A DNA stretch of 64,000 nt from Ruegeria sp. HKCCD7303 (lineage in GTDB: Bacteria > Pseudomonadota > Alphaproteobacteria > Rhodobacterales > Rhodobacteraceae). A model generated the notes under the pieces. That model searched no databases. It was not told the DNA's origin and saw nothing but the letters and a program-made list of their open reading frames with translations. Numbering within the stretch: the first letter of the stretch is position 1; each line of letters starts with the position of its first letter. This document shows, one piece after another, positions 1-64,000 of this stretch. A program made the position numbers and the translations under genes. The stretch covers positions 806,001 through 870,000 of the forward strand of contig NZ_WVRE01000002.1 in NCBI RefSeq assembly GCF_013111185.1. Reading direction: 5' to 3'.

Positions 1-310
1 CTTCGGTCGCATGTTTGGCCGCAAGGCTTGCAGCCAACCCCTCCAGTTCCCGACGTACGATGTAAAGCTCGGCCATCTGGTTGTGATCCAGCGACGCCAC
101 GATCAGCGACCGGCCGTCCCGTTCCAACAGTGACTGTGTCTCGAGCCGTTGCAACGCTTCGCGGATCGGCGTGCGTGACACTCCGAACCGTTCGGCCAGC
201 TCGCTTTCCACCAGACGATCACCGGGTTTGTAGACACCCACGTCGATAGCTTCGAGTATCAGGCTATAGGCATCCTTGGTTGGGGATCGGGTCTGGCTCA
301 TGGGGTTCAT
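1..310 (-). CDS. GntR family regulator, FCD/FadR type (3' part cut off)
   Basis: Only the N-terminal 103 codons are in the window. They show a GntR winged helix: a 'DAYSLILEAIDVGVYKPGDRL' type first helix, then 'SELAERFGVSRTPIREALQRLE', the classic recognition helix, and the start of an effector domain (Ile-Val-Arg-Arg-Glu-Leu-Glu) typical of the FCD subfamily, which binds small carboxylic acids. Two in-frame ATGs are possible: 310 and 301. AGGAG lies three bases before the first and twelve before the second, so the start is uncertain. It is transcribed away from the nucleotidase gene to its right. The regulated target lies outside the window. Confidence 0.85.
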   Translation of the reverse strand, partial: MNPMSQTRSPTKDAYSLILEAIDVGVYKPGDRLVESELAERFGVSRTPIREALQRLETQSLLERDGRSLIVASLDHNQMAELYIVRRELEGLAASLAAKHATE

Positions 311-401
311 TATCTCCTCGTTCGGACATGTCTATCCGTCCAAAGGGGGAACGATCAAGTAGAGCATTGAAAACACCGCGCCCGCGCCCTACACCCTGCT
401 T

Positions 402-1046
402 ATGGTCAAACCGGCTTTTTCTCATGTCACACAGTGGGTGTTCGATCTGGACAACACCCTGTACCCGCCACACATGCGTCTGTTCGATCAGATCGAGGTG
501 CTGATGACGGATTATGTCATGCGGGCCATAGGTGTGGATCAAGCCGAGGCGGACCGTTTGCGGGCGCATTACTGGCGCGAATACGGCACCACGCTGGCCG
601 GTTTGATGGCCGAACATGATCTGGACCCCGACCCGTATCTGCACGCAGTCCATCAGGTGGACATGAGCCATATGGACCCAGATGAAGACCTGGCCGATCA
701 CATACGCGCCCTGCCTGGGCGGCGCATTGTCTACACCAATGGCAGCGCCCCTTACGCTGAACGCGTGCTGAATGCGCGCGGCCTTTCCGGGTTGTTCGAT
801 GCAATCTATGGCGTTGAGCATGCAGGCTATCGGCCCAAGCCCGAAAAAGCAGCCTTTGAGGCCATCTTTGCCCAGGATGGTATCCAAGCTGAAAAAGCCG
901 CCATGTTCGAGGATGATCCGCGCAATCTGGCGGCTCCGCACGAGATGGGAATGCGCACAGTGCACGTGGCGCCTGACCCGCATGACGCAGATCACATCCA
1001 CCATCACACGGACGATTTGACCGCGTTTCTGGCTCGCCTGCGATAG
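402..1046 (+). CDS. HAD hydrolase, pyrimidine 5'-nucleotidase type
   Basis: This 214-residue protein is a cytosolic HAD phosphatase. Motif I is FDLDNTLYPP (nucleophile Asp and acid/base Asp), motif II is the Thr of IVYTNGS, motif III the Lys of RPKPEKAAFE, and motif IV FEDDPRN. The DNTLYPP signature and the length are typical of the Sdt1/pyrimidine 5'-nucleotidase branch, which removes phosphate from UMP/CMP-like nucleotides. The ATG at 402 has no clear Shine-Dalgarno. It is divergent from the GntR regulator with about 90 bp between them. The exact substrate is inferred from the subfamily. Confidence 0.85.
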   Translation: MVKPAFSHVTQWVFDLDNTLYPPHMRLFDQIEVLMTDYVMRAIGVDQAEADRLRAHYWREYGTTLAGLMAEHDLDPDPYLHAVHQVDMSHMDPDEDLADHIRALPGRRIVYTNGSAPYAERVLNARGLSGLFDAIYGVEHAGYRPKPEKAAFEAIFAQDGIQAEKAAMFEDDPRNLAAPHEMGMRTVHVAPDPHDADHIHHHTDDLTAFLARLR

Positions 1047-1131
1047 GCTGTCACACTGCGACGATCCGCACATTCTGCACCTGCATCCTCGTCCCTATAT
1101 GCACGTCAGCGACGAACAGATGGAGACCTCA

Positions 1132-1380
1132 ATGACCGCGATCGAGATGACCGGCCGCCTGCCGATTTGGCAGCGCCTTTTCTTTGCAATCCCTGTATTC
1201 GGATGGCTGGCCCGCGATGCGGTCAATGGCAAGGCAGAAGATCTGTATTACACCGCCGGTGCGATTTTCAGCATGTGGGGCTGTTCCATCATGTTGTTCG
1301 GCCTGCCCGGTCTCTTCATTCCTGCCTTGATGATGGTGCCGGTGATGTTTTTGATTCTCGTCCTGATTTCTCGGGGCTGA
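1132..1380 (+). CDS. small two-helix inner-membrane protein, function unknown
   Basis: An 82-residue protein with two hydrophobic segments (about residues 35-55 and 57-80) after a short cationic N-terminus (LPIWQRLFF). I do not recognise a named domain. I chose the ATG at 1132 (MTAIEM) over the one at 1099 because GGAGACC sits just before it. It stands alone between the nucleotidase and the flavin hydroxylase in the same direction, 74 bp before the latter, so the two might be co-transcribed. Composition fits a real gene: the hydrophobic blocks are in frame and codon use matches its neighbours. Confidence 0.65.
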   Translation: MTAIEMTGRLPIWQRLFFAIPVFGWLARDAVNGKAEDLYYTAGAIFSMWGCSIMLFGLPGLFIPALMMVPVMFLILVLISRG

Positions 1381-1454
1381 GGCACGGGACAGGATGTCAC
1401 TTGGCGCTTGGGGTCGAACCGAACTAGGTTCTGCCCAAACCGATGAGAGGCGCC

Positions 1455-2651
1455 ATGACTGACAGCTGTGACATCCTGATTTCCGGCGGCGGCATCGCTG
1501 GCCTGACCGCAGCAGCGGTTTTCGGAACAGCAGGCTTTGACGTGATCTGCGTGGACCCGACCCCTCCGATCACTGAGCGGGATGTGGACGGATCGGACCT
1601 GCGCACCACTGCCTTTCTGCAGCCCGCGCACGGATTGCTCGAACAGTGCGGGCTTTGGGCGCGTCTGGACGCTCATGCAGCGCCTTTGCAAATCATGCGT
1701 ATCGTAGACGCAGGCGGTGACGTGCCCGAACCGCGCGTTGTGCGCGATTTCAATGCCGCCGACATTTCTGATCAACCCTTTGGTTGGAACTTGCCCAACT
1801 GGCTGCTGCGCCGGGAAATGGTGGCGCGACTGGCAGAACTTCCCAATGTCGATTTCCGCCCCGGCACAGGTACGACCAGCCTATTCACCCGCACCGCCGA
1901 AGCCCGCGTTGGGCTGAGCGATGGCAGCCGCGTTCGGTGTAACCTGGTGCTGGCCGCCGATGGCCGCAATTCGCCCATGCGCGATGCCGCCGGGATATCG
2001 GTTCACACAACACGGTATGGCCAGAAAGCGCTGGCTTTTGCCGTCACCCACCCCATTCCGCATGAAAACGTTTCAACCGAGATTCACAGATCGGGCGGGC
2101 CGTTCACGCTAGTCCCCTTACCCGATTGGCAAGGGCAGCCGTCCTCAGCCATTGTCTGGATGGAGCGTGGTCCGAAGGCAATCGACCTTCTGAACCTCGA
2201 GCCTGAAGCATTTGAGGCCGCAATGACCGAACGATCCTGCGGGTTGTTTGGCCCCTTGAAGTTGGCGTCGCGCCGGACGATCTGGCCTATTATCAGCCAG
2301 TCTGCTGAGCGGCTGGCTGGCGAACGCATTGCCCTTATGGCCGAAGCGGCGCATGTGGTGCCGCCGATTGGCGCTCAGGGGTTGAACATGTCTTTGGGTG
2401 ATCTGCGCTGTCTGCTGGATTTGGCACAGGCCCGTCCCGAAGGATTGGGCGATGCTCAGATGCTGGATGCATACCACAAGGCCCGCCATACCGAGGTCGA
2501 AATGCGCGTCAGGGGCATCGACCTGTTGAACCGCGCCTCGATGATCGAGGCGCGTCCGTTGCGTGACGCACGGGCCATGGGGCTGAGCGCGCTCTATTCT
2601 CTGCCGCCCGTACGCAAGACACTGATGCAGATGGGCCTTGGCGTCCGCTAA
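1455..2651 (+). CDS. UbiH/UbiF/Coq6 family FAD monooxygenase
   Basis: 398 residues from the ATG at 1455, which follows GAGAGG at good spacing (the ATG at 1443 lacks this). The N-terminus has the Rossmann dinucleotide fold ISGGGIAGLTAAAVFGTAG. Mid-protein has LVLAADGRNSPMRDAAGI, the DG motif of flavin aromatic hydroxylases, and the C-terminal half has LMAEAAHVVPPIGAQGLNMSLGD, the second FAD motif (usually GDAAH, here AEAAH). These are the marks of ubiquinone-ring hydroxylases. Which ring position it hydroxylates cannot be told. It runs toward the aminotransferase gene and the stops are about 12 bp apart. Confidence 0.88.
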   Translation: MTDSCDILISGGGIAGLTAAAVFGTAGFDVICVDPTPPITERDVDGSDLRTTAFLQPAHGLLEQCGLWARLDAHAAPLQIMRIVDAGGDVPEPRVVRDFNAADISDQPFGWNLPNWLLRREMVARLAELPNVDFRPGTGTTSLFTRTAEARVGLSDGSRVRCNLVLAADGRNSPMRDAAGISVHTTRYGQKALAFAVTHPIPHENVSTEIHRSGGPFTLVPLPDWQGQPSSAIVWMERGPKAIDLLNLEPEAFEAAMTERSCGLFGPLKLASRRTIWPIISQSAERLAGERIALMAEAAHVVPPIGAQGLNMSLGDLRCLLDLAQARPEGLGDAQMLDAYHKARHTEVEMRVRGIDLLNRASMIEARPLRDARAMGLSALYSLPPVRKTLMQMGLGVR

Positions 2652-2663
2652 GGCCCGGTTCGT

Positions 2664-3791
2664 TTACAGAACCTGATCCAGCACCCGTTTCAAGCGCGCA
2701 ATGGTTGCGTCCACATCATAAAGCTTGTCGAGCCCGAACAGACCCAGGCGGAAGGTGCTGAACCCCTCGGGTTCATCACATTGCAGGGGCACGCCAGCAG
2801 CAATCTGCATCCCCAGCGCTGCAAATTTCTTGCCGCTCTGAATGTCGGGGTCCGAAGTGTAGCTGACCACAACGCCGGGCGCGCCAAAACCGTCAGCAGC
2901 TACTGAAACGATGCCCTTGTCCTTCAGCATTGCCCGCACACCATCTCCCAACGCCCATTGCGCCGCGCGCAACTTTTCGAACCCATAGTCTTTGGTCTCA
3001 GCCATGGTATCGCGGAAAGCCAACAATGCGTCCGTGGGCATGGTTGCATGATAGGCATGACCACCGTTTTCATACGCCTGCATAATCTGACGCCACTTTT
3101 TCAGATCAACCGCAAAGCTGTCGGAGTTGGTCTCTTGCAACCGGGCTTCGCCCCGCTCGGACAACATGACAAGGCCAGCACAAGGCGATGCGCTCCACCC
3201 TTTTTGCGGGGCAGAAATCAGAACATCGACACCGGTCTCCTTCATATCTACCCAGGCGCAACCGGATGCGATGCAATCCAGTACCATCAATGCTCCGACC
3301 TCATGCGCCGCATTCGCCAGCGCGGCCACGTAATCATCCGGCAAAATGACTCCTGCCGATGTTTCGACATGCGGGGCAAAGACAACACCCGGCTTTTGTG
3401 ACCGAATGGCTTCGACAACTTCGTCAATGGGTGCGGGCGCAAACGGCGACGGGCTGGAATTGCCTGTCTGACGCGCCTTCATAACCGTGGCACTCTGCGT
3501 CAGGGCCGCGCTTTCAATGATTTGACTCCATCGGTACGAGAACCACCCGTTCCGAACCACCAAAACATCCGTCCCCCGCGCAAACTGACGGGCGACGGCT
3601 TCCATGGCATAAGTACCGCCGCCGGGAATGACCGCAACGCCGTCTGCGTTGTATACCCCCTTCAACATGTCCAAGATGTCCCGCATGACCTGCTGGAACT
3701 TCTGGGACATATGGTTCAGCGAACGATCGGTGAATACCACCGAAAACTCTTGAAGTCCGTTCGGGTCAACGGTGTCCAACAACGCAGGCAT
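2664..3791 (-). CDS. class V PLP aminotransferase, alanine/serine-glyoxylate type
   Basis: 375 residues with the AGT-like fold: an N-terminal region with VIPGGGTYAMEAVARQF (cofactor phosphate binding), VLDCIASGCAWVDM (the Asp that pairs with the pyridine N) and SAPQKGWSASPCAGL, whose Lys should form the Schiff base. This family moves amino groups from Ala, Ser or aminophosphonates to glyoxylate or pyruvate; the substrate is not evident. GGAAAGGATC lies before the ATG. It is divergent from a HutC-like GntR regulator over a 232-bp AT-rich gap holding a palindromic operator candidate, so that regulator probably controls it. Confidence in family is high, in substrate low. Confidence 0.85.
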   Translation of the reverse strand: MPALLDTVDPNGLQEFSVVFTDRSLNHMSQKFQQVMRDILDMLKGVYNADGVAVIPGGGTYAMEAVARQFARGTDVLVVRNGWFSYRWSQIIESAALTQSATVMKARQTGNSSPSPFAPAPIDEVVEAIRSQKPGVVFAPHVETSAGVILPDDYVAALANAAHEVGALMVLDCIASGCAWVDMKETGVDVLISAPQKGWSASPCAGLVMLSERGEARLQETNSDSFAVDLKKWRQIMQAYENGGHAYHATMPTDALLAFRDTMAETKDYGFEKLRAAQWALGDGVRAMLKDKGIVSVAADGFGAPGVVVSYTSDPDIQSGKKFAALGMQIAAGVPLQCDEPEGFSTFRLGLFGLDKLYDVDATIARLKRVLDQVL

Positions 3792-3887
3792 TCTTGATCC
3801 TTTCCAAAACTCTTCCGAGAACCTGATCGTTTTGCCTTTGCCCGTAAAGTACTTTCACGACAAAAAGTGACGTTACGGCATGTCACA

Positions 3888-3905
3888 CAGATTTGTACAA
3901 ATCTG
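3888..3905. promoter_or_regulatory. 18-bp perfect palindrome, likely GntR/HutC operator
   Basis: CAGATTTGTACAAATCTG is its own reverse complement. It lies in the gap between the divergent aminotransferase and the HutC-like regulator, 97 bp before the aminotransferase start. The TTGTACAA core resembles the TGTA/TACA half sites used by HutC-type GntR proteins. A partial extra copy (CAAATCT) follows at about 3909-3915. Binding is inferred from position and symmetry. Confidence 0.6.
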
Positions 3906-4023
3906 CGCCAAATCTCGCCAACACCACCACATTTGACGCCAACTAGTGTCACCTTCCCCTTTACACTTCTAATTGCTTCTGAACAGATGCACACACTTTA
4001 TACTTGAAGGGATAATTCTACCC

Positions 4024-4725
4024 GTGACTATACAAAAGCGGATCAGCTTCCAGTCCGTTCGAGACGAAGTTAAACGACGTATTGAAAGCCGTGTCTGGCC
4101 ACAAGGGTCTCTTTTGCCAACGGAAACACAGTTGGCAGACGAATTTAATTGCGCGCGTGCCACAGTGAACCGCGCCCTGAGGGAATTGGCCGATCAGGGG
4201 TTCGTCGAACGCAAGCGTAAAAGCGGAACGCGGGTCAAGAAAGAACCCAGCAAACACGCCAAGCTTGAATTCTCACTCGCACGACAGACGATCGAAAGCC
4301 AGAACGCAACCTATCGGTATGCTCTGGTCGAGCGGAACGTGGTGGAAAGCCCTCGCTGGCTGTCTTCACAAATAGATATTTCTCGTGACAAGCGCGTGTT
4401 GCATGTCACCTGTATGCACTACGCGGACAACCGACCGTTTCAATTGGAAGAACGCTGGATCAATATCGATGCAGTTCCAGAAGTGGAAGATGCCGACCTG
4501 TGCGCACAGGGCCCACATGAATGGTTACTGAATGCCGCGCCGTTCACCGAAGCTGAAGTTGCATTCTGCGCCATTTCTGCCGATGCAAAACTGGCAGAGT
4601 TCATGGGGACGACGACCGGCACATCGATGATTCAGATGGAGCGCACCACCTGGAAAGAGGACAAGCCGCTGACCTTTGCCCGGATGACACATCATCCCGG
4701 CTACTGTATCCGCACCAAATACTGA
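4024..4725 (+). CDS. GntR family regulator with UTRA domain, HutC-like
   Basis: About 233 residues. The N-terminal winged helix reads LPTETQLADEFNCARATVNRALRELADQGFVERKRKSGTRV (residues about 31-71). The C-terminal UTRA effector domain has FQLEERWINIDAVPE and a final MERTTWKEDKPLTFARMTHHPG, very like histidine-utilisation repressors, which sense urocanate. No hut gene is nearby, so the ligand may be different. The best start is GTG 4024 (VTIQKR), where homology begins; an in-frame ATG at 3973 would add 17 unlikely residues. It is divergent from the class V aminotransferase, the probable target. Confidence 0.85.
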   Translation: MTIQKRISFQSVRDEVKRRIESRVWPQGSLLPTETQLADEFNCARATVNRALRELADQGFVERKRKSGTRVKKEPSKHAKLEFSLARQTIESQNATYRYALVERNVVESPRWLSSQIDISRDKRVLHVTCMHYADNRPFQLEERWINIDAVPEVEDADLCAQGPHEWLLNAAPFTEAEVAFCAISADAKLAEFMGTTTGTSMIQMERTTWKEDKPLTFARMTHHPGYCIRTKY

Positions 4726-4731
4726 GGCGTT

Positions 4732-5190
4732 TCAGCCAAGGGGCCCAGGCAAGCGTTCTTCGCTGAGCAAAACGTTTGCTTCAACATCCCCTGCACCGGG
4801 CAACGTCATGATTCGACGTCGTAATACGCGCTCAAAGTCAGACAGGTCCCGCGCAACTACGCGCAGGCGATAGTCATATAGGCCCAACACGTGCTCGACT
4901 GTCTGGACCTCGGGGATGGCACTCACGGCGCGCTCAAAGTCCTCAAGATTGATCTGCCCTTTGCGGCCAAGTTTGATACCCAGAAACACCGTCACCCCGA
5001 AACCCAACGCCTCGGCGTTCAGACGCAAGCGCCGCCCCTTGATAACTCCTGCTTCCTCCAGTCGCCGGATTCGGCGCCAGGTGGCCGGTTGCGACAATCC
5101 AAACCTGCGACCCAAGGCACCGGCACTCTGTGTCGCGTCCTGTTGCAGGACACGCAGCAGGCGTCGATCAATTTCATCCAACTCGATCAT
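4732..5190 (-). CDS. Lrp/AsnC family regulator (downstream of the pair)
   Basis: 152 residues. Residues about 1-60 form the Lrp helix-turn-helix (LDEIDRRLLRVLQQDATQSAGALGRRFGLSQPATWRRIRRLEEAGVI), followed by the RAM effector domain (FLGIKLG...VQTVEHVLGLYDYRLRVVARDLSDFERVL). Proteins of this family sense amino acids and bind as octamers or dimers. Its ATG overlaps the stop of the upstream Lrp gene (ATGA), so the two are translated together. Lrp paralogues in tandem can form heteromers; here that is only a possibility. The pair points away from ilvC. Confidence 0.88.
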   Translation of the reverse strand: MIELDEIDRRLLRVLQQDATQSAGALGRRFGLSQPATWRRIRRLEEAGVIKGRRLRLNAEALGFGVTVFLGIKLGRKGQINLEDFERAVSAIPEVQTVEHVLGLYDYRLRVVARDLSDFERVLRRRIMTLPGAGDVEANVLLSEERLPGPLG

Positions 5191-5642
5191 ACAGGTAACA
5201 CCTCATCGCTTTTGACCCGCGCGATGTGCATCAGCGTCTCGATATCGGCGATATGGGGCAAGGTCAGGATACGGTTGCGATACAATAGTTGGTAATGGTT
5301 CATATCCTTCGCAATGACCGACAGTCGCACGTCCACCCGACCCAGAAAGGTCTGGATCTCGACCACCTCCGGTACATTTCGCGCCGCTTCGGTGAAATCG
5401 TCAAAGGCACGCGCCTGTGTCTTATCCAGAGTAACGCGAAGCGAAACTTCGACCGCATAGCCCATGGCAGCCCAGTCAATCACGACCTCTTGTCCTTGTA
5501 TGATCCCGGCAGCCTGCATCTTTTCAATCCGCCGCCAACAGACCCCAGCGCTGATCCGGCACAGATCGGCCAATTCCGCAGTGGTCAGGCTTGGGGTAGC
5601 CTGAAAATGACGCAAGATGCGACGATCAATGTCATCAAGCAT
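5187..5642 (-). CDS. Lrp/AsnC family regulator (upstream of the pair)
   Basis: 151 residues with the same architecture: HTH (LDDIDRRILRHFQATPSLTTAELADLCRISAGVCWRRIEKM) and RAM domain (VSLRVTLDKTQARAFDDFTEAARNVPEVVEIQTFLGRVDVRL). The central recognition segment differs clearly from its partner's, so the two probably have different DNA or ligand preferences. It is divergent from ilvC over 131 bp of AT-rich DNA that contains a 17-bp palindrome like an Lrp site. Likely role: control of itself, the partner gene and possibly branched-chain amino acid synthesis. The link to ilvC is by position only. Confidence 0.88.
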   Translation of the reverse strand: MLDDIDRRILRHFQATPSLTTAELADLCRISAGVCWRRIEKMQAAGIIQGQEVVIDWAAMGYAVEVSLRVTLDKTQARAFDDFTEAARNVPEVVEIQTFLGRVDVRLSVIAKDMNHYQLLYRNRILTLPHIADIETLMHIARVKSDEVLPV

Positions 5643-5665
5643 GATTTTTTCACATTTTGTAGTTC

Positions 5666-5682
5666 TGAAGAATTATTCTTCA
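5666..5682. promoter_or_regulatory. 17-bp palindrome, candidate Lrp-type operator
   Basis: TGAAGAATTATTCTTCA has perfect 8-bp arms around one central T. It has the size and AT-rich centre of Lrp/AsnC sites. It lies 24 bp before the upstream lrp gene and about 90 bp before ilvC, and is flanked by two direct copies of TTTTTCACA (about 5646-5654 and 5685-5693). It could repress the lrp pair and touch the ilvC promoter. Confidence 0.5.
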
Positions 5683-5755
5683 CCTTTTTCACAAAAACTC
5701 AAGCTCAACACTATCGCCAATACGCGATCAGGCATGTAAAACCGCCGCAATCTAA

Positions 5756-6796
<1,041 letters not shown>

Positions 6797-6815
6797 GCCT
6801 GACCTCTGTCAGCAC

Positions 6816-6843
6816 AAGGGCGGCCCCGGTGGTCGCCCTTTTT
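6816..6843 (+). terminator. intrinsic terminator of ilvC
   Basis: AAGGGCGGCC and GGTCGCCCTT form a near-perfect stem (one G-T pair) with a CCGGT-type loop, followed by TTTTT at 6839-6843. It starts 20 bp after the ilvC stop. Confidence 0.85.
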
Positions 6844-6929
6844 CGTTTGCACAAAAAAGCGGCGCAGCACATAAACACCCGGTCAGATTAACCTTTTTTC
6901 AGTTTCACGCAGCCCCGACAGGAAAACCG

Positions 6930-7832
6930 ATGGTGCAACAGCCAACAAAACAGGATTGGAGCGGTGTCTTCACGCTGGGCCTGATCTGGGGCGCGACCTT
7001 CATGGTCGTGGCCATGGCGCTTGAAGGCTACGGCCCGATCACGGTCGCGACCTCTCGGACAACTCTGGGCGCTGTGACCCTGCTGCTTTTGATGTGGGTG
7101 ACCGGTCGCAAACTGCCGGTTCTGACACCCGCTCTTAGCACTTCGATTGTGCTTATCGGTGTCCTGTCCACGGCCGTGCCTTTCATGCTGCTGAGTTGGG
7201 GGCAGCAGTTTGTACCATCCGCCTTTGCAGGGCTGTCTATGGCAGCTGTTCCGCTGATGGTGCTGCCGCTGGCCCACTTCTTCTCGGATGAACCCCTGAA
7301 TCTGCGCCGTTTTCTGGGGGTGTGCCTTGGGTTTTCAGGCGCATTGGTGCTGATCGGCCCCGGCCTTGCACAATTGGGCCAAGGGGCAGAGCCCCTCGCG
7401 CAGCTGGCCTGCATCACGGCAGCCCTGTGTTACGCAAGCTCATCTGTGCTGACCCGACGCTGTCCACCTGTCGACCCTTTGGTTTTGGCTGCCCTGACGC
7501 TGGTTGTAGGAGCTATGCTTCTTCTGCCCATAATGCTGGTCACCGAAGGTCTGCCAACGTGGCAAGGGCCACGCCCGACGATCGCTTTGATTGTGTTGGG
7601 ATTGGTCCCAACCGCTTTTGCCACCCTCTTGCGCGTGTCGATCACCCGCAGCGCCGGATCGGTCTTCCTAACATTGGTGAACTATCAAGTGCCGATCTGG
7701 TCGATGGTGTTCGGCGCATGGATCCTGTCCGAGGCCCTGCCCCTGCGCTTTTACATTGCCTTGGGTCTGATCCTGACCGGCATGGCGATCAGCCAATGGT
7801 TCAGCCTGCGCAAGGTTTTGCTCGGACGTTAA
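6930..7832 (+). CDS. EamA/DMT family transporter
   Basis: 300 residues with about ten hydrophobic helices in two EamA repeats (the first from [24 protein letters not shown], the second from [19 protein letters not shown]). Such proteins are inner-membrane exporters or importers of metabolites and amino acids; the substrate is unknown. The stop overlaps the stop of glmM on the other strand (TTAA at 7829-7832 serves both). First of three EamA proteins in the window; they are not close copies of each other. Confidence 0.85.
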
Positions 7833-9172
7833 CCCGTAGCAGCTTCGACCTCGGCCACGATGCTATCGACAACTTGTGTCAGCAGCCTGTCGTCTTCGCA
7901 CTCGGCCATGACCCGGATCAGAGGCTCGGTCCCGGATTTGCGGATCAGCAACCGGCCCTGCCCGTTCAAACGCGCTTCGGCATCGGCAATAGCAGCCTGG
8001 ACGCTCTGAACCTCCAGCGGGGTTTGACCGCTTGCATAGCGCACGTTTTTCAGCAACTGCGGCACCGTTTCGAACTGTTTCGACAGATCCGACGCCTTAC
8101 GCCCCGATAGAACCATTTCCGCCAGAAAATGCAGACCGGCCATAAGTCCGTCACCGGTGGTGGCATAATCGCTCATCACGATATGGCCGGATTGTTCACC
8201 GCCAAGGTTGAACCCGCCTTCCCGCATCCGCTCAACCACATAGCGGTCGCCAACGGCCGTGCGCTCCAGACGCAGCCCCTGCCCTGTCAAGTGGCGTTCG
8301 AGGCCCAGATTGGACATCACCGTCGCCACCAGGGCATCGCCCTTCAGCTGGTCCGATTTCTTCCATGCCGTCGCCAGCAATGCCATTAGCTGATCGCCAT
8401 CGGCCACTTGACCAGTTTCATCAACCACAACAACCCGGTCTGCATCGCCATCCAGACAGATGCCGACATCTGCCCCATGGGCCACAACCGTTTCTGCGGC
8501 CAGTTGCGGCTTTGTCGATCCGCAATTGAGGTTGATGTTCTTGCCGTTGGGCGCAACACCAACTGGAATGACATCAGCACCGAGCTCCCACAGGACCTCG
8601 GGCGCAGTGCGGTGGGCCGCACCGTTTGCGCAATCGATGACCACTTTCAGACCATCCAAACTCACGTCACGGGGCAAGGACGATTTCACACGCTCGCCAT
8701 AACGAAACCGCGCATCATCGACACGACGCGCCCGGCCGATATTCTGCGCCTGCGCGGGCCGGACGCCTTCGTCGATCAGTTTTTCGATCTCGATCTCTGC
8801 CTGATCGGACAGCTTATAGCCGTCGGGTCCAAAAAACTTGATGCCATTGTCTTCAGCCGGGTTGTGACTGGCCGAGATCATAACCCCAAGATCAGCGCGC
8901 ATGGACCGCGTCATGAGCCCAACAGCAGGCGTTGGTACGGGCCCCAGAAGCAGCACGTTCATACCCGTCGAGGTCAGACCCGCCGTCAGCGCGTTTTCCA
9001 GCATGTAACCGGACAGACGTGTATCTTTACCGATGACAACCCGGTGCACACCTGTCGCGTCGCGGCGAAAGTAACGCCCAACCGCAGCCCCGATGCGCAA
9101 GGCCATTTCCGCCGTCATCGGATGCGTGTTGGCGGTGCCCCGCACCCCGTCAGTTCCGAACAGCTTGCGCAT
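7829..9172 (-). CDS. glmM: phosphoglucosamine mutase
   Basis: 447 residues. It interconverts glucosamine-6-phosphate and glucosamine-1-phosphate on the way to UDP-GlcNAc for peptidoglycan and LPS. It begins [15 protein letters not shown], has the phosphoserine loop [18 protein letters not shown], the metal loop CLDGDADRV, the sugar-binding GGEQSGHI and the phosphate-binding [13 protein letters not shown] take ATG 9172 as the start because GGAG sits eight bases before it; the GTG three codons upstream overlaps that site. It follows folP with a 33-bp gap and probably belongs to the folB-folP-glmM transcript. Confidence 0.96.
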
Positions 9173-9205
9173 ACGTGTCACTCCGTGATTTGTCGTGAGA
9201 CCGGA

Positions 9206-10204
9206 TTACCGGACAGCAGCCCACAGGCGCAAGGCCTGAGAGGTCTCGGCCACGTCGTGCACGCGAATGATTTGCACGCCCTGAGACAATCCTGCCAAAG
9301 CCACCGCAATTGATCCCGGTGTACGCGCTGTCTTGCGCGGCTCCTGCCCGATCGAACCAATGAAACCTTTGCGTGACACGCCCAGCAGGATCGGGCAGCC
9401 CAAACCGTGAAACAGGCTGAGATTGCGCAGCAAGGTCAGATTGTGGTCTTCGGTCTTGCCGAAGCCAATCCCTGGATCAACAATGATCAGATCGCGGCTG
9501 AGGCCAAGGCCCTCCAGCACAGCAATCTGGTTCTCCAGAAAGTCATACACATCCAGCAATACATTGTCGTAGTGCGGATTGTCCTGCATCGTGGCCGGGT
9601 CGCCCTGCATATGCATGACACAAACAGGTGCGCCCTGCGCCGCACAAAACGGTGCCAGATCAGCGTCAAAGGTAAAGCCTGAGACATCGTTCACCAGCCC
9701 GGCCCCGGCATCGCAGGCAGCTTTGGCCACACTGGCCTTGCGCGTATCGATTGAGATCAGAGCGTCCGTTTCTGACCGTATCGCTTCGATCACAGGGCGG
9801 GTGCGGGCAATCTCTTGTTCGGCCGGAACAAAATCTGCACCTGGGCGCGTGGATTCCCCACCGATATCCAGAATGGTCGCCCCTTGCGTAACCATTCCAG
9901 CGGCGGCCATACGGGCGGCTTCCGCCGAGCTGTGGACGCCGCCATCCGAAAAACTGTCTGGCGTGGCATTCAGAATGCCCATGATATGCGGCACCTGCAT
10001 GTCCAGACCTGCAATGTCTGCCCGCGCCTGGGTCAAACGGTCCAGATGGTCTGAAGGAACCTCTGATACCGCAACAATCTCACGGTCCCCCCCGCGCCGC
10101 AGAGCTTCAACATGGGTAAACCAGAGCGATTGCCCTGCCAGCGGAACGGCACCTGCAGGGCGGGCCGGGCCATTTTGAACCAGTGGCCTGTAGTAGATGC
10201 TCAC
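9206..10204 (-). CDS. folP: dihydropteroate synthase
   Basis: 332 residues; joins p-aminobenzoate to dihydropterin pyrophosphate in folate synthesis. The TIM-barrel signatures are present: IMGILNATPDSFSDGG, DIGGESTRPGA, LISIDTRKASVA, LVNDVSGFTFD, IIVDPGIGFGKTEDHN and LLGVSRKGFIGSI. About 70 residues precede the first signature, which is longer than the usual N-terminus (E. coli FolP is about 280 residues). Its ATG overlaps the folB stop (ATGA at 10201-10204), so the two are translationally coupled. No folK is visible nearby. Confidence 0.95.
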   Translation of the reverse strand: MSIYYRPLVQNGPARPAGAVPLAGQSLWFTHVEALRRGGDREIVAVSEVPSDHLDRLTQARADIAGLDMQVPHIMGILNATPDSFSDGGVHSSAEAARMAAAGMVTQGATILDIGGESTRPGADFVPAEQEIARTRPVIEAIRSETDALISIDTRKASVAKAACDAGAGLVNDVSGFTFDADLAPFCAAQGAPVCVMHMQGDPATMQDNPHYDNVLLDVYDFLENQIAVLEGLGLSRDLIIVDPGIGFGKTEDHNLTLLRNLSLFHGLGCPILLGVSRKGFIGSIGQEPRKTARTPGSIAVALAGLSQGVQIIRVHDVAETSQALRLWAAVR

Positions 10205-11121
10205 AGCTGGGCCTGATCCACGGCAACGGCGCGCAAAGGCGTTTTGGGCTCTGTCGGCAATGCGCCGCCGATCACCATCATCTCGCTCGCTTCAAAGGTC
10301 GCAGCGAACCAAGCCGCAAGGGCCACTGCATCCGATGGTGCGGCAGACGGGCCATCCACAGCGTCCAAAACGATCTTGGACGGGGCCCAGACGCAAATCT
10401 GGCCGTTCTTCATCGCCCAATCCAGTTCCGTCCGGGTCGAAACCACAACACAACGGTGATCTCGTGCCGCCAGAACCCAAGCATTCTGCTCAATGGCCAG
10501 CAAATCAATACGGCGCTGCGTCATCGCGTGGCCAGTTTGGGGCGCAGCCAAATCCGACGCCCCAACGCACAGGATCAATGGACGCTGACGGTTTTCCAAC
10601 TGGTCAATCCAACCGGTCAGGTTGTCCGAAGAAATGGCTTCGTTCGACAGGTACACAAGGCGCGGATGCGGGCGTTCTTCCTCGACCACGTCGTGATGAA
10701 CCGAGTCCTTTCCGCGCACGATTTCGACCCCCAACGCCCCCGGACCACGATCCAGCTTTTCGATGCGAACAAAAACCCTTACGGCTTGGTGTTCGAGCAA
10801 GATGCGTTCGGCCACACGCTCGGCCAGCGTCTCAAGCAGGTTCAATCTTTCTGCGGCCAACTCAAATGCAATTGCTTCGGTGACGCGATCATAGGACAGG
10901 ATGCGGTCCACGTCGTCGTCAATATCGGCGGCCAGCGGGCGCACCTCGACCACGATATTAAAACAAATCCTTTGGGTGGTTCCTCGCTCAGCCTGAAAAG
11001 CACCGATCTCAACTTCGACGATGTGGTCGCGCAGCGAAATCCGATCCAGCGGCCCCCGGGGTGAGGTTGCCTCGGATCTCTCGGACGGGTGTGCGAATGC
11101 CAGGCGGATTTCAGAACTCAT
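10201..11121 (-). CDS. folB: dihydroneopterin aldolase with extra C-terminal domain
   Basis: 306 residues, more than twice the roughly 120 of ordinary FolB. Residues about 25-145 are the aldolase domain (DRISLRDHIVEVEIGAFQ, LSYDRVTEAI, LLETLAERVAERIL, VRVFVRIEKLDRGPGALG), which cleaves dihydroneopterin to the hydroxymethyl pterin. Residues about 165-306 are an added domain (LILCVGASDL..., VWAPSKIVLDAVDG..., PSDAVALAAWFAATFEASEMMVIGG) that weakly recalls the amino-acid-kinase fold. Its job is unknown; since no folK is present here, a pterin-related role is worth testing. Coupled to folP. Confidence 0.85.
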   Translation of the reverse strand: MSSEIRLAFAHPSERSEATSPRGPLDRISLRDHIVEVEIGAFQAERGTTQRICFNIVVEVRPLAADIDDDVDRILSYDRVTEAIAFELAAERLNLLETLAERVAERILLEHQAVRVFVRIEKLDRGPGALGVEIVRGKDSVHHDVVEEERPHPRLVYLSNEAISSDNLTGWIDQLENRQRPLILCVGASDLAAPQTGHAMTQRRIDLLAIEQNAWVLAARDHRCVVVSTRTELDWAMKNGQICVWAPSKIVLDAVDGPSAAPSDAVALAAWFAATFEASEMMVIGGALPTEPKTPLRAVAVDQAQL

Positions 11122-11222
11122 AGGTCAGGCCTTTTTGGGCTCGTTGCAAAGTATGCCTACTATAGGCGTTGCGGGGGCCTATAGCACTTATACAAACGCC
11201 ATTCCAACCGCCGATTGCGGCG

Positions 11223-12596
11223 TCAGGTTACCCGAAACCAGCTCATCATACCGGATGCGGCGTGTCCTAGCATATGGCAATGCAACAGCCAGCCCCCCGG
11301 ATTGTCCGCGACCAAAGCGATCTGACGAGTCTGCCCTCGTCCAACCAAAACAGTATCCCTCCAGGGGCCAAGCGACCCATCACCCAGAATCAGCCTGAAG
11401 TGATGACCATGCAAATGCATCGCGTGCGGAAATGCCGTTTCATTTACGAATTCAACACGGTGTAGACTGCCGATTTCTGCATCCAGAAACGGATCCTCAG
11501 GGCGTTCAGCACGGCCATTTAGCGCCCAGAACCGGCCAAGCTGCGCCAACTCTTGCCCCGACAATTCAGTTTCACCAAGTCTGGCGCTTTCCAACCATCG
11601 CATCGCGCCGCCTTGCAAAACCATTCTGTGCAAAGGCGCGTCTTCAATATTATTGATTTCCGGCAAAGGATTAGGCGGCAATGCTGACACGCTCTGCCTT
11701 TGCGCCTTTGCAGCATCGCCTGTAACGTCGAAACGCGCCAGACCAAAGGCACCGTCCCTTTCTACACTAACGAGACTTGCTGTATCACCTTCGGTGACAA
11801 CGTCGACAATCAGATCCGCACGCTGTGCAGGCGCCAGTGGAAACGATCCTGACAGTTCCAACGGAGTTTCCAGCGGCATTCCGTCCAAAGCAACGATCCA
11901 CCCGGACAGACCATCAATATCCAGATCATAGATCCTGGCGTTAGAGGCATTGATCAAGCGCAATCGAAGCCGTTGATGTCTTTGCACAGAAAACGCTGGA
12001 TCAAACGACCCGTTTACGGTGACGATATTGCCAAGCCGACCTGCGTGGCTCAGGTCATGGCCGTTGCCGAAATCGTCTGTTATCTGAGCCGTTTCCGGGT
12101 CTAACCGCCAATCATCCAGCATCAGTATCAGGTCCTGATCGACATCTGGCGTTTGTGCCTCCTCGACGATCAGCGGCCCGTAAAGGCCCCGTGCAACCTG
12201 CTCCATTGACCTGTTGTGCGCGTGATACCAATACGTACCCGCATCAGGAACGACAAAGTCGTAATCAAATGAACGGCCCGTTTCGACCACATCCTGCGTT
12301 AGGCCCGGCACACCATCCATCGAATTGTCTATTCGGATTCCGTGCCAATGGACCGAAGTCGGCTGAGGTAGCGCGTTCAACAGTTGGCGCTGAACGCGCG
12401 CGCCCTGCCCGACCCTTATGGTGGTTCCCGGAACAGTGCCATCGAAGCTCCAAACTGTGGTGTCAGGAAACCCGTCGGGCGCAACGCGCTGCTGCGCCTC
12501 GCGCGCCTCGAGCATCGGATATCCGGCCCGGGCCGCAAACGGCAACAGAGACGCTGCCGCCGCAGTTTTAAGTATGTGCCTTCGAGTAAATAGCAT
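11223..12596 (-). CDS. multicopper oxidase, Tat-exported
   Basis: 457 residues from ATG 12596, which has AGGAGG seven bases upstream. The N-terminus carries a twin-arginine signal (FTRRHILKTAAAASLLPFAARAG). Four copper clusters are visible: HWHG (about residue 83), YWYHAHN, HAMHLHGHHF and HCHMLGHAASGMM, the last with the Cys-His pair and Met of a type 1 site. Three cupredoxin domains are expected. It probably oxidises Cu(I) or phenolics in the periplasm. It lacks the Met-rich insert of CueO, so a copper-defence role is only one option. No copper genes are adjacent. Confidence 0.88.
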   Translation of the reverse strand: MLFTRRHILKTAAAASLLPFAARAGYPMLEAREAQQRVAPDGFPDTTVWSFDGTVPGTTIRVGQGARVQRQLLNALPQPTSVHWHGIRIDNSMDGVPGLTQDVVETGRSFDYDFVVPDAGTYWYHAHNRSMEQVARGLYGPLIVEEAQTPDVDQDLILMLDDWRLDPETAQITDDFGNGHDLSHAGRLGNIVTVNGSFDPAFSVQRHQRLRLRLINASNARIYDLDIDGLSGWIVALDGMPLETPLELSGSFPLAPAQRADLIVDVVTEGDTASLVSVERDGAFGLARFDVTGDAAKAQRQSVSALPPNPLPEINNIEDAPLHRMVLQGGAMRWLESARLGETELSGQELAQLGRFWALNGRAERPEDPFLDAEIGSLHRVEFVNETAFPHAMHLHGHHFRLILGDGSLGPWRDTVLVGRGQTRQIALVADNPGGWLLHCHMLGHAASGMMSWFRVT

Positions 12597-12669
12597 TACG
12601 GGCCTCCTGGCCCGTAATATAGACTGCAACTTGCATCGCGCCACCAAGCTTCCAGCGCGGGTGCGTCAA

Positions 12670-13311
12670 TCAGTTGCTCGCTGTCCGGTAGTTGTGGCGA
12701 TAGAAGATATGCACACCAATCCGCGCGGTCTGTTTGTAGACACGTGACCACGATGGACGAACTGCAGTGGTGTGGTAATGGGTTGCCCCTTCGGTCAGTT
12801 CTTTTGCGACGCCATCAATCGCCGCACGGGCCACTTTCGACACGCGCTCATAGGCTTTCTGTTCGTGGATGACCTCTTTGCGGCCATCGCACGTGTATGT
12901 GAATTGGCACTGGTATTTTTTCCCTGTGCCTTGGCGGATGACACCGCACAACGAATCCGGGAAACGACCGCTTTTGACACGGTTCAGGATCACTTCAGCC
13001 ACAGCGAACTGACCGCGGACGCTTTCACCACGCGCTTCAAAATACAACGCCTCGGAAAGGCACTTCCAGTTGTCGTCACCAGCTGCTTTAGGTTGCTGAT
13101 CAAGCCAATCCTTGGAATAGGTCACTTCAACAGGCTCAGCGGCTTTACGCGGCTGGAACAGCTGGAAATAATCGCGAAACCGTTGGCCAGGCAATTCGTT
13201 ACGGGCCACAAGCTCTTGCTTTGCGGTTTCGGTTGCTTCCCTCTCGGCGAAGGACGCACTTGGCAGCACGGTTGCCGCCAATGTGGCAGCAGCCAGTATA
13301 TAACGTAGCAT
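12670..13311 (-). CDS. cell-wall hydrolase, SleB/CwlJ type
   Basis: 213 residues from ATG 13311. Residues 1-21 are a signal peptide (MLRYILAAATLAATVLPSASFA). The C-terminal part from about residue 85 (CLSEALYFEARGESVRGQFAVAEVILNRVKSGRFPDSLCGVIRQG, then YQCQFTYTCDG) is the Hydrolase_2/SleB fold with the catalytic Glu of EALYFEAR, a lytic transglycosylase acting on peptidoglycan. In non-sporing alphaproteobacteria it serves wall turnover. The 48 upstream in-frame codons do not look coding and place the signal peptide wrongly. Confidence 0.85.
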   Translation of the reverse strand: MLRYILAAATLAATVLPSASFAEREATETAKQELVARNELPGQRFRDYFQLFQPRKAAEPVEVTYSKDWLDQQPKAAGDDNWKCLSEALYFEARGESVRGQFAVAEVILNRVKSGRFPDSLCGVIRQGTGKKYQCQFTYTCDGRKEVIHEQKAYERVSKVARAAIDGVAKELTEGATHYHTTAVRPSWSRVYKQTARIGVHIFYRHNYRTASN

Positions 13312-13498
13312 CAGATAACCTCGCACAGGCACTTCACGCGCCATACCCTCCCCCGGCGGGCGCGACGAGGCATCTAACGCAACCAGACGCAAAGGTCCAG
13401 CCTTTTGAAAAAAGCAAGTGGAAAATCGCCCGTCGCGAAGAATTACTTCGCCCACGAGTGACCATGTACCCCACTAATCCTTGGGATACCTGGTCCTG

Positions 13499-16039
13499 TC
13501 AACCCCCAAGTCTGGACGAAATCGCCAGTTGAGCGGCAGCCAGCCGAGCCACCGGAACCCGGAACGGAGAGCACGACACGTAGTCAAACCCCAAATCCCG
13601 GCAAATGGCGATTGATTCGGGGTTTCCGCCATGTTCGCCGCACACAGACAGGGTCACGTCAGGTTTTGCAGCGCGCCCTCTTTCCGCCCCCAGTTTCAAC
13701 AATTCCCCCACCCCATCGGGGTCAAGGACATGAAACGGGTCTTCACCAAAGACACCCTGTTGCACATAGGCCGACATGAATCGACCGGCATCGTCCCGCG
13801 ACAGGCCATAGGTCATCTGCGTCAGGTCGTTTGTACCAAAACTCATAAATGCCGTTTGTGGGGCGATCTCTTCCGCGCGCAAACAGGCGCGTGGGGTTTC
13901 GACCATTACGCCCAGCCGATAGTCGAACTCCTGCCCCTGTTCCGACGCAACAGCCGCCGCGACCGAGTCGATGCGGGATTTGACCAACTCAACCTCGCGC
14001 TTTGCCGAAACCAGTGGGATCATCACCTCGGGCACGACCGCGGCACCGTTCTGGCGGGCCTCCAGCGTGGCTTCAAATATTGCGCGCGCCTGCATGTCAT
14101 AGATTTCGGGAACGGTCACACCCAGTCGGACGCCACGCAGGCCCAGCATCGGGTTGTACTCGCTCATGGCCGCAACCCGCCGCTCAACATCCGAGACTGG
14201 TAAGTCAAGCGCTTCGGCCAGTTCCCTTTGCCCGCTGCGGGTGGTGGGCAAAAACTCGTGCAACGGAGGGTCGAACAGTCGAATGCAGACAGGCTTACCT
14301 TCCATGATCCGGAAAAGTTGCACGAAATCTTCGCGTTGCATTGGCAGCAGGCGTTCCAGCACTGCCGCCCGACCGGACGAGGTTTGTGCAAAAATCATTT
14401 CGCGCATCACGATCAGACGACCAGGATCAAAGAACATATGCTCGGTCCTGCACAGGCCGATCCCCTGTGCCTCGAAATTCCGGGCTGTTTGCGCATCCGC
14501 AGGCGTGTCAGCATTGGCGCGAATATCAATGTCACGCTCTGCATCGGCCCAGGCCATAAGCGTCTGAAAACAATCGTCCAGCGCCGCCTCGAGCATCGCA
14601 GGCTGCCCTGCCAGAACCTGGCCCGAGCTGCCATCGATGGTCAGAACATCGCCGGTCTTGAAGACACGCCCATCCTGAGCGGTCAGCATCTTTTTCTTTG
14701 TTTGAAACCGCATGTCGGACGCGCCGACGATACAGGGCAAACCAAGGCCGCGCCCGATCACTGCCGCGTGGCTGGTCATCCCGCCTTTTTCCGTCAACAC
14801 AGCCACGGCCGCATGCATCCCGCGTACATCCTCGGGCGAGGTCTCGCGGCGCACCAGAACACAGGCTTCACCACGCGCGGCACTGGCCTGCGCCTCAGCC
14901 GAGGTGAACACGATCTTGCCGGTCGACGCACCGGGACTGGCCCCGATGGCCGTCGTCAGCACGTCGCGCTTGGCGTCAGGGTGCACCTGACGGTGCAGTA
15001 ATTCGTTCAGCGCATGAGGGTCCACACGCATGACCGCCTCTTGCTGCGGAATTATGCCATCCTCGGCCAGTCGCACTGCGATCCGCATGGCCGCACGGGC
15101 GCTGCGCTGCACCCTCACGCCGTCCAGAATGTGTACGTCACCATTTTGAATGACGAACTCAACCTGCATCTCTTCGCGCAGCTTTTCGCGCATCAAAGCG
15201 GCTTGTTCCTTGAGTTCTGCAAAAGCCTTTGGCGCCACTTCCTCAAGCGATGGTCCGCGCGGGTCTTTCTCCAAGAACAGCGCGGCAACGTCTTCGCCCA
15301 GAGCATCCCGACCCTGACTCTGGCTCAGGTAGCGTCCGGTGATCTGCGGCATCCCGGTTGTGGAATCGACCAGTTGCAAGACACCGGAACCACATTCCCC
15401 TTGCCCTACACCGGGGATCATCTCTTGAATGACCAGCCCAAGCCCGGCATCCGCCGGAGCCCCTTTGGCCTGCCGCAACAAGCGCGCCGAGGTTCCATCC
15501 CATGCGCGCGCCATCGACCGCAGAACACCGATCAATTGCTCTCCGCGATCCTGTGGAAAGGCTTCATCGGTTTCGTCTTCATAGGCCCGCAACGACTGGC
15601 TCAGACCTTCACTCCCGTCCAATTCGATGTCATCGAACAGATCGGGGTCCAGACGCGCCACGTGGATTGCATAGCTTTGCACAAATCTCAGATACAGCGC
15701 CGCTGCAGCCTCGGCCCCCATGGTTTCGGAAAGGTCCACATAGCACGCATCGTTCATTCCGATGTTTAGAACCGCACCGGGCCCGCCCCAATCCGGGTCT
15801 TCGGAACTGGGCCGAACGCATAGCAACGTCGTCGGGTCAAACTGTTCCAGGATCGCGGCCAGATCCGGAATTTCGCCTTCGGCGATTTGATGTACGGACT
15901 CAAAAGACAGGGCAACCGTGCGCGGCACCGGTAGGTCGAGGCGGACCAGCCGTTGCAAACACTTGGCCCGCCCGCCATGAGTGTTCGCCATGACAGGAGC
16001 GTCGGACGTTATGAGCGTAGTATGCGGATTATTCTGCAC
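13499..16039 (-). CDS. ppdK: pyruvate phosphate dikinase-type enzyme with divergent N-terminus
   Basis: 846 residues; PPDK makes phosphoenolpyruvate from pyruvate, ATP and phosphate. The swivelling domain has TEKGGMTSHAAVIGRGLGLPCIVG with the phospho-accepting His (about residue 440). The C-terminal barrel shows GIGLCRTEHMFF, LRGVRLGV, VMIPLVS, GVMVETPRACL, SFGTNDLTQMTYGLSRDDAGRF and the catalytic Cys in LSVCGEHGG. The ATP-grasp part is shortened: instead of the usual VRSGAR...PGMMDTVLNLG it reads VRPSSEDPDWGGPGAVLNIG. That may mean altered nucleotide use. Monocistronic by spacing. Confidence 0.85.
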   Translation of the reverse strand: MQNNPHTTLITSDAPVMANTHGGRAKCLQRLVRLDLPVPRTVALSFESVHQIAEGEIPDLAAILEQFDPTTLLCVRPSSEDPDWGGPGAVLNIGMNDACYVDLSETMGAEAAAALYLRFVQSYAIHVARLDPDLFDDIELDGSEGLSQSLRAYEDETDEAFPQDRGEQLIGVLRSMARAWDGTSARLLRQAKGAPADAGLGLVIQEMIPGVGQGECGSGVLQLVDSTTGMPQITGRYLSQSQGRDALGEDVAALFLEKDPRGPSLEEVAPKAFAELKEQAALMREKLREEMQVEFVIQNGDVHILDGVRVQRSARAAMRIAVRLAEDGIIPQQEAVMRVDPHALNELLHRQVHPDAKRDVLTTAIGASPGASTGKIVFTSAEAQASAARGEACVLVRRETSPEDVRGMHAAVAVLTEKGGMTSHAAVIGRGLGLPCIVGASDMRFQTKKKMLTAQDGRVFKTGDVLTIDGSSGQVLAGQPAMLEAALDDCFQTLMAWADAERDIDIRANADTPADAQTARNFEAQGIGLCRTEHMFFDPGRLIVMREMIFAQTSSGRAAVLERLLPMQREDFVQLFRIMEGKPVCIRLFDPPLHEFLPTTRSGQRELAEALDLPVSDVERRVAAMSEYNPMLGLRGVRLGVTVPEIYDMQARAIFEATLEARQNGAAVVPEVMIPLVSAKREVELVKSRIDSVAAAVASEQGQEFDYRLGVMVETPRACLRAEEIAPQTAFMSFGTNDLTQMTYGLSRDDAGRFMSAYVQQGVFGEDPFHVLDPDGVGELLKLGAERGRAAKPDVTLSVCGEHGGNPESIAICRDLGFDYVSCSPFRVPVARLAAAQLAISSRLGG

Positions 16040-16129
16040 TGCAGCACCTTTTGGTTTGCGTGCAGCATAAGCGGTTGCGCCTTTCGCGCAAGGGTGTTGT
16101 GGGCGCGCATTTGCAGCGCGCCCAGTTAT

Positions 16130-18349
16130 TTAGCCCTCAATCCGGGTCAGATCAGCCACGCTGGAACAGACCTGCCGGATCTGGCTAAGTAGGTTCAGAC
16201 GGTTACGCCGGACAATGTCATTGTCGGTGTTGACTTGTACATCCTCAAAAAATGCATCTACCGGTCCGCGCAGCGCAGCCATGGCGGCCATTGCGGTCGG
16301 GAAATCCTCGGCCTTCAACGCCGGTTCGATCTGCGCCTGCGCCTGATCCAACGCCGCGAACAGCGCCTTTTCGCTGTCTGTCTCGGCAAATTTCACATCC
16401 GCACCATAGGAGTATTCGACCCCGTCCTTCTCTTCGGCCTGCGTCAGAATGTTGTTGGCGCGCTTAAAGCCCTGCACGAGGTTTTCGCCGTCCTCGGTCG
16501 CGATCACCGCGTTCAGAGCACGGGCGCGTTTGACCAACAGGTTGAGGTCGTCATTGCCATCCATCGCGATACAGGCGTCGATGATGTCGTGACGGATGCC
16601 CTCGTCGCGGAGGAAGACTTTGAGGCGATCGTGGAAGAAGGAGAGGAGGTCGTCTGACGTGTCAGGTATTTTCTTTTCCAGGCTCAGGAAATCGCTATTG
16701 GGCAGCTCTCCCAGTTTCTCTTTAAACGTCTGGAAAGCCGCGCCAAATACGCCATGCTCTGCAATTTCGTCCAACAGATCATTGATGCTTTCAGACCTCA
16801 ATGCATTGTTTGAGGCGCTTTCCGCCCGCACCAATTGACTGTCAAAGTATCTGTCCAAGTGAAGTCGCAAATTGTTATCCAGCACCAACCGAATAATCCC
16901 CAACGCCGCACGGCGCAGCGCAAACGGGTCTTTCGAGCCGGTCGGCTTCTCATCTATCGCCCAGAACCCAGTCAACGTGTCCAGCTTGTCGGCCAGCGCC
17001 ACGGTCACCGACGGCGGTGCAGTCGGTACGTCGTCCGATGGACCCAGCGGCGAGTAGTGTTCCTGCGCCACGGCGGCCACGGCGGCGTCTTCGCCTGCGG
17101 CTTCGATGTAATAGCGTCCCATAAGCCCCTGAAGCTCAGGGAATTCATAGACCATCTCAGAACTCAGATCGGCCTTGGCCAGACGCGCGGCTTTCTCGGC
17201 CTGATCGGTATCCGCACCGGTCACCGGGGCCAGTTCGCGGGCTAGCGCGGCGATACGGTCGATCCGTTCGGCCTGTGTGCCCAGCTTGTTGTGGAAGGTT
17301 ACATTCTCAAGCGCACGGGTCCATTGGGCGATGTCCGATTTGGCGACACGCAGGTCGTTCTCCCAGAAGAATTTCGCATCCGCCAAACGGGCCGACAGCA
17401 CCTTCTGGTTCCCTGCCAGAATGGTCGCGCCATTGTCGGCGGTTTCGCGGTTTGCAACCGTGATGAACCGTTCGATCCGACCCGTTTTAGGGTTCTTCAC
17501 GGAAAAGAACTTCTGGTGTTCCTTCATCGAGGTTTGCAGCACCTCAGGCGGCAGGTCGAGGAATTCGTCGTCGATCTGCCCCATCAGCACCACCGGCCAT
17601 TCAACCAGCCCGGCGACCTCTGCCAGCAGGCCCCTGTCTTCGACCACCTCCAGTCCGGCGGCAAAAGCCATGTTCTGGGCGTCGTTCCAGATATGCTCGG
17701 CCCGTTCGTCGGGCGACAGCAGGACAAAGGCGCGTTTCAATTGGGCGGCGTAATCGTCAAACGATGATACCGAAAACCGGTTCGGCGCCATGAAGCGGTG
17801 GCCTGCGGTTGTGTCCCCAGATGTGATGCCCTCAACCTCAAGCGGCACGACCTGCGCGCCTGCCTCATCATTCAGGATGCACAGGATCGAATGTAACGGA
17901 CGGACCCAACGCAAAGGGCCATTGCCCCACCGCATGGATTTGGGCCAGGGGAAGTTGCGGATGGTGGTTTCCAGCACCTCAGCCACAATGTCAGCCGCCG
18001 GGCGACCCGCCTTTTCGATGGTCGCAAAGTAAACTGCACCTTTGGGCGTGTCGCGCTCTTCCAACTGATCGCGGGTCAGGCCAGCGCCACGCAGGAACCC
18101 TTCGATAGCTTTGTCCGGCGCGCCAACTTTAGGGCCTTTGCGTTCCTCGCGGATCGTTGGGCTTTCCGCCAGCAGGCCTTCGACCGCCAGCGTCAGGCGA
18201 CGCGGCGTGGTCAAGGCAGCGGCCCCAGCATAGGTCAAACCACCCTCAACCAAACCATCGGTGATCCGCTTTTTCAGGTCCTCACCGGCGCGGGTCTGCA
18301 TGCGCGCGGGGATCTCCTCGGAAAACAGTTCGATCAGCAGGTCAGGCAT
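16130..18349 (-). CDS. glyS: glycyl-tRNA synthetase beta subunit
   Basis: 739 residues, a little long for the family because of an insert around residues 505-560 (SASNNALRSESINDLL...KKIPDTSDDLLS) seen in Rhodobacterales proteins. It begins MPDLLIELFSEEIPARMQ and has MRWGNGPLRWVRPLHSI and DKLDTLTGFWAIDEKPTGSKDPFALRRAALGIIR, the hallmarks of the beta chain that binds tRNA-Gly in the alpha2-beta2 enzyme. AAGGACC precedes the ATG and overlaps the stop codon of the gltS remnant. Its partner glyQ is 1.4 kb upstream, separated by DUF6446 and an opposing marC. Confidence 0.95.
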   Translation of the reverse strand: MPDLLIELFSEEIPARMQTRAGEDLKKRITDGLVEGGLTYAGAAALTTPRRLTLAVEGLLAESPTIREERKGPKVGAPDKAIEGFLRGAGLTRDQLEERDTPKGAVYFATIEKAGRPAADIVAEVLETTIRNFPWPKSMRWGNGPLRWVRPLHSILCILNDEAGAQVVPLEVEGITSGDTTAGHRFMAPNRFSVSSFDDYAAQLKRAFVLLSPDERAEHIWNDAQNMAFAAGLEVVEDRGLLAEVAGLVEWPVVLMGQIDDEFLDLPPEVLQTSMKEHQKFFSVKNPKTGRIERFITVANRETADNGATILAGNQKVLSARLADAKFFWENDLRVAKSDIAQWTRALENVTFHNKLGTQAERIDRIAALARELAPVTGADTDQAEKAARLAKADLSSEMVYEFPELQGLMGRYYIEAAGEDAAVAAVAQEHYSPLGPSDDVPTAPPSVTVALADKLDTLTGFWAIDEKPTGSKDPFALRRAALGIIRLVLDNNLRLHLDRYFDSQLVRAESASNNALRSESINDLLDEIAEHGVFGAAFQTFKEKLGELPNSDFLSLEKKIPDTSDDLLSFFHDRLKVFLRDEGIRHDIIDACIAMDGNDDLNLLVKRARALNAVIATEDGENLVQGFKRANNILTQAEEKDGVEYSYGADVKFAETDSEKALFAALDQAQAQIEPALKAEDFPTAMAAMAALRGPVDAFFEDVQVNTDNDIVRRNRLNLLSQIRQVCSSVADLTRIEG

Positions 18350-18358
18350 TGTCGGTCC

Positions 18359-18532
18359 TTAGAAATTGACGATCGTCTGAATGACGATGGCATTAGCGAT
18401 ATCCACAAAGAAGGCGGATACAAGGGGGAGCACGATAAAGGCAATAGGAGATGGGTCATATCGCCGTGTCACACCGGTCATATTTGCAAAAGCGGCGGGT
18501 TTCAGGACCAGCCCAGCAAGGTTATTCAGCTG
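18359..18532 (-). pseudogene. 3' remnant of a sodium/glutamate symporter gene (gltS)
   Basis: This frame is open from 18532 to a TAA at 18359 but has no usable start at its head. It encodes about 57 residues including AFANMTGVTRRYDPSPIAF and FVDIANAIVIQTIVNF. These match the conserved end of GltS: the ANM motif before the next-to-last helix, then the PLVGAFFIDIxNA last helix. The rest of the gene is missing. It overlaps the end of the DUF6446 gene by 7 bases and runs to 10 bases before glyS. An internal ATG (18472) could make 37 residues, but that would not be a working transporter. Confidence 0.6.
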
Positions 18533-19050
18533 TCAGGACGCTCAGGACACTCTTCTCCGACGACGGTGCCGTCATAGGCCTTTTCGCCACAATTGTTCAA
18601 AACGTGCCAAACAAAGCCTTTGCCTTCTTGGGTAACAGCCACGATGCGATCCACACCGTAATGCACGTTTTTCTGACCAATGAACGCCTGCGCCTTGCCT
18701 GATTTCAAGTCATCAGCCAGGGCCACTGCATCGTAACAGTCAAACCAGCCCGGAGCCGTCAGCGGCTTTGCCTCATCCGCTGTCAGGTAGGTGGCCCGCA
18801 ACTCTTCCAGCGCAGCATCGGTTTCAAAACAGGCGCGATACCGGATAGGAGAGCTGTCTGCGTCGATGGCCTGAAAGGATGTATACGAAATAGCCACCGG
18901 GGGCTGGGCCGCGTCGATCGACAGAAACACATCCTCACCCGGAATGGGCTCAACTTCATAGTAATACCCGTAGACCTGAAGGTAATACATGCCAGTGCCT
19001 GCAACAGCCGCAGACATGAGCAGGATGATTGCCAGAATTTTTCCAGTCAT
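18526..19050 (-). CDS. DUF6446 family protein with N-terminal anchor
   Basis: 174 residues with one N-terminal hydrophobic helix (ILAIILLMSAAVAGTGMYYLQVYGYYYEV) that is probably an anchor or uncleaved signal, so the body is in the periplasm. It contains conserved Cys residues (RYRACFET, WFDCYDA, LNNCGEKAYDG, GEECPE) that could form two disulfides. Proteins of this family sit next to glyS in Roseobacter genomes, as here. No function is known. I see no enzyme motif. Confidence 0.8.
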   Translation of the reverse strand: MTGKILAIILLMSAAVAGTGMYYLQVYGYYYEVEPIPGEDVFLSIDAAQPPVAISYTSFQAIDADSSPIRYRACFETDAALEELRATYLTADEAKPLTAPGWFDCYDAVALADDLKSGKAQAFIGQKNVHYGVDRIVAVTQEGKGFVWHVLNNCGEKAYDGTVVGEECPERPDS

Positions 19051-19141
19051 CTTTCGATGCTTCCCCTTATGCAGGTACTTCCAAGTGTTTCAGAAATAGG
19101 CCACGTTTCTCCGCAGAACAGAACGAACCGAGGCGAACCTT

Positions 19142-19774
19142 ATGGAATCCACTCTTGCCGTTGGATTTTTCGGCGCACTTTTTGCCATTATGAACCCAGT
19201 GACGAACCTGCCCGTCTTTCTGAGCGTGACGCAGAATCTGTCGGCATCCGATCAGCGCAAGGTTGCGGTTAAGACGTCCCTCTATTGCCTGATCCTTGGC
19301 GGGGCGTTTGCAGCTATCGGCAGTCAGGCGCTGGGCTTGTTCGGAATAACGGTTGACCATTTGAGAGTCGCGGGTGGTCTGGTCGTCTTGATGATCGGTT
19401 TGAACATGTTGAACGGCAACGAAAGCAGTTCGCACCATGGAACCGATGACGAGAAAGAAGAATATCCCGCGGCTGAAACCGTCGCCTTTTACCCTTTGGC
19501 CTTTCCCATTCTTGTTGGCCCCGGAACCATCACGACCTTGATCCTGTACGCACACCACGTGAAGAAACCTGTTGAAGCAATTGTTTTTGCAGGTGTATTC
19601 CTTGGCGTCGTCGCCCTTTTGCTGATCACGTTCTGGAATGCGGCATGGCTGGCTGAACGCCTTTCTGGCAACGCGCGCGTGATCATGAGCCGCTTCATGG
19701 GCATGATCTTGTCGGCCATCGCGATCAGTATGATCGCTGACGGCCTGAAAGCGTTGTTGCCGGGGCTGGCCTGA
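19142..19774 (+). CDS. MarC family integral membrane protein
   Basis: 210 residues with six hydrophobic helices and the family marks FFGALFAIMNPVTNLPVFLSVT at the N-terminus and YPLAFPILVGPGTITTLILYA in the middle. A charged loop (SSHHGTDDEKEEYPAAET) separates the halves. MarC proteins are inner-membrane proteins of unknown transport function, despite the historical link to antibiotic resistance. GAGGCGAACCTT precedes the ATG. The gene lies on the opposite strand between glyQ and the DUF6446-glyS pair, breaking up a cluster that is usually co-directional. Confidence 0.88.
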   Translation: MESTLAVGFFGALFAIMNPVTNLPVFLSVTQNLSASDQRKVAVKTSLYCLILGGAFAAIGSQALGLFGITVDHLRVAGGLVVLMIGLNMLNGNESSSHHGTDDEKEEYPAAETVAFYPLAFPILVGPGTITTLILYAHHVKKPVEAIVFAGVFLGVVALLLITFWNAAWLAERLSGNARVIMSRFMGMILSAIAISMIADGLKALLPGLA

Positions 19775-19782
19775 TTGGCCCA

Positions 19783-20712
19783 TCAGGCTTGGAACCCAGC
19801 CGCCTCGGTCTGAACGAACGCATCCGCACATTGTTTCGCCAGTGCTCGTACACGGCCGATGTAGGCCTGTCGTTCCGTCACCGAAATCACGCCCCGCGCG
19901 TCCAGCAGGTTAAAGATATGGCTGGCCTTGATGCATTGATCATAGGCCGGGTGCGCCATGATGATGCGCTTTCCGGTTTTTGGATCGTCATGCTCTTGCG
20001 CCAGAATGGCGGCGCATTCGGCCTCGGCCTCTTCGAAATGACGCAGCAGAACTTCGGTGTCGGCCACGTCAAAGTTCCAGCGGGCGTATTCCTCTTCGGT
20101 TTGCTTGAAGATGTCACCGTATGTCAACGGGCTGGGGGACTGCGGATCATTGAACGGCATGTCCATTACGTGGTCGATGCCCAACACATACATGGCCAGA
20201 CGTTCCAAACCATAGGTCAGCTCGCCCGAGACGGGCGCGCAATCATGCCCGCCCACCTGTTGAAAATAGGTGAACTGGCTGACTTCCATTCCATCACACC
20301 AGACTTCCCAACCCAATCCCCAGGCACCCAAGGTGGGGCTTTCCCAGTCATCCTCGACAAACCGGATGTCATGCAGGTCCATGTCGATGCCGATGGCCTC
20401 GAGGCTACCCAGGTAAAGCTCCTGCAGATCGGGCGGGCTGGGTTTGATCAGAACCTGATACTGGTAATAATGCTGCAACCGGTTGGGGTTTTCGCCGTAA
20501 CGCCCGTCGGTCGGACGGCGCGACGGCTGAACATAGGCCGCGGCCCAGGCCTTGGACCCCAGCGCCCGCAGAGTGGTCGCGGGATGGAACGTCCCTGCCC
20601 CGACCTCCATGTCATAGGGCTGCAGAATTGCGCAGCCCTTAGAGGCCCAATAGGTCTGAAGCCGCAGGATAATCTCCTGAAATGAACGCGGTGCGCTGTT
20701 CGGTTCGGTCAT
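19783..20712 (-). CDS. glyQ: glycyl-tRNA synthetase alpha subunit
   Basis: 309 residues from ATG 20712, chosen over the ATG six codons upstream because AGAGGG lies before it. Signatures of the catalytic class II subunit: [101 protein letters not shown] and [11 protein letters not shown]. It pairs with GlyS. The stop lies only 8 bp from the stop of marC. Confidence 0.96.
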
Positions 20713-20918
20713 AGCATTCCCTCTGGGCATCCTTGCGCCCGGTTCCGGTCGGTTTGGCCCTTCCTATGCAAGGGGCCAAGGGGCGTCAACGGGGCTTTGG
20801 TGCTTGGTTGTATCTGCGCGGCCACACCGCAAATTCCCCGTATTCGCGGCATGGCAATTGGCACCTGAAATCGCGTATTCTGCGCCAAAGCACAAACATT
20901 GCAGAACACAGGCAGACA

Positions 20919-22658
20919 ATGACACGCGTATTTAAAGCATTTCTATTATTTCTTGTGGTCGGCCTGCGCGCCGCTTCCGCGCAGCAAGACCCTGGCGTAT
21001 GGGTTCAGATCGAAGCGCAGCCGACGCTGCAAGAGGCTCAGGAACGCGCGCAGGCTTACGCCCGCGCCTTGCCGGATGTGAACGGCTTCAGACTGAACAG
21101 CGGATGGTATGCGGTCGTGATCGGCCCCTATGCGCGGCCGGATGCCCAACAGGTGCTGAGGGTCTATCGATCCGAGGGTCAAATCCCCCGTGACAGCTTC
21201 ATCGCCTTTTCCAGCGGACTGGGGCAGCAATTTTGGCCCGTCGGCGCAAACGTACTGAATCGCGGCACCATAGCGGCACCCGTCGCGCCGATTGCTCAGG
21301 CCGAAGACACCCTGACAATCGCACCCACTCAGGATGCGGATGAAACCCGCGCTCAGGCCCTGCAATCCGAACGTTTGCTGACCGCGCAAGAGCGCAAGGA
21401 TCTGCAAACTGCGTTGCAGGCAGCAGGGTTTTACAACTCGACCATCGACGGGGCCTTCGGTCAGGGAACACGCCGCTCAATGGGCGATTGGCAACGTTTC
21501 AATGGGTACGAGGCAACCGGCGTTCTAACAACTGCGCAGCGCAAAGCCTTGATAGACGACTATAATGCGCCACTGACAAGCGTTGGGATGGCCCAATACA
21601 AGGATGACGCGGCTGGGATCACGATGGACCTGCCTTTGGATGCTGTCCGCTTTGATCGCTATGAAGCCCCCTTTGCCCACTTCAACAGCGCATCTGACCT
21701 GAACGCAAAGATGCTCTTGATCAGTCAGGACGGCGACAAGCGCACGCTGCGCGCCTTGTATGAGGTCATGCAATCGCTGAAAATCGTTCCGCTTAACGGC
21801 CAGCGCGAGCTGAGAGGAGACCGCTTTACCCTTGAAGGGCGCGGCAATGGTGTTGTGTCCTTTACGCAAGCGCGCCTGACAGACGGCAAGATCAAAGGCT
21901 TCACTTTGGTCTGGCCCGAAGGGGACGAGGCGCGCCGCCTGCGGGTTCTTTCGGCTATGGCCTCCAGTTTTACCACCACAGACGCGGTGCTCGACGCTGC
22001 TGCAGGTGCAGATGCCGCACAAAGCATTGATCTGATGTCCGGCCTGCAAATCCGTAAACCGCGCCTGTCTCGTTCCGGTTTCTTTGCGGATGAAAAGGGA
22101 ACCGTTCTGACAGTTTCGGAAGCCGTCGAGAATTGCACGCGGATCACTCTGGACGGGGATCAGGAGGTGCAGCTTGCCAAGGCCGATAACGACATTGGCG
22201 TTGCGGTTTTGCGTCCGACCAAGGCGCTGGCGCCGATGAGCGTGGCCGCTTTCAGCGCTGCCCTGCCGCGTCTTCAATCCGACGTCGCGGTTTCGGGCTT
22301 CTCATATCAAGGGGCTTTGGGTGCCCCGACTCTGACATATGGGCAAGTCGCCGATGTGCGTGGCCTGAATGGTGAGACAGGTGTTAAACGCCTGGCCTTG
22401 AACGCGCAGCCCGGTGATGCAGGCGGCCCGATCTTCAATGACAGCGGCAATGTGGTCGGGATGCTGTTGCCCACACCATCCGAAGGGCGCAGCCTGCCGG
22501 CTTCGGTCAGTCTGGCGGCCACGGGCGAGCGGCTGACAGAAATCCTAACTCAGGCTGGCGTGTCCGGTCAGTCCAGCGAAGAAACCACACAGATTTCGCC
22601 CAATGAATTGAGCCGTCGCGCAGCAGGCATGACAGTTCTGGTGCACTGCTGGGAATAA
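20919..22658 (+). CDS. secreted SPOR/peptidoglycan-binding protein with an inactive trypsin-like domain
   Basis: 579 residues from ATG 20919; a signal peptide (MTRVFKAFLLFLVVGLRAASAQ) exports it. Domains: SPOR-like repeat at about 26-105 (WVQIEAQPTLQEAQERAQAYA...YAVVIGPY), a peptidoglycan-binding three-helix domain at about 150-215 (LLTAQERKDLQTALQAAGFYNSTIDGAFGQGTRRSMGDWQRF), and a trypsin-fold domain at about 385-545. In the last, Glu401 replaces the usual His (LTVSEAV for LTNAHVV), Asp425 is kept, and the serine motif reads PGDAGGP with Ala501. So it should be a pseudoprotease in the periplasm. A strong terminator follows. Confidence 0.82.
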   Translation: MTRVFKAFLLFLVVGLRAASAQQDPGVWVQIEAQPTLQEAQERAQAYARALPDVNGFRLNSGWYAVVIGPYARPDAQQVLRVYRSEGQIPRDSFIAFSSGLGQQFWPVGANVLNRGTIAAPVAPIAQAEDTLTIAPTQDADETRAQALQSERLLTAQERKDLQTALQAAGFYNSTIDGAFGQGTRRSMGDWQRFNGYEATGVLTTAQRKALIDDYNAPLTSVGMAQYKDDAAGITMDLPLDAVRFDRYEAPFAHFNSASDLNAKMLLISQDGDKRTLRALYEVMQSLKIVPLNGQRELRGDRFTLEGRGNGVVSFTQARLTDGKIKGFTLVWPEGDEARRLRVLSAMASSFTTTDAVLDAAAGADAAQSIDLMSGLQIRKPRLSRSGFFADEKGTVLTVSEAVENCTRITLDGDQEVQLAKADNDIGVAVLRPTKALAPMSVAAFSAALPRLQSDVAVSGFSYQGALGAPTLTYGQVADVRGLNGETGVKRLALNAQPGDAGGPIFNDSGNVVGMLLPTPSEGRSLPASVSLAATGERLTEILTQAGVSGQSSEETTQISPNELSRRAAGMTVLVHCWE

Positions 22659-22681
22659 ACCCCAGCCACCAGCAAGTTTCC

Positions 22682-22710
22682 AAGCGCCGCGCACCCGCGC
22701 GGCGCTTTTT
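22682..22710 (+). terminator. intrinsic terminator after the pseudoprotease gene
   Basis: AAGCGCCGCGC and GCGCGGCGCTT form an 11-bp perfect stem with an ACCC loop, then TTTTT. The T run ends at the stop codon of the convergent ThDP enzyme gene. Confidence 0.88.
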
Positions 22711-24284
22711 CACAGAATGTCTGGCGTCACATGGATAAGCGTCGGGACCGGTGCGTCGAAGGCGGCGCGGGTGGCGCTCTGCATTTCTGCCAATGTCGAC
22801 GGTGCCGCCGACAAGGCTCCGAAAGCCTCAGCCAATTTGCAGAAATCCGGGTTTCGGGCCACGACTGCATTCGGCGCGATCTGGCTGCGCACCATGCTGT
22901 CTTCAATCTCTTTCAGCTTGCCATTGTCCCACAAGATGATCGGCAGTGACAAACCCAGCTCAACCGCAACGCCCAGTTCCTGCATCGTGTAATGGAACCC
23001 ATAGTCCCCCGCGATAACTGCCGTTGGCTTTCCGCGTCTGGCCACGGCCCCACCGATCCCGGCAGGTAACCCATAACCGAGGGTGCCAAACCCCGTTGGA
23101 TGATGCCAATGATGAGGATAAGCCATATCCCAAACCTCTTTCGCGACATAGGCGAACTGGGTCATATCTGAATAGATCATCGAGTCGGCCGGCATAACTT
23201 CGCGCAAAGCATCCGCGATCGGCACGATTCCGGGCCGTTCCGCGTCCACCTCGGCGCGCCAGCTTGCACGGGCCTCGGCTACTTCCTCGGCCGACCAGCC
23301 ACGTGCAGGCTTCTTGTCCTCGGTGGCCTGCCACAACGCACGGGCAAAACTCTGGCTGTCTGCTTGCAGCTTGATGGCGGCGCGGTGGTGATCAGACAAA
23401 ACCTCCGGATCCAGATCCACACGGATTAGCGGTGCTTTATGCCCCAACTCATGCCGCCATAAATCGACTTCTCCAAGCTCCGCCCCAACGACAATTACCA
23501 GATCAGCCGAGGCAATGACCTCGGCGCTTCCGGGACGTGGCAGCATGGATCCGAAGTCCAACGGATAGTTCGCCCCGACCAACCCGCGCCCAGCATAGGT
23601 GGTAAAGCACGTAGCCCCCAGCTGCGTCAAAATCTGCCGCCAATCGTTGGACTTGCAGCCCCCACCCAAGATGAACAAGGGCCTGCGCGACTGATTCAGC
23701 ATCGAGACAACGGACGAAACGTCTGGCGGCAAAGCCTTGGTGCGCAACGCAGGCTGGTTGGGGAACGGTGCAGGTTCGGCATCCGCCTCCAACTGCGCGA
23801 TTGGCACCTGAATATGTTTGGGACGTGGCCGTGACAGCTCGAATTCCTCAAAAGCGCGTTCCACCAACCCATATGCAGCGGTCGCGGAGTCGGCCTGTAC
23901 TGACCAATCAGCAACCGTTCCAGCTGCTGCGCGTTGGTCTTTCATTTGATGCAACTGACCCCGCGCTGCGTGCGTTTCATCAAGGCACGATGACAGCACC
24001 AGCATCGGGACGGAATCGCTGTAGGCCTGACCGATTGGAGTCATGATGTTGCACAGACCGGGCCCGGTGATGACATAGGCGACACCCGGCTTACCGGTTG
24101 CTCGCGCGTAGCCATCAGCCATGAACCCAGCGCCTTGCTCGTGCCGGGCCAGAACATGAGTGATACCAGCCTCTTCGATGCCGCGATACATTTCCTGATT
24201 GTGGACGCCAGGAATACCGAAAATCACATCCACGCCACGATCCTTGAGCATATGCGAGATTTGCGCGCCAAGGGGTCTTTGCAT
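22710..24284 (-). CDS. ThDP-dependent decarboxylase/synthase, acetolactate-synthase-like
   Basis: 524 residues from ATG 24284, preceded by GGAG at six bases. Three ThDP-enzyme domains: N-terminal pyrimidine domain with GVDVIFGIPGVHNQEMY and the catalytic Glu in LARHEQGAGFMADGYAR, a central nucleotide-fold domain, and a C-terminal pyrophosphate domain with GDYGFHYTMQELGVAVELGLSLPIILWDN. The GIPGVHN and ITGPGL forms resemble proteins annotated as 5-guanidino-2-oxopentanoate decarboxylase rather than true IlvB. The ATG overlaps the trkH stop (TGATG), so translation is coupled to trkH, an odd partner. The substrate is not certain. Confidence 0.82.
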   Translation of the reverse strand: MQRPLGAQISHMLKDRGVDVIFGIPGVHNQEMYRGIEEAGITHVLARHEQGAGFMADGYARATGKPGVAYVITGPGLCNIMTPIGQAYSDSVPMLVLSSCLDETHAARGQLHQMKDQRAAAGTVADWSVQADSATAAYGLVERAFEEFELSRPRPKHIQVPIAQLEADAEPAPFPNQPALRTKALPPDVSSVVSMLNQSRRPLFILGGGCKSNDWRQILTQLGATCFTTYAGRGLVGANYPLDFGSMLPRPGSAEVIASADLVIVVGAELGEVDLWRHELGHKAPLIRVDLDPEVLSDHHRAAIKLQADSQSFARALWQATEDKKPARGWSAEEVAEARASWRAEVDAERPGIVPIADALREVMPADSMIYSDMTQFAYVAKEVWDMAYPHHWHHPTGFGTLGYGLPAGIGGAVARRGKPTAVIAGDYGFHYTMQELGVAVELGLSLPIILWDNGKLKEIEDSMVRSQIAPNAVVARNPDFCKLAEAFGALSAAPSTLAEMQSATRAAFDAPVPTLIHVTPDIL

Positions 24285-25732
24285 CAGTTTCTCCAAAATT
24301 GAACGGTGAAGATCGCGTAAACGGCCAGGAGTTCGAGACGCCCAACCAGCATTCCGATTGTCAGCAGCCATTTGGCCGTGTCATTGAGACCCCCGAAATT
24401 GCCTGACGGTCCGATCTGACTGCCCAGACCGGGGCCGACATTGGCCAAAGCGGTCGCTGCGCCGGATACTGAAGTGATGAAATCAAGCCCGGTCAGGGCC
24501 AAGGCCCAGGACAACACGCCCATCGACAGAACGAAAAACATGAAAAAGCTCATCACCGAGGTCAAGACATCGCGCCCCACGGGCCGCCCGTCATAAAGCG
24601 GTACAAACACCCCGTGCGGGGACCTGATCCTTTTGATCTGAGTTTTGATTGATGCAAGTAGCAGTTGGTAACGGAAGATCTTGATTGAACATGCCGTGGA
24701 TCCGGCGCAGCCCCCGATCAGTCCAATCAAGAAAAATAACATGACGGGAAAACTGCCCCACCCCATGTAATCGACGCTGGCATATCCGGTGCCCGAGATG
24801 ATCGAGGTGATGTTGAAAAGAGATTCGCGAAACGCCTGTTCCCAATGTTGCGGAAAGACCGATGTCAGAAAGACGGTCATGATAATGACTAGCACCAGAA
24901 CAGTCGCCAAGAAGGCGCGGATCTGGCTGTCTTCCCACAAGGAAGAGGTGTGACCATTGGCAAGCTGTACATACCGCACGAAGGGAAGAGCTGCCAAAAT
25001 CATGAACACCGCTGCCGCATATTCCACCGGACCCGCAAATGTCGCGAATGAGGCGTCATAGTTAGCAAACCCACCCGTCGCGATCGTTGTCATCGAGTGG
25101 ACCGTGGCGTCGAAAAAACTCATCCCAAGCGCGGCATAAACCAACCCACACACCACGGTCAGAAACACATAGATCAGGGAAATCTGGCCAGCGATCTCTT
25201 GCGCACGTGGAAGGATTTTTCCCATGGTTTCAAACCCTTCCGAACGGAAGATTTGCATACCACCAACCCGCAATTCCGGCAGGAAAACCATCGCAACCAC
25301 GATGATGCCGATGCCGCCTAGCCATTGCAGAATACCACGCCACAGCAAAAGCCCCTGCGGCAGCGAATCAAGCCCGCTTATGACCGTTGAGCCTGTTGTC
25401 GTAAGCCCCGACATGGCCTCAAAATAGGCATCGACAAAGCGCAGCTCGGTTTCACCAAAAAGGAACGGGATCGCACCAAATACCGGCAGCGCAACCCAGA
25501 CGCCGGTCGTCAGCAAAAAAGTCTGCCGGATGGTCAGCCCCTCGCCCACGCCGTTGGAACAGCTCATCGCCAGAACTGATCCGGTCAGCGTCGTGATGAT
25601 CGCGCTTTCCAAGAACACATGCCATTCGCCACGCCCTTCGATCATGTCGGCAAGCATAGGAAACAGCATGGTCGCCCCAAGAATGGCGACCAGCAAGCCA
25701 ATCACATATCCGACCGGGCGAAGATCCATCAT
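24284..25732 (-). CDS. trkH: Trk potassium uptake protein, membrane subunit
   Basis: 482 residues with about ten helices and four selectivity P-loops (MSGLTTTGSTV, SMTTIATGGFAN, IISGTGYASVD, AATALANVGPGLG), the TrkH/KtrB plan for K+ entry through the inner membrane. The ATG at 25732 has no clear ribosome site; a second Met follows at once. No trkA partner is in the window. It is followed by the ThDP enzyme with overlapping stop and start. Confidence 0.93.
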   Translation of the reverse strand: MMDLRPVGYVIGLLVAILGATMLFPMLADMIEGRGEWHVFLESAIITTLTGSVLAMSCSNGVGEGLTIRQTFLLTTGVWVALPVFGAIPFLFGETELRFVDAYFEAMSGLTTTGSTVISGLDSLPQGLLLWRGILQWLGGIGIIVVAMVFLPELRVGGMQIFRSEGFETMGKILPRAQEIAGQISLIYVFLTVVCGLVYAALGMSFFDATVHSMTTIATGGFANYDASFATFAGPVEYAAAVFMILAALPFVRYVQLANGHTSSLWEDSQIRAFLATVLVLVIIMTVFLTSVFPQHWEQAFRESLFNITSIISGTGYASVDYMGWGSFPVMLFFLIGLIGGCAGSTACSIKIFRYQLLLASIKTQIKRIRSPHGVFVPLYDGRPVGRDVLTSVMSFFMFFVLSMGVLSWALALTGLDFITSVSGAATALANVGPGLGSQIGPSGNFGGLNDTAKWLLTIGMLVGRLELLAVYAIFTVQFWRN

Positions 25733-25783
25733 GACGCGCAGCGTTGGCGCGCCAACCCGACGGTGTCAAGCAGATGATCCGAG

Positions 25784-26560
25784 TTAAGTGTCGGATTTCG
25801 TCTCTGTCCCAGGCATCGCCGGAGGTTTGGACGGAGCCCGAGTTCTGCGCGTCTGCGGTTTAGGTTGCTCAGCCGCCGGTGCCGGTTTCGTTTGAGCCGC
25901 AGAAGGCGCGGGTTTCGGCGCGGCGGCTTTGCGCGTACGCGATGCAGGTTTCGCCTGTGTCGAAACGGCTTTTTCAAGCGGGGTCGTCTTTTTGGGCTCA
26001 ACTGCAGGTGTCTTGCTCGCAGGTGCTGCAGATTGGACTGAGGTTTCTTTTGCCGGAGCGGTTTTGGCGACAGAAGACGTTGCAGGTGCCGCCTTTCGGG
26101 CAGCGGGTTTAACGGGCTTTGTGGCGGCGGCAACCGGCTTTGCTGCTGCTTTCGGCTGAGGTGCCGGTTTTGGCGCAGGTGCAGGCTTGGCTTTGGCGGC
26201 AGGTTCAACCTTAATTGTGGCAGCAGCACGTGGTTTCGCGGAAAACTCAACCGTTTTGGGCTTAGGTGCCACCACAACACTCTTCTTCACAGGTTTTTTT
26301 GCGCGCGTCGTCTTCTTGGACGCTGCTTTGAGCGCACGTGCTCCGGCTGGTTTTGCTTTGACCGCCGCCTTTTTGGCTGGTTTCTCAGTGACCGGTGCCG
26401 GGGCAGATGCAGCCGCGTGTATGGTTTGCACGGGTGCCATTGGCAACTCGAACGCAGACCGAGTCATGATCTGCATGATCTTCATCTGGTTGGCCATCGC
26501 ATAGCCTGCCACTCGCAATGCCGCAGCCTGAAGCTCCAGTGAATGGGTAATCGGATTCAT
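25784..26560 (-). CDS. phasin-like protein with long Lys/Ala/Pro-rich tail
   Basis: 258 residues from ATG 26560 (AGGAGA upstream). Residues 1-45 (MNPITHSLELQAAALRVAGY, then AMANQMKIMQIM) form an amphipathic helix region. From about residue 55 to the end it is low complexity: repeated AKPAPAPKPAP, KPVKPAARKAAPA and KKTTRAKKPVKKS blocks, histone H1-like and strongly basic. It may bind DNA or polyhydroxyalkanoate granules. Two palindromes, one TGC-rich as at PhaR-regulated phasin genes, lie 190-220 bp upstream. The assignment is tentative; the low-complexity tail will hide any homology. Confidence 0.55.
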   Translation of the reverse strand: MNPITHSLELQAAALRVAGYAMANQMKIMQIMTRSAFELPMAPVQTIHAAASAPAPVTEKPAKKAAVKAKPAGARALKAASKKTTRAKKPVKKSVVVAPKPKTVEFSAKPRAAATIKVEPAAKAKPAPAPKPAPQPKAAAKPVAAATKPVKPAARKAAPATSSVAKTAPAKETSVQSAAPASKTPAVEPKKTTPLEKAVSTQAKPASRTRKAAAPKPAPSAAQTKPAPAAEQPKPQTRRTRAPSKPPAMPGTETKSDT

Positions 26561-26751
26561 TACATGTTTCTCCTGTAAAACCGATGCAGCCCGAGTTTTT
26601 GGAGTAAGGCACCCTGCCCACGCAGACACGCCGCGCGGCGGTTGGGGTCTTGCAGTCCAAGGCGTGTCACGTCTCGGTGTCCTTTCGGGGACGCACACCT
26701 TCCCGAAGGCAGGCATGCGTCTGCTGCATTCCCTTCGAACATACAGGCAAA

Positions 26752-26780
26752 AAATGCGCATTTGCAGCATTTTTGCTGCA
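26752..26780. promoter_or_regulatory. two adjacent palindromes upstream of the phasin-like gene
   Basis: AAATGCGCATTT (26752-26763) is a perfect 12-bp palindrome. It shares its last T with TGCAGCATTTTTGCTGCA (26763-26780), which has 7-bp perfect arms. TGC-rich inverted repeats of this kind are bound by PhaR, the PHA-sensing repressor of phasin genes. The start codon is about 190 bp away. Confidence 0.5.
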
Positions 26781-26827
26781 TTGCGGCGAAAGAACGCTGA
26801 TCGACGTAATCCCTGATTAAATTCTAA

Positions 26828-26841
26828 CCGCTTACAGCGGG
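26828..26841 (-). terminator. weak hairpin after folE2
   Basis: Read on the minus strand, CCGCT-GTA-AGCGG lies just past the folE2 stop and is followed by TTAGAATTT. The stem is short, so termination is uncertain. Confidence 0.35.
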
Positions 26842-26845
26842 GAAC

Positions 26846-28027
26846 TCACCCAACATGAAACAGGGTTGTGAACAATCTCGGGTCCAGACTGGGCACCTCA
26901 AAGGTTGAGCCTTCGGTCAGAATCGACACAGCGTCATGGCTGTGCAGGCTCTCTTGGTGGCTAGCCACGATACGGAAATCGCCCACGTGGTGATCAGCTA
27001 ACAATTCGGCGCAGAACAGGCGCGCAGCATCTTCGACAAAGATCGGGTTGGCGGCGTTCAGCTCGGCAAACGCCTGCTCGTCTTCGCGTTTGACCATGAC
27101 CTGTGTCTCGGTAGGAACCGCTCTGCGGCACAGCGCGATGAGGTCTTCGAACCACAAACAATCCGCGTCGCAATCCACAACCACTGAAATTCGCGCGACA
27201 GAGCGCTGAGAATGCGGGGTTGCAAGCTGTCCGCGCATCGACCGCGCATGTTCGCTCAGTTCCAGAGAGCACGGACAAGTTGAGGAATAGACATAGTCCA
27301 GATGCATGATCTTTTGACGCACGCCGTTCTGTTCGACCAGTTCCAAGGCTATGTCGTAATACTGATAGCCTTCCAAACCCGAGCGCAGGCTCTTTACTTT
27401 ATCCGGGTAAGAAAACCGCATCTGAATGCGGGCATCAAAGCTGTCCAGATCGGTCATGTAGTCGTCGAGCGCCGCTTCCATCACCTCGAAGCTGAATGTA
27501 CGTTCTGCATGTTTGTAAAACGACCGCATGATCCGGGACATGTTGATGCCCTTTTTCTCGGCCTCCAGACTAACAGTACCTGTGATCGACGTCTCAAGCG
27601 TCAGGTCATCGCCCTGTTTCCGGTGAAACCGGATCGGAAGGCGGAAATTCGAGATGCCCACATGCTGGATTTGCTGTTTCGCCCCACGGATCAGGCTAGA
27701 CGGGCCATTCTGCAAGTCCGGCAATGACGACCTGTAAGCTGCATCTACTGCAAAATCCTCTGGGTACTCGCGTGAGAGCGAAGGATAATTTACAGCGGCC
27801 ACCCCCGGCACCAGACGCGCGATGGCCGGGTCCAACTGACTGATTTCAGACACAGACGCCATTTTCGCCCACTGCCGCAGCACACTCAGGGCTTCGGCGG
27901 CTTTTTCACGGTCTGGTGTTTCATCAATGTCGCGCGGGTGAACGTTCATCGGCTGCAGTTCCTCGAGTGATCGTCGGACTATATACGACTGAGGTTCGTT
28001 TTCCAGTCTATCCCGATACGTTGCCAT
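26846..28027 (-). CDS. folE2: GTP cyclohydrolase FolE2 (type IB)
   Basis: 393 residues from ATG 28027. Converts GTP to dihydroneopterin triphosphate, the first step to folate (and a queuosine precursor). The family motif STCPCSLELSEHARSMRGQLATPHSQRS carries the metal-binding Cys and His residues. Type IB enzymes work with metals other than zinc, so they often replace FolE under zinc limitation; no folE is in the window. The start has only a weak ribosome site. An intrinsic terminator structure ends 15 bases before the ATG. Confidence 0.93.
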   Translation of the reverse strand: MATYRDRLENEPQSYIVRRSLEELQPMNVHPRDIDETPDREKAAEALSVLRQWAKMASVSEISQLDPAIARLVPGVAAVNYPSLSREYPEDFAVDAAYRSSLPDLQNGPSSLIRGAKQQIQHVGISNFRLPIRFHRKQGDDLTLETSITGTVSLEAEKKGINMSRIMRSFYKHAERTFSFEVMEAALDDYMTDLDSFDARIQMRFSYPDKVKSLRSGLEGYQYYDIALELVEQNGVRQKIMHLDYVYSSTCPCSLELSEHARSMRGQLATPHSQRSVARISVVVDCDADCLWFEDLIALCRRAVPTETQVMVKREDEQAFAELNAANPIFVEDAARLFCAELLADHHVGDFRIVASHQESLHSHDAVSILTEGSTFEVPSLDPRLFTTLFHVG

Positions 28028-28042
28028 TAGCAGTCCGGATCG

Positions 28043-28084
28043 AAAAAAGTGGCGCGAAACCGTCAATTTGCAACGGTTTGCGCC
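28043..28084 (-). terminator. terminator between metZ and folE2; possible folE2 attenuator
   Basis: On the minus strand GGCGC-AAACCGT pairs with ACGGTTT-(C)-GCGCC, 12 pairs with one bulged C, loop TGCAAATTG, followed by ACTTTTTTC. It ends metZ transcription but lies 15 bases before the folE2 ATG, so folE2 transcripts probably cross it. Confidence 0.7.
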
Positions 28085-28189
28085 CTTTATTGGTTCTATC
28101 GGCAGGACAGCACCCCGTCCGAATGGGTTTTCAAGCGGCACTCGGACGTCAGGTAATGCCCCGACGATAAAGGTGCGCGCTGGAACTGG

Positions 28190-29380
28190 TTATTTCTGCG
28201 AGACTTCCAAAGCCTGCTGAATATCAGCCAGCAGGTCATCTGCGTCTTCCAAACCAACGGAAAAACGAATGAGTCCTGACGAAATGCCCAACTCAACTTT
28301 CTGCGCTTCGCTCAGGCGTTGGTGTGTCGTCGTCGCCGGGTGCGTTGCGATGGATTTGGCGTCGCCCAGATTGTTGGAAATCACCGGGATCGTCATCGCA
28401 TTCAGAAACGCAAAGGCAGCGTCTTTGCCGCCTTTGATGTCCAGCGACAGAACTGTGCCGCCCTTGCCGCCAAGCTGCGATTGCACCAGCGCGTTCTGCG
28501 CATGAGTTTTCAGACCGGGATAGAGGGTACGCTCCAGCGCCGGGTGCCCTTCAAGCGCTTCAGCAATCTTTTGCGCGCTGTCGGCCTGTGCATTTACGCG
28601 CAGCGCCATGGTTTCCAGGCCCTTAAGCATAACCCAAGCATTAAACGGGCTCAGCGCACCGCCGGTATGCTTCAGGTATGGCTCGACCGTGCCGCGGATG
28701 AAATCCCGTGTACTGATGATCACACCGCCCAGCGCGCGGCCCTGACCGTCAATGTGCTTGGTTGCTGAATAAACGACGACATCGGCACCCTGTTCGATCG
28801 CACGCGAAAAGACCGGTGTCGAAAAAACGTTATCCACCACGACAAGGGCGCCAACGGCATGAGCCAGTTCCGCAACCGACGCGATGTCGATCACTTCCAG
28901 CGTCGGGTTCGACATGGATTCAAAAAAGACAGCCTTGGTGTCCGGGCGGATCGCCGCTTTCCACTGCTCCAGGTCAGTACCGTCAACAAAAGTCACGTCG
29001 ACGCCAAAGCGGGTCAGGATGTTTTCGACGATATACAGACAGGATCCAAACAGCGCCTTGGCGGACACGATATGGTCACCAGCCTTCAGCATCGAGGTCA
29101 ACGCACCGTTGACAGCCGCCATGCCCGACGCCGTCGCAAAGGCGTCCTCGGCCCCTTCCAGCGCCGCGATGCGTTGTTCGAACATCGACACGGTTGGGTT
29201 GCCATAGCGCGCATAGATGAACTCGTCGGGGCCACATTCCAGAAAACGGGCCTCGGCCTGTTCTGCGTTTTCGTAAACGAAGCCCTGCGTCAGGAAAATC
29301 GCCTCGCTCACCTCGTTGTACTGACTACGACGGATGCCGCCATGGACGGCTTGGGTGCGTTTGTTCCAGTTCTCGCTCAT
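28190..29380 (-). CDS. metZ: O-succinylhomoserine sulfhydrylase
   Basis: 396 residues from ATG 29380 (AAAGGAATGAG upstream). A Cys/Met-metabolism PLP enzyme: TQAVHGGIRRSQYNEVSEAIFLTQGFVY at the N-terminus, ATASGMAAVNGAL for cofactor phosphate, VVDNVFSTP with the Asp, and VYSATKHIDGQGRALGG with the Schiff-base Lys. The T-HIDGQGR form is typical of MetZ, which makes homocysteine directly from sulfide. The leader holds a SAM-II riboswitch followed by a terminator hairpin, so excess SAM should turn the gene down. Confidence 0.93.
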   Translation of the reverse strand: MSENWNKRTQAVHGGIRRSQYNEVSEAIFLTQGFVYENAEQAEARFLECGPDEFIYARYGNPTVSMFEQRIAALEGAEDAFATASGMAAVNGALTSMLKAGDHIVSAKALFGSCLYIVENILTRFGVDVTFVDGTDLEQWKAAIRPDTKAVFFESMSNPTLEVIDIASVAELAHAVGALVVVDNVFSTPVFSRAIEQGADVVVYSATKHIDGQGRALGGVIISTRDFIRGTVEPYLKHTGGALSPFNAWVMLKGLETMALRVNAQADSAQKIAEALEGHPALERTLYPGLKTHAQNALVQSQLGGKGGTVLSLDIKGGKDAAFAFLNAMTIPVISNNLGDAKSIATHPATTTHQRLSEAQKVELGISSGLIRFSVGLEDADDLLADIQQALEVSQK

Positions 29381-29411
29381 CTCATTCCTTTCAGCCTCTG
29401 GCAGAGGCAAA

Positions 29412-29446
29412 CAAAAAACCCCAGACGCGGCCAAGCGAAAGGGGTC
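29412..29446 (-). terminator. terminator hairpin in the metZ leader
   Basis: Minus strand: ACCCC-TTT-CGC-TTGGCC-GCG-TCT-GGGGT followed by TTTTT. The 5-bp and 3-bp stems flank an internal loop. It starts about 10 bases after the SAM-II aptamer and ends 32 bases before the ATG. An alternative GGTC/GACC pairing (GGTCAGGATGAAAGACC) would break it. Confidence 0.6.
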
Positions 29447-29454
29447 TTTCATCC

Positions 29455-29512
29455 TGACCTTTTAGCGGTGTTGTTTAGCGTGGCCCGCAATCCGGTAACA
29501 AATCGCCACGTG
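29455..29512 (-). ncRNA. SAM-II riboswitch of metZ
   Basis: On the minus strand the leader reads P1 CGTGGC (29510-29505), GATTT, ACCGGATTGC, closing P1 GCCACG (29484-29479), then TAAACAAC and finally GCTAAAAGG (29466-29458). The order and the conserved pieces GATTT, ACCG-ATTGC and GCTAAAAGG match the SAM-II (metA motif) pseudoknot. TTGTT pairs with AACAA as helix P2a. SAM-II elements control met genes in alphaproteobacteria, agreeing with metZ downstream. The remaining gap up to the GST gene (29513-29714) shows nothing else I can name. Confidence 0.82.
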
Positions 29513-29714
29513 GTCTGTGATGTTGGCCTTACGCCGCACATGCAGAGTCGTCAACCCCGACAAGCCCGTCGTCACAGATCTGTAATCAAAGGTCCGACGG
29601 GCCTTCCCTGCGATGGTATCGCCCGAAGTCACAGCTTTTTGCGCTTCGCCTGCCGCAAGCCCTCTTGCCGATTGCGCAGAAACCCTCATGATCTTTTCAA
29701 CCTGAGGAGAGACC

Positions 29715-30404
29715 ATGATCGATCTGTATTTCTGGCCCACGCCAAACGGCTGGAAAGTGTCCATCGCCCTGGAAGAGATGGAGCTGCCCTACAAGACTCA
29801 CCTGATCAATATCGGCAAAGGCGATCAGTTCGACCCGGAGTTTCTGAAAATCGCCCCCAACAACCGGATGCCTGCTGTCGTCGATCCCGATGGCCCTGAC
29901 GGTGCGCCCGTTTCCGTGTTCGAAAGCGGTGCGATCCTGATGTACCTGGCCCGCAAGACCAAGCGCTTCTATGGCAAGACCGAGCGGGACCAGATCGCGG
30001 TCGAAGAATGGCTCATGTGGCAGATGGGCGGCGTCGGACCAATGGCCGGTCAGGCGCATCACTTTCTAAAATACGCCCCTCAACTGGACCCACCACAGGA
30101 CCTGCCCTATGCAAAGGACCGTTATCGCGCCGAGGTCGCCAGGCTGTACGGTGTGCTGGATCGTCGGCTGGCGGACAATGAATATGTTGCAGGCGATTTC
30201 TATTCCATCGCGGATATGTCGATCTGGGGTTGGGCCAGTCTGTGGGAAGGGCAACAGCACAAGATCGACGACACACCCCATTTCGCCCGCTGGCTTGAAA
30301 CCGTAGGTGCCCGTCCCGGCGTTCAGGCCGGTCGCGCGTTGTATGCAGACCTGCGCGGCGATCACAGGGACAAGCAATCGCAAGGTGTTCTGTTCAAGCG
30401 GTGA
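29715..30404 (+). CDS. glutathione S-transferase family, YfcG/Ure2-like
   Basis: 229 residues. The N-terminal thioredoxin fold (MIDLYFWPTPNGWKVSIALEEM) has the Thr-Pro-Asn of nu-class GSTs, then NRMPAVVDP (cis-Pro) and FESGAILMYLA (the Glu-Ser that binds the gamma-glutamyl group). The helical C-terminal domain has SIADMSIWGW. YfcG-like proteins act as disulfide reductases with glutathione. GAGGAGAGACC precedes the ATG. First of three GSTs in the window. Confidence 0.9.
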   Translation: MIDLYFWPTPNGWKVSIALEEMELPYKTHLINIGKGDQFDPEFLKIAPNNRMPAVVDPDGPDGAPVSVFESGAILMYLARKTKRFYGKTERDQIAVEEWLMWQMGGVGPMAGQAHHFLKYAPQLDPPQDLPYAKDRYRAEVARLYGVLDRRLADNEYVAGDFYSIADMSIWGWASLWEGQQHKIDDTPHFARWLETVGARPGVQAGRALYADLRGDHRDKQSQGVLFKR

Positions 30405-30627
30405 AAAGGATCTATGGCGAGTGTTGAACCCTTACGAGGCCTACACCGAGATTTGAGGATTTGCCACTTCTGCAAATCACGCTCTGCACCAAGCACATAT
30501 TCCTAATCAAGCACCAAGCGGCGGGCGAGCGGACGCAAACCGTTTTTGCTGAATGCCAAGACCACGGAGTTGTTGCCCTGAAAGTGGTTCTAACGCACTC
30601 TTCCTCGGACGAGGGAGGTGGCGGCAA

Positions 30628-32085
30628 ATGCGAAACATCAAAGAAGAAACACTTGATCCAGATGACTGGAACGCCGCACGGGCCCTAGCGCACGTCATAA
30701 TAGATGAAGCAATTGACCACCTAGAGCAGGTGCGAGAACGCCCGGTTTGGCAACCTATGCCCGATGATGTCCGCGCGCATCTGAAACAGGCTTTGCCGGA
30801 AGACCCATGCACATTGGAACAGGTCTATGGCGACTATAGGGAATTCGTACGTGCTTATCCGATGGGTAATATTCACCCCCGCTTTTGGGGGTGGTACATG
30901 GGAGCAAGCAACTTCACCGGGGCATTGGGTGATTTCCTTGCCGCCGTAGAAGGAAGCAACCTAGGGGGCGGGAACACAGGCGCGGCACAGGTAGAACAGC
31001 AGGTTGTCGATTGGTTAAAGGAAATCGCTGGCTTTCCTGAAAGCGCCAGTGGAACCCTGACCAGCGGCGGGTCAATGGCAAACCTGATCGCGCACACGGT
31101 CATCCGTAACCTGGCCGCCGGTTTTGATGTGCGCGAAGAAGGTGTTTCTGCTTTGGAAAAGCCGCTGCGGTTTTACGCATCCGATCAGGTCCATAGCTGC
31201 CACCAAAAGGCGTTGGAAACCCTCGGCCTTGGCTCAAAAGCGCTGGTTGAGATACCAAGCGACGACCGCCAGAGGATTCAACTCGACGCGCTCGAGGCCG
31301 CAATCTCTGAAGACCGTGCGAAGGGGTTGCAGCCAGCTTGCGTGATCGGGACGGCGGGCACCACGAACACCGGAGCCATAGATGACCTGACCGCACTTGC
31401 GGATCTTTGTGATCGAGAGCGGCTTTGGTTTCACGTGGATGGATGCATAGGCGGCGTATTACGTCTTGCACCCGACCACGCGCATCTTGTGAAAGGGATG
31501 GAGCGGGCCGGCTCGGTTGCAATCGACCCTCACAAATGGCTGCACGCACCTTTCGAGGCTGGAGCCGTTTTGATCAAAGATGCCGAGGCTCATTTCGCGA
31601 CCTTCGAAATGCATGGTGCCTATCTTCAATTGCAGGAACGCGGGATGATCGCAGGAAAATTCCTTGCCGATTACGGGCTAGAGCTTAGCCGTGGTTTCCG
31701 AGCTCTAAAGATTTGGATGGCGCTGCGGGAACATGGTGCCGCAAAGTTTGGCCGCCTCATCTCACAAGACATCGCCCATGCACGCTATATGGCGCAACAG
31801 ATAGAAACTCATCCAACGCTGGAACTTGTTGCTCCGGTAGACCTCAACATCGTGTGCTTCAGATATGTGGCGGCGGATGAGAGTGCAGCGAAGACTCTCA
31901 ACACAGAGATTATGCTCCGGCTTCAGGAACGCGGCCTTGCCGTGGCGTCTGACACAACTGTCCAAGGCAGGCACGGGCTTCGCTGTGCCTTCAACAACCA
32001 TCGAACGAGACGCGACGATATTGATGGCTTTTTGCTTGACGTAGTTCGAGTTGGTGAGGAGGTTCTGTGCGAAAACAACCCCTAA
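30628..32085 (+). CDS. PLP-dependent amino-acid decarboxylase (group II)
   Basis: 485 residues from ATG 30628, with GAGGGAGG nine bases upstream. Group II decarboxylase motifs: HPRFWGWYMG, TSGGSMANLIA (cofactor phosphate), IGTAGTTNTGAIDD, WFHVDGCIGG (Asp on the pyridine N) and AIDPHKWLHAPFEAG with the Schiff-base Lys. The substrate (aromatic amino acid, glutamate or diaminobutyrate) cannot be read. CTTCCT and AGGGAG at 30600-30617 could form a hairpin that hides the ribosome site. It is followed by an orphan ORF of different style, and both may have been acquired together. Confidence 0.85.
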   Translation: MRNIKEETLDPDDWNAARALAHVIIDEAIDHLEQVRERPVWQPMPDDVRAHLKQALPEDPCTLEQVYGDYREFVRAYPMGNIHPRFWGWYMGASNFTGALGDFLAAVEGSNLGGGNTGAAQVEQQVVDWLKEIAGFPESASGTLTSGGSMANLIAHTVIRNLAAGFDVREEGVSALEKPLRFYASDQVHSCHQKALETLGLGSKALVEIPSDDRQRIQLDALEAAISEDRAKGLQPACVIGTAGTTNTGAIDDLTALADLCDRERLWFHVDGCIGGVLRLAPDHAHLVKGMERAGSVAIDPHKWLHAPFEAGAVLIKDAEAHFATFEMHGAYLQLQERGMIAGKFLADYGLELSRGFRALKIWMALREHGAAKFGRLISQDIAHARYMAQQIETHPTLELVAPVDLNIVCFRYVAADESAAKTLNTEIMLRLQERGLAVASDTTVQGRHGLRCAFNNHRTRRDDIDGFLLDVVRVGEEVLCENNP

Positions 32086-32184
32086 GGTCACTGCGTGCCT
32101 TGGGGCGACCCTATGGCATATTTGTGCCTCTTGGGTTCAGAGCGCGATCACCTGCCGTGATAGCTTTGCCCGCACTACGGTCAG

Positions 32185-32832
32185 TCAGCGAAACTTGAAC
32201 TCAGGTTCTACAAGGAATCCCAATGGTTTGCTGCCACGATTCCCACTGCGCAGCGCTGTGACATTTCTTCCGTCCACGCGCATCCGGGATGTCAGGACCA
32301 GGGCTGGCCGCCCTACTGCTTTTTCCTGGACCTGGTCGACGGGTCGTTTTGCAAAATCGGACAAGAAATCGTTCGGTACTCCAGAACGCCTTGATCGAAA
32401 ATTCGGAATCTTGTGCTGCTGTTTTTCCGGTTCTTCCAACGACAGCGATTGCAGGTCCCTAAATTTTGATCGGTATGCCTCAGCGGCTTCAAGGTGCTTT
32501 TTCTCGAACGCATAGACGTTCTGAGCTTCTTCGATCATTCTGGCGGCGTGAATGCACCCCTTGGACCGCACAAGCTCTGAGAGTTCGGCAATACGGTCAG
32601 AAATCAGGTTGCAATTCAGAACGACGGCTTTTTCGAACGATCCATGTTGTTTTACGTTGGGCATCTCGAGTGGCTCAGACAAGACGTTGAGTGGTGCACG
32701 ATCAAACCTGATCTCGGACACAGGCTGAGGCGTAACAACACACGCAATTACCTGCCCTGTGACACAGAGTCGACCAACACGCACCAGATTGGCGGAAAGA
32801 CGCCTCTTATGCGCTTTGGAATTAGACACCAC
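32185..32832 (-). CDS. hypothetical protein, no recognised family
   Basis: A 215-codon frame starting at GTG 32832 with no clear ribosome site; a later ATG (MPNVKQH) is possible. Residues about 65-135 (NLISDRIAELSELVRSKG..., EEAQNVYAFEKKHLEAAEAYRSKF) look like a helical, coiled-coil-prone segment; the ends are basic and probably unstructured. I see no domain. Codon use is less GC-biased than in the neighbours. It could be real, degraded or acquired; the stop lies 100 bp from the convergent decarboxylase. Confidence 0.4.
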   Translation of the reverse strand: MVSNSKAHKRRLSANLVRVGRLCVTGQVIACVVTPQPVSEIRFDRAPLNVLSEPLEMPNVKQHGSFEKAVVLNCNLISDRIAELSELVRSKGCIHAARMIEEAQNVYAFEKKHLEAAEAYRSKFRDLQSLSLEEPEKQQHKIPNFRSRRSGVPNDFLSDFAKRPVDQVQEKAVGRPALVLTSRMRVDGRNVTALRSGNRGSKPLGFLVEPEFKFR

Positions 32833-32926
32833 GTTTGGGCAAACCCAAGCGCAGTTTTGTGCTTAGGTGCCAACCTGCTGAAACCAGATCAAATTTACCT
32901 TTAGCGTACACGCCGCGTGAACATGA

Positions 32927-33955
32927 TCATCCGCCGCCGAAAACCGAGGCGAGTATCACCCAGGTACTCAGAACCATCCATGTTCCCGTGATCAGCCAAA
33001 ACATAAACGGTCGATTCGAACGGTCAATTGGCTCGACAAAATCAGCACGCCCTGATTTCAGCGCCAGCCAAGTCCAGATCAGAAACAGCACGCCCCAAAA
33101 CACCTGCAAATCCATAATCACAGCAAGCCAGACACAAACCAACGCAAGCAGGGACTTCCAAGCCAAACCATCAGTTGTGCTTCGGGCCGCCGCACGTGGG
33201 CTTTCACTGACCGCAACAGTATCCTGACCTACATTCTGGATCATGAAATGAGCCCCTTGCCGATCTGAAACCAATGCACGACCTTCTGGCAAGTCATTAT
33301 GGTGACGCCCATCCCGGACTTTGATCTGCCGAATGGAATCGTCCTCCGACTTGACGCCAAAACAGGGCATCCAATAGCGAAATTTTCCGCGGATGGCCTC
33401 GGGCACCTCTTCGGCCTCAGCAACCACGCTTCCGTCAGGATGACGTATATCATAGCGCGGCCATGGGCTTGCCGAGCTCTTCTCAAAGCGCCACCCAAAC
33501 AGGTCCGCATAAAACGGCGCGATCAGTTTGATATCAGGAACGTGGTGAAAACGGCTTATGACCTTACCAGCACCCGGTGCTCCGGCCTGTATGTCTGGAC
33601 CCTCATACATCGTGAACCCGGCACCGGATGGATCCCGAACCAGCGCGATACGCGCCGCGTCGCCAAAGGTTTGAGGCTTCACTTCGATGATGGCGCCCTG
33701 ATGTGTCCGGGCTTGTTCGACCTTTGCGTCCAGATCATCGACGTGCACATACGACATCCAAAAAGACGGCATGTTCATTTTCGCCAAACGATCCGGCATC
33801 GGGAAAACGGCCGCCACCTCCTGCCCGCCGATAGTGGCAAAGTCATAAGTGTCTTCTTCACCAAATGCCCAATTGAATATTCCGGCATAGTCCACTCTGG
33901 CAGCGCGCATGTCGTAGGTGGACAGGTCCGTCCACAGAAAATGTCCGTTTGCCAT
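32927..33955 (-). CDS. two-VOC-domain protein fused to membrane helices
   Basis: 342 residues, AAGAGGG before the ATG. Residues 5-120 (FLWTDLSTYDMRAARVDYAGIFNW...) and 133-250 (ISRFHHVPDIKLIAPFYADLFGWRFEKS...) are two glyoxalase/bleomycin-resistance (VOC) modules. From about residue 268 the chain becomes hydrophobic: SLLALVCVWLAVIMDLQVFW, GVLFLIWTWLAL and MFWLITGTWMVLSTWVILA, about three helices. VOC proteins are normally soluble, so this would be a membrane-tethered form. Metal ligands are not obvious in either module. Function unknown. Confidence 0.75.
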   Translation of the reverse strand: MANGHFLWTDLSTYDMRAARVDYAGIFNWAFGEEDTYDFATIGGQEVAAVFPMPDRLAKMNMPSFWMSYVHVDDLDAKVEQARTHQGAIIEVKPQTFGDAARIALVRDPSGAGFTMYEGPDIQAGAPGAGKVISRFHHVPDIKLIAPFYADLFGWRFEKSSASPWPRYDIRHPDGSVVAEAEEVPEAIRGKFRYWMPCFGVKSEDDSIRQIKVRDGRHHNDLPEGRALVSDRQGAHFMIQNVGQDTVAVSESPRAAARSTTDGLAWKSLLALVCVWLAVIMDLQVFWGVLFLIWTWLALKSGRADFVEPIDRSNRPFMFWLITGTWMVLSTWVILASVFGGG

Positions 33956-34039
33956 CGCGCCCTCTTTCCTGCTTCGATCCTATCCGAGCTATGACCGGCA
34001 AAGCGCCCTGTCCAGAGGCCGTACTATACACAGATTGCT

Positions 34040-34345
34040 TTAATGCCCTTCCCCCTGCACCAGCATATCCAACATGCCCGAGATATCTTCGATCTCTTCC
34101 GCGATTACATGAGTCACCGAATGCGCCCGCTGCATCCGGCCCGTCACCTTAAGCAAGCGACCTGAAATCACCGCGCGGCGAAATTGTTCGTAGATTTTGC
34201 GCCACACCACCACATTCACGATCCCGGTCTCATCCTCAAGCGTCAGAAAGATCACCCCCTTGGCCGTCCCCGGCCTCTGCCGCAGGATCACCAGCCCGGC
34301 CACGGCCACGCGCGCGCCCTCGGGCGGTGCTGTCAACTGATTTGA
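34040..34345 (-). pseudogene. C-terminal remnant of error-prone DNA polymerase dnaE2
   Basis: The frame encodes VAVAGLVILRQRPGTAKG, VIFLTLEDETGIVNVVVW, RRAVISGRLLKVTGRMQRA and HVIAEEIEDISGMLDML. This is the OB-fold end of DnaE2, the SOS mutasome polymerase, about 95 of over 1000 residues. The open frame extends upstream to 34555, but there the residues are not DnaE2-like. The rest is gone, and no imuA/imuB is in the window. It lies between the VOC fusion and the ferredoxin. Confidence 0.75.
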
Positions 34346-34475
34346 CGGCAAACAAGATGGCGGGCGTGGCCAGTTCCGACTGGAAACCACAGAATGAACA
34401 GGGGCAACAAGCATGAGAACAAAAATAGAACAAACACCAAGAAAGTCCAGACACGGCCTCAGGAGTCGCAAATGA

Positions 34476-34864
<389 letters not shown>

Positions 34865-34865
<1 letters not shown>

Positions 34866-35626
34866 TGCATTCCAAAGCGCCGCGTCCCTCCCGTCGCCTT
34901 TGGTGGCGTCGGACACGCGGCGCACTGACATCTCTGTGCCTTTGGGGATCGACCTTAGGCACCGCGACAGCTGCCGATCAAATCAAAGCGGCCAAATTCA
35001 CAGAACCGACCACACGCTACGCGCACGGGGTCTTGGGCGACACTGTTGAATATGGTGCATTGGAACTTCGTGTTCAAAACACCGGCTCAAACCCAAAAAC
35101 CGTAATCGTTCGCCTGCCGCAAGATCGCGTCTTCGAAGATCTCACACCACGACTTATCGATATTGATGCAGACGGAACTTTCGAAGCGATTGTCGTTGAA
35201 TCTCAGGATCAACAAGGCGCGCAGCTGGCCATTTACAACGCAAGCGGCGCAAAAATCGCCTCCACACCTCATATCGGCACCCGCTTCCGCTGGCTCGCCC
35301 CAATCGGAGCAGCCGATTTGGACGGAGACGGCAATATCGAAATCGCCTATATCGGCCGTCCGCACCTTGCCAAAACACTGCGCATCTGGCGCTACAAAGA
35401 CAACGCCCTGACCCAGATCGCTTCGATACCCGGTCTGACCAACCACAAGATCGGTGAGGATTTCATCTCGGGCGGCCTGCGCACCTGCGGCGAACGCCCA
35501 GAACTGATCGTGGCCAGCGCCGACTGGTCACGGATCATGAGCGTTTCCTATGACAATGACTGGACCAAAATCGATCTCGGCCCTTTCAAAGGCCCCAACA
35601 GCCTCGCACAGGCCTTGAACTGCTGA
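34865..35626 (+). CDS. secreted FG-GAP/VCBS-like repeat protein
   Basis: 253 residues. A cationic N-terminus (RPSRRLWWRRTRG) and hydrophobic stretch ending ATAADQ form a signal peptide. The body has two calcium-binding FG-GAP-type blades, IDIDADGTFEAIVVE and AADLDGDGNIEIAYIG, so a small beta-propeller fragment is likely. It is translationally coupled to the ferredoxin, and the pair is seen together in related genomes as far as I recall. Function unknown. A dispersed repeat begins directly at its stop codon. Confidence 0.75.
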
Positions 35627-35692
35627 TCCGCCTCTTCATCTGGCTAAAAATACCTTGGGGGTGAGGCCGCAGGCCGAGGGGGCAAAGCCCCC
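35625..35692 (+). repeat. dispersed extragenic repeat, copy A
   Basis: Starts in the TGA stop of the preceding gene: GATCCGCC, then CATCTGGCTAAAAATACC, then a G run and the hairpin GGGGGC-AAA-GCCCCC (35678-35692). Nearly identical in its first 40 bases to copy B at 41548. Confidence 0.75.
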
Positions 35693-35699
35693 TGCCCGA

Positions 35700-36968
35700 T
35701 CACTTATCCAATGCACGCCACCCTATATCGCGTCGGTAAAACCCTTCGGGCCAATTCACACCATCAACCATCTTGTACGCCCGTTCCCGCGCCTCTTGCA
35801 GCGTGTCACCGCGCGCAGTCACGTTCAACACTCGCCCACCGGCGGCCTGCACCTGACCCTCAACAGCCTTGGTACCGGCATGGAACACCATGTTGCTGCT
35901 GTCTTCGGGCAAAGCATCCAGCCCCATGATGACCGAACCCTTTTCATAAGACCCCGGATAGCCTTTGGCCGCCATCACAACCGTCATCGCGTGATCATCG
36001 GCCCAGTTCACCCGCATATCGCCCAGCCGCCCTTCGGCTGCGGCATGCATCAAATCCATCGCTTGCGCACCAAGGCGCATCATCAGCACCTGACACTCGG
36101 GATCGCCAAAACGCACATTGTATTCCACCAGGCGTGGTTGTCCGTCCTTGATCATCAACCCAGCGTAAAGGACTCCCTGAAACGGCGTGCCGCGACGCTT
36201 CATTTCTGCCATGGTCGGGCGCACAATCTCTTCCATTGCGCGCGCTTCGACCTCAGCACTCAGCACCGGTGCCGGAGAATACGCGCCCATGCCACCCGTG
36301 TTCAGCCCGGTATCGCCTTCGCCAACACGCTTGTGGTCCTGAGCCGTCCCGACAGAGAGAATGTTCTCGCCATCGCAAAGAACAAAAAGCGAGGCTTCTT
36401 CGCCTTCCATGAACTCTTCGATGACAACTTCCGCACCAGCACCGCCAAAAGCGCCGCCGAACATGTCGTCAATAGCGTCCAGTGCGGTTTGTTCATCCAT
36501 CGCAACAATCACGCCCTTGCCTGCGGCCAGACCGTCAGCCTTCACCACAATCGGCGCGCCTTGTTCGCGGATATAGGCCTTGGCAGGTTCGGCTTCGGTG
36601 AACCGGGCATAAGCTGCGGTGGGCGCGTTGGCCGCGTCGCAGATTTCCTTCGTAAAGCTTTTCGACGCTTCCAGCTTCGCCGCCTCGGCGGAGGGACCAA
36701 AAACCAGAACTCCGGCCTCGCGCAAGCGATCAGCCACCCCGGCAGCCAAAGGTGCCTCGGGTCCGACAATCACAAAGTCAATCGCGTTTTCTTCGGCGAA
36801 GCTGACAACAGCCCCGCCATTTTCAGTATCCAGCGCTGCACAGTCCGCGATCTGAGCGATTCCGGCATTGCCCGGAGCAACGATCAGACGGTCGCATTTT
36901 GGGTTTTGCAACACCGCCCAGGCGAGACTGTGTTCGCGCCCGCCGCTGCCGAGAATGAGGATGTTCAT
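35700..36968 (-). CDS. purD: phosphoribosylamine-glycine ligase
   Basis: 422 residues from ATG 36968 ([17 protein letters not shown]). GARS joins glycine to phosphoribosylamine in purine synthesis. The ATP-grasp core is present: [79 protein letters not shown] and [19 protein letters not shown]. The in-frame extension upstream to 37538 is antisense to xseA and not real. Divergent from xseA over 75 bp. Confidence 0.96.
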
Positions 36969-37043
36969 GAATGCTCTCCGATCTGCTTGGCCTTGCCTGC
37001 GCGGCGTTCTAAGCTGGCCCGGCATTTGAAACAAGGCGCTGAA

Positions 37044-38528
37044 ATGTCCGATCTGCTTGATGACCCGATTCCGGGCCAAAATACCCCCGAATACACCGTT
37101 TCCGAGATCTCGGGAGAGGTGAAACGGACGCTCGAAGGCTCTTTCGGGCGAATCCGAGTGCGGGGTGAGGTCGGGCGCGTATTCAAAGCGCGTTCCGGGC
37201 ATTTGTACTATGACATCAAAGATGACCGGAACGTTCTGGCCTGTACAACTTGGAAAGGGCAGATTTCCGGCCTGTCTGTTGTGCCGGAAGAAGGGTTGGA
37301 GGTTGTCGTCACCGGGCGCCTGACCGCATTTGGCGCGCAATCGAAATACAATCTGAATGTCGATGAGGTATCCGTCGCCGGACAAGGCGCATTGATGGCC
37401 TTGCTGGAGAAACGCAAGAAACAGCTTGAAGCCGAGGGTTTGTTTGCGCCCGAGCGAAAGAAGCCGTTGCCCTATCTGCCGAATATCATCGGTGTGGTGA
37501 CATCGCCTTCGGGTGCTGTGATCCGTGACATTCTTCATCGCCTCAGGGACCGGTTCCCGCGTAAGGTGCTAATCTGGCCCGTGGCCGTCCAAGGGGCGAA
37601 TTGCGCACCAGAAGTCGCCCGAGCTATTGAAGGGTTCAACCAATTGACGCCTGGCGGAGCTTTGCCCCGGCCCGACCTGATCATCGTCGCCCGCGGCGGC
37701 GGGTCTATCGAGGACCTCTGGGGCTTTAACGAAGAGGTCGTCGCCCGCGCCGCAGCTGCCTCGGACATTCCGCTGATCTCAGCCGTCGGGCACGAAACCG
37801 ATACAACGCTGATCGACTTTGTCTCGGATCGTCGCGCGCCCACGCCCACTGCCGCAGCAGAGCTTGCCGTGCCCGTCCGCATGGAGTTGCTTGCATGGAC
37901 CGGAGAGCAAGGTGCGCGGTTGTCCCGTGCGGCAACGAATGCAGTTCAACGCCGAACGCAAAGGCTGCACGATCTGTCCCGCGCCTTGCCGCGTCCGGAA
38001 ACCCTGTTGAACACCCCACGCCAACGCCTTGATTTGATTGCAGATCGCCTGACACCCGCCTTGACCCGTGGCGTTCAAAACCGCCGTCTGCAAGTCGTCG
38101 AACTGTCGGCCCACCTACGCCCCTCGACCCTACGCGGTTTGGTAACAACGCGTCAGGAGTCACTGCGCAACCTGTCGTCACGCCTGTCTCTGCGCCCGAT
38201 TCAGCGCGAGATCGACCAGCAGCGGCAGAGCCTTGCCCGGCTTAACGATCGAATGAACACCGCTCAGACCACGCGGCTGGAACGCCTTCAGCAACGACTT
38301 GAGGCCACCGACCGCCTGCGCGAAACGCTCAGTTACAAAGCCACTTTGGAACGGGGATATGCGGTCGTCCGTGCGGACGGCGACGTGATTACCACCAAAG
38401 CCCAGGCGGCCAAACATGCGGCGCTTGAGATCGAGTTCGCAGATGGCATTCTCAGCACCGGCGCCACGGCAAAACCGACGCCCAAGAAACCCAAACCGGA
38501 CGCCCCGGATCAGGGATCACTGTTCTAA
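37044..38528 (+). CDS. xseA: exodeoxyribonuclease VII large subunit
   Basis: 494 residues from ATG 37044 (AAGG seven bases upstream). The N-terminal OB fold (YTVSEISGEVKRTLEGSFGRIRVRGEVGRVF) binds single-stranded DNA; the catalytic domain has IGVVTSPSGAVIRDILHRL, DLIIVARGGGSIEDLWGFNEE and ISAVGHETDTTLIDFVSDRRAPTPTAAAEL; a long coiled coil follows. XseB is not in the window. The GST gene begins 4 bp after the stop. Confidence 0.96.
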   Translation: MSDLLDDPIPGQNTPEYTVSEISGEVKRTLEGSFGRIRVRGEVGRVFKARSGHLYYDIKDDRNVLACTTWKGQISGLSVVPEEGLEVVVTGRLTAFGAQSKYNLNVDEVSVAGQGALMALLEKRKKQLEAEGLFAPERKKPLPYLPNIIGVVTSPSGAVIRDILHRLRDRFPRKVLIWPVAVQGANCAPEVARAIEGFNQLTPGGALPRPDLIIVARGGGSIEDLWGFNEEVVARAAAASDIPLISAVGHETDTTLIDFVSDRRAPTPTAAAELAVPVRMELLAWTGEQGARLSRAATNAVQRRTQRLHDLSRALPRPETLLNTPRQRLDLIADRLTPALTRGVQNRRLQVVELSAHLRPSTLRGLVTTRQESLRNLSSRLSLRPIQREIDQQRQSLARLNDRMNTAQTTRLERLQQRLEATDRLRETLSYKATLERGYAVVRADGDVITTKAQAAKHAALEIEFADGILSTGATAKPTPKKPKPDAPDQGSLF

Positions 38529-38531
38529 GCC

Positions 38532-39173
38532 ATGCTGACCATCTGGGGCCGTAAAACGTCATCGAATGTTCAGGCCCTGATGTGGTGTGTCGGTGAGTTG
38601 GGGTTGGATTGCCGCCGCCACGATCTGGGACACGGGTTCGGAGGGCTGGACACTGATGAATTCCATCAATTGAACCCAAACAGAACCATCCCTGTCATAC
38701 GCGATGGCGACCATCCGCCCCTCTGGGAAACCGGTGCAATTCTCCGCTACCTAGCCAATTCATACGGGACTCAAAGGTTTTGGCCCCGCGATCCGGTGCA
38801 CCAGACCGAAGTCGATAAATGGGCGGAATGGGCCAAGATTAACGTCGCGATGGCATTCACCGTGCCCGTGTTTTGGCAGGTTACCCGAATCCCAAAGGCG
38901 GAACAGGACCAGCAGGCAATCGAACAAGCTGTGACCACTTTGGAAAACAAGCTGACACTTGCAGACGCTCAACTGTCCCAACACGCCTTCCTGTGCGGCA
39001 CCGACCTGACCTTGGCCGACATTCAGCTGGGGCACGTTCTGTATCGCTATTACGATATCGACATATCCCGCGCAGCGCTCCCAAACCTGCGCCGGTATTA
39101 TGAGACACTGGCGGAAAGGTGTGCCTATCAGAACCATGTGATGATCAGTTATGAAGACCTGCGCGTGCCCTGA
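38532..39173 (+). CDS. glutathione S-transferase family protein
   Basis: 213 residues: GST N-domain (MLTIWGRKTSSNVQALMWCVGELG, with the catalytic-type Ser in SSN), RTIPVIRDG (cis-Pro) and WETGAILRYLA, then the helical domain with DLTLADIQLGHVLYRYYDI. The Arg-Lys-Thr-Ser-Ser-Asn start is found in beta/theta-like bacterial GSTs. Starts 4 bp after xseA and has a poor ribosome site of its own, so it is probably translated by coupling. Its TGA abuts the TGA of the convergent gene (TGATCA). Confidence 0.9.
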   Translation: MLTIWGRKTSSNVQALMWCVGELGLDCRRHDLGHGFGGLDTDEFHQLNPNRTIPVIRDGDHPPLWETGAILRYLANSYGTQRFWPRDPVHQTEVDKWAEWAKINVAMAFTVPVFWQVTRIPKAEQDQQAIEQAVTTLENKLTLADAQLSQHAFLCGTDLTLADIQLGHVLYRYYDIDISRAALPNLRRYYETLAERCAYQNHVMISYEDLRVP

Positions 39174-39569
39174 TCACACACCAACCTCAGGCCCATAGCA
39201 CACCATTTCCTCGCCAAGTTCTTCGGCCTCATATAACTCCGTTGCCTCCGGGTTGCCTTCAAACTGCGCAACCAGACCGCCGCCAGATTGCGTAAAAACC
39301 CAGCATTGAGGGTCGAGTCTGTCTTCGTAGACAAAGCAGATCTGCTCGTCCCTTTGATACCAGACGCCTTCTTTGCAATTGCCATCCAGAAAAGACCAGA
39401 TCACACGCCGGTTCGGCAGATACCGTTCAACCCCGTATACCTGACCCTCGAACCCGTAGAACAGAGTTTTGCCCTGCGTGTAGCTATCGAATTCCGGTCC
39501 AGACAACGGGGTCTGGGCCGCAACGGATTGCGCAGCAAAGCCTGCGAGAATCATCCAGTATCTAAGCAT
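39174..39569 (-). CDS. small secreted protein, function unknown
   Basis: 131 residues from ATG 39569. A signal peptide (MLRYWMILAGFAAQSVAAQ) exports it. The mature part has LFYGFEGQVYGVERYLPNRR, SFLDGNCKEGVWYQRDEQICFVYED and PQCWVF: three Cys and many aromatic residues, a pattern repeated in Rhodobacterales secreted proteins of unknown role. Transcribed alone, convergent with the GST. Confidence 0.7.
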   Translation of the reverse strand: MLRYWMILAGFAAQSVAAQTPLSGPEFDSYTQGKTLFYGFEGQVYGVERYLPNRRVIWSFLDGNCKEGVWYQRDEQICFVYEDRLDPQCWVFTQSGGGLVAQFEGNPEATELYEAEELGEEMVCYGPEVGV

Positions 39570-39709
39570 AAGTACATTCTGCCAGAAGCGCTTAAGCTGT
39601 GCCATTCACCCTTTGCCTCTGGGTTCATCACAGTTCCCTTAACTCAACGTAAGCGCTTGATTTCAATATTCACCTCGGATGAAGTCGTTTGGAAACTGTC
39701 GGGGGACCC

Positions 39710-40348
39710 ATGACCAACGTACTCTTTTGGATCGCTCTCGGCTGTGCCCTTGGCTATTTGCCGCTGACAGCGCGCCCGGCCTCAGCCTTGCGCACGGTAT
39801 TGAAAACCGCTTCCGTGGCTGCCTTGACCATGATCGCCTTTTTGAATGGCGGACCCTGGTTGCTGGTTTTGGCGCTCATCTTATGCGCAACGGGCGACGC
39901 ACTGTTATCGCGCGAAACGGATGCCACGTTTATGTCGGGCATTGCCGCCTTTGCCGGCGGACATCTGGCTTACATCACGCTGTTCATGACCTACCCGACC
40001 AGTAACGCTGGCCTAATCTGGAACGCGCCCGCAACGGTATGGTCTCTCGTCATTCTGGGCATCATCATGGCCACGACACTTGCACCCCACGCCGGTGATC
40101 TGAAAGGGCCTGTTCTGGCCTATATCCCCATCATCCTTGGGATGGGTATCACTGTTCTGGCACTGCCGGACACGGGCGCTTTGCGGTGGGCTTTTCCCGC
40201 CGCCATCGCCTTCATCGCGTCCGATCTGGTCCTTGCGACTGAAAAGTTCCTGCTGCCACCAAGCCATCCGGCCCTCAAGGCAACGCCCTATTTGGTCTGG
40301 CCCCTTTATTGGGGCGCACAGCTTGGTTTTGTCCTTGCATTCGCGTGA
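39710..40348 (+). CDS. YhhN/TMEM86 family membrane protein (lysoplasmalogenase-like)
   Basis: 212 residues with about seven or eight hydrophobic helices and the YhhN family marks LILCATGDALLS and SDLVLATEKFLLPP. The Asp residues in these two motifs are the conserved catalytic ones in vertebrate lysoplasmalogenase (TMEM86B); for bacterial members activity on lyso-ether lipids is inferred. ATG 39710 has GGGGGACCC just upstream. It precedes ftsY by 58 bp. Confidence 0.82.
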   Translation: MTNVLFWIALGCALGYLPLTARPASALRTVLKTASVAALTMIAFLNGGPWLLVLALILCATGDALLSRETDATFMSGIAAFAGGHLAYITLFMTYPTSNAGLIWNAPATVWSLVILGIIMATTLAPHAGDLKGPVLAYIPIILGMGITVLALPDTGALRWAFPAAIAFIASDLVLATEKFLLPPSHPALKATPYLVWPLYWGAQLGFVLAFA

Positions 40349-40406
40349 CCCTTTGCAACTGCCGCAAATCCGCATTAGGTGAAGGGAACACCTGCGGAGA
40401 CACTAC

Positions 40407-41549
40407 ATGGCGTTTTTCTCAAAGCTAAAGGATAAGCTGTTCAAATCCTCCTCTCGCCTGGAAGAGGGGCTGGAAGCCATCGTCGAAGATGGCGGCGAGG
40501 AAACGACCGCGCCTGACCCGGTGATCCCCGAACCAAAGCCCGAACCGCAACCGGTCCCCGAGGTTCCGGAACCCGCGCCGGTGCCACAACCTGTTGAGCC
40601 GCCCGCCCCAATCCCTGCCGATCCCACGCCGGTCGCGCCTCCACCCGAGATACCGGAATCCAAAGGCATCCTGAACCGCCTGTTCAATCGCGGTGGCACC
40701 ACAACGGAAATACGCCGCACACTCGATGACGACATGCTGGAGCAACTCGAAGAGCTGCTGATCGCCTCTGACATGGGTGTCGACACGGCCTTGCGCGTCA
40801 CCTCGAACATGGCCGAGGGCCGCTTTGGCCGCAAACTTTCAACACGTGAAATCAAGCAATTGCTGGCACAAGAGGTGGCCCGCGTGATGGAGCCGGTAGC
40901 CAAGCCCCTGCCGATCTATCCCAAACGCCCGCAAGTGGTGCTGGTGGTCGGCGTCAACGGCTCGGGCAAGACCACGACCATCGGCAAACTGGCCAGCCAG
41001 TTCAAAGAAGCGGGCAAGAAAGTTGTCATCGCCGCCGGTGACACCTTCCGCGCCGCGGCCGTTGAACAACTGCAAGTCTGGGGCGATCGGGCCGGGGTTC
41101 CTGTGCTGACCGCGCCAGAAGGCTCGGACCCCGCCAGTCTGGCGTTCGATGCCCTGACCCGCGCACAGGCCGAAGGTGCCGATCTGCTGATGATCGACAC
41201 AGCAGGCCGTTTGCAAAACCGTGCTGACCTGATGGAAGAGCTGGCCAAGATTGTCCGCGTCATCCGCAAGGTCGATGACACAGCGCCGCACAACACCCTG
41301 CTGGTCCTCGACGCCACAACAGGACAGAACGCCCTGAGCCAGGTGGAGACTTTCCGCAAGCTGGCTGACGTTTCGGGATTGGTCATGACCAAATTGGATG
41401 GCACCGCCAAAGGCGGCGTACTCGTCGCTTTGGCGGACAAATTCGGCCTGCCCATCCACGCCATTGGTGTGGGCGAACAGATCGACGATCTCGCCCCCTT
41501 CGACCCCGAAGAATTCGCCGCCGCCCTGACCGGTCTCGACAAAGGCTGA
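40407..41549 (+). CDS. ftsY: signal recognition particle receptor FtsY
   Basis: 380 residues. Residues 1-30 are a membrane-targeting helix (MAFFSKLKDKLFKSSSRLEE), followed to about 90 by a Pro/Glu-rich acidic linker (A domain). The NG domain has GVNGSGKTTTIGKLA (P-loop), AAGDTFRAAAVEQLQVW, LLMIDTAGRLQNR, LVLDATTGQNAL and MTKLDGTAKGGVLVALAD. It docks SRP-bound ribosomes at the inner membrane. First gene of an ftsY-EamA-yciB run; the repeat copy B starts in its stop codon. Confidence 0.96.
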   Translation: MAFFSKLKDKLFKSSSRLEEGLEAIVEDGGEETTAPDPVIPEPKPEPQPVPEVPEPAPVPQPVEPPAPIPADPTPVAPPPEIPESKGILNRLFNRGGTTTEIRRTLDDDMLEQLEELLIASDMGVDTALRVTSNMAEGRFGRKLSTREIKQLLAQEVARVMEPVAKPLPIYPKRPQVVLVVGVNGSGKTTTIGKLASQFKEAGKKVVIAAGDTFRAAAVEQLQVWGDRAGVPVLTAPEGSDPASLAFDALTRAQAEGADLLMIDTAGRLQNRADLMEELAKIVRVIRKVDDTAPHNTLLVLDATTGQNALSQVETFRKLADVSGLVMTKLDGTAKGGVLVALADKFGLPIHAIGVGEQIDDLAPFDPEEFAAALTGLDKG

Positions 41550-41607
41550 TCCGCCCCTTCATCTGGCTAAAAATACCTTCGGGGGTCTGGGGGTGGAAAA
41601 CCCCCAG
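41548..41607 (+). repeat. dispersed extragenic repeat, copy B
   Basis: Starts in the ftsY stop with GATCCGCCCC, then CATCTGGCTAAAAATACC, TTCGGGGG and the hairpin CTGGGGG-tggaaaa-CCCCCAG (41588-41608). It lies within a co-directional gene run, so it is not simply an operon end. Confidence 0.75.
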
Positions 41608-41627
41608 CCTCACCGCCCAGCAAAAGG

Positions 41628-42539
41628 TTGGCATCTTTGAGTAACTGGCTGATCTCATTGGAAGGGACCGAAGCAGGCCACCAGCTTGCGCTTGGACTAG
41701 CCCTGATGGCGGCTTTCCTTCATGCCGTGTTTGGGGCTCTGCAAAAGGGGCGTCATGATCCGTGGCTTTCTCGTGGGGCCATTGATGCCAGTTACTGCCT
41801 AATGGCCGCGCCTTTTGCCTTCTTTGTGGTGCCTTGGCCCGAACCGCATATGTGGCCGATCTTCGCGCTCGTCTGGCTGATTCATATCGCCTACAAGACA
41901 CTTCAGGCCATGGCGTATACCAAAGGCTCCTACACGGTTGTCTATCCGGTCGTGCGCGGAACCGGGCCATTGTTCACCGTCATCGGCGCATATCTGTTGT
42001 TCGGCGAGACGTTCACGACAGTGCAGTGGCTGGGCGTGGCAACCCTGCTTGCCGGCATATTCGGGTTGGCCGCATACAACTTCCGATTTCTGGAAACCAA
42101 CCGCGACACGCTGGGTATCGCGCTGGTCTTGGCGATCATCACCGGCCTCTTTGTGGCGCTTTACACCACGTATGACGCCTACGGCATTCGCGCCACCGCC
42201 GACCCGTTCACCTTTCTGGCCTGGTTTTTCATGATTGATGGCGCAGCCATGCCCATCTATGCCTTTCTCAGATGGCGCGCCATGATTGACCGCCCAGCTG
42301 TCGGCCCCCTGATGTTGCGCGGGCTGGCAGGAGGCCTGATCGCTCCGGTGTCTTTCGGAGCAATCATGTTGGCCACCCGGTTGGATAAAGTGGGCGAGGC
42401 CGCGGTTCTCCGCGAGACCTCAACCGTCTTTGCGGCATTGATCGGCTGGCTTGTGTTAAAGGAGACCGTCGGCCCCCGGCGTATTGCCCTGATGGCATTG
42501 ATTGCACTTGGTGCCGTAATAGTTGAAATGGGCGGGTAA
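41628..42539 (+). CDS. EamA/DMT family transporter
   Basis: 303 residues at most, ten helices, two EamA repeats (first AFLHAVFGALQKGRHDPWLS, second AIITGLFVALYTTYDAYGIRA). The start is a TTG: either 41628 directly after AAAAGG or 41637, nine bases after it; no ATG is near. Unknown metabolite transporter. This gene sits between ftsY and yciB in Rhodobacterales as far as I know; it overlaps no one but ends 17 bp before the yciB ATG. Confidence 0.82.
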   Translation: MASLSNWLISLEGTEAGHQLALGLALMAAFLHAVFGALQKGRHDPWLSRGAIDASYCLMAAPFAFFVVPWPEPHMWPIFALVWLIHIAYKTLQAMAYTKGSYTVVYPVVRGTGPLFTVIGAYLLFGETFTTVQWLGVATLLAGIFGLAAYNFRFLETNRDTLGIALVLAIITGLFVALYTTYDAYGIRATADPFTFLAWFFMIDGAAMPIYAFLRWRAMIDRPAVGPLMLRGLAGGLIAPVSFGAIMLATRLDKVGEAAVLRETSTVFAALIGWLVLKETVGPRRIALMALIALGAVIVEMGG

Positions 42540-42555
42540 ACAGCAGGATATACAG

Positions 42556-43161
42556 ATGACAGGCAAAAAAGACATCAACCCGTTTCTCAAACAGGTGCTC
42601 GAGCTTGGCCCCCCATTGGCCTTCTTCTTCATCTACCTGCGCCTGCGCGATGATAGTTTTCTGATTGGTGGCGTCGAGTATTCCGGCTTTATCGTTGCAA
42701 CGATCATCTTTGTCCCCCTGATGCTGGGCGCCATGGCAATCCTGTGGTACCTGACCGGCAAACTCAGCCGGATGCAAATATTCACCGCATTCATGGTGCT
42801 TTTCTTCGGTGGCCTCACCGCTTGGTTCAATGACGAGCGGTTCTTCAAGATGAAGACCACGCTGGTCTACGGCCTGTTTGCCCTGATCCTGGGCGTCGGC
42901 CTGTTGCAAAAGAAATCTTATCTCGCCTATGTTTTGGAAGAACTGCTTCCAATGAAGCAGGAAGGCTGGATGATTCTGACCCGCCGACTGTGTGGCTGTT
43001 TTGCTGTTTTGGCCGCCGCAAACGAACTTGTCTGGCGCACGATGTCTACCGACATGTGGGTCAAGATCGAGACCTTTGGCTTTCCCATTGCCCTAATGGC
43101 TTTTCTGATGCTGCAATTCAGCATGTTGCAGCACTATATGGAGGACCCGGAACAGAAATAG
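42556..43161 (+). CDS. yciB: septation protein A (YciB/IspZ family)
   Basis: 201 residues from ATG 42556 (AGGATA upstream). Five hydrophobic helices with the family marks FLKQVLELGPPLAFFFIY, LSRMQIFTAFMVLFFGGLTAWFNDERFFKMKTT and ANELVWRTMSTDMWVKIETFGFP. These inner-membrane proteins influence cell-envelope synthesis and division; the mechanism is unsettled. Last gene in the ftsY run. Confidence 0.92.
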   Translation: MTGKKDINPFLKQVLELGPPLAFFFIYLRLRDDSFLIGGVEYSGFIVATIIFVPLMLGAMAILWYLTGKLSRMQIFTAFMVLFFGGLTAWFNDERFFKMKTTLVYGLFALILGVGLLQKKSYLAYVLEELLPMKQEGWMILTRRLCGCFAVLAAANELVWRTMSTDMWVKIETFGFPIALMAFLMLQFSMLQHYMEDPEQK

Positions 43162-43231
43162 CTCCCGTCACATCAGCCAGGTCCGCCAAAACAAACAAAA
43201 TTCTTGGATAATGAGCCGAGCTATGTGAAAT

Positions 43232-43249
43232 TGAGTGACTACCCACTCA
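43232..43249. promoter_or_regulatory. inverted repeat upstream of the CRP-like gene
   Basis: TGAGTG-ACTACC-CACTCA, perfect 6-bp arms with a 6-bp spacer, 27 bp before the ATG. It could be a regulator site or a small hairpin. It differs from TGTGA-N6-TCACA by one base per arm, so it may be a second site for the same regulator. Confidence 0.4.
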
Positions 43250-43276
43250 CTCACCTCGCCCAAGATCGGTGCATAC

Positions 43277-43945
43277 ATGACGGCCTTCCCCAACAGCGGC
43301 TTCCTTTCCGAAGCTTCCGACGGGCTCAGAGAAATGCTTTCGGCTCAAGCGACCGAAATTTCCCTGGCCCAAGGCGACACACTTTTTGAACAAGGCGACG
43401 AGGGCGACGCGCTCTACGCAATATTAGACGGCACGCTTGAAGTGTCTTTTCTGGCCATGAGCGGGCGCAAGCTGACCCTGACTCTTATGCGCCCCGGCGA
43501 AGTTTTTGGCGAAATAGCCCTGTTCGACAATGGCCCGCGCACAGCAACCATTGCTGCGGCCGAAGCCTCGCGCGTTCTGCGTGTGCGCCGCAATGACGTC
43601 TTGAAACAGATCCGGCGACATCCTGATCTCGCAGAGGATTTAATCCGGCTGGCCGGATTGCGGATGCGGTACATGGGGTCTCAGTTGAACGAGCAGGTCT
43701 TTTTGCCCATGCCCATTCGACTGGCGCGAAGGCTGCTGCAACTGTCTGGTTTGCAGGACAACCCGTCCGAACGCATTACGCTGTCGCAAAGCGAACTGGC
43801 CGAGTTTGTCGGGGCGACGCGAGAAGCGGTGTCCAAAACAATCTCTGGATGGAAACGTGACAATGTCGTGGAAGCGTCCCGCGGCGGATTGCTGATTCAG
43901 GACTTTGCAGCATTACGTGAGTTAGCCGAATCCGACCTGATCTGA
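43277..43945 (+). CDS. Crp/Fnr family regulator with cyclic-nucleotide-type domain
   Basis: 222 residues from ATG 43277. Residues 25-110 form a cyclic-nucleotide fold with GEVFGEIALFDNGPRTATI, the phosphate-binding cassette including its Arg, so cAMP or cGMP binding is likely; the FNR cluster Cys are absent. The HTH at 168-195 is LSQSELAEFVGATREAVSKTI. Its recognition helix has Arg182, Glu183 and Lys187 where E. coli CRP has Arg180, Glu181 and Arg185, so a TGTGA-type site is expected. Exactly such a site lies 5 bases after its stop, before a probable small RNA. Confidence 0.88.
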   Translation: MTAFPNSGFLSEASDGLREMLSAQATEISLAQGDTLFEQGDEGDALYAILDGTLEVSFLAMSGRKLTLTLMRPGEVFGEIALFDNGPRTATIAAAEASRVLRVRRNDVLKQIRRHPDLAEDLIRLAGLRMRYMGSQLNEQVFLPMPIRLARRLLQLSGLQDNPSERITLSQSELAEFVGATREAVSKTISGWKRDNVVEASRGGLLIQDFAALRELAESDLI

Positions 43946-43950
43946 GTCGG

Positions 43951-43966
43951 TGTGATCTTGTTCACA
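43951..43966 (+). promoter_or_regulatory. perfect CRP-type site
   Basis: TGTGATCTTGTTCACA fits TGTGA-N6-TCACA exactly. It begins 5 bases after the stop of the CRP-like gene and about 25-35 bases before the presumed start of the small RNA, a position fit for activation. Confidence 0.65.
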
Positions 43967-43984
43967 GACCCACGTTCCAACATG

Positions 43985-44099
43985 ACCTAGGGTGAAGTTG
44001 TTACCGTAGGAGGTCAGAGAATCATCCCCGATATCTGTCCACTGACCTCTCCCTGTATCTGAGCCATACGCAACTATTGCGTATGGCTCATTTTTTTTT
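43985..44099 (+). ncRNA. probable small RNA with three hairpins
   Basis: No protein fits here. From about 43990 the strand can fold as GGTGA-AGTTG-TTACC (43991-44005), then a longer arm GGAGGTCAG (44009-44017) with CTGACCTCTCC (44042-44052), then the terminator at 44061-44099. Total length about 110-115 nt. The single-stranded parts contain C/U-rich segments that could meet ribosome sites. A CRP-type site lies just upstream. The exact 5' end is a guess; the alternative is that this is the 3' UTR of the regulator gene. Confidence 0.5.
44061..44099 (+). terminator. strong intrinsic terminator
   Basis: GAGCCATACGCAA pairs perfectly with TTGCGTATGGCTC (13 bp, loop CTA), followed by A and nine T. 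The best terminator in the window. Confidence 0.93.
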
Positions 44100-44169
44100 G
44101 CTGGTGTTCCTGCCCACAATACCGGGCGAACAACGAAAAAGGCCGGGATTTTATCCCGGCCCCTTGCTC

Positions 44170-45663
44170 TTATTCCTCCAGGCTCAGCGCCACAAACCGT
44201 GGATCCCCGCCCCTGCGCACCAATAGCAGCAAAGACTTTCTGCCAGCTTCGCGCGATTCTTCCATCCGCTGCTCCAGATCTCCGATGGTTTCCACTTTTT
44301 GCTGCCCTGCCTCGGTGATCAGATCACCAGCCCGCAACCCCTTGGCATAAGCCTCGGACGCCTGATCGACGTCAGAAATCACCAGACCTTCGGCATCCGC
44401 ATCCAGGCCCAGATCTTCGCGCAACGTATCCGTCAATGGTGAGATGGTAAGACCCAGAATATCCGCATTCTCATCAACCGGGGCCTCCTCAGCTTCCGGT
44501 TCGCCGGTTTCGGCACGTTCTGCGTCTTCACGACGACCCAACGTAACCAGCACAGTCTGGGTACCGCCATCACGGTGCACGATCACGCGCACGGCCTTTC
44601 CGACTTCGGTTTCGCCTACCTGACGAACCAGACCGCGTGTATCCTCGACCTCGACACCATCAAAACTGGTGATCACGTCGCCGGCCTTCAGCCCCGCCTC
44701 TTTCGCCGGGCCTTCCGGTACATCGCTGATCAAGGCACCGCCGGGCTTCTCAAGCCCCATGGCTTCGGCCATGTCCGGTGTTACGTCCTGAATACGCACA
44801 CCCAACCACCCACGGCGCGTTTCGCCAAACTCACGCAACTGATCAACAACTTTGACAACAACGTTCGAGGCCATCGAAAAACCGATTCCGATTGAGCCAC
44901 CGTTTGGTGACAGGATCGCAGTGTTCACGCCTATCACTTCACCATCCATGTTGAAAAGCGGACCGCCCGAGTTGCCTCGGTTGATTGCGGCATCAGTTTG
45001 AATGTAGTCGTCATAAGACCCGCTGAGTTCCCGGTTACGGGCCGATACGATACCAGCCGAGACGGAAAAGCCCTGCCCCAGCGGGTTGCCCATGGCGATC
45101 ACCCAATCGCCCACGCGCGCAACATCGCTGTCCCCGAAGGTTACATATTTCAACGGACCGGACGCCTCGACCTTGAGCAAAGCGATATCGGTTTTCTCAT
45201 CAGTTCCGATGACTTTGGCTACCAGCTCTTTCCTGGGCTGACCGTCACCCGGGAAGAATTCCACAAGGATTTCATCGGCCTCGGCAATGACATGGTTGTT
45301 GGTGACAATAAACCCGTCTTCCGAGATCACGAAACCCGAACCCAAGGCGTTGCTGCGGCGCGGAGCGTCGTTGTCGTCGTCGCCGTTTCTATCCTGAAAC
45401 TCGCGAAAGAAATCCTCGAACGGGGAACCTTCGGGCACGATGCCCTGCGGCCCTGTTTGGTTTTCGATCAGTGTGCTCGTGGTGATATTCACCACCGCAG
45501 GGCTGATCTTTTCGGCCAACGGTGCCAGGCTTTCGCCCCTTGCCTGTGCGGCAACAGTTTGCGCCAGCAAAAGCAGCGAACCGGCAAAGGCCAGCCACAT
45601 CAGCCGCATCCAAACACTCACTTCGTCCCACCGGACGGATACACTGCGCGCTTTCGCCTGCAC
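44170..45663 (-). CDS. Do-family serine protease (DegP/DegQ/MucD type)
   Basis: 497 residues from GTG 45663, which has AAGGAGAGC well spaced upstream; longer starts are not supported. Signal peptide up to QTVAAQA. The trypsin fold is complete: NNHVI (His), TDIALL (Asp) and GNSGGPLF (Ser). Two PDZ domains follow (from about 295, RRGWLGVRIQDV, and about 410, LGLTISPLTDTL), with an acidic linker rich in Glu between them. It handles misfolded proteins in the periplasm. It ends the hflK-hflC-DUF2065 run, 131 bp after the last. Its convergent neighbour is the small RNA terminator. Confidence 0.93.
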   Translation of the reverse strand: MQAKARSVSVRWDEVSVWMRLMWLAFAGSLLLLAQTVAAQARGESLAPLAEKISPAVVNITTSTLIENQTGPQGIVPEGSPFEDFFREFQDRNGDDDNDAPRRSNALGSGFVISEDGFIVTNNHVIAEADEILVEFFPGDGQPRKELVAKVIGTDEKTDIALLKVEASGPLKYVTFGDSDVARVGDWVIAMGNPLGQGFSVSAGIVSARNRELSGSYDDYIQTDAAINRGNSGGPLFNMDGEVIGVNTAILSPNGGSIGIGFSMASNVVVKVVDQLREFGETRRGWLGVRIQDVTPDMAEAMGLEKPGGALISDVPEGPAKEAGLKAGDVITSFDGVEVEDTRGLVRQVGETEVGKAVRVIVHRDGGTQTVLVTLGRREDAERAETGEPEAEEAPVDENADILGLTISPLTDTLREDLGLDADAEGLVISDVDQASEAYAKGLRAGDLITEAGQQKVETIGDLEQRMEESREAGRKSLLLLVRRGGDPRFVALSLEE

Positions 45664-45794
45664 TTGAGCTCTCCTTGTTGACATTCTTGCCAGAACCGCC
45701 GGTACACGGTCTGTCTTGTCAACCAATGTAGTCAGTTTGGTCGGGCTAGCAACTCGGGATCGCGGGGAAATCACCGCCAAGTGAAGCTCTGGCC

Positions 45795-45989
45795 TCAAAA
45801 ACCCAGTTGATGCGCGCCCCAAAGCAGGATCAACCCGCTGATGACGCATAGCAGCCCCATCAAACGGCGCGCCTGTTCAGGTATTGACCGGAACGCTTCG
45901 AGCATACGCTCGATAAGCGAAGGGGCCAGCGCATAGGCCAGCCCCTCGACAATCAGCACCAGCCCGAAAGCCAGAAGGATCATACCCAT
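45795..45989 (-). CDS. DUF2065 (YjeT-like) membrane protein
   Basis: 64 residues, two transmembrane helices (ILLAFGLVLIVEGLAYALAP and LMGLLCVISGLILLWGA). The ATG overlaps the hflC stop (TAATG), so it is translated with hflC. The family accompanies hflKC in many proteobacteria. Function unknown; a role in FtsH/HflKC complexes is inferred from linkage only. Confidence 0.88.
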   Translation of the reverse strand: MGMILLAFGLVLIVEGLAYALAPSLIERMLEAFRSIPEQARRLMGLLCVISGLILLWGAHQLGF

Positions 45990-46867
45990 TACTGGGTCGC
46001 CTGCCCTGTGGGCGATTTCAAGTAGTTGAAGAACTCGGAATCCGGGCTCAGCACCATCGAGCTGTTGCTGCCACCCAGCGCACGCTCATAGGCGGACAGC
46101 GAGCGGTAGAACTCGAAGAATTCCGGGTCTTTACCAAAGGCTTCGGCGAAGATCGCGTTGCGTTCGGCATCGGCCTCACCGCGAATGATTTCGGCTTCAC
46201 GATTGGCGTCCGAGACCAGTTCAACCACGGTCCGGTCGGCTTGGGCGCGAACACGCTGCGCCGCTTCGTTACCGCGGGCGCGTTCGTCGGTTGCTTCACG
46301 TTCCCGTTCCGCCTTCATCCGGTCGAAGGTTGCCTCAAGGTTGGCTTGCGGCAGATCAGTCGCTTTCAGGCGCACGTCGATCACATTGACGCCCAGCGCT
46401 CGCGCCTCGGCGATGGCGCTGTTACGGATGCGCAGCATAAGCGCCGCACGGTCCGAGCTAAGGATGTCGCGCGAGGATACCGAACCCAGAACTTCGCGGG
46501 TTTCAGCACGCAAAATGCGGTCCAGACGATCTTCGGCAACCGGAATGCCACCAACACCAACGGCTTGACGGAACTGCTCCAGATCTGAAATCCGGTAGCG
46601 GGCAAAAGCGTCAACCACCAAACGCCGATCATCCAGAGGTGTTACTTCAAGCGGCTGCACATCGATAGAAAGGATGCGGTCGTCGTAACGCACCACTTCC
46701 TGGATCAACGGGATTTTGAACGCCAGACCAGGCTCTTCCTTGACCGTGACAACCCGGCCAAATTGCAGAACCAGTGCCCGCTCGCGTTCATCCACGATGA
46801 AAATCGAAGATAAAACGCCAACAATCGCGAGAAAGACGACCGGCAGGATAAATGTCGTTTTACGCAT
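45989..46867 (-). CDS. hflC: FtsH protease modulator HflC
   Basis: 292 residues, N-terminal membrane helix (TFILPVVFLAIVGVLSSIFIV), SPFH/band 7 domain (ERERALVLQFGRVVTVKEEPGLAFKIPLIQEVVRYDDRIL) and the long helix MKAEREREATDERARGNEAAQRVRAQADR. With HflK it forms a large cage around FtsH in the membrane. Its start overlaps the HflK stop at one base. Confidence 0.95.
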   Translation of the reverse strand: MRKTTFILPVVFLAIVGVLSSIFIVDERERALVLQFGRVVTVKEEPGLAFKIPLIQEVVRYDDRILSIDVQPLEVTPLDDRRLVVDAFARYRISDLEQFRQAVGVGGIPVAEDRLDRILRAETREVLGSVSSRDILSSDRAALMLRIRNSAIAEARALGVNVIDVRLKATDLPQANLEATFDRMKAEREREATDERARGNEAAQRVRAQADRTVVELVSDANREAEIIRGEADAERNAIFAEAFGKDPEFFEFYRSLSAYERALGGSNSSMVLSPDSEFFNYLKSPTGQATQ

Positions 46868-48009
46868 CAGTTGCTCTCCTGTCCGGAATTGCGGCGAAGC
46901 TCATTGAGCGGCAGATAGGGTACAACCCCCTGCCCCTGACCAGTAGAGTTCTCATCCAGAATGATTTTGTCCACGTCACCCAGAACCTGCTCCATCCGTT
47001 CCAGATACAGGCGCTTGCGGGTCACATCTGGCGCTTTAGAGTATTCTTCCAGAACCGCGCTGAAACGGCTGGCCTCACCCTGTGCGCTGTTGATCTGCTG
47101 GGCACGATACGCTTCGGCCTCTTCCAGAACCTGAGCAGCCTCACCACGGGCTTCGGCGAGCACACGGTTCGCGTAGGCGTCCGCAACATTCTGCAAGCGG
47201 TCACGTTCCTGAGCAGCGGCCTGAACATCACGGAAGGCAGCAATCACGTCTTGCGGCGGGTCAGCCTTGTCAAAGTTCACACGAACGATGTTCACGCCCG
47301 AGTCGTAGCTGTCCATCGTTGCCTGTATCAGTTCCTGCAGGCGGTCGGCGATAATACCACGATCCCGGTTCAGAATCGGTGCCAGTTCGCTCTGCGCGAT
47401 AATCTCACGCATCGCAGATTCCGACACGGCGCGAATGGTTTGGCGTGGATCGCGCAGATTGAACAGGAATTTGGCAGGATCATTGATGTTCCAGACCACT
47501 TGATAATCGATATCGACGACGTTTTCGTCACCGGTCAACATCAGGCCGTCATCACTGCCACGGGCACCGCCCATGTCTTCGTTCTGTTCGCGTGTCACCG
47601 GAATGACCTCAGCGGTAACAAACGGCCAGGGCGCAAAATTCAGACCGGGATTACCGACGGCCGAGAATTCACCCAAGAACAACTCAACCGACTGTTCTTC
47701 CGGTTTAACGGTGTAGAAACTCGCCAGACCCCAAAGACCTGCAGCGACCAGAACGCCAATTGCAATCGTGCCCTTGGTAAAGGCCGGACCACCGCCGCCT
47801 TGACCGCCACTGCCACCTTTGCCCGAACCGCCGCGACCGCCCATCAGAACGCGCAGTTGCTCTTGGCCCTTCTTCATCAGCTCATCGATCTCGGGAATCT
47901 GCGGGCCATCGCCTTCGGGCGGGCGACGCCCGTCCCCGTTATTTCCCCGATTTCCTCCGCCACCGGAAGAGCCTCCGCCCCCCCAGGGGCCACCGCTGTT
48001 GCCCGCCAT
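46867..48009 (-). CDS. hflK: FtsH protease modulator HflK
   Basis: 380 residues from ATG 48009. The first 35 residues are Gly-rich (GPWGGGGSSGGGGNRGNNG), followed by a helix (GTIAIGVLVAAGLWGLASFYTV), the SPFH domain (PEEQSVELFLGEFSAVGNPGLNFAPWPF) and a coiled region (AAFRDVQAAAQERDRLQNVADAYANRV). Standard HflK layout, including the Gly-rich head. Coupled to hflC. It is 73 bp downstream of gor in the same direction. Confidence 0.95.
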   Translation of the reverse strand: MAGNSGGPWGGGGSSGGGGNRGNNGDGRRPPEGDGPQIPEIDELMKKGQEQLRVLMGGRGGSGKGGSGGQGGGGPAFTKGTIAIGVLVAAGLWGLASFYTVKPEEQSVELFLGEFSAVGNPGLNFAPWPFVTAEVIPVTREQNEDMGGARGSDDGLMLTGDENVVDIDYQVVWNINDPAKFLFNLRDPRQTIRAVSESAMREIIAQSELAPILNRDRGIIADRLQELIQATMDSYDSGVNIVRVNFDKADPPQDVIAAFRDVQAAAQERDRLQNVADAYANRVLAEARGEAAQVLEEAEAYRAQQINSAQGEASRFSAVLEEYSKAPDVTRKRLYLERMEQVLGDVDKIILDENSTGQGQGVVPYLPLNELRRNSGQESN

Positions 48010-48081
48010 ATGTACATGTTCCCTTGTGTTTGACCGTGTGATCACGGCGTCCTTTGTAACTTGTGTGCGCGCGGTTGCAAA

Positions 48082-49440
48082 TCAAGCCGTGCGCACAGGT
48101 TGCCGCATTGTCACCAGTTCTTCGGCCATCACCGGATGCACGGCGACAGTACGGTCAAAATCTTCTTTGGTCGCCCCCATCTTTACGGCGATTCCGGCAA
48201 GCTGGATCATCTCACCAGCACCGGGGGCGACAATATGGCAGCCAAGAACCTTGCGTGTGGCCTGACTGACCAGAATCTTCATCAGAACCCGCTGCGTTCC
48301 GCCCGCGAACGATTTCTGCATCGGCTTAAACGACGTGGCATAGACTTCGATCGGTTCTTGCGCCGCGGCCTCTTCTTCGCTCAGACCAACAGTTCCGAAT
48401 TCCGGCTGCGTAAAGATCGCTGTCGGGATCAGTTCGTGATCCACAGGTGTCGGGTTACCTTTGAAGACGGTCTCTACAAAAGCCATTCCCTCGCGGATCG
48501 CGACCGGTGTCAGGTTCACCCGATCCGTGACGTCACCAATAGCGTAAATCGAAGGCACTGCGGTCTGGCTGTATTCATTTACGACAATCTCACCCTTGCG
48601 ACCGCGTTCAACGCCCAGGTCTTCCAGCCCAAGGTTATCGGCATTTGGCGCACGGCCCGTGGCGTACATAACGACGTCAAAACGATCCTCGGTGCCATCG
48701 GTCGCCTTGACGCGGATCTGGTCCCCGTCTTTGGTCATTTCCAGCACGTTGGTGCCCAGTCGCACGTCTATTCCGTTCTGGCGCATCTCTTCACAGATCA
48801 ACCCGCGCGCTTCTTCATCAAAGCCGCGCAGGATTTGCGCGCCGCGATAGAACTGGGTGGTCTTGACGCCCAGCCCATTCATGATCCCGGCAAACTCGCT
48901 GGCGATATAGCCACCGCCGACGATCAGGATGCTTTCAGGCAACTTGTCCAAGTGGAAAATCTCGTTCGAGGTGATCGCCAGGTCTGATCCCGGGAAATCA
49001 GGCACGACCGGACGGCCACCCGTGGCGATCAGAATATGCTTAGCGGTTTTTTGGGTACCATCAGTCAATTCGACTGTGTGCGCATCCACAAGACGAGCGC
49101 GCTGATCAAAGCTTTCCACTCCGTTGTTTTTCAGGATGTTACGATAGATACCTTCCAGCCGATCCAGTTCCGTCACCAACTTGCCGTGGAAGGTATTCCA
49201 GTTGAATGCACCGGGTTGAATGTCCCAGCCATAAGCTTGTGCATCACCCACCATGCCCGAGTATTCGCTGGCAAAGACCATCAGCTTCTTGGGCACACAG
49301 CCCCGGATCACGCAGGTGCCGCCATAGCGGTCTTCTTCGGCCAGCCCGACTTTGGCACCGGTTTCACCCGCCGCCACACGCGCAGCACGGACCCCCCCCG
49401 AGCCTCCGCCGATGGCAAAAAGATCATAGTCAAAGCTCAT
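48082..49440 (-). CDS. gor: glutathione-disulfide reductase
   Basis: 452 residues. FAD motif FAIGGGSGGVRAARVAA, redox disulfide GGTCVIRGCVPKKLM, NADPH motif GGGYIASEFAGI with the Arg-rich follow-up, second FAD motif IYAIGDVTDRVNLTPVAIREG and the C-terminal acid/base His-Glu in HPVMAEELVTM. Keeps glutathione reduced, fitting the three GSTs and the GFA protein in the window. The residue set fits gor rather than a mercuric or lipoamide enzyme. Confidence 0.94.
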   Translation of the reverse strand: MSFDYDLFAIGGGSGGVRAARVAAGETGAKVGLAEEDRYGGTCVIRGCVPKKLMVFASEYSGMVGDAQAYGWDIQPGAFNWNTFHGKLVTELDRLEGIYRNILKNNGVESFDQRARLVDAHTVELTDGTQKTAKHILIATGGRPVVPDFPGSDLAITSNEIFHLDKLPESILIVGGGYIASEFAGIMNGLGVKTTQFYRGAQILRGFDEEARGLICEEMRQNGIDVRLGTNVLEMTKDGDQIRVKATDGTEDRFDVVMYATGRAPNADNLGLEDLGVERGRKGEIVVNEYSQTAVPSIYAIGDVTDRVNLTPVAIREGMAFVETVFKGNPTPVDHELIPTAIFTQPEFGTVGLSEEEAAAQEPIEVYATSFKPMQKSFAGGTQRVLMKILVSQATRKVLGCHIVAPGAGEMIQLAGIAVKMGATKEDFDRTVAVHPVMAEELVTMRQPVRTA

Positions 49441-49565
49441 GCCGGTTTCCTTCGTTCAACTTGCAAAATCCTCTGGATATCTGGGCGCAAAAACCCTGGT
49501 GCCAACCCCTGGGCACAGAAAATTCAAACATTCACGGGCGCTTGTCGGAGATAAGAGCATCAAAC

Positions 49566-50354
49566 TTAGTCCGAAACATCGGAAAACAGGTTATCGCGGG
49601 ATCCGCTCAACAACTGGTCCAGTTGGATGGTACCTGCATTGATGTCCCGCAGTTCGACCCTGCCATCTCCGTGGCCCAGAACGACCTTGTCGCAGATATC
49701 GACGAACAGACCATTTTCCACCACACCCGGCACCTGATTCAGGATCAGCGCCATCTGGCGCGGATTGCCGATGCGTTGCAGGTGCAGATCCAGAATGTGG
49801 TTTCCTTCATCGGTTACAAAAGGGGCCTGACCGTTCATGCGCAGCGCAGAGGTGGTCCCCAGAACATCCATTGTGTCCAGCGCTTCTTCGATCAGCGTCC
49901 GCGTGGTTTGCCAGCCAAAGGGAACCACCTCGACCGGCAGCGGGAAAGCGCCCAGTGTTTCAACTTCTTTTCCGGCGTCTGCGATGACGACCATCTGATC
50001 GCTGGCCGTGGCGACAATCTTTTCCTGAAGATGTGCACCACCGCCGCCTTTGATCAAGTTCAGGTCCGCGTCAAACTCATCTGCGCCGTCAATGGTCAAG
50101 TCCAACCATCCGGCCTGATCCAGGGAAATGACCTCGATTCCAACCTCACGTGCAAGCTGGGCCGTTCGGGTCGACGTGGGCACGCCCTTGATCTGCAAGC
50201 CTTCGCCTCGTACGCGCTCACCCAAGCGGCGTACCAACCAAGCGGCTGTAGATCCCGTTCCCAGGCCCACACGCATTCCGTCTTCGACCATCTCGGCCGC
50301 ACGGCACGCGGCCACGTATTTTGCAGTGTCGATGGGCGATAGATCTCCGGTCAT
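49566..50354 (-). CDS. rpiA: ribose-5-phosphate isomerase A
   Basis: 262 residues from ATG 50354 (GGAAAG upstream). Motifs: VGLGTGSTAAWLV, VPTSTRTAQLA, DLTIDGADEFDADLNLIKGGGGAHLQEKIVA (catalytic Asp, Glu and Lys), and IADAGKEVETLG. Interconverts ribose- and ribulose-5-phosphate in the pentose phosphate pathway. It leads the rpiA-gor-hflK run; the 125-bp gap to gor suggests gor may have its own promoter. Confidence 0.95.
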   Translation of the reverse strand: MTGDLSPIDTAKYVAACRAAEMVEDGMRVGLGTGSTAAWLVRRLGERVRGEGLQIKGVPTSTRTAQLAREVGIEVISLDQAGWLDLTIDGADEFDADLNLIKGGGGAHLQEKIVATASDQMVVIADAGKEVETLGAFPLPVEVVPFGWQTTRTLIEEALDTMDVLGTTSALRMNGQAPFVTDEGNHILDLHLQRIGNPRQMALILNQVPGVVENGLFVDICDKVVLGHGDGRVELRDINAGTIQLDQLLSGSRDNLFSDVSD

Positions 50355-50521
50355 GGCAGCTTTCCAAAGTTGGCCTGCCGAAGTTATAGGGAAAGCCTCG
50401 GGTGACTGCGACCCCAATTTGTGACCCAGCGAACTCAAAGATACCAAAGTACTACGCGTTTCCTATCGGAAACGTCGCAATCATGTCTTACAAGACCATC
50501 TTTGAGCTATAAGTTGCCGCC

Positions 50522-51223
50522 ATGTCGAAGCCCTACCGCCTGCACTATATCCCTGATAACGCCTCGCTGGTAATCCGCCTGGTGCTAGAAGAGATAGGTG
50601 CGCCTTTTGACACGGTCCTGGTGGATCGGCGCCAGAATGCGCAGGACAGTACAGCCTTTCGGGCACTCAATCCCAACGGTCAAATCCCAGTGTTGGAAAC
50701 GCTGCAAGGGCCAATCTTTGAAACAGCGGCCATCCTGCTTTGGCTATCCGAACAACATGGCCAGCGGGCCCCTGCAAAAGATGACCCGGAACGCGCAGGC
50801 TTTCTGAAGTGGTTGTTCTTTGCATCCAACACGCTTCACGCCGATCTGCGTATCGTGTTTTATGCCGAGAAATACATCGACCCACGGCAGGCCGACAAAT
50901 TGCGGGCCGCTACACATCCTCGCCTGAGACGTCACCTTCAATTGCTGGACGCAATGGCCAAAAGCGCGCCGGGTTGGTTCTGTGCAGATCACCCTTCCGT
51001 TCTGACCTATAATGTCGCGTGCATGATGCGCTGGATGGCGCTTTACCCTGCTATGGCAGACCGAAGTTGGTATCAGCTGACAGAAACGCCTTGCCTGCAA
51101 ACGCTGTTAATGAAGCTTGAAACACGCCCGGCGACCCGCTCGGCCATTTTGGCCGAAGGTCTTGGGGCCAACCCGTTCACCTCCCCTGTTCACCCAACCC
51201 CTCCAGAAGGCTCAGCTATCTGA
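50522..51223 (+). CDS. glutathione S-transferase family protein
   Basis: 233 residues. N-domain MSKPYRLHYIPDNASLVIRLVLEEIG with Asn-Ala-Ser at the active-site position of beta-like GSTs, NGQIPVLE (cis-Pro) and FETAAILLWLSE; then a helical C-domain (YNVACMMRWMALYPAM). Its stop is one base before the start of sdaA, so the two are co-transcribed and probably coupled. This pairing is unusual and might join serine breakdown to thiol chemistry, or be mere proximity. Confidence 0.88.
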   Translation: MSKPYRLHYIPDNASLVIRLVLEEIGAPFDTVLVDRRQNAQDSTAFRALNPNGQIPVLETLQGPIFETAAILLWLSEQHGQRAPAKDDPERAGFLKWLFFASNTLHADLRIVFYAEKYIDPRQADKLRAATHPRLRRHLQLLDAMAKSAPGWFCADHPSVLTYNVACMMRWMALYPAMADRSWYQLTETPCLQTLLMKLETRPATRSAILAEGLGANPFTSPVHPTPPEGSAI

Positions 51224-51224
51224 T

Positions 51225-52598
51225 ATGTTTCTCTCTGTCTTCGATATGTTCAAAGTGGGCATCGGCCCGTCCTCCTCCCACACCATGGGACCCATGGTGG
51301 CTGCTGCGCGCTTCCTTGATATGATGCGTGCCTCGCCGTTTGAATTTTCCGGTCTTAAAGGGTCGCTGCACGGCTCGTTGGCCTTTACCGGTGTCGGCCA
51401 CGCGACCGACCGGGCGACAATCCTGGGTTTGGCCGGTTTTGTACCGGACACCTATGACAACAACAAAGCCGAGGCTGCTTTGGCAGATATTGCCAGCACG
51501 CATACGGTCACCCCTGAAGGGTTGCCAACCCTACAGTTTGACCCCAAAGCCGATCTGGTTTTCGACTATGACAACACCCTGCCCGGGCACGCCAATGGCA
51601 TGATTCTGATGGCAACGGACGCACAGGGTGACGTGATCCTGCGACAGGTGTTCTATTCCATCGGCGGCGGATTTGTCCTGACCGAAGAAGAACTGGCCGA
51701 GGGCAAAGCAACCGACGAAGGCGCTCCGGTGCCGTTCCCCTTCAAATCCGCGGCCGAGATGCTGGAGATGGCAAAATCCAGCGGCAAGAGTATTGCTGAC
51801 ATGAAGCGTGAAAATGAAATCGCGCGGGGTTGCGCCGACAGCTTTGCCAGAGGCTCCGCCCGTCTTTGGGAGGTCATGAACGCCTGCATCGAACGTGGAT
51901 TAGCCACAGACGGCATCCTTCCGGGTGGGTTGAAAGTTCGTCGTCGCGCCAAGGGCATTTATGATGCTCTAATGGCTGAACGTGGTATGAACCTGACCGC
52001 CCCACACACAATCAACGACTGGATGAGCGTCTACGCGATGGCGGTCAACGAAGAGAACGCTGCCGGTGGGCAGGTTGTAACGGCCCCTACCAACGGTGCG
52101 GCCGGCGTTCTGCCTGCGGTGCTGCGCTATTATCTGGATCACGTGCCTGGCGCTTCGGAAAGCCATATCGAAGATTTCCTGCTGACCGCTGCTGCGATAG
52201 GCGGGCTGGTCAAATTCAATGCCTCGATCTCAGGCGCTGAAGCAGGATGTCAGGCCGAGGTCGGCAGCGCGTCTGCCATGGCCGCTGCTGGGCTCTGTGC
52301 CGTGATGGGCGGAACACCTGAACAGGTAGAGAACGCCGCCGAGATTGCTCTGGAACATCACCTGGGCATGACATGCGATCCCGTTGCGGGTCTGGTTCAG
52401 GTGCCTTGTATCGAACGCAACGGATTGGGAGCCATCAAGGCAGTGTCCGCCGCGTCATTATCCCTGCGTGGGGATGGCGAACATTTCGTGCCATTGGATT
52501 CGGTAATCGAGACCATGCGCCAGACGGGTCATGACATGCACGAGAAGTATAAGGAAACCTCGCTTGGTGGATTGGCGGTGAACGTGCCAAACTGCTGA
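51225..52598 (+). CDS. sdaA: L-serine ammonia-lyase, iron-sulfur type
   Basis: 457 residues from ATG 51225. Turns L-serine into pyruvate and ammonia. Beta-domain start [24 protein letters not shown], alpha-domain [21 protein letters not shown], and the three cluster Cys in [36 protein letters not shown]. The single-chain layout (both domains fused) is the gammaproteobacterial/alphaproteobacterial form. Confidence 0.95.
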
Positions 52599-52622
52599 TC
52601 GCTAAATAATGTGGGGGTCGTA

Positions 52623-53039
52623 ATGCGTGGACATTGCCTGTGCGGCGCAATCAAATACGAAGTCGACTCTTCGCCATTGTCTTGCGTGACATGTCACTGC
52701 GACAGTTGCCGTCGCCAATGCGCCGCCCCGATGACCACCTACTTCGCCGTCCGCGACGGCCAATGGCGCTGGACCGGGGAAGAACCCAAGCGCTTTAACT
52801 CCTCACCCGGAGTTGAGCGCAGCTTTTGCCCGCATTGCGGTACACCGATCTCGTTCCGTTCGGCCAAGATGTCGGATGTGCTGCATCTGTACGTGGCGAC
52901 ATTAGAGGTGCCTGATGACCTGCAGCCCACGCTGCATGTTTCCCACGAAGAAAAGCTGAGCTGGCTGCACCTTGATGACGGTTTACCCACGTGCATTGGG
53001 CCAGATTACACAAAGGTTCAGCCCTTGCCGAAAGACTAA
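52623..53039 (+). CDS. GFA family protein (glutathione-dependent formaldehyde-activating fold)
   Basis: 138 residues from ATG 52623, GGGGG before it. Zinc-binding Cys pattern: RGHCLCGAIKY, VTCHCDSCRRQ and SFCPHCGTPI. These small proteins hold zinc in the Mss4-like fold; the parent enzyme adds glutathione to formaldehyde, but most family members are uncharacterised. Same direction as sdaA, 24 bp after its stop. Confidence 0.88.
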   Translation: MRGHCLCGAIKYEVDSSPLSCVTCHCDSCRRQCAAPMTTYFAVRDGQWRWTGEEPKRFNSSPGVERSFCPHCGTPISFRSAKMSDVLHLYVATLEVPDDLQPTLHVSHEEKLSWLHLDDGLPTCIGPDYTKVQPLPKD

Positions 53040-53084
53040 CATCCAGCCTTTCCACTGTACCGTGAAACGGCTAGCGTCGCGGAC

Positions 53085-53999
53085 ATGACACAGGATCGTC
53101 CCGTTTTTGGCATTGTCTTAATGCTTGGCTTTTGCCTGCTTGCCCCATTGGGCGACTCGATGGCCAAACTGTTGGGCGAGACCACCCCACTGGGGTTTCT
53201 GGTAACGGTCCGCTTTGCAGTTCAGGCCCTGATCCTGATCCCTCTGGTTGCACTGACCGGCAGACCTTGGCGGATGCGTGGCCGCATCCTGCGACTGACG
53301 ATAATCCGCACGTTTCTGCACATCATTGGCATCACCGCAATGTTCAGCGCGTTGCAGTTCCTGCCTCTGGCGGATGCCATCGCAATCGCCTTTGTTATGC
53401 CGTTTATCATGTTGTTGTTGGGCAAGTTTGTTCTGGGTGAAGAGGTTGGCGCACGCCGTCTGATCGCCTGCATTGTAGGTTTCATCGGCACGCTTCTAGT
53501 CATCCAACCCAGCTTTGCCGAGGTTGGCGCGCCTGCACTGCTGCCCCTTATCGTCGCTGTTGTGTTTGCTCTGTTTATGCTGGTCACACGGCAAATCGCC
53601 AAAGAGACAGACCCTGTGTCGTTACAGGCGGTATCAGGTGTTCTTGCGACTCTGGTACTGGCCCCGGTTCTGGTGATCGGAACGCATCTGGATGTGTGGG
53701 AGATTTCTGTGACCCTGCCTGCCCCGCACATGTACTGGCTGTTGATTGCGATCGGGGTCTTGGGAACCGTTGCACACCTGCTGATGACCTGGTCGTTGCG
53801 TTATGCGCCCTCAGCCACGCTGGCACCGATGCAGTACCTGGAAATCCCTGTTGCAACCCTAATCGGCTGGGTCATCTTCAGCGACCTGCCTGACGGGCTT
53901 GCCGCGCTTGGCATTACGATAACAATCGCTGCCGGGCTCTATGTCATTCTTCGCGAGCGGGCCACTGCCCGGTCTGCTCCGACAGAAACACCTGCATAA
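53085..53999 (+). CDS. EamA/DMT family transporter
   Basis: 304 residues, ten helices, two EamA repeats (FCLLAPLGDSMAKLLGETTPLGFLVTVRFAVQALIL; LPLIVAVVFALFMLVTRQIAKETDPVSLQAVSGV). Ends with a basic tail. Substrate unknown. Its last 56 bp overlap the end of thiN on the opposite strand, an unusually long convergent overlap in which both reading frames are coding. Confidence 0.85.
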   Translation: MTQDRPVFGIVLMLGFCLLAPLGDSMAKLLGETTPLGFLVTVRFAVQALILIPLVALTGRPWRMRGRILRLTIIRTFLHIIGITAMFSALQFLPLADAIAIAFVMPFIMLLLGKFVLGEEVGARRLIACIVGFIGTLLVIQPSFAEVGAPALLPLIVAVVFALFMLVTRQIAKETDPVSLQAVSGVLATLVLAPVLVIGTHLDVWEISVTLPAPHMYWLLIAIGVLGTVAHLLMTWSLRYAPSATLAPMQYLEIPVATLIGWVIFSDLPDGLAALGITITIAAGLYVILRERATARSAPTETPA

Positions 54000-54651
54000 G
54001 TGGATCCAACGCAGAACGCGGGATCATGATCAATAGTCCCGGCCCGTCCATATGCAACTCGACCTCTGCCAGCGCGCGGTTCGATGTGCCCACTTGACCT
54101 GCTGGATCGAATTTCAACCCGTCGATTGGCCATTCCAACCCGGTGCTGCGCCCTGTAACCGGGCGCAAAGGAAACAGCGAAACCACGTCGCCGGGATCAA
54201 CTGGCAGACGGATGTGTGGCGGTGCGTGAAAAACCACTTCATGTTCGCCCAACAGAATACACGCCTGATCTTGTCGCCTGACCAGGGTATTCAATACGGC
54301 CAATTGATGATCCAGCCGCCCCCCCAGAAACCCCGCACCCAAAATCAGCGGACATTGCGTGCTGCGCAACGCTTTATCGAAGTCCGTACTATCCTGCTCG
54401 CGGATCGGGAATAGACGCTCGGTCGGTATTTTTGCCTGTGTCGACGCGCTCAGCGAATCGAAATCGCCGATAACGGCATCCGGGATATGACCTGATTCTG
54501 TCAAAACCTTTGCACCACCATCAGCGGCCACAACCGATTTGACGCGATTCAGCACCAGATTCAGGTCCTCGGCACCGACAAATCCCCCTCCGAACAGACC
54601 AATTGGATCAATCGAGCGTACAATGATCTCATTTTTATTAAGATTGGCCAT
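53944..54651 (-). CDS. thiN: thiamine pyrophosphokinase
   Basis: 235 residues from ATG 54651. Makes ThDP from thiamine and ATP. Motifs: VVAADGGAKVLTESGHIPDAVIGDFDSLS (substrate and metal Asp), EQDSTDFDKAL and LGAGFLGGRLDHQLAVLNTL; the C-terminal thiamine-binding domain has VSLFPLRPVTGRSTGLEWPIDG and GTSNRALAEVELHMD. ThDP is the cofactor of the decarboxylase elsewhere in the window. Divergent from the large acidic protein gene. Confidence 0.9.
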   Translation of the reverse strand: MANLNKNEIIVRSIDPIGLFGGGFVGAEDLNLVLNRVKSVVAADGGAKVLTESGHIPDAVIGDFDSLSASTQAKIPTERLFPIREQDSTDFDKALRSTQCPLILGAGFLGGRLDHQLAVLNTLVRRQDQACILLGEHEVVFHAPPHIRLPVDPGDVVSLFPLRPVTGRSTGLEWPIDGLKFDPAGQVGTSNRALAEVELHMDGPGLLIMIPRSALDPLMQVFLSEQTGQWPAREE

Positions 54652-54774
54652 TTTTCCCGGATTTGGACACATTAAGACCACAAAATGATAGGTTCATGCA
54701 GAAAGTTCCGAGCCAGTGTGTGCTCCCGATTCCGGGTAAGCTGGCTCTCGTAGTTTGTAAAGGACGTGCGTCTG

Positions 54775-56493
54775 ATGGTACAGAATAACAAGGTATTGAC
54801 CGTTTCTTATGGAACCTTCTCCTGCACTTTGGAAGGATTTGACGATTCCTTTGAGACGATGAAAGCCATCGCCGAGTATTTTCGCGATCTTGCAGCAGAT
54901 GACCGCTATTTCGGCTCTGAACCCCCTCAACCTGATGCCGAGATGCTGACACGCATTGCCAGACGCGATGCGTCCCAACGGGTGGAAGCCAGCCAGAACG
55001 AATCCGGACTTCTTTTGCGCGCCACACAGACACCTGAGACCCCCCGTCAGGAGCTAGCCCCGCAAGCCGGCGCGATGACCATGGCACACACCCCCACTCA
55101 CGAGCCACCCAATCCGGCCCCAGCCGGACTTGCCGATGCGGAACCAGTCGGAGAACCCCCTGCTCCAGCGGCTGACAGCATCTCGGCCAAGCTGCAGCGC
55201 ATTCGCGCAGTTGTCTCTCATTCGGATGTTCCTCCATCAGCATATTCCGAAGACGAAGACACATCTCTGCTGGCAAGTTCCACCCCCCCTGTGGACGCAG
55301 TAGCCGCAGCTTTTGAAGCTGGTGCATTGAACGCAGAAGATTTTGCCGAACCTGCGGCGCCAATGCCTGAGGAGCCGCAGCAGCCTGTTATCGATGAGGC
55401 TGACGCAGAAGAGACAGATGACCTTTCAGCCGAAGCGCCAACAACGTCTGACGAGATGGAAGAAGCTGAAGCAGCAGAAGTCCCAACTGTTGAATCAGAA
55501 GAGCAAACTGCGGAAGCCGAAGAACTGCATGTGCCCATGACCCCCGAGCACGTGCAAGCCGATGACCTTGAAGACGCTCCCGAAGCGGCGAAACTTCCTG
55601 CCGAACCCCTCTTTGCGGAGCTGGAAGAAGATATCGAGGAAGAACTCGAAGAAGAGGACGTTCCAAACATCCTTAACGTCGAGGATGTGACGGTCGAAAC
55701 TGCTGACGAAACTGCCCAGGATGATCAGGACACTCAGACGCATGGGTTGTTGACCGCAGAAGATGAAGAGAACCTGCTGAGCGAGATTTCCGAGATCGAA
55801 TCTGAGTTTTCTGAACGCTCGAGCCAAAAACTGACTGATGATGTTGATCCCGAACAGGATGTCCTTCGCTTAATGGCCAAAACCGGCGAGCACATGGAAG
55901 ATCCTTCAAGCAGCGACGCGCGTGAAACTTATTCGCACCTGCGCACAGCGGTTGCCGCGACAGAAGCAGAGCTTGACGACGAAGCCGCTACACATTCGAA
56001 GGACGCCGAGTATCGCGGCGATCTGGAATCCGTTGTCAGCCCCCGCCGCCCCCAAGTGAAGGTTACAAGCGCGCGCCCTGAAGCAGACGCTCCGGCCCCG
56101 CTGAAACTGGTTGCCGAACAGCGCGTGGACGATCAAAGCGAACCAACTGGTCCTGTCATGCCTCGTCGCGTCACTTCGGATCTAGAAGATACCGGATCGG
56201 AAGAAAGCGGCTTTGCGCAGTTTGCACAGGATCAAGGCGCACAATCACTGCCCGATCTGTTGGAAGCAGCAGCAGCTTATCTTTCCTTCATCGAAGGCCA
56301 GGAACAGTTCTCGCGCCCGCAACTGATGAACAAAGTCCGCTCTTTGAAGCAGGACGAGTTCAATCGCGAAGAAAGCCTGCGGTCGTTTGGCCAACTGCTG
56401 CGCGATGGGAAAATCGAAAAGGCTGGTGGTGGCCGGTTCGCGGCCTCCAATCTGATCGGTTTCCGCCCAGATGACGAGCGCGCAGTCGGCTAA
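54775..56493 (+). CDS. large acidic protein of unknown function
   Basis: 572 residues from ATG 54775 (AAAGGACG upstream). Residues 1-70 (KVLTVSYGTFSCTLEGFDDSFETMKAIAEYFRDLAADDRYFG) form a compact conserved-looking domain. Residues about 75-490 are long, acidic and low in hydrophobics (many Glu/Asp/Pro/Ala; EEDIEEELEEEDVPNILNVEDV), so disordered. The C-terminal 75 residues (LPDLLEAAAAYLSFIEGQEQFSRPQLMNKVRSL...LRSFGQLLRDGKIEKAGGGRFAASNLIGF) look like a winged-helix module. No signal peptide or enzyme motif. Followed by a terminator; alone on its transcript. Confidence 0.75.
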   Translation: MVQNNKVLTVSYGTFSCTLEGFDDSFETMKAIAEYFRDLAADDRYFGSEPPQPDAEMLTRIARRDASQRVEASQNESGLLLRATQTPETPRQELAPQAGAMTMAHTPTHEPPNPAPAGLADAEPVGEPPAPAADSISAKLQRIRAVVSHSDVPPSAYSEDEDTSLLASSTPPVDAVAAAFEAGALNAEDFAEPAAPMPEEPQQPVIDEADAEETDDLSAEAPTTSDEMEEAEAAEVPTVESEEQTAEAEELHVPMTPEHVQADDLEDAPEAAKLPAEPLFAELEEDIEEELEEEDVPNILNVEDVTVETADETAQDDQDTQTHGLLTAEDEENLLSEISEIESEFSERSSQKLTDDVDPEQDVLRLMAKTGEHMEDPSSSDARETYSHLRTAVAATEAELDDEAATHSKDAEYRGDLESVVSPRRPQVKVTSARPEADAPAPLKLVAEQRVDDQSEPTGPVMPRRVTSDLEDTGSEESGFAQFAQDQGAQSLPDLLEAAAAYLSFIEGQEQFSRPQLMNKVRSLKQDEFNREESLRSFGQLLRDGKIEKAGGGRFAASNLIGFRPDDERAVG

Positions 56494-56513
56494 CTGCAAC
56501 AACATCAAAAGAC

Positions 56514-56543
56514 AAAGGGTCGGGTAATTCCCGGCCCTTTTTT
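56514..56543 (+). terminator. intrinsic terminator after the acidic protein gene
   Basis: AAAGGGTCGGG and CCCGGCCCTTT form an 11-pair stem (one G-T), loop TAATT, then six T. Confidence 0.9.
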
Positions 56544-56682
56544 GTTGCAGTCTTGGCAAAGCGCGGCGGAAAAAACTCCTGTTAGTGGAAATGCTTAAAA
56601 ATTTATGCTGCGTCGCAGAATTCTGGTGTAATCTCACGGCAGAAATCTCGTCATGACACCCGTTTCAGACAGAGGTATTGCT

Positions 56683-57255
56683 ATGCAAGACATCATGATT
56701 CGACGACTTCGAAAATACGACCAGGCCTTGATAGAAAGCCATTTCAACAGCTTGGATGATGAGGCACTATATTCGCGCTTTGGCACACATGTTCCGTCGC
56801 AGGGGCTGCAAAACTATCTCTCCGACATTCTTGCAGATGCAGCATTCATATTCGGAGCCTTCCCAGATTCGTGCCTTCGAGGCGTGGGCGAATTGCGTTT
56901 GATACCTGATCATAGGCACCACGTCGCCGAGGCCGCATTTACCGTCGAGAAAGCCTGGCAAGATCAGGGGATTGGCGATGCCTTGTTGTCACGTCTGATT
57001 ACAATCGCTCAGAACCGAGGGATCAGGGAAGTTCACATGCTTTGCCTTGCGACCAACCAAAAAATGAGACGCCTGGCCGCGAAACACGACGCAGAGCTAA
57101 CTCTTGTACCAGGTCAGGTCGAGGCGACGCTGACGACCCCTTGGCCTACACCGTTCAGCATGGCCAAGGAATTTACAAGTGAGTACCGCGCGTTTGCACG
57201 CGCAGTGCTCAGCTGGCCAAACCAAGCGCCGACATCTCAAGTGGCTCAGGACTGA
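56683..57255 (+). CDS. GNAT family acetyltransferase
   Basis: 190 residues from ATG 56683 (GAGGT six bases upstream). GNAT fold: IMIRRLRKYDQALIESHFNSL at the N-terminus, GVGELRLIPD beta strand, and AEAAFTVEKAWQDQGIGDALLSRLITIAQNRGIREVHMLCLATNQKMRRLAAKH with the acetyl-CoA pyrophosphate loop QDQGIGD. Acceptor unknown. The last 10 bases overlap the DUF2842 gene on the opposite strand. Confidence 0.88.
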   Translation: MQDIMIRRLRKYDQALIESHFNSLDDEALYSRFGTHVPSQGLQNYLSDILADAAFIFGAFPDSCLRGVGELRLIPDHRHHVAEAAFTVEKAWQDQGIGDALLSRLITIAQNRGIREVHMLCLATNQKMRRLAAKHDAELTLVPGQVEATLTTPWPTPFSMAKEFTSEYRAFARAVLSWPNQAPTSQVAQD

Positions 57256-57482
57256 TCGGGGTCTTCTTTCCCGACACCGCGAAAGATGAACTTGAACGGC
57301 AAAGCCCAAAGAACGCCCAGGACGACGTAGACCAAAAGCTCCACCCAAATCGGGGGGCGATCCAGCCAGTTCACAACTGTCACCACAGCCACAATGTAGA
57401 GTGGCAGACCAATTACAAGGATTACCAACGACCACCGGCGGCGCGCCTTATAACTCAGGCCTGGTTTGTTTTCTTCGGCCAT
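57246..57482 (-). CDS. DUF2842 membrane protein
   Basis: 78 residues from ATG 57482, which overlaps the purA stop (TGATG). Two hydrophobic helices (LVILVIGLPLYIVAVVTVVNWL; WVELLVYVVLGVLWALPFKFIF) with the LSYKARRRWSLVIL lead of the family. Common next to purA in Rhodobacterales; function unknown. The ORF can be read upstream to 57557 but only the shorter form fits. Confidence 0.85.
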   Translation of the reverse strand: MAEENKPGLSYKARRRWSLVILVIGLPLYIVAVVTVVNWLDRPPIWVELLVYVVLGVLWALPFKFIFRGVGKEDPDQS

Positions 57483-58777
57483 CAGTCTGCAAACGGGTCG
57501 GTCACCAGAATGGTGTCGTCCCGCTCCGGGCTGGTGGACAAAAGCGCTACGGGGCATTCTATCAGCTCTTCGACCCGTCGTACGTACTTGATCGCATTGG
57601 CGGGCAGATCAGCCCAACTGCGCGCGCCTTCCGTCGACTCGCTCCAGCCCGGCATTTCTTCGTAAATCGGGGTGCAGCGCGCCTGCTGGTCAGCCGCAGT
57701 TGGGAGGTAATCCAAACGTTCGCCGTCCAGATCATACCCGGTACAGATTTTCAGTGTTTCAAACCCGTCCAGAACATCCAACTTGGTCAACGAGATGCCG
57801 TTTACTCCGCTGGTCGCGCAAGTTTGTTTTACCAAGCAAGCGTCAAACCAGCCACAGCGGCGTTTGCGGCCTGTCGTCGTTCCGAACTCATGGCCGCGCT
57901 CACCAAGGCGCTGACCATCCGCATCTTCCAGCTCGGTCGGGAACGGTCCTTCGCCGACCCGTGTGGTGTATGCTTTTACAATACCCAACACGAAATCAAT
58001 CGAACCCGGCCCAATCCCAACGCCCGTAGCGGCCTGACCCGCGATCACGTTGGACGAGGTCACGAAAGGATAAGTGCCGAAATCGATGTCCAGAAGGGCA
58101 CCTTGCGCCCCTTCGAATAAGATGCGCTTGCCAGCTTTACGCTTTTCATTCAGCACTTTCCAAACCGGAGCCGCAAAAGGCAAAATCTCCTGCGCGATCT
58201 CTTTCAACTGAGTGATCAGTGCATCACGATCAACCGGCTCGATCCCCAGACCTTTGCGCAACGGGTCATGATGCTGCAAGGCACGATCCACGCGGGCTTC
58301 AAGGGTTGCTTCGTCCGCCAGATCGGCGACGCGTACGGAACGACGCCCGACCTTGTCTTCGTAGGCGGGCCCAATTCCGCGCCCAGTGGTCCCTATCTTT
58401 GTGCCCTTGCTGGCCGCTTCTTCACGCGCACGGTCCAACTCTCCGTGGATCGGCAGAATCAACGGAGTGTTCTCAGCAATCATCAGTGTCTCAGGAGTAA
58501 TCTCCACACCCTGTGCGCGGATGGTCGCGATTTCCTTGACCAGATGCCAGGGGTCCAACACGACACCATTGCCGATCACGCTCAGCTTGCCGCCGCGCAC
58601 AACGCCCGAGGGCAGCGCGTGCAGCTTGTAGACTTCGCCATCGATCACCAGCGTATGGCCGGCATTATGCCCGCCCTGAAAACGCGCGATCACGTCCGCC
58701 CGTTCGCTGAGCCAGTCGACAATCTTGCCTTTTCCTTCGTCGCCCCATTGAGCGCCGACAACAACCACGTTGGCCAT
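57482..58777 (-). CDS. purA: adenylosuccinate synthetase
   Basis: 431 residues. Joins IMP and aspartate with GTP, the first step from IMP to AMP. Motifs: [19 protein letters not shown] (P-loop and catalytic Asp), [12 protein letters not shown] (catalytic His), [41 protein letters not shown] and [27 protein letters not shown] lies before the ATG. Shares its purine role with purD. Coupled to DUF2842. Confidence 0.97.
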
Positions 58778-58885
58778 ATCCGGTCCTTTTCGTGCTGAGT
58801 AATCAAACCCGGCTCGTATAGCGGGGCTCAGACGGCAGGGAAACCGATATTTCGCCGCAGATGATAATCGCGCGGGCGCGCGATG

Positions 58886-58925
58886 CCTCCGGCGGAGGTA
58901 TTTTCGGCCAGATGAAGAACGGATC
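58886..58925 (-). repeat. dispersed extragenic repeat, copy C (reverse)
   Basis: Minus strand: GATCCGTTCTTCATCTGG, CCGAAAATACC and the hairpin CCTCC-GGC-GGAGG. Mismatches with copies A/B in the spacer only. It shares GGATCC with copy D, making a head-to-head pair. Confidence 0.65.
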
Positions 58926-58997
58926 CCCTACTTCATCTGCTCAAAATACCTCGGGGGAGTCGCCCGGAACGGGCGGCGGGGGCAGAGCCCCCAATTT
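58921..58997 (+). repeat. dispersed extragenic repeat, copy D
   Basis: GGATCCCCTACTTCATCTGC, TCAAAATACCTCGGGGG, then the hairpins CGCCCG-GAA-CGGGCG (58961-58975) and GGGGGC-AGA-GCCCCC (58978-58992), followed by AATTTTT. The gap 58778-59000 otherwise holds only the purA promoter region. Confidence 0.65.
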
Positions 58998-59000
58998 TTG

Positions 59001-59330
59001 TCAGCGTAGATGCACAGGTTGCCCATGCGGCGTTGTCAAATACGCGTCCTCCCAAGCCCGGTGCAGCGCTTTTACATCCTGTGGTGGCGCGGCGCCCTGA
59101 TCGGCAAGCAAATCCTCAAGGGTTTCCAACCACGCCTGGAAATAATCGTCGCCACCATCCAGGTCCCGGGCTATTCCATTTCGCTTTAATGTGTCCGCGA
59201 AACGGGCCGCCCAGTCGGACCACGCGAAACGGCCCGCCTCGTTCAGCGCGACTGTGACGGCAAAGACTTGCGCGTGCCAGGGTTGGTCAAAAACGGGCTC
59301 TGGGGCCGTATGGGTGACACAGTTGTTCAT
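59001..59330 (-). CDS. nitrile hydratase accessory (activator) protein
   Basis: 109 residues from ATG 59330, overlapping the nthB stop (ATGA). It resembles the N-terminal half of the beta subunit (FDQPWHAQVFAVTVALNEAGRFAWSDWAARFADTL...GDDYFQAWLETLEDLL). In cobalt-type nitrile hydratases a small protein of this type carries the alpha subunit with its cobalt and swaps it into the mature enzyme. Position directly after nthAB agrees. Confidence 0.85.
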   Translation of the reverse strand: MNNCVTHTAPEPVFDQPWHAQVFAVTVALNEAGRFAWSDWAARFADTLKRNGIARDLDGGDDYFQAWLETLEDLLADQGAAPPQDVKALHRAWEDAYLTTPHGQPVHLR

Positions 59331-60004
59331 GTGGGCTCCAAATAGCTTTGCCAGAGATCCAGCACCACTTCGTCGTCGGGATGCTCCGGACTGACCCAAA
59401 GTTCGGATGCCGGGAACGCCACCGCATAGATCGGTTCAGGCGCTTCGCCTAATCCATGCGCATTGGAATCGGGCAGAACATGTGTGCCGTGCAGGCGAAG
59501 GATGCGCCCCTTGGCGCCGGACGCATAGATCGGCAACCGTGTGTGGCCACCGTCCACAAGGCGATTTGCTGCGGGCCGAGTCGTGACAACCTCTTTTCCA
59601 ATTGAATAGCGCACAGCGACATTGGAGGGTCTGTCTGCGGGACCACCTTTGGCCAATGCTGCGGACACGGCCTCTGCTTTCAGCATCTTTTCTGCCAGCG
59701 GGTGCGGTTCGTCGTTCCCGCCACCCCGCAGATCTTCATGGGTCAACACTCCGTTCTCTACCAATAGATCGGCCAGGCCCGAGATCCACTTCTCATAATA
59801 CGAAAACCGCGTGTAATCCTTGGGTGAGAGGCGTTCGCGCGCATGGCGGGACACATCGATGTTCCATTGCCCCAGAAACCCAGAGGCAAGCGTCACCGCC
59901 AAGGCTCGCGCGTGCCAGTCCTCGGCAAAGACAGGTGCATCCTCTGCTTCGGGATTTATCGGCCCATCCCCAAAACGGCCACCCATGTCGTGAACGCGAG
60001 TCAT
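59327..60004 (-). CDS. nthB: nitrile hydratase beta subunit
   Basis: 225 residues. Begins [19 protein letters not shown] and continues [36 protein letters not shown], the beta-chain start, and ends in the SH3-like domain ([37 protein letters not shown]). Pairs with NthA to hydrate nitriles to amides. Its ATG overlaps the nthA stop. Confidence 0.93.
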
Positions 60005-60615
60005 GAGGCCACCCTGGGAAAGCCGGTACCGATCATGCTGTCACGTGTCACCAGCGAGGCAAGTTCGTCTTCACTCATCCCGTCTGTGCCTTCGGGGCGC
60101 ATGGGCAGGACAAGGTAGCGAATCTCAGCGGTCGAATCCCAGACCCGCACAGATGTGCCCTCGGGCAAAGTGACGCCGAATTCGGCCAGCACTTTGCGCG
60201 GTTCGCGCACGGCGCGGGCGCGGTAGGCATCCGACTTGTACCAGCCGGGCGGGATACCCAATAACGGCCATGGGTAGCAGCTGCACAAGGTACAGACGAC
60301 CATGTTGTGTTGGGCTGGAGTGTTCTCGACAACAACCATGTGTTCACCCTGTCGACCGTAATAGCCAAGATCCGCCACAACAGGTGTGGCATCTTCCAGC
60401 AGGGCCGCCTTGAAAGCCGGGTCGCTCCACGCTTTGGCAACAACCCGCGCGCCGTTCTGCGGGCCGATCTTGTTTTGATAGGTGTCGATAATCTCATCCA
60501 GAGCCGCCGGATCAATCAGCCCTTTGCGGGTCAGAATCGTTTCAAGCGCTTTGACGCGCAGCGCGGGTTCCGGCGGTAACAGGGCGTGCGGGTGGTCGTG
60601 ATCGTCATGTGGCAT
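60001..60615 (-). CDS. nthA: nitrile hydratase alpha subunit, cobalt type
   Basis: 204 residues. The metal claw is [12 protein letters not shown] with Cys108, Cys111, Cys113; Thr (CTLCSC) rather than Ser marks the cobalt-type enzyme. The N-terminus [14 protein letters not shown] is rich in His and Asp and may bind metal. The nthA-nthB-accessory order has overlapping starts and stops throughout, so a single transcript. No amidase or aldoxime dehydratase is in the window, so the carbon route is incomplete here. Confidence 0.94.
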
Positions 60616-60766
60616 GGGCCGCAGCCTGCGTCACTCATCAGCGTTCTGTCCAGTCCCTTTACCGTGATATGGTATATCACACGTCGTGATGCCAACTCCT
60701 GACTTGCCCCCGCGGACAAACTTGCATAAGTACCACGCGATACACGCCACGCTGTACAGGACCACC

Positions 60767-61132
60767 ATGGAAAACGTCGTTCTCATCATCCACCTTCTGT
60801 TGGCCTTGGGCCTGATTGCCGTTGTTCTGATGCAGCGGTCCGAAGGCGGTGGCCTTGGCATGGGTGGCGGTGGTGGTGGCGCCATGACGGGCCGCGCAGC
60901 GGCAACCGCGCTGGGCAAGCTGACCTGGATTCTGGCCGCTTGCTTTATCGTGACCTCGATCACACTGACCATTCTGGCTGCACAGAAATCCTCGGGCAGT
61001 TCGGTGATCGATCGTCTGGGCGTTCCGGCCCCGGCTTCAACCGAAGAGAACACTCCGGCGATTCCGTCGGCAGATGATCTTCTGCCACCGGCACAGGGCG
61101 ACAACGCGCCACTGATCCCGCAAGCGGACTGA
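60767..61132 (+). CDS. secG: preprotein translocase subunit SecG
   Basis: 121 residues from ATG 60767 (AGGA upstream). Two membrane helices (NVVLIIHLLLALGLIAVVLMQRSEGGGLGMGGGGGG and LTWILAACFIVTSITLTILAAQ) with the Gly-rich loop, then an Ala/Pro/Glu tail. Part of the SecYEG channel. pyrG follows, as in other Rhodobacterales. Confidence 0.93.
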   Translation: MENVVLIIHLLLALGLIAVVLMQRSEGGGLGMGGGGGGAMTGRAAATALGKLTWILAACFIVTSITLTILAAQKSSGSSVIDRLGVPAPASTEENTPAIPSADDLLPPAQGDNAPLIPQAD

Positions 61133-61220
61133 TCCACAAAACCTAGAAACCTAAAAGAGGACTGCAACAGCATCTTGCGGTTCTCTTGCGCTTTTGGCGC
61201 GAATCCTTTATACGTGAAGT

Positions 61221-61277
61221 CCCGTGATGCAGCGGTTTTTCGGAACCGCCGGGCAGCTGATTTTGACGTCTCACGGG
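61221..61277 (+). other. structured leader before pyrG
   Basis: CCCGTGA (61221-61227) pairs with TCACGGG (61271-61277), and inside lies GCGGTT-TTTCGG-AACCGC (61232-61249). The outer 3' arm touches GGGAGC, a ribosome-site-like run 14 bases before the ATG. Could regulate pyrG translation; no match to a known element recognised. Confidence 0.45.
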
Positions 61278-61292
61278 AGCAGCCGAAAAACT

Positions 61293-62936
61293 ATGGCGCG
61301 TTTTATTTTCATCACTGGTGGTGTGGTTTCGTCCTTGGGCAAAGGACTGGCTTCGGCGGCTTTGGGATCGCTATTGCAGGCGCGAGGGTACTCCGTTCGC
61401 CTGCGCAAGCTTGACCCCTATCTGAACGTCGACCCAGGCACGATGTCGCCTTTTGAACACGGCGAGGTTTTTGTCACTGACGATGGGGCCGAAACCGATC
61501 TGGACCTTGGGCATTATGAACGTTTCACTGGCGTGGCGGCCCGTAAGACCGACTCGGTAAGCTCGGGGCGCATTTATTCGAATGTGCTCGAGAAAGAGCG
61601 CCGTGGTGATTACCTGGGCAAAACAATTCAGGTGATCCCTCACGTCACCAATGAGATCAAGGATTTCATTTCAATTGGCGAAGATGAGGTCGATTTCATG
61701 CTCTGTGAGATCGGCGGCACCGTCGGCGACATCGAGGGCCTGCCCTTTTTTGAAGCAATCCGTCAGTTCAGCCAGGACAAGCCGCGCGGCCAGTGTATCT
61801 TTATGCACCTGACACTGCTGCCCTACATCAAAGCGTCGGGTGAGTTGAAAACCAAGCCGACTCAGCACTCGGTGAAAGAGCTGCGCTCGATTGGTCTGGC
61901 ACCCGATATTCTGGTCTGCCGCTCTGAAGGCCCGATCCCGACCAAGGAACGCGAGAAACTGGCGCTGTTCTGTAACGTCCGCCCTGACAGCGTGATTGCG
62001 GCGCAAGACCTGAGCACCATCTATGATGCACCGCTGGCTTATCACCGGGAAGGTCTGGATCAGGCGGTTCTGGACGCGTTCCAGATCAGCCCTGCCCCGA
62101 AACCCGATCTGGCTAAATGGGAAGACGTTAGTGACCGCATCCACAATGCCGAAGGCGAAGTCAAAGTTGCCATCGTCGGCAAATACACTCAGCTCGAGGA
62201 TGCCTATAAGTCGATTGCTGAGGCTCTGACCCATGGTGGCATGGCCAACCGGGTCAAGGTGAAAATCGAGTGGGTCGATGCCGAGGTATTCGACACAGAA
62301 GACGCAGCACCGCATCTGGAAGGCTTCCACGCGATCCTCGTACCCGGCGGATTTGGCGAACGCGGCACCGAAGGCAAGATCAAGGCTGCTCAGTATGCGC
62401 GCGAACACAAGGTCCCCTATCTGGGCATTTGTTTGGGCATGCAGATGGCGGTGATCGAAGCGGCACGGAATGCTGCTGGCATCACCGAGGCGGGTTCAGA
62501 GGAGTTCGACCACGAGGCCGGAAAAAAACGTTTCGAGCCAGTTGTTTACCACCTGAAAGAATGGGTGCAGGGCAACCACAAGGTTGAACGCAAGGTCGGC
62601 GACGACAAAGGCGGCACCATGCGCTTGGGTGCTTATAACGCGGTTCTCGCCGAAGGATCCAAGGTTGCCGGTGTCTATGGCAGCACCCAGATCGAGGAAC
62701 GCCACCGTCACCGCTATGAGGTCGACATCAAGTATCGCGAACAACTTGAGAAAGCCGGTTTGAACTTTTCAGGCATGTCGCCGGACGGTCGTTTGCCCGA
62801 AATCGTGGAATGGTCGGACCACCCTTGGTTCATCGGCGTTCAGTACCACCCGGAACTGAAGTCCAAGCCTTTTGACCCGCACCCGCTGTTCCGCGATTTT
62901 GTGCGCGCTGCAAAAGACACCTCGCGTCTGGTGTAA
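61293..62936 (+). CDS. pyrG: CTP synthase
   Basis: 547 residues from ATG 61293 ([18 protein letters not shown]). Makes CTP from UTP, ATP and glutamine. Amidoligase domain: [54 protein letters not shown]. Glutamine amidotransferase domain: [30 protein letters not shown] with the catalytic Cys, and [23 protein letters not shown] with the His-Glu. The upstream in-frame ATG at 61224 is inside the leader hairpin and unlikely. Confidence 0.97.
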
Positions 62937-62991
62937 TCCCCCGCTGTGTCGGTCTGTCACCCCCACGTTGTTTTGTGGGGGCTGACCTCTT

Positions 62992-63038
62992 AACTGTATG
63001 AGGATGCGAAGTTTCTGCTTCGTGCCTTGGATACAGTT
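62992..63038 (+). other. nested hairpin in the bacterioferritin leader
   Basis: AACTGTAT (62992-62999) pairs perfectly with ATACAGTT (63031-63038); inside is CGAAG-TTTCTG-CTTCG (63007-63022). It ends 10 bases before the AGGAGA ribosome site. The nearby GTCA-CCCCCAC/GTGGGGG-C-TGAC hairpin at about 62956-62986 lacks a T run and is probably a weak pyrG end. Confidence 0.5.
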
Positions 63039-63059
63039 CAGAGATTCAGGAGATTTCCG

Positions 63060-63542
63060 ATGAGCAACGCAACAACCATCACCAACCTCCAACAAGCACT
63101 GCATATGGAACTGACAGCGGCGCATCAGTATCAGCTGCACGCCCATGTGCTAGAAGATTGGGGCCTCGACATTCTCGCCGAAAAGATGCGCGGTGAGATG
63201 CAAGAGGAGATTGGGCATTCTGACGCCTTCATCGAGCGAATTCTGTTCCTTGGTGGCGTTCCTGAACTTGAGTTTCAGAAAACTCCGGCGGCCGCGGGTT
63301 CTTTGGAAGAGATGTTCGCTGCGGATCTGAAGGATGAAACCGAGGCCGTTGATTTCTACACCAAAGCCGCGCTGCAGGCTGCCGAGGTCGGGGATGTCGG
63401 CTCGCGTACTCTGTTCGAACGTATCCTTCTGGAAGAAGAAGGTCACAAAGACTGGTTGGACACTCAATTGAACCTGCTGAAGCGTTTGGGTGAGGCGAAT
63501 TTCAGCGCGAAATTCGTATCTGGCGCGTCAGAGCAAGCCTAA
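63060..63542 (+). CDS. bfr: bacterioferritin-like protein without the haem Met
   Basis: 160 residues from ATG 63060 (AGGAGA upstream). Four-helix bundle of Bfr type: ALHMELTAAHQYQLHAHVLEDWGL, FIERILFLGGVPEL, LKDETEAVDFY and RILLEEEGHKDWLDTQLNLL. The ferroxidase ligands are present (Glu17, Glu50, His53 and the helix-C/D Glu and His), but the residue at the haem-ligand position is Ile51, where E. coli Bfr has Met52 (EEIGH here against DEMKH). It should store iron without haem. RNA structures flank the gene. Confidence 0.85.
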   Translation: MSNATTITNLQQALHMELTAAHQYQLHAHVLEDWGLDILAEKMRGEMQEEIGHSDAFIERILFLGGVPELEFQKTPAAAGSLEEMFAADLKDETEAVDFYTKAALQAAEVGDVGSRTLFERILLEEEGHKDWLDTQLNLLKRLGEANFSAKFVSGASEQA

Positions 63543-63562
63543 CGGTTTTGACCAACCTATCA

Positions 63563-63619
63563 GACGGCACAGGTATTTGACGGATCTGCACAGCGCCTGT
63601 GTCGTCACTTCAAAGTGAC
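63563..63619 (+). other. alternative RNA stems after the bacterioferritin gene
   Basis: GACGGCACAGG (63563-63573) pairs with CCTGTGTCGTC (63596-63606), 11 pairs with one G-T. GTCACTT (63604-63610) pairs with AAGTGAC (63613-63619). The two stems share three bases, so they exclude each other at the junction. No T run follows, so it is not a standard terminator; it might be a leader of the next gene, 78 bases away. Confidence 0.45.
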
Positions 63620-63696
63620 GTGTGGGATGGAAAAAACTCTATTCCAGTCCTCTTCAACTGACTAACTGTTGCACAGACCACAACAGGAGAGTTCCG

Positions 63697-64000
63697 ATGA
63701 CCGATCAGATCCAGGACGCTAAAACCTTCACCAGCCTTCACAAAAAAGGCGATCCGGTCATCCTTTTCAACATCTGGGACGCAGGCAGCGCAGGCGCAGT
63801 TCGGGATGCGGGCGCACAGGCCATTGCGACCGGAAGCGCACCGGTTGCCATGGCTCAAGGGTTCAGTGACGGGCAGAACATCCCCCTTGAGGCTGCTTTG
63901 GATAATGCCCGCCGCATTGTCTCAGCCGTCGATCTGCCGGTGACGCTGGACTTTGAAGGGGCCTATGCGGAAACTTTGCAGGGGGTCGCGGAAAACGTGA
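63697..64000 (+). CDS. isocitrate lyase/PEP mutase family protein (3' end cut off)
   Basis: 101 codons present. It starts MTDQIQDAKTFTSLHKKG with VILFNIWDAGSAGAVRDAGAQAIATGS, the start of the PEP mutase/isocitrate lyase barrel, then LPVTLDFEGAY, the metal-binding strand (usually VDxxxG; here LDFEGAY). AGGAGA sits six bases upstream. Family members cleave or mutate C-C and C-P bonds of 2-hydroxy acids; the partial sequence does not show which. Confidence 0.85.
   Translation, partial: MTDQIQDAKTFTSLHKKGDPVILFNIWDAGSAGAVRDAGAQAIATGSAPVAMAQGFSDGQNIPLEAALDNARRIVSAVDLPVTLDFEGAYAETLQGVAENV

Follow-up and report, generated by a model that had tools for sequence, protein, structure and literature searches.

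What lies in the 224 bp between a CRP/FNR-family regulator gene (crp below) and a convergent degP/Do-like serine protease gene in Ruegeria sp. HKCCD7303: the tail of the regulator mRNA, or a gene in its own right? Our analysis of the 64,000-nucleotide stretch of DNA that contains this locus (the window) and of related loci makes it very likely that the gap holds an autonomous, noncoding small RNA (sRNA) gene of about 99 nt, predicted to be under class II activation by the adjacent CRP-like protein. The degP-like gene (44170..45849, minus strand), named by eye from its sequence, is a syntenic landmark. Since it has a separate terminator-like hairpin of its own (44137..44165, minus strand, by terminator scan), the plus-strand terminator at 44060-44090 is assigned to the crp side. 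Elsewhere in the window, Rfam places a SAM_alpha riboswitch at 29442-29519 on the minus strand (58 bits; cut-off, 36).

The regulator and the palindrome behind its gene

The regulator gene (43277..43945, plus strand) encodes 222 amino acids from the ATG at 43277, in a frame that is open from a GTG at 43235. The cNMP-binding domain (PF00027, 2.5e-23) and the Crp-type helix-turn-helix (PF13545, 1.4e-15) both score above the Pfam cut-off and place the protein in the CRP/FNR family; against the equivalog for CRP proper (NCBIfam NF008732), it scores 62.7 bits, far below the curated cut-off of 266. The closest solved structure is 3h3u (1.5e-30), labeled "probably CRP/FNR-family," which we take to be Rv3676, the CRP of Mycobacterium tuberculosis. 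With 3h3u and E. coli CRP, the regulator has in common the fold family, the phosphate-binding cassette FGEIALFDNGPRTA, a recognition helix of the RExxx(K/R) type, and the site. Gly78 and Glu79 are present in 64 of 64 orthologs and Arg88 in 63, and Met and Gly presumably occupy the C-helix adenine-contact positions of E. coli CRP (Thr127/Ser128). The CRP-like helix Arg-Glu-x-x-x-Lys that the first-pass annotation had pointed out is indeed found at residues 182 to 187, with R182 and E183 invariant among the 64 aligned orthologs and K187 kept in 59.

The same annotation had reported a perfect CRP site five bases past the stop codon, and the coordinates agree: the stop ends at 43945, and the 16-mer palindrome TGTGATCTTGTTCACA occupies 43951..43966 (centre, 43958.5), leaving a gap of 5 nt. 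No other perfect TGTGAN6TCACA occurs in the window, for which dinucleotide shuffles give a mean of 0.09. Because the 4.6-Mb genome holds five perfect copies and the reversed control pattern occurs three times in it, the site by itself is only mildly unusual. It is the conservation of this putative site, and not its mere presence, that is the unusual feature. Across 54 Ruegeria loci, which are close kin and hence not independent rows, it is kept with at most one mismatch in all 54 and is perfect in 53. The half-sites are 99.6% pairwise identical, compared with 39% at 4-fold sites of the crp gene, and spacer positions 20 to 37, at 35% identity, are close to that neutral level.

A predicted promoter and small RNA in the gap

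Setting the centre of the palindrome at -41.5 puts the transcription start at G44000 and the -10 element at 43988-43993, where TAGGGT stands on the plus strand at -12 to -7. This is the geometry of class II activation, and a CRP site at -41.5 is normally activating. The locus thus carries both parts of a class II CRP-dependent promoter, TGTGAN6TCACA at -41.5 and a -10 element at -12 to -7, around a predicted start; a promoter scan found no full sigma-70 consensus promoter on the plus strand here. TAnnnT occupies the exact -10 place in 42 of the 54 Ruegeria loci, compared with 11 of 864 at other offsets, and 8 of the 12 loci that depart from this have TAnnnT one base off. Because MAFFT shifts the -10 columns, their identity in its alignment comes to only 47%. 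A separate 5' end is a prediction supported by a -10 element at fixed spacing together with a frozen 5' end, as the first 11 nt (GTTACCGTAGG, 44000..44010) are near invariant (97.4% pairwise identity).

The predicted RNA extends from G44000 to 44098 on the plus strand and is described by a covariance model (R1) built from the 54 loci. Its first hairpin (44010..44049) pairs GAGGTCAG at 44010-44017 with CTGACCTC at 44042-44049 around the loop AGAATCATCCCCGATATCTGTCCA; two-sided changes occur at 7 of these 8 pairs, while the loop, a conserved C-rich segment reading CAUCCCC...UCUGUCC, is 94.7% identical. An intrinsic terminator follows at 44060..44099, and GAGCCATGTG-type terminators are found again in other genera. 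The nine T residues noted at first pass are there; the stem, given then as 13 bp, comes to 14 bp in the terminator scan (44060-44090, with GAGCCATACGC).

The fold of 43966-44100 beats all 200 shuffles (z = -5.1). Two-sided compensatory changes with pairing kept are seen at 14 of the 20 pairs of the two helices in the alignment of 54 loci (A1), and the covariation score of 0.294 is reached by none of 500 shuffles and falls to 0.146 or less when the pairing partners are slid. Pairing is kept at 97.3% in helix 1 and 99.5% in helix 2, some pairs being broken in single genomes. On 21 rows from 15 genera, in an alignment that had been fitted to the structure, 15 of 20 pairs show two-sided changes. 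These changes are what the first-pass annotation had proposed to look for in the gap of relatives, and the stems and the site, on whose conservation it had let the idea of a small RNA depend, are both conserved.

That annotation described the stretch as noncoding with three hairpins, of which the noncoding character stands and the number of stems does not, comparison supporting two. The third one, a small hairpin at 43987-44009 in the single-sequence fold, falls on the predicted promoter and start; the RNAalifold consensus, drawn from an alignment starting at 44000, does not have it. The longest closed open reading frame (ORF) is 0 amino acids in 51 of the 54 loci and 6, 13, and 28 amino acids in the others. 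Since the length of the block varies (66 nt in 42 loci, 67 in 9, 65 in 2, and 73 in 1), no reading frame is kept. The stretch therefore has the structural properties of a bacterial trans-acting sRNA, being noncoding, conserved in structure, and equipped with its own terminator. The proposed search of Rfam 15 drew a blank: with gathering as well as relaxed thresholds, no relevant family matched at the place of the sRNA, that of Spot 42 (presumably RF00021) included.

We propose the following course of events. The ligand-bound CRP-like protein would bind the palindrome just past its own stop codon and, from -41.5, recruit RNA polymerase; transcription would then run from about G44000 to the terminator near 44098 and yield an RNA of about 99 nt with a Rho-independent end. 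We infer both activation by the adjacent protein and pairing of the RNA with mRNAs through its C-rich loop (CAUCCCC, UCUGUCC) or its 5' end. An 18-mer antisense to the loop, allowed up to three mismatches, has six matches in its own genome besides the sRNA (reversed control, 0), and in this one genome none of the six marks the start of a gene that convinces. The crp transcript finishes at the sRNA terminator as well, which makes read-through or processed forms likely.

Distribution, cargo, and rival readings

In an 84,980-species collection, 46 stretches contain the 19-mer of the loop exactly; 42 of them are titled Ruegeria, the other four being KLH11, Silicibacter lacuscaerulensis, and two metagenome-assembled genomes. 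With R1, trained on Ruegeria alone, a search of 394 family genomes (E ≤ 0.01) gave matches in 17, including 15 outside Ruegeria. Twelve of these 15 sit 68 to 376 nt behind a crp ortholog on the same strand (ortholog identity, 58 to 67%); the other three (L124, L126, and L127) have no crp adjoining and were set aside. A broader model, R2, matched in 30 of the 394 genomes, 21 times at the crp locus and on the crp strand (two Ruegeria, 17 clear, and two weak, G220 and G229). Fourteen of the 17 clear loci were in its training set, which leaves G167, G331, and G432 as new. We rejected eight R2 matches away from crp, which resemble ordinary terminators (one behind a DUF1127-like ORF), and one in G447 that is antisense to crp.

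The predicted promoter is older than the RNA. A crp ortholog (E ≤ 1e-40) is present in 58 of the 394 genomes, and for comparison we took one locus from each of 56 other genera and searched up to 220 nt past the crp stop. A perfect site follows crp in 33 of the 56, a site with at most one mismatch in 45, and one with at most two in 47, leaving 11 loci without a site at the one-mismatch level and nine with none; a control on the final 220 nt of the ORF itself gave 0 of 56 at up to one mismatch. Counted from the first base of the stop codon, the start of the site varies between 3 and 174 nt. When the 45 genera are anchored on the site, their profile shows a -10-like peak, GGCAtANT, at -14 to -7.

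What follows this promoter differs among genera. We class twelve of the 56 loci as stand-alone sRNAs. Two of these (L139 and L159) have sites with two mismatches; in the remaining ten, the distance from the predicted start to the beginning of the terminator is 46 to 98 nt. Thirteen loci carry an ORF of about 50 amino acids with an invariant W and an invariant Q; 8 of the 13 were scanned, with no Pfam family above the cut-off. At three of the ORF-type loci (L140, L143, and L153), the covariance model places the sRNA module 6 to 13 nt past the ORF stop, that is, in the 3' untranslated region (3'UTR). A few distant loci have DUF1127-like ORFs, two of which score below the Pfam cut-off, and the cargo of the remaining loci was left unclassified. 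A profile of the small ORF had no match in the 37 Ruegeria genomes searched; among the 394 family genomes, it returned the 13 training loci and one new copy, in G231. That copy (G231:C200), identified by the profile alone, lies away from the crp locus, beside a cytochrome c1-like gene (by eye), with three one-mismatch CRP-type sites upstream. The crp gene of G231, a fragmented assembly of 470 contigs, has no site behind it.

These observations bear on several other readings of the gap. The RNA lies on the regulator's strand, starts 54 nt past its stop codon, and has a single terminator in common with it, and several R. sphaeroides sRNAs are described as 3'UTR derived (PMC8625941); it might thus be no more than the end of the regulator mRNA, comprising its 3'UTR and terminator and possibly set free by RNase E, with the site serving otherwise. 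We regard this as unlikely, as a 3'UTR needs neither a palindrome nor a -10 element at fixed spacing nor a frozen 5' end, the distance from stop to site ranges from 3 to 174 nt across genera whereas that from site to -10 is fixed, and the same promoter precedes an ORF in other genera. The position of the palindrome directly behind the regulator gene could also suggest an autoregulatory or roadblock site without a promoter. Yet the palindrome is downstream of the gene, the -10 peak appears at class II spacing in the 45-genus profile, and the same pattern recurs at distant loci, which makes this reading very improbable.

The identity of the activator can be questioned as well. The genome holds six Crp/Fnr-like matches to the regulator, itself included, and TGTGA-type half-sites are common to several CRP/FNR subfamilies, so that any of the five other proteins could use the palindrome and the adjacency could be historical. 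We give this little credence, in view of the site behind the regulator ortholog in 45 of 56 other genera and the invariant RE of the recognition helix in 64 of 64 orthologs. That the transcript encodes an unannotated small peptide, as the ORFs of about 50 amino acids at the same place in relatives might suggest, has a negligible chance: the closed ORFs are of zero length in 51 of 54 loci, no frame is kept, and the small-ORF profile is without a match in the 37 Ruegeria genomes. The preferred reading, and with it the first-pass idea of a probable small RNA, is supported instead by the conserved site, the 14 of 20 compensatory pairs, and the fixed -10 element.

Searched genome-wide, the full promoter pattern (site, 21 nt, and TAnnnT) has three perfect matches, before the sRNA, before a noncoding RNA behind nadK, and before a gene for a 106-amino-acid protein; the reversed control has 1 + 1 matches even at up to one mismatch. 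At up to one mismatch there are five independent class II matches, all of them before a small gene, and a third one-mismatch match is the sRNA's own palindrome read on the opposite strand. The second class II promoter, outside the window at G000:C17:316408-316627 (L067/L228/L290) behind a nadK-like gene (named by eye), precedes a noncoding stretch of about 160 nt with a terminator. This stretch is matched in 54 of 54 Ruegeria genomes, a few of them partially, with single-base indels among loci, and site and -10 are perfect in 30 of the 30 loci fetched; as it has no Rfam match, we rejected the idea that it is 6S RNA. Also outside the window, at G000:C17:245476 (L066/L258/L289), a perfect site with the -10 element TACACT stands before the gene of the 106-amino-acid, membrane-like protein, which has no Pfam match. 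The gene has some match in 36 of 54 Ruegeria genomes, several of these being mere short pieces, and site and -10 are perfect in 26 of 27 relatives' loci read. The one-mismatch sites (L293:1501-1543 and L292:1501-1543, both on G000:C17) start 16 and 23 nt before the ATG of ORFs of 41 and 49 amino acids, respectively, which have a common Q.QR.VNR motif; the 41-amino-acid ORF has one relative, 83% identical, in the protein collection.

Known systems and the origin of the RNA

The sRNA loop, AUCAUCCCCGAUAUCUGUCC, is without CCUCCUCCC, which we take to be the loop motif of CcsR or cuckoo RNAs, and the predicted transcript is without an ORF, whereas cuckoo RNAs are cotranscribed with a DUF1127 small protein; on both points it differs from that group. 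The CcsR/CIN1 locus of Rhodobacter (ccaF1-CcsR1-4) combines a small ORF, sRNA hairpins, and a Rho-independent terminator in one transcript (PMC10253847), a layout resembling that of the three ORF-type relatives with the module in the 3'UTR, while the Ruegeria RNA stands alone. The promoters differ as well, being of the RpoHI/RpoHII type for CcsR (PMC10253847) and of the CRP type here.

There is also a likeness to the CRP-controlled sRNAs of enterobacteria, such as Spot 42 and CyaR, in that a CRP-type regulator would set the level of a short, terminated, noncoding RNA. The Spot 42 gene is not known to be tied to crp in enterobacteria, and, as judged from Rfam, it has no sequence kinship with the Ruegeria sRNA. 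Of the first-pass comparison with a CRP-Spot 42 feed-forward unit, CRP-type control of a short RNA is probable and the feed-forward character hypothetical, and the sign is reversed: the site at -41.5 predicts activation here. CRP-cAMP is a repressor of Spot 42 in exponential-phase Salmonella (PMC5991649).

No CRP-sRNA circuit in marine Roseobacters was among the literature results listed, and it is with respect to Rfam and this literature search that the sRNA is undescribed. It may correspond to one of the unnamed intergenic trans-sRNAs already reported for the related species R. pomeroyi DSS-3, where 10 of the 14 differentially expressed sRNAs were higher under carbon limitation, in a paper whose main text contains "Crp" zero times (Rivers 2016; PMC4809877).

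A tree of crp with 64 rows, eight from Ruegeria, bears on how the RNA arose; it is midpoint rooted and has several weak nodes. The ORF type branches deep in it, and a 26-row set with support of 96/94 unites the twelve sRNA-type loci, Ruegeria, two ORF-plus-module loci, one ORF locus, and three unclassified ones, the third ORF-plus-module locus (L143) falling outside; the sRNA label, with Ruegeria counted apart, requires six changes on the tree. With the ORF type deep and the sRNA types in one set, loss of the ORF is the likelier direction. A CRP-driven mRNA for a small protein of about 50 amino acids may thus have lost its ORF, its 3' end being the source of the sRNA. More broadly, and with slightly less than an even chance of being right, this CRP-family regulator of Roseobacteraceae may be specialized for tiny genes and the sRNA newborn, consisting of the promoter, 3'UTR hairpin, and terminator that were left after ORF loss.

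For the marine Roseobacters, this locus offers a defined site, RNA, and regulator for testing. It also bears on how stand-alone bacterial sRNAs originate: because the same predicted promoter appears to drive a small-protein mRNA, an mRNA with the sRNA module in its 3'UTR, and a bare sRNA in different genera, the steps of such a transition may be directly compared here.
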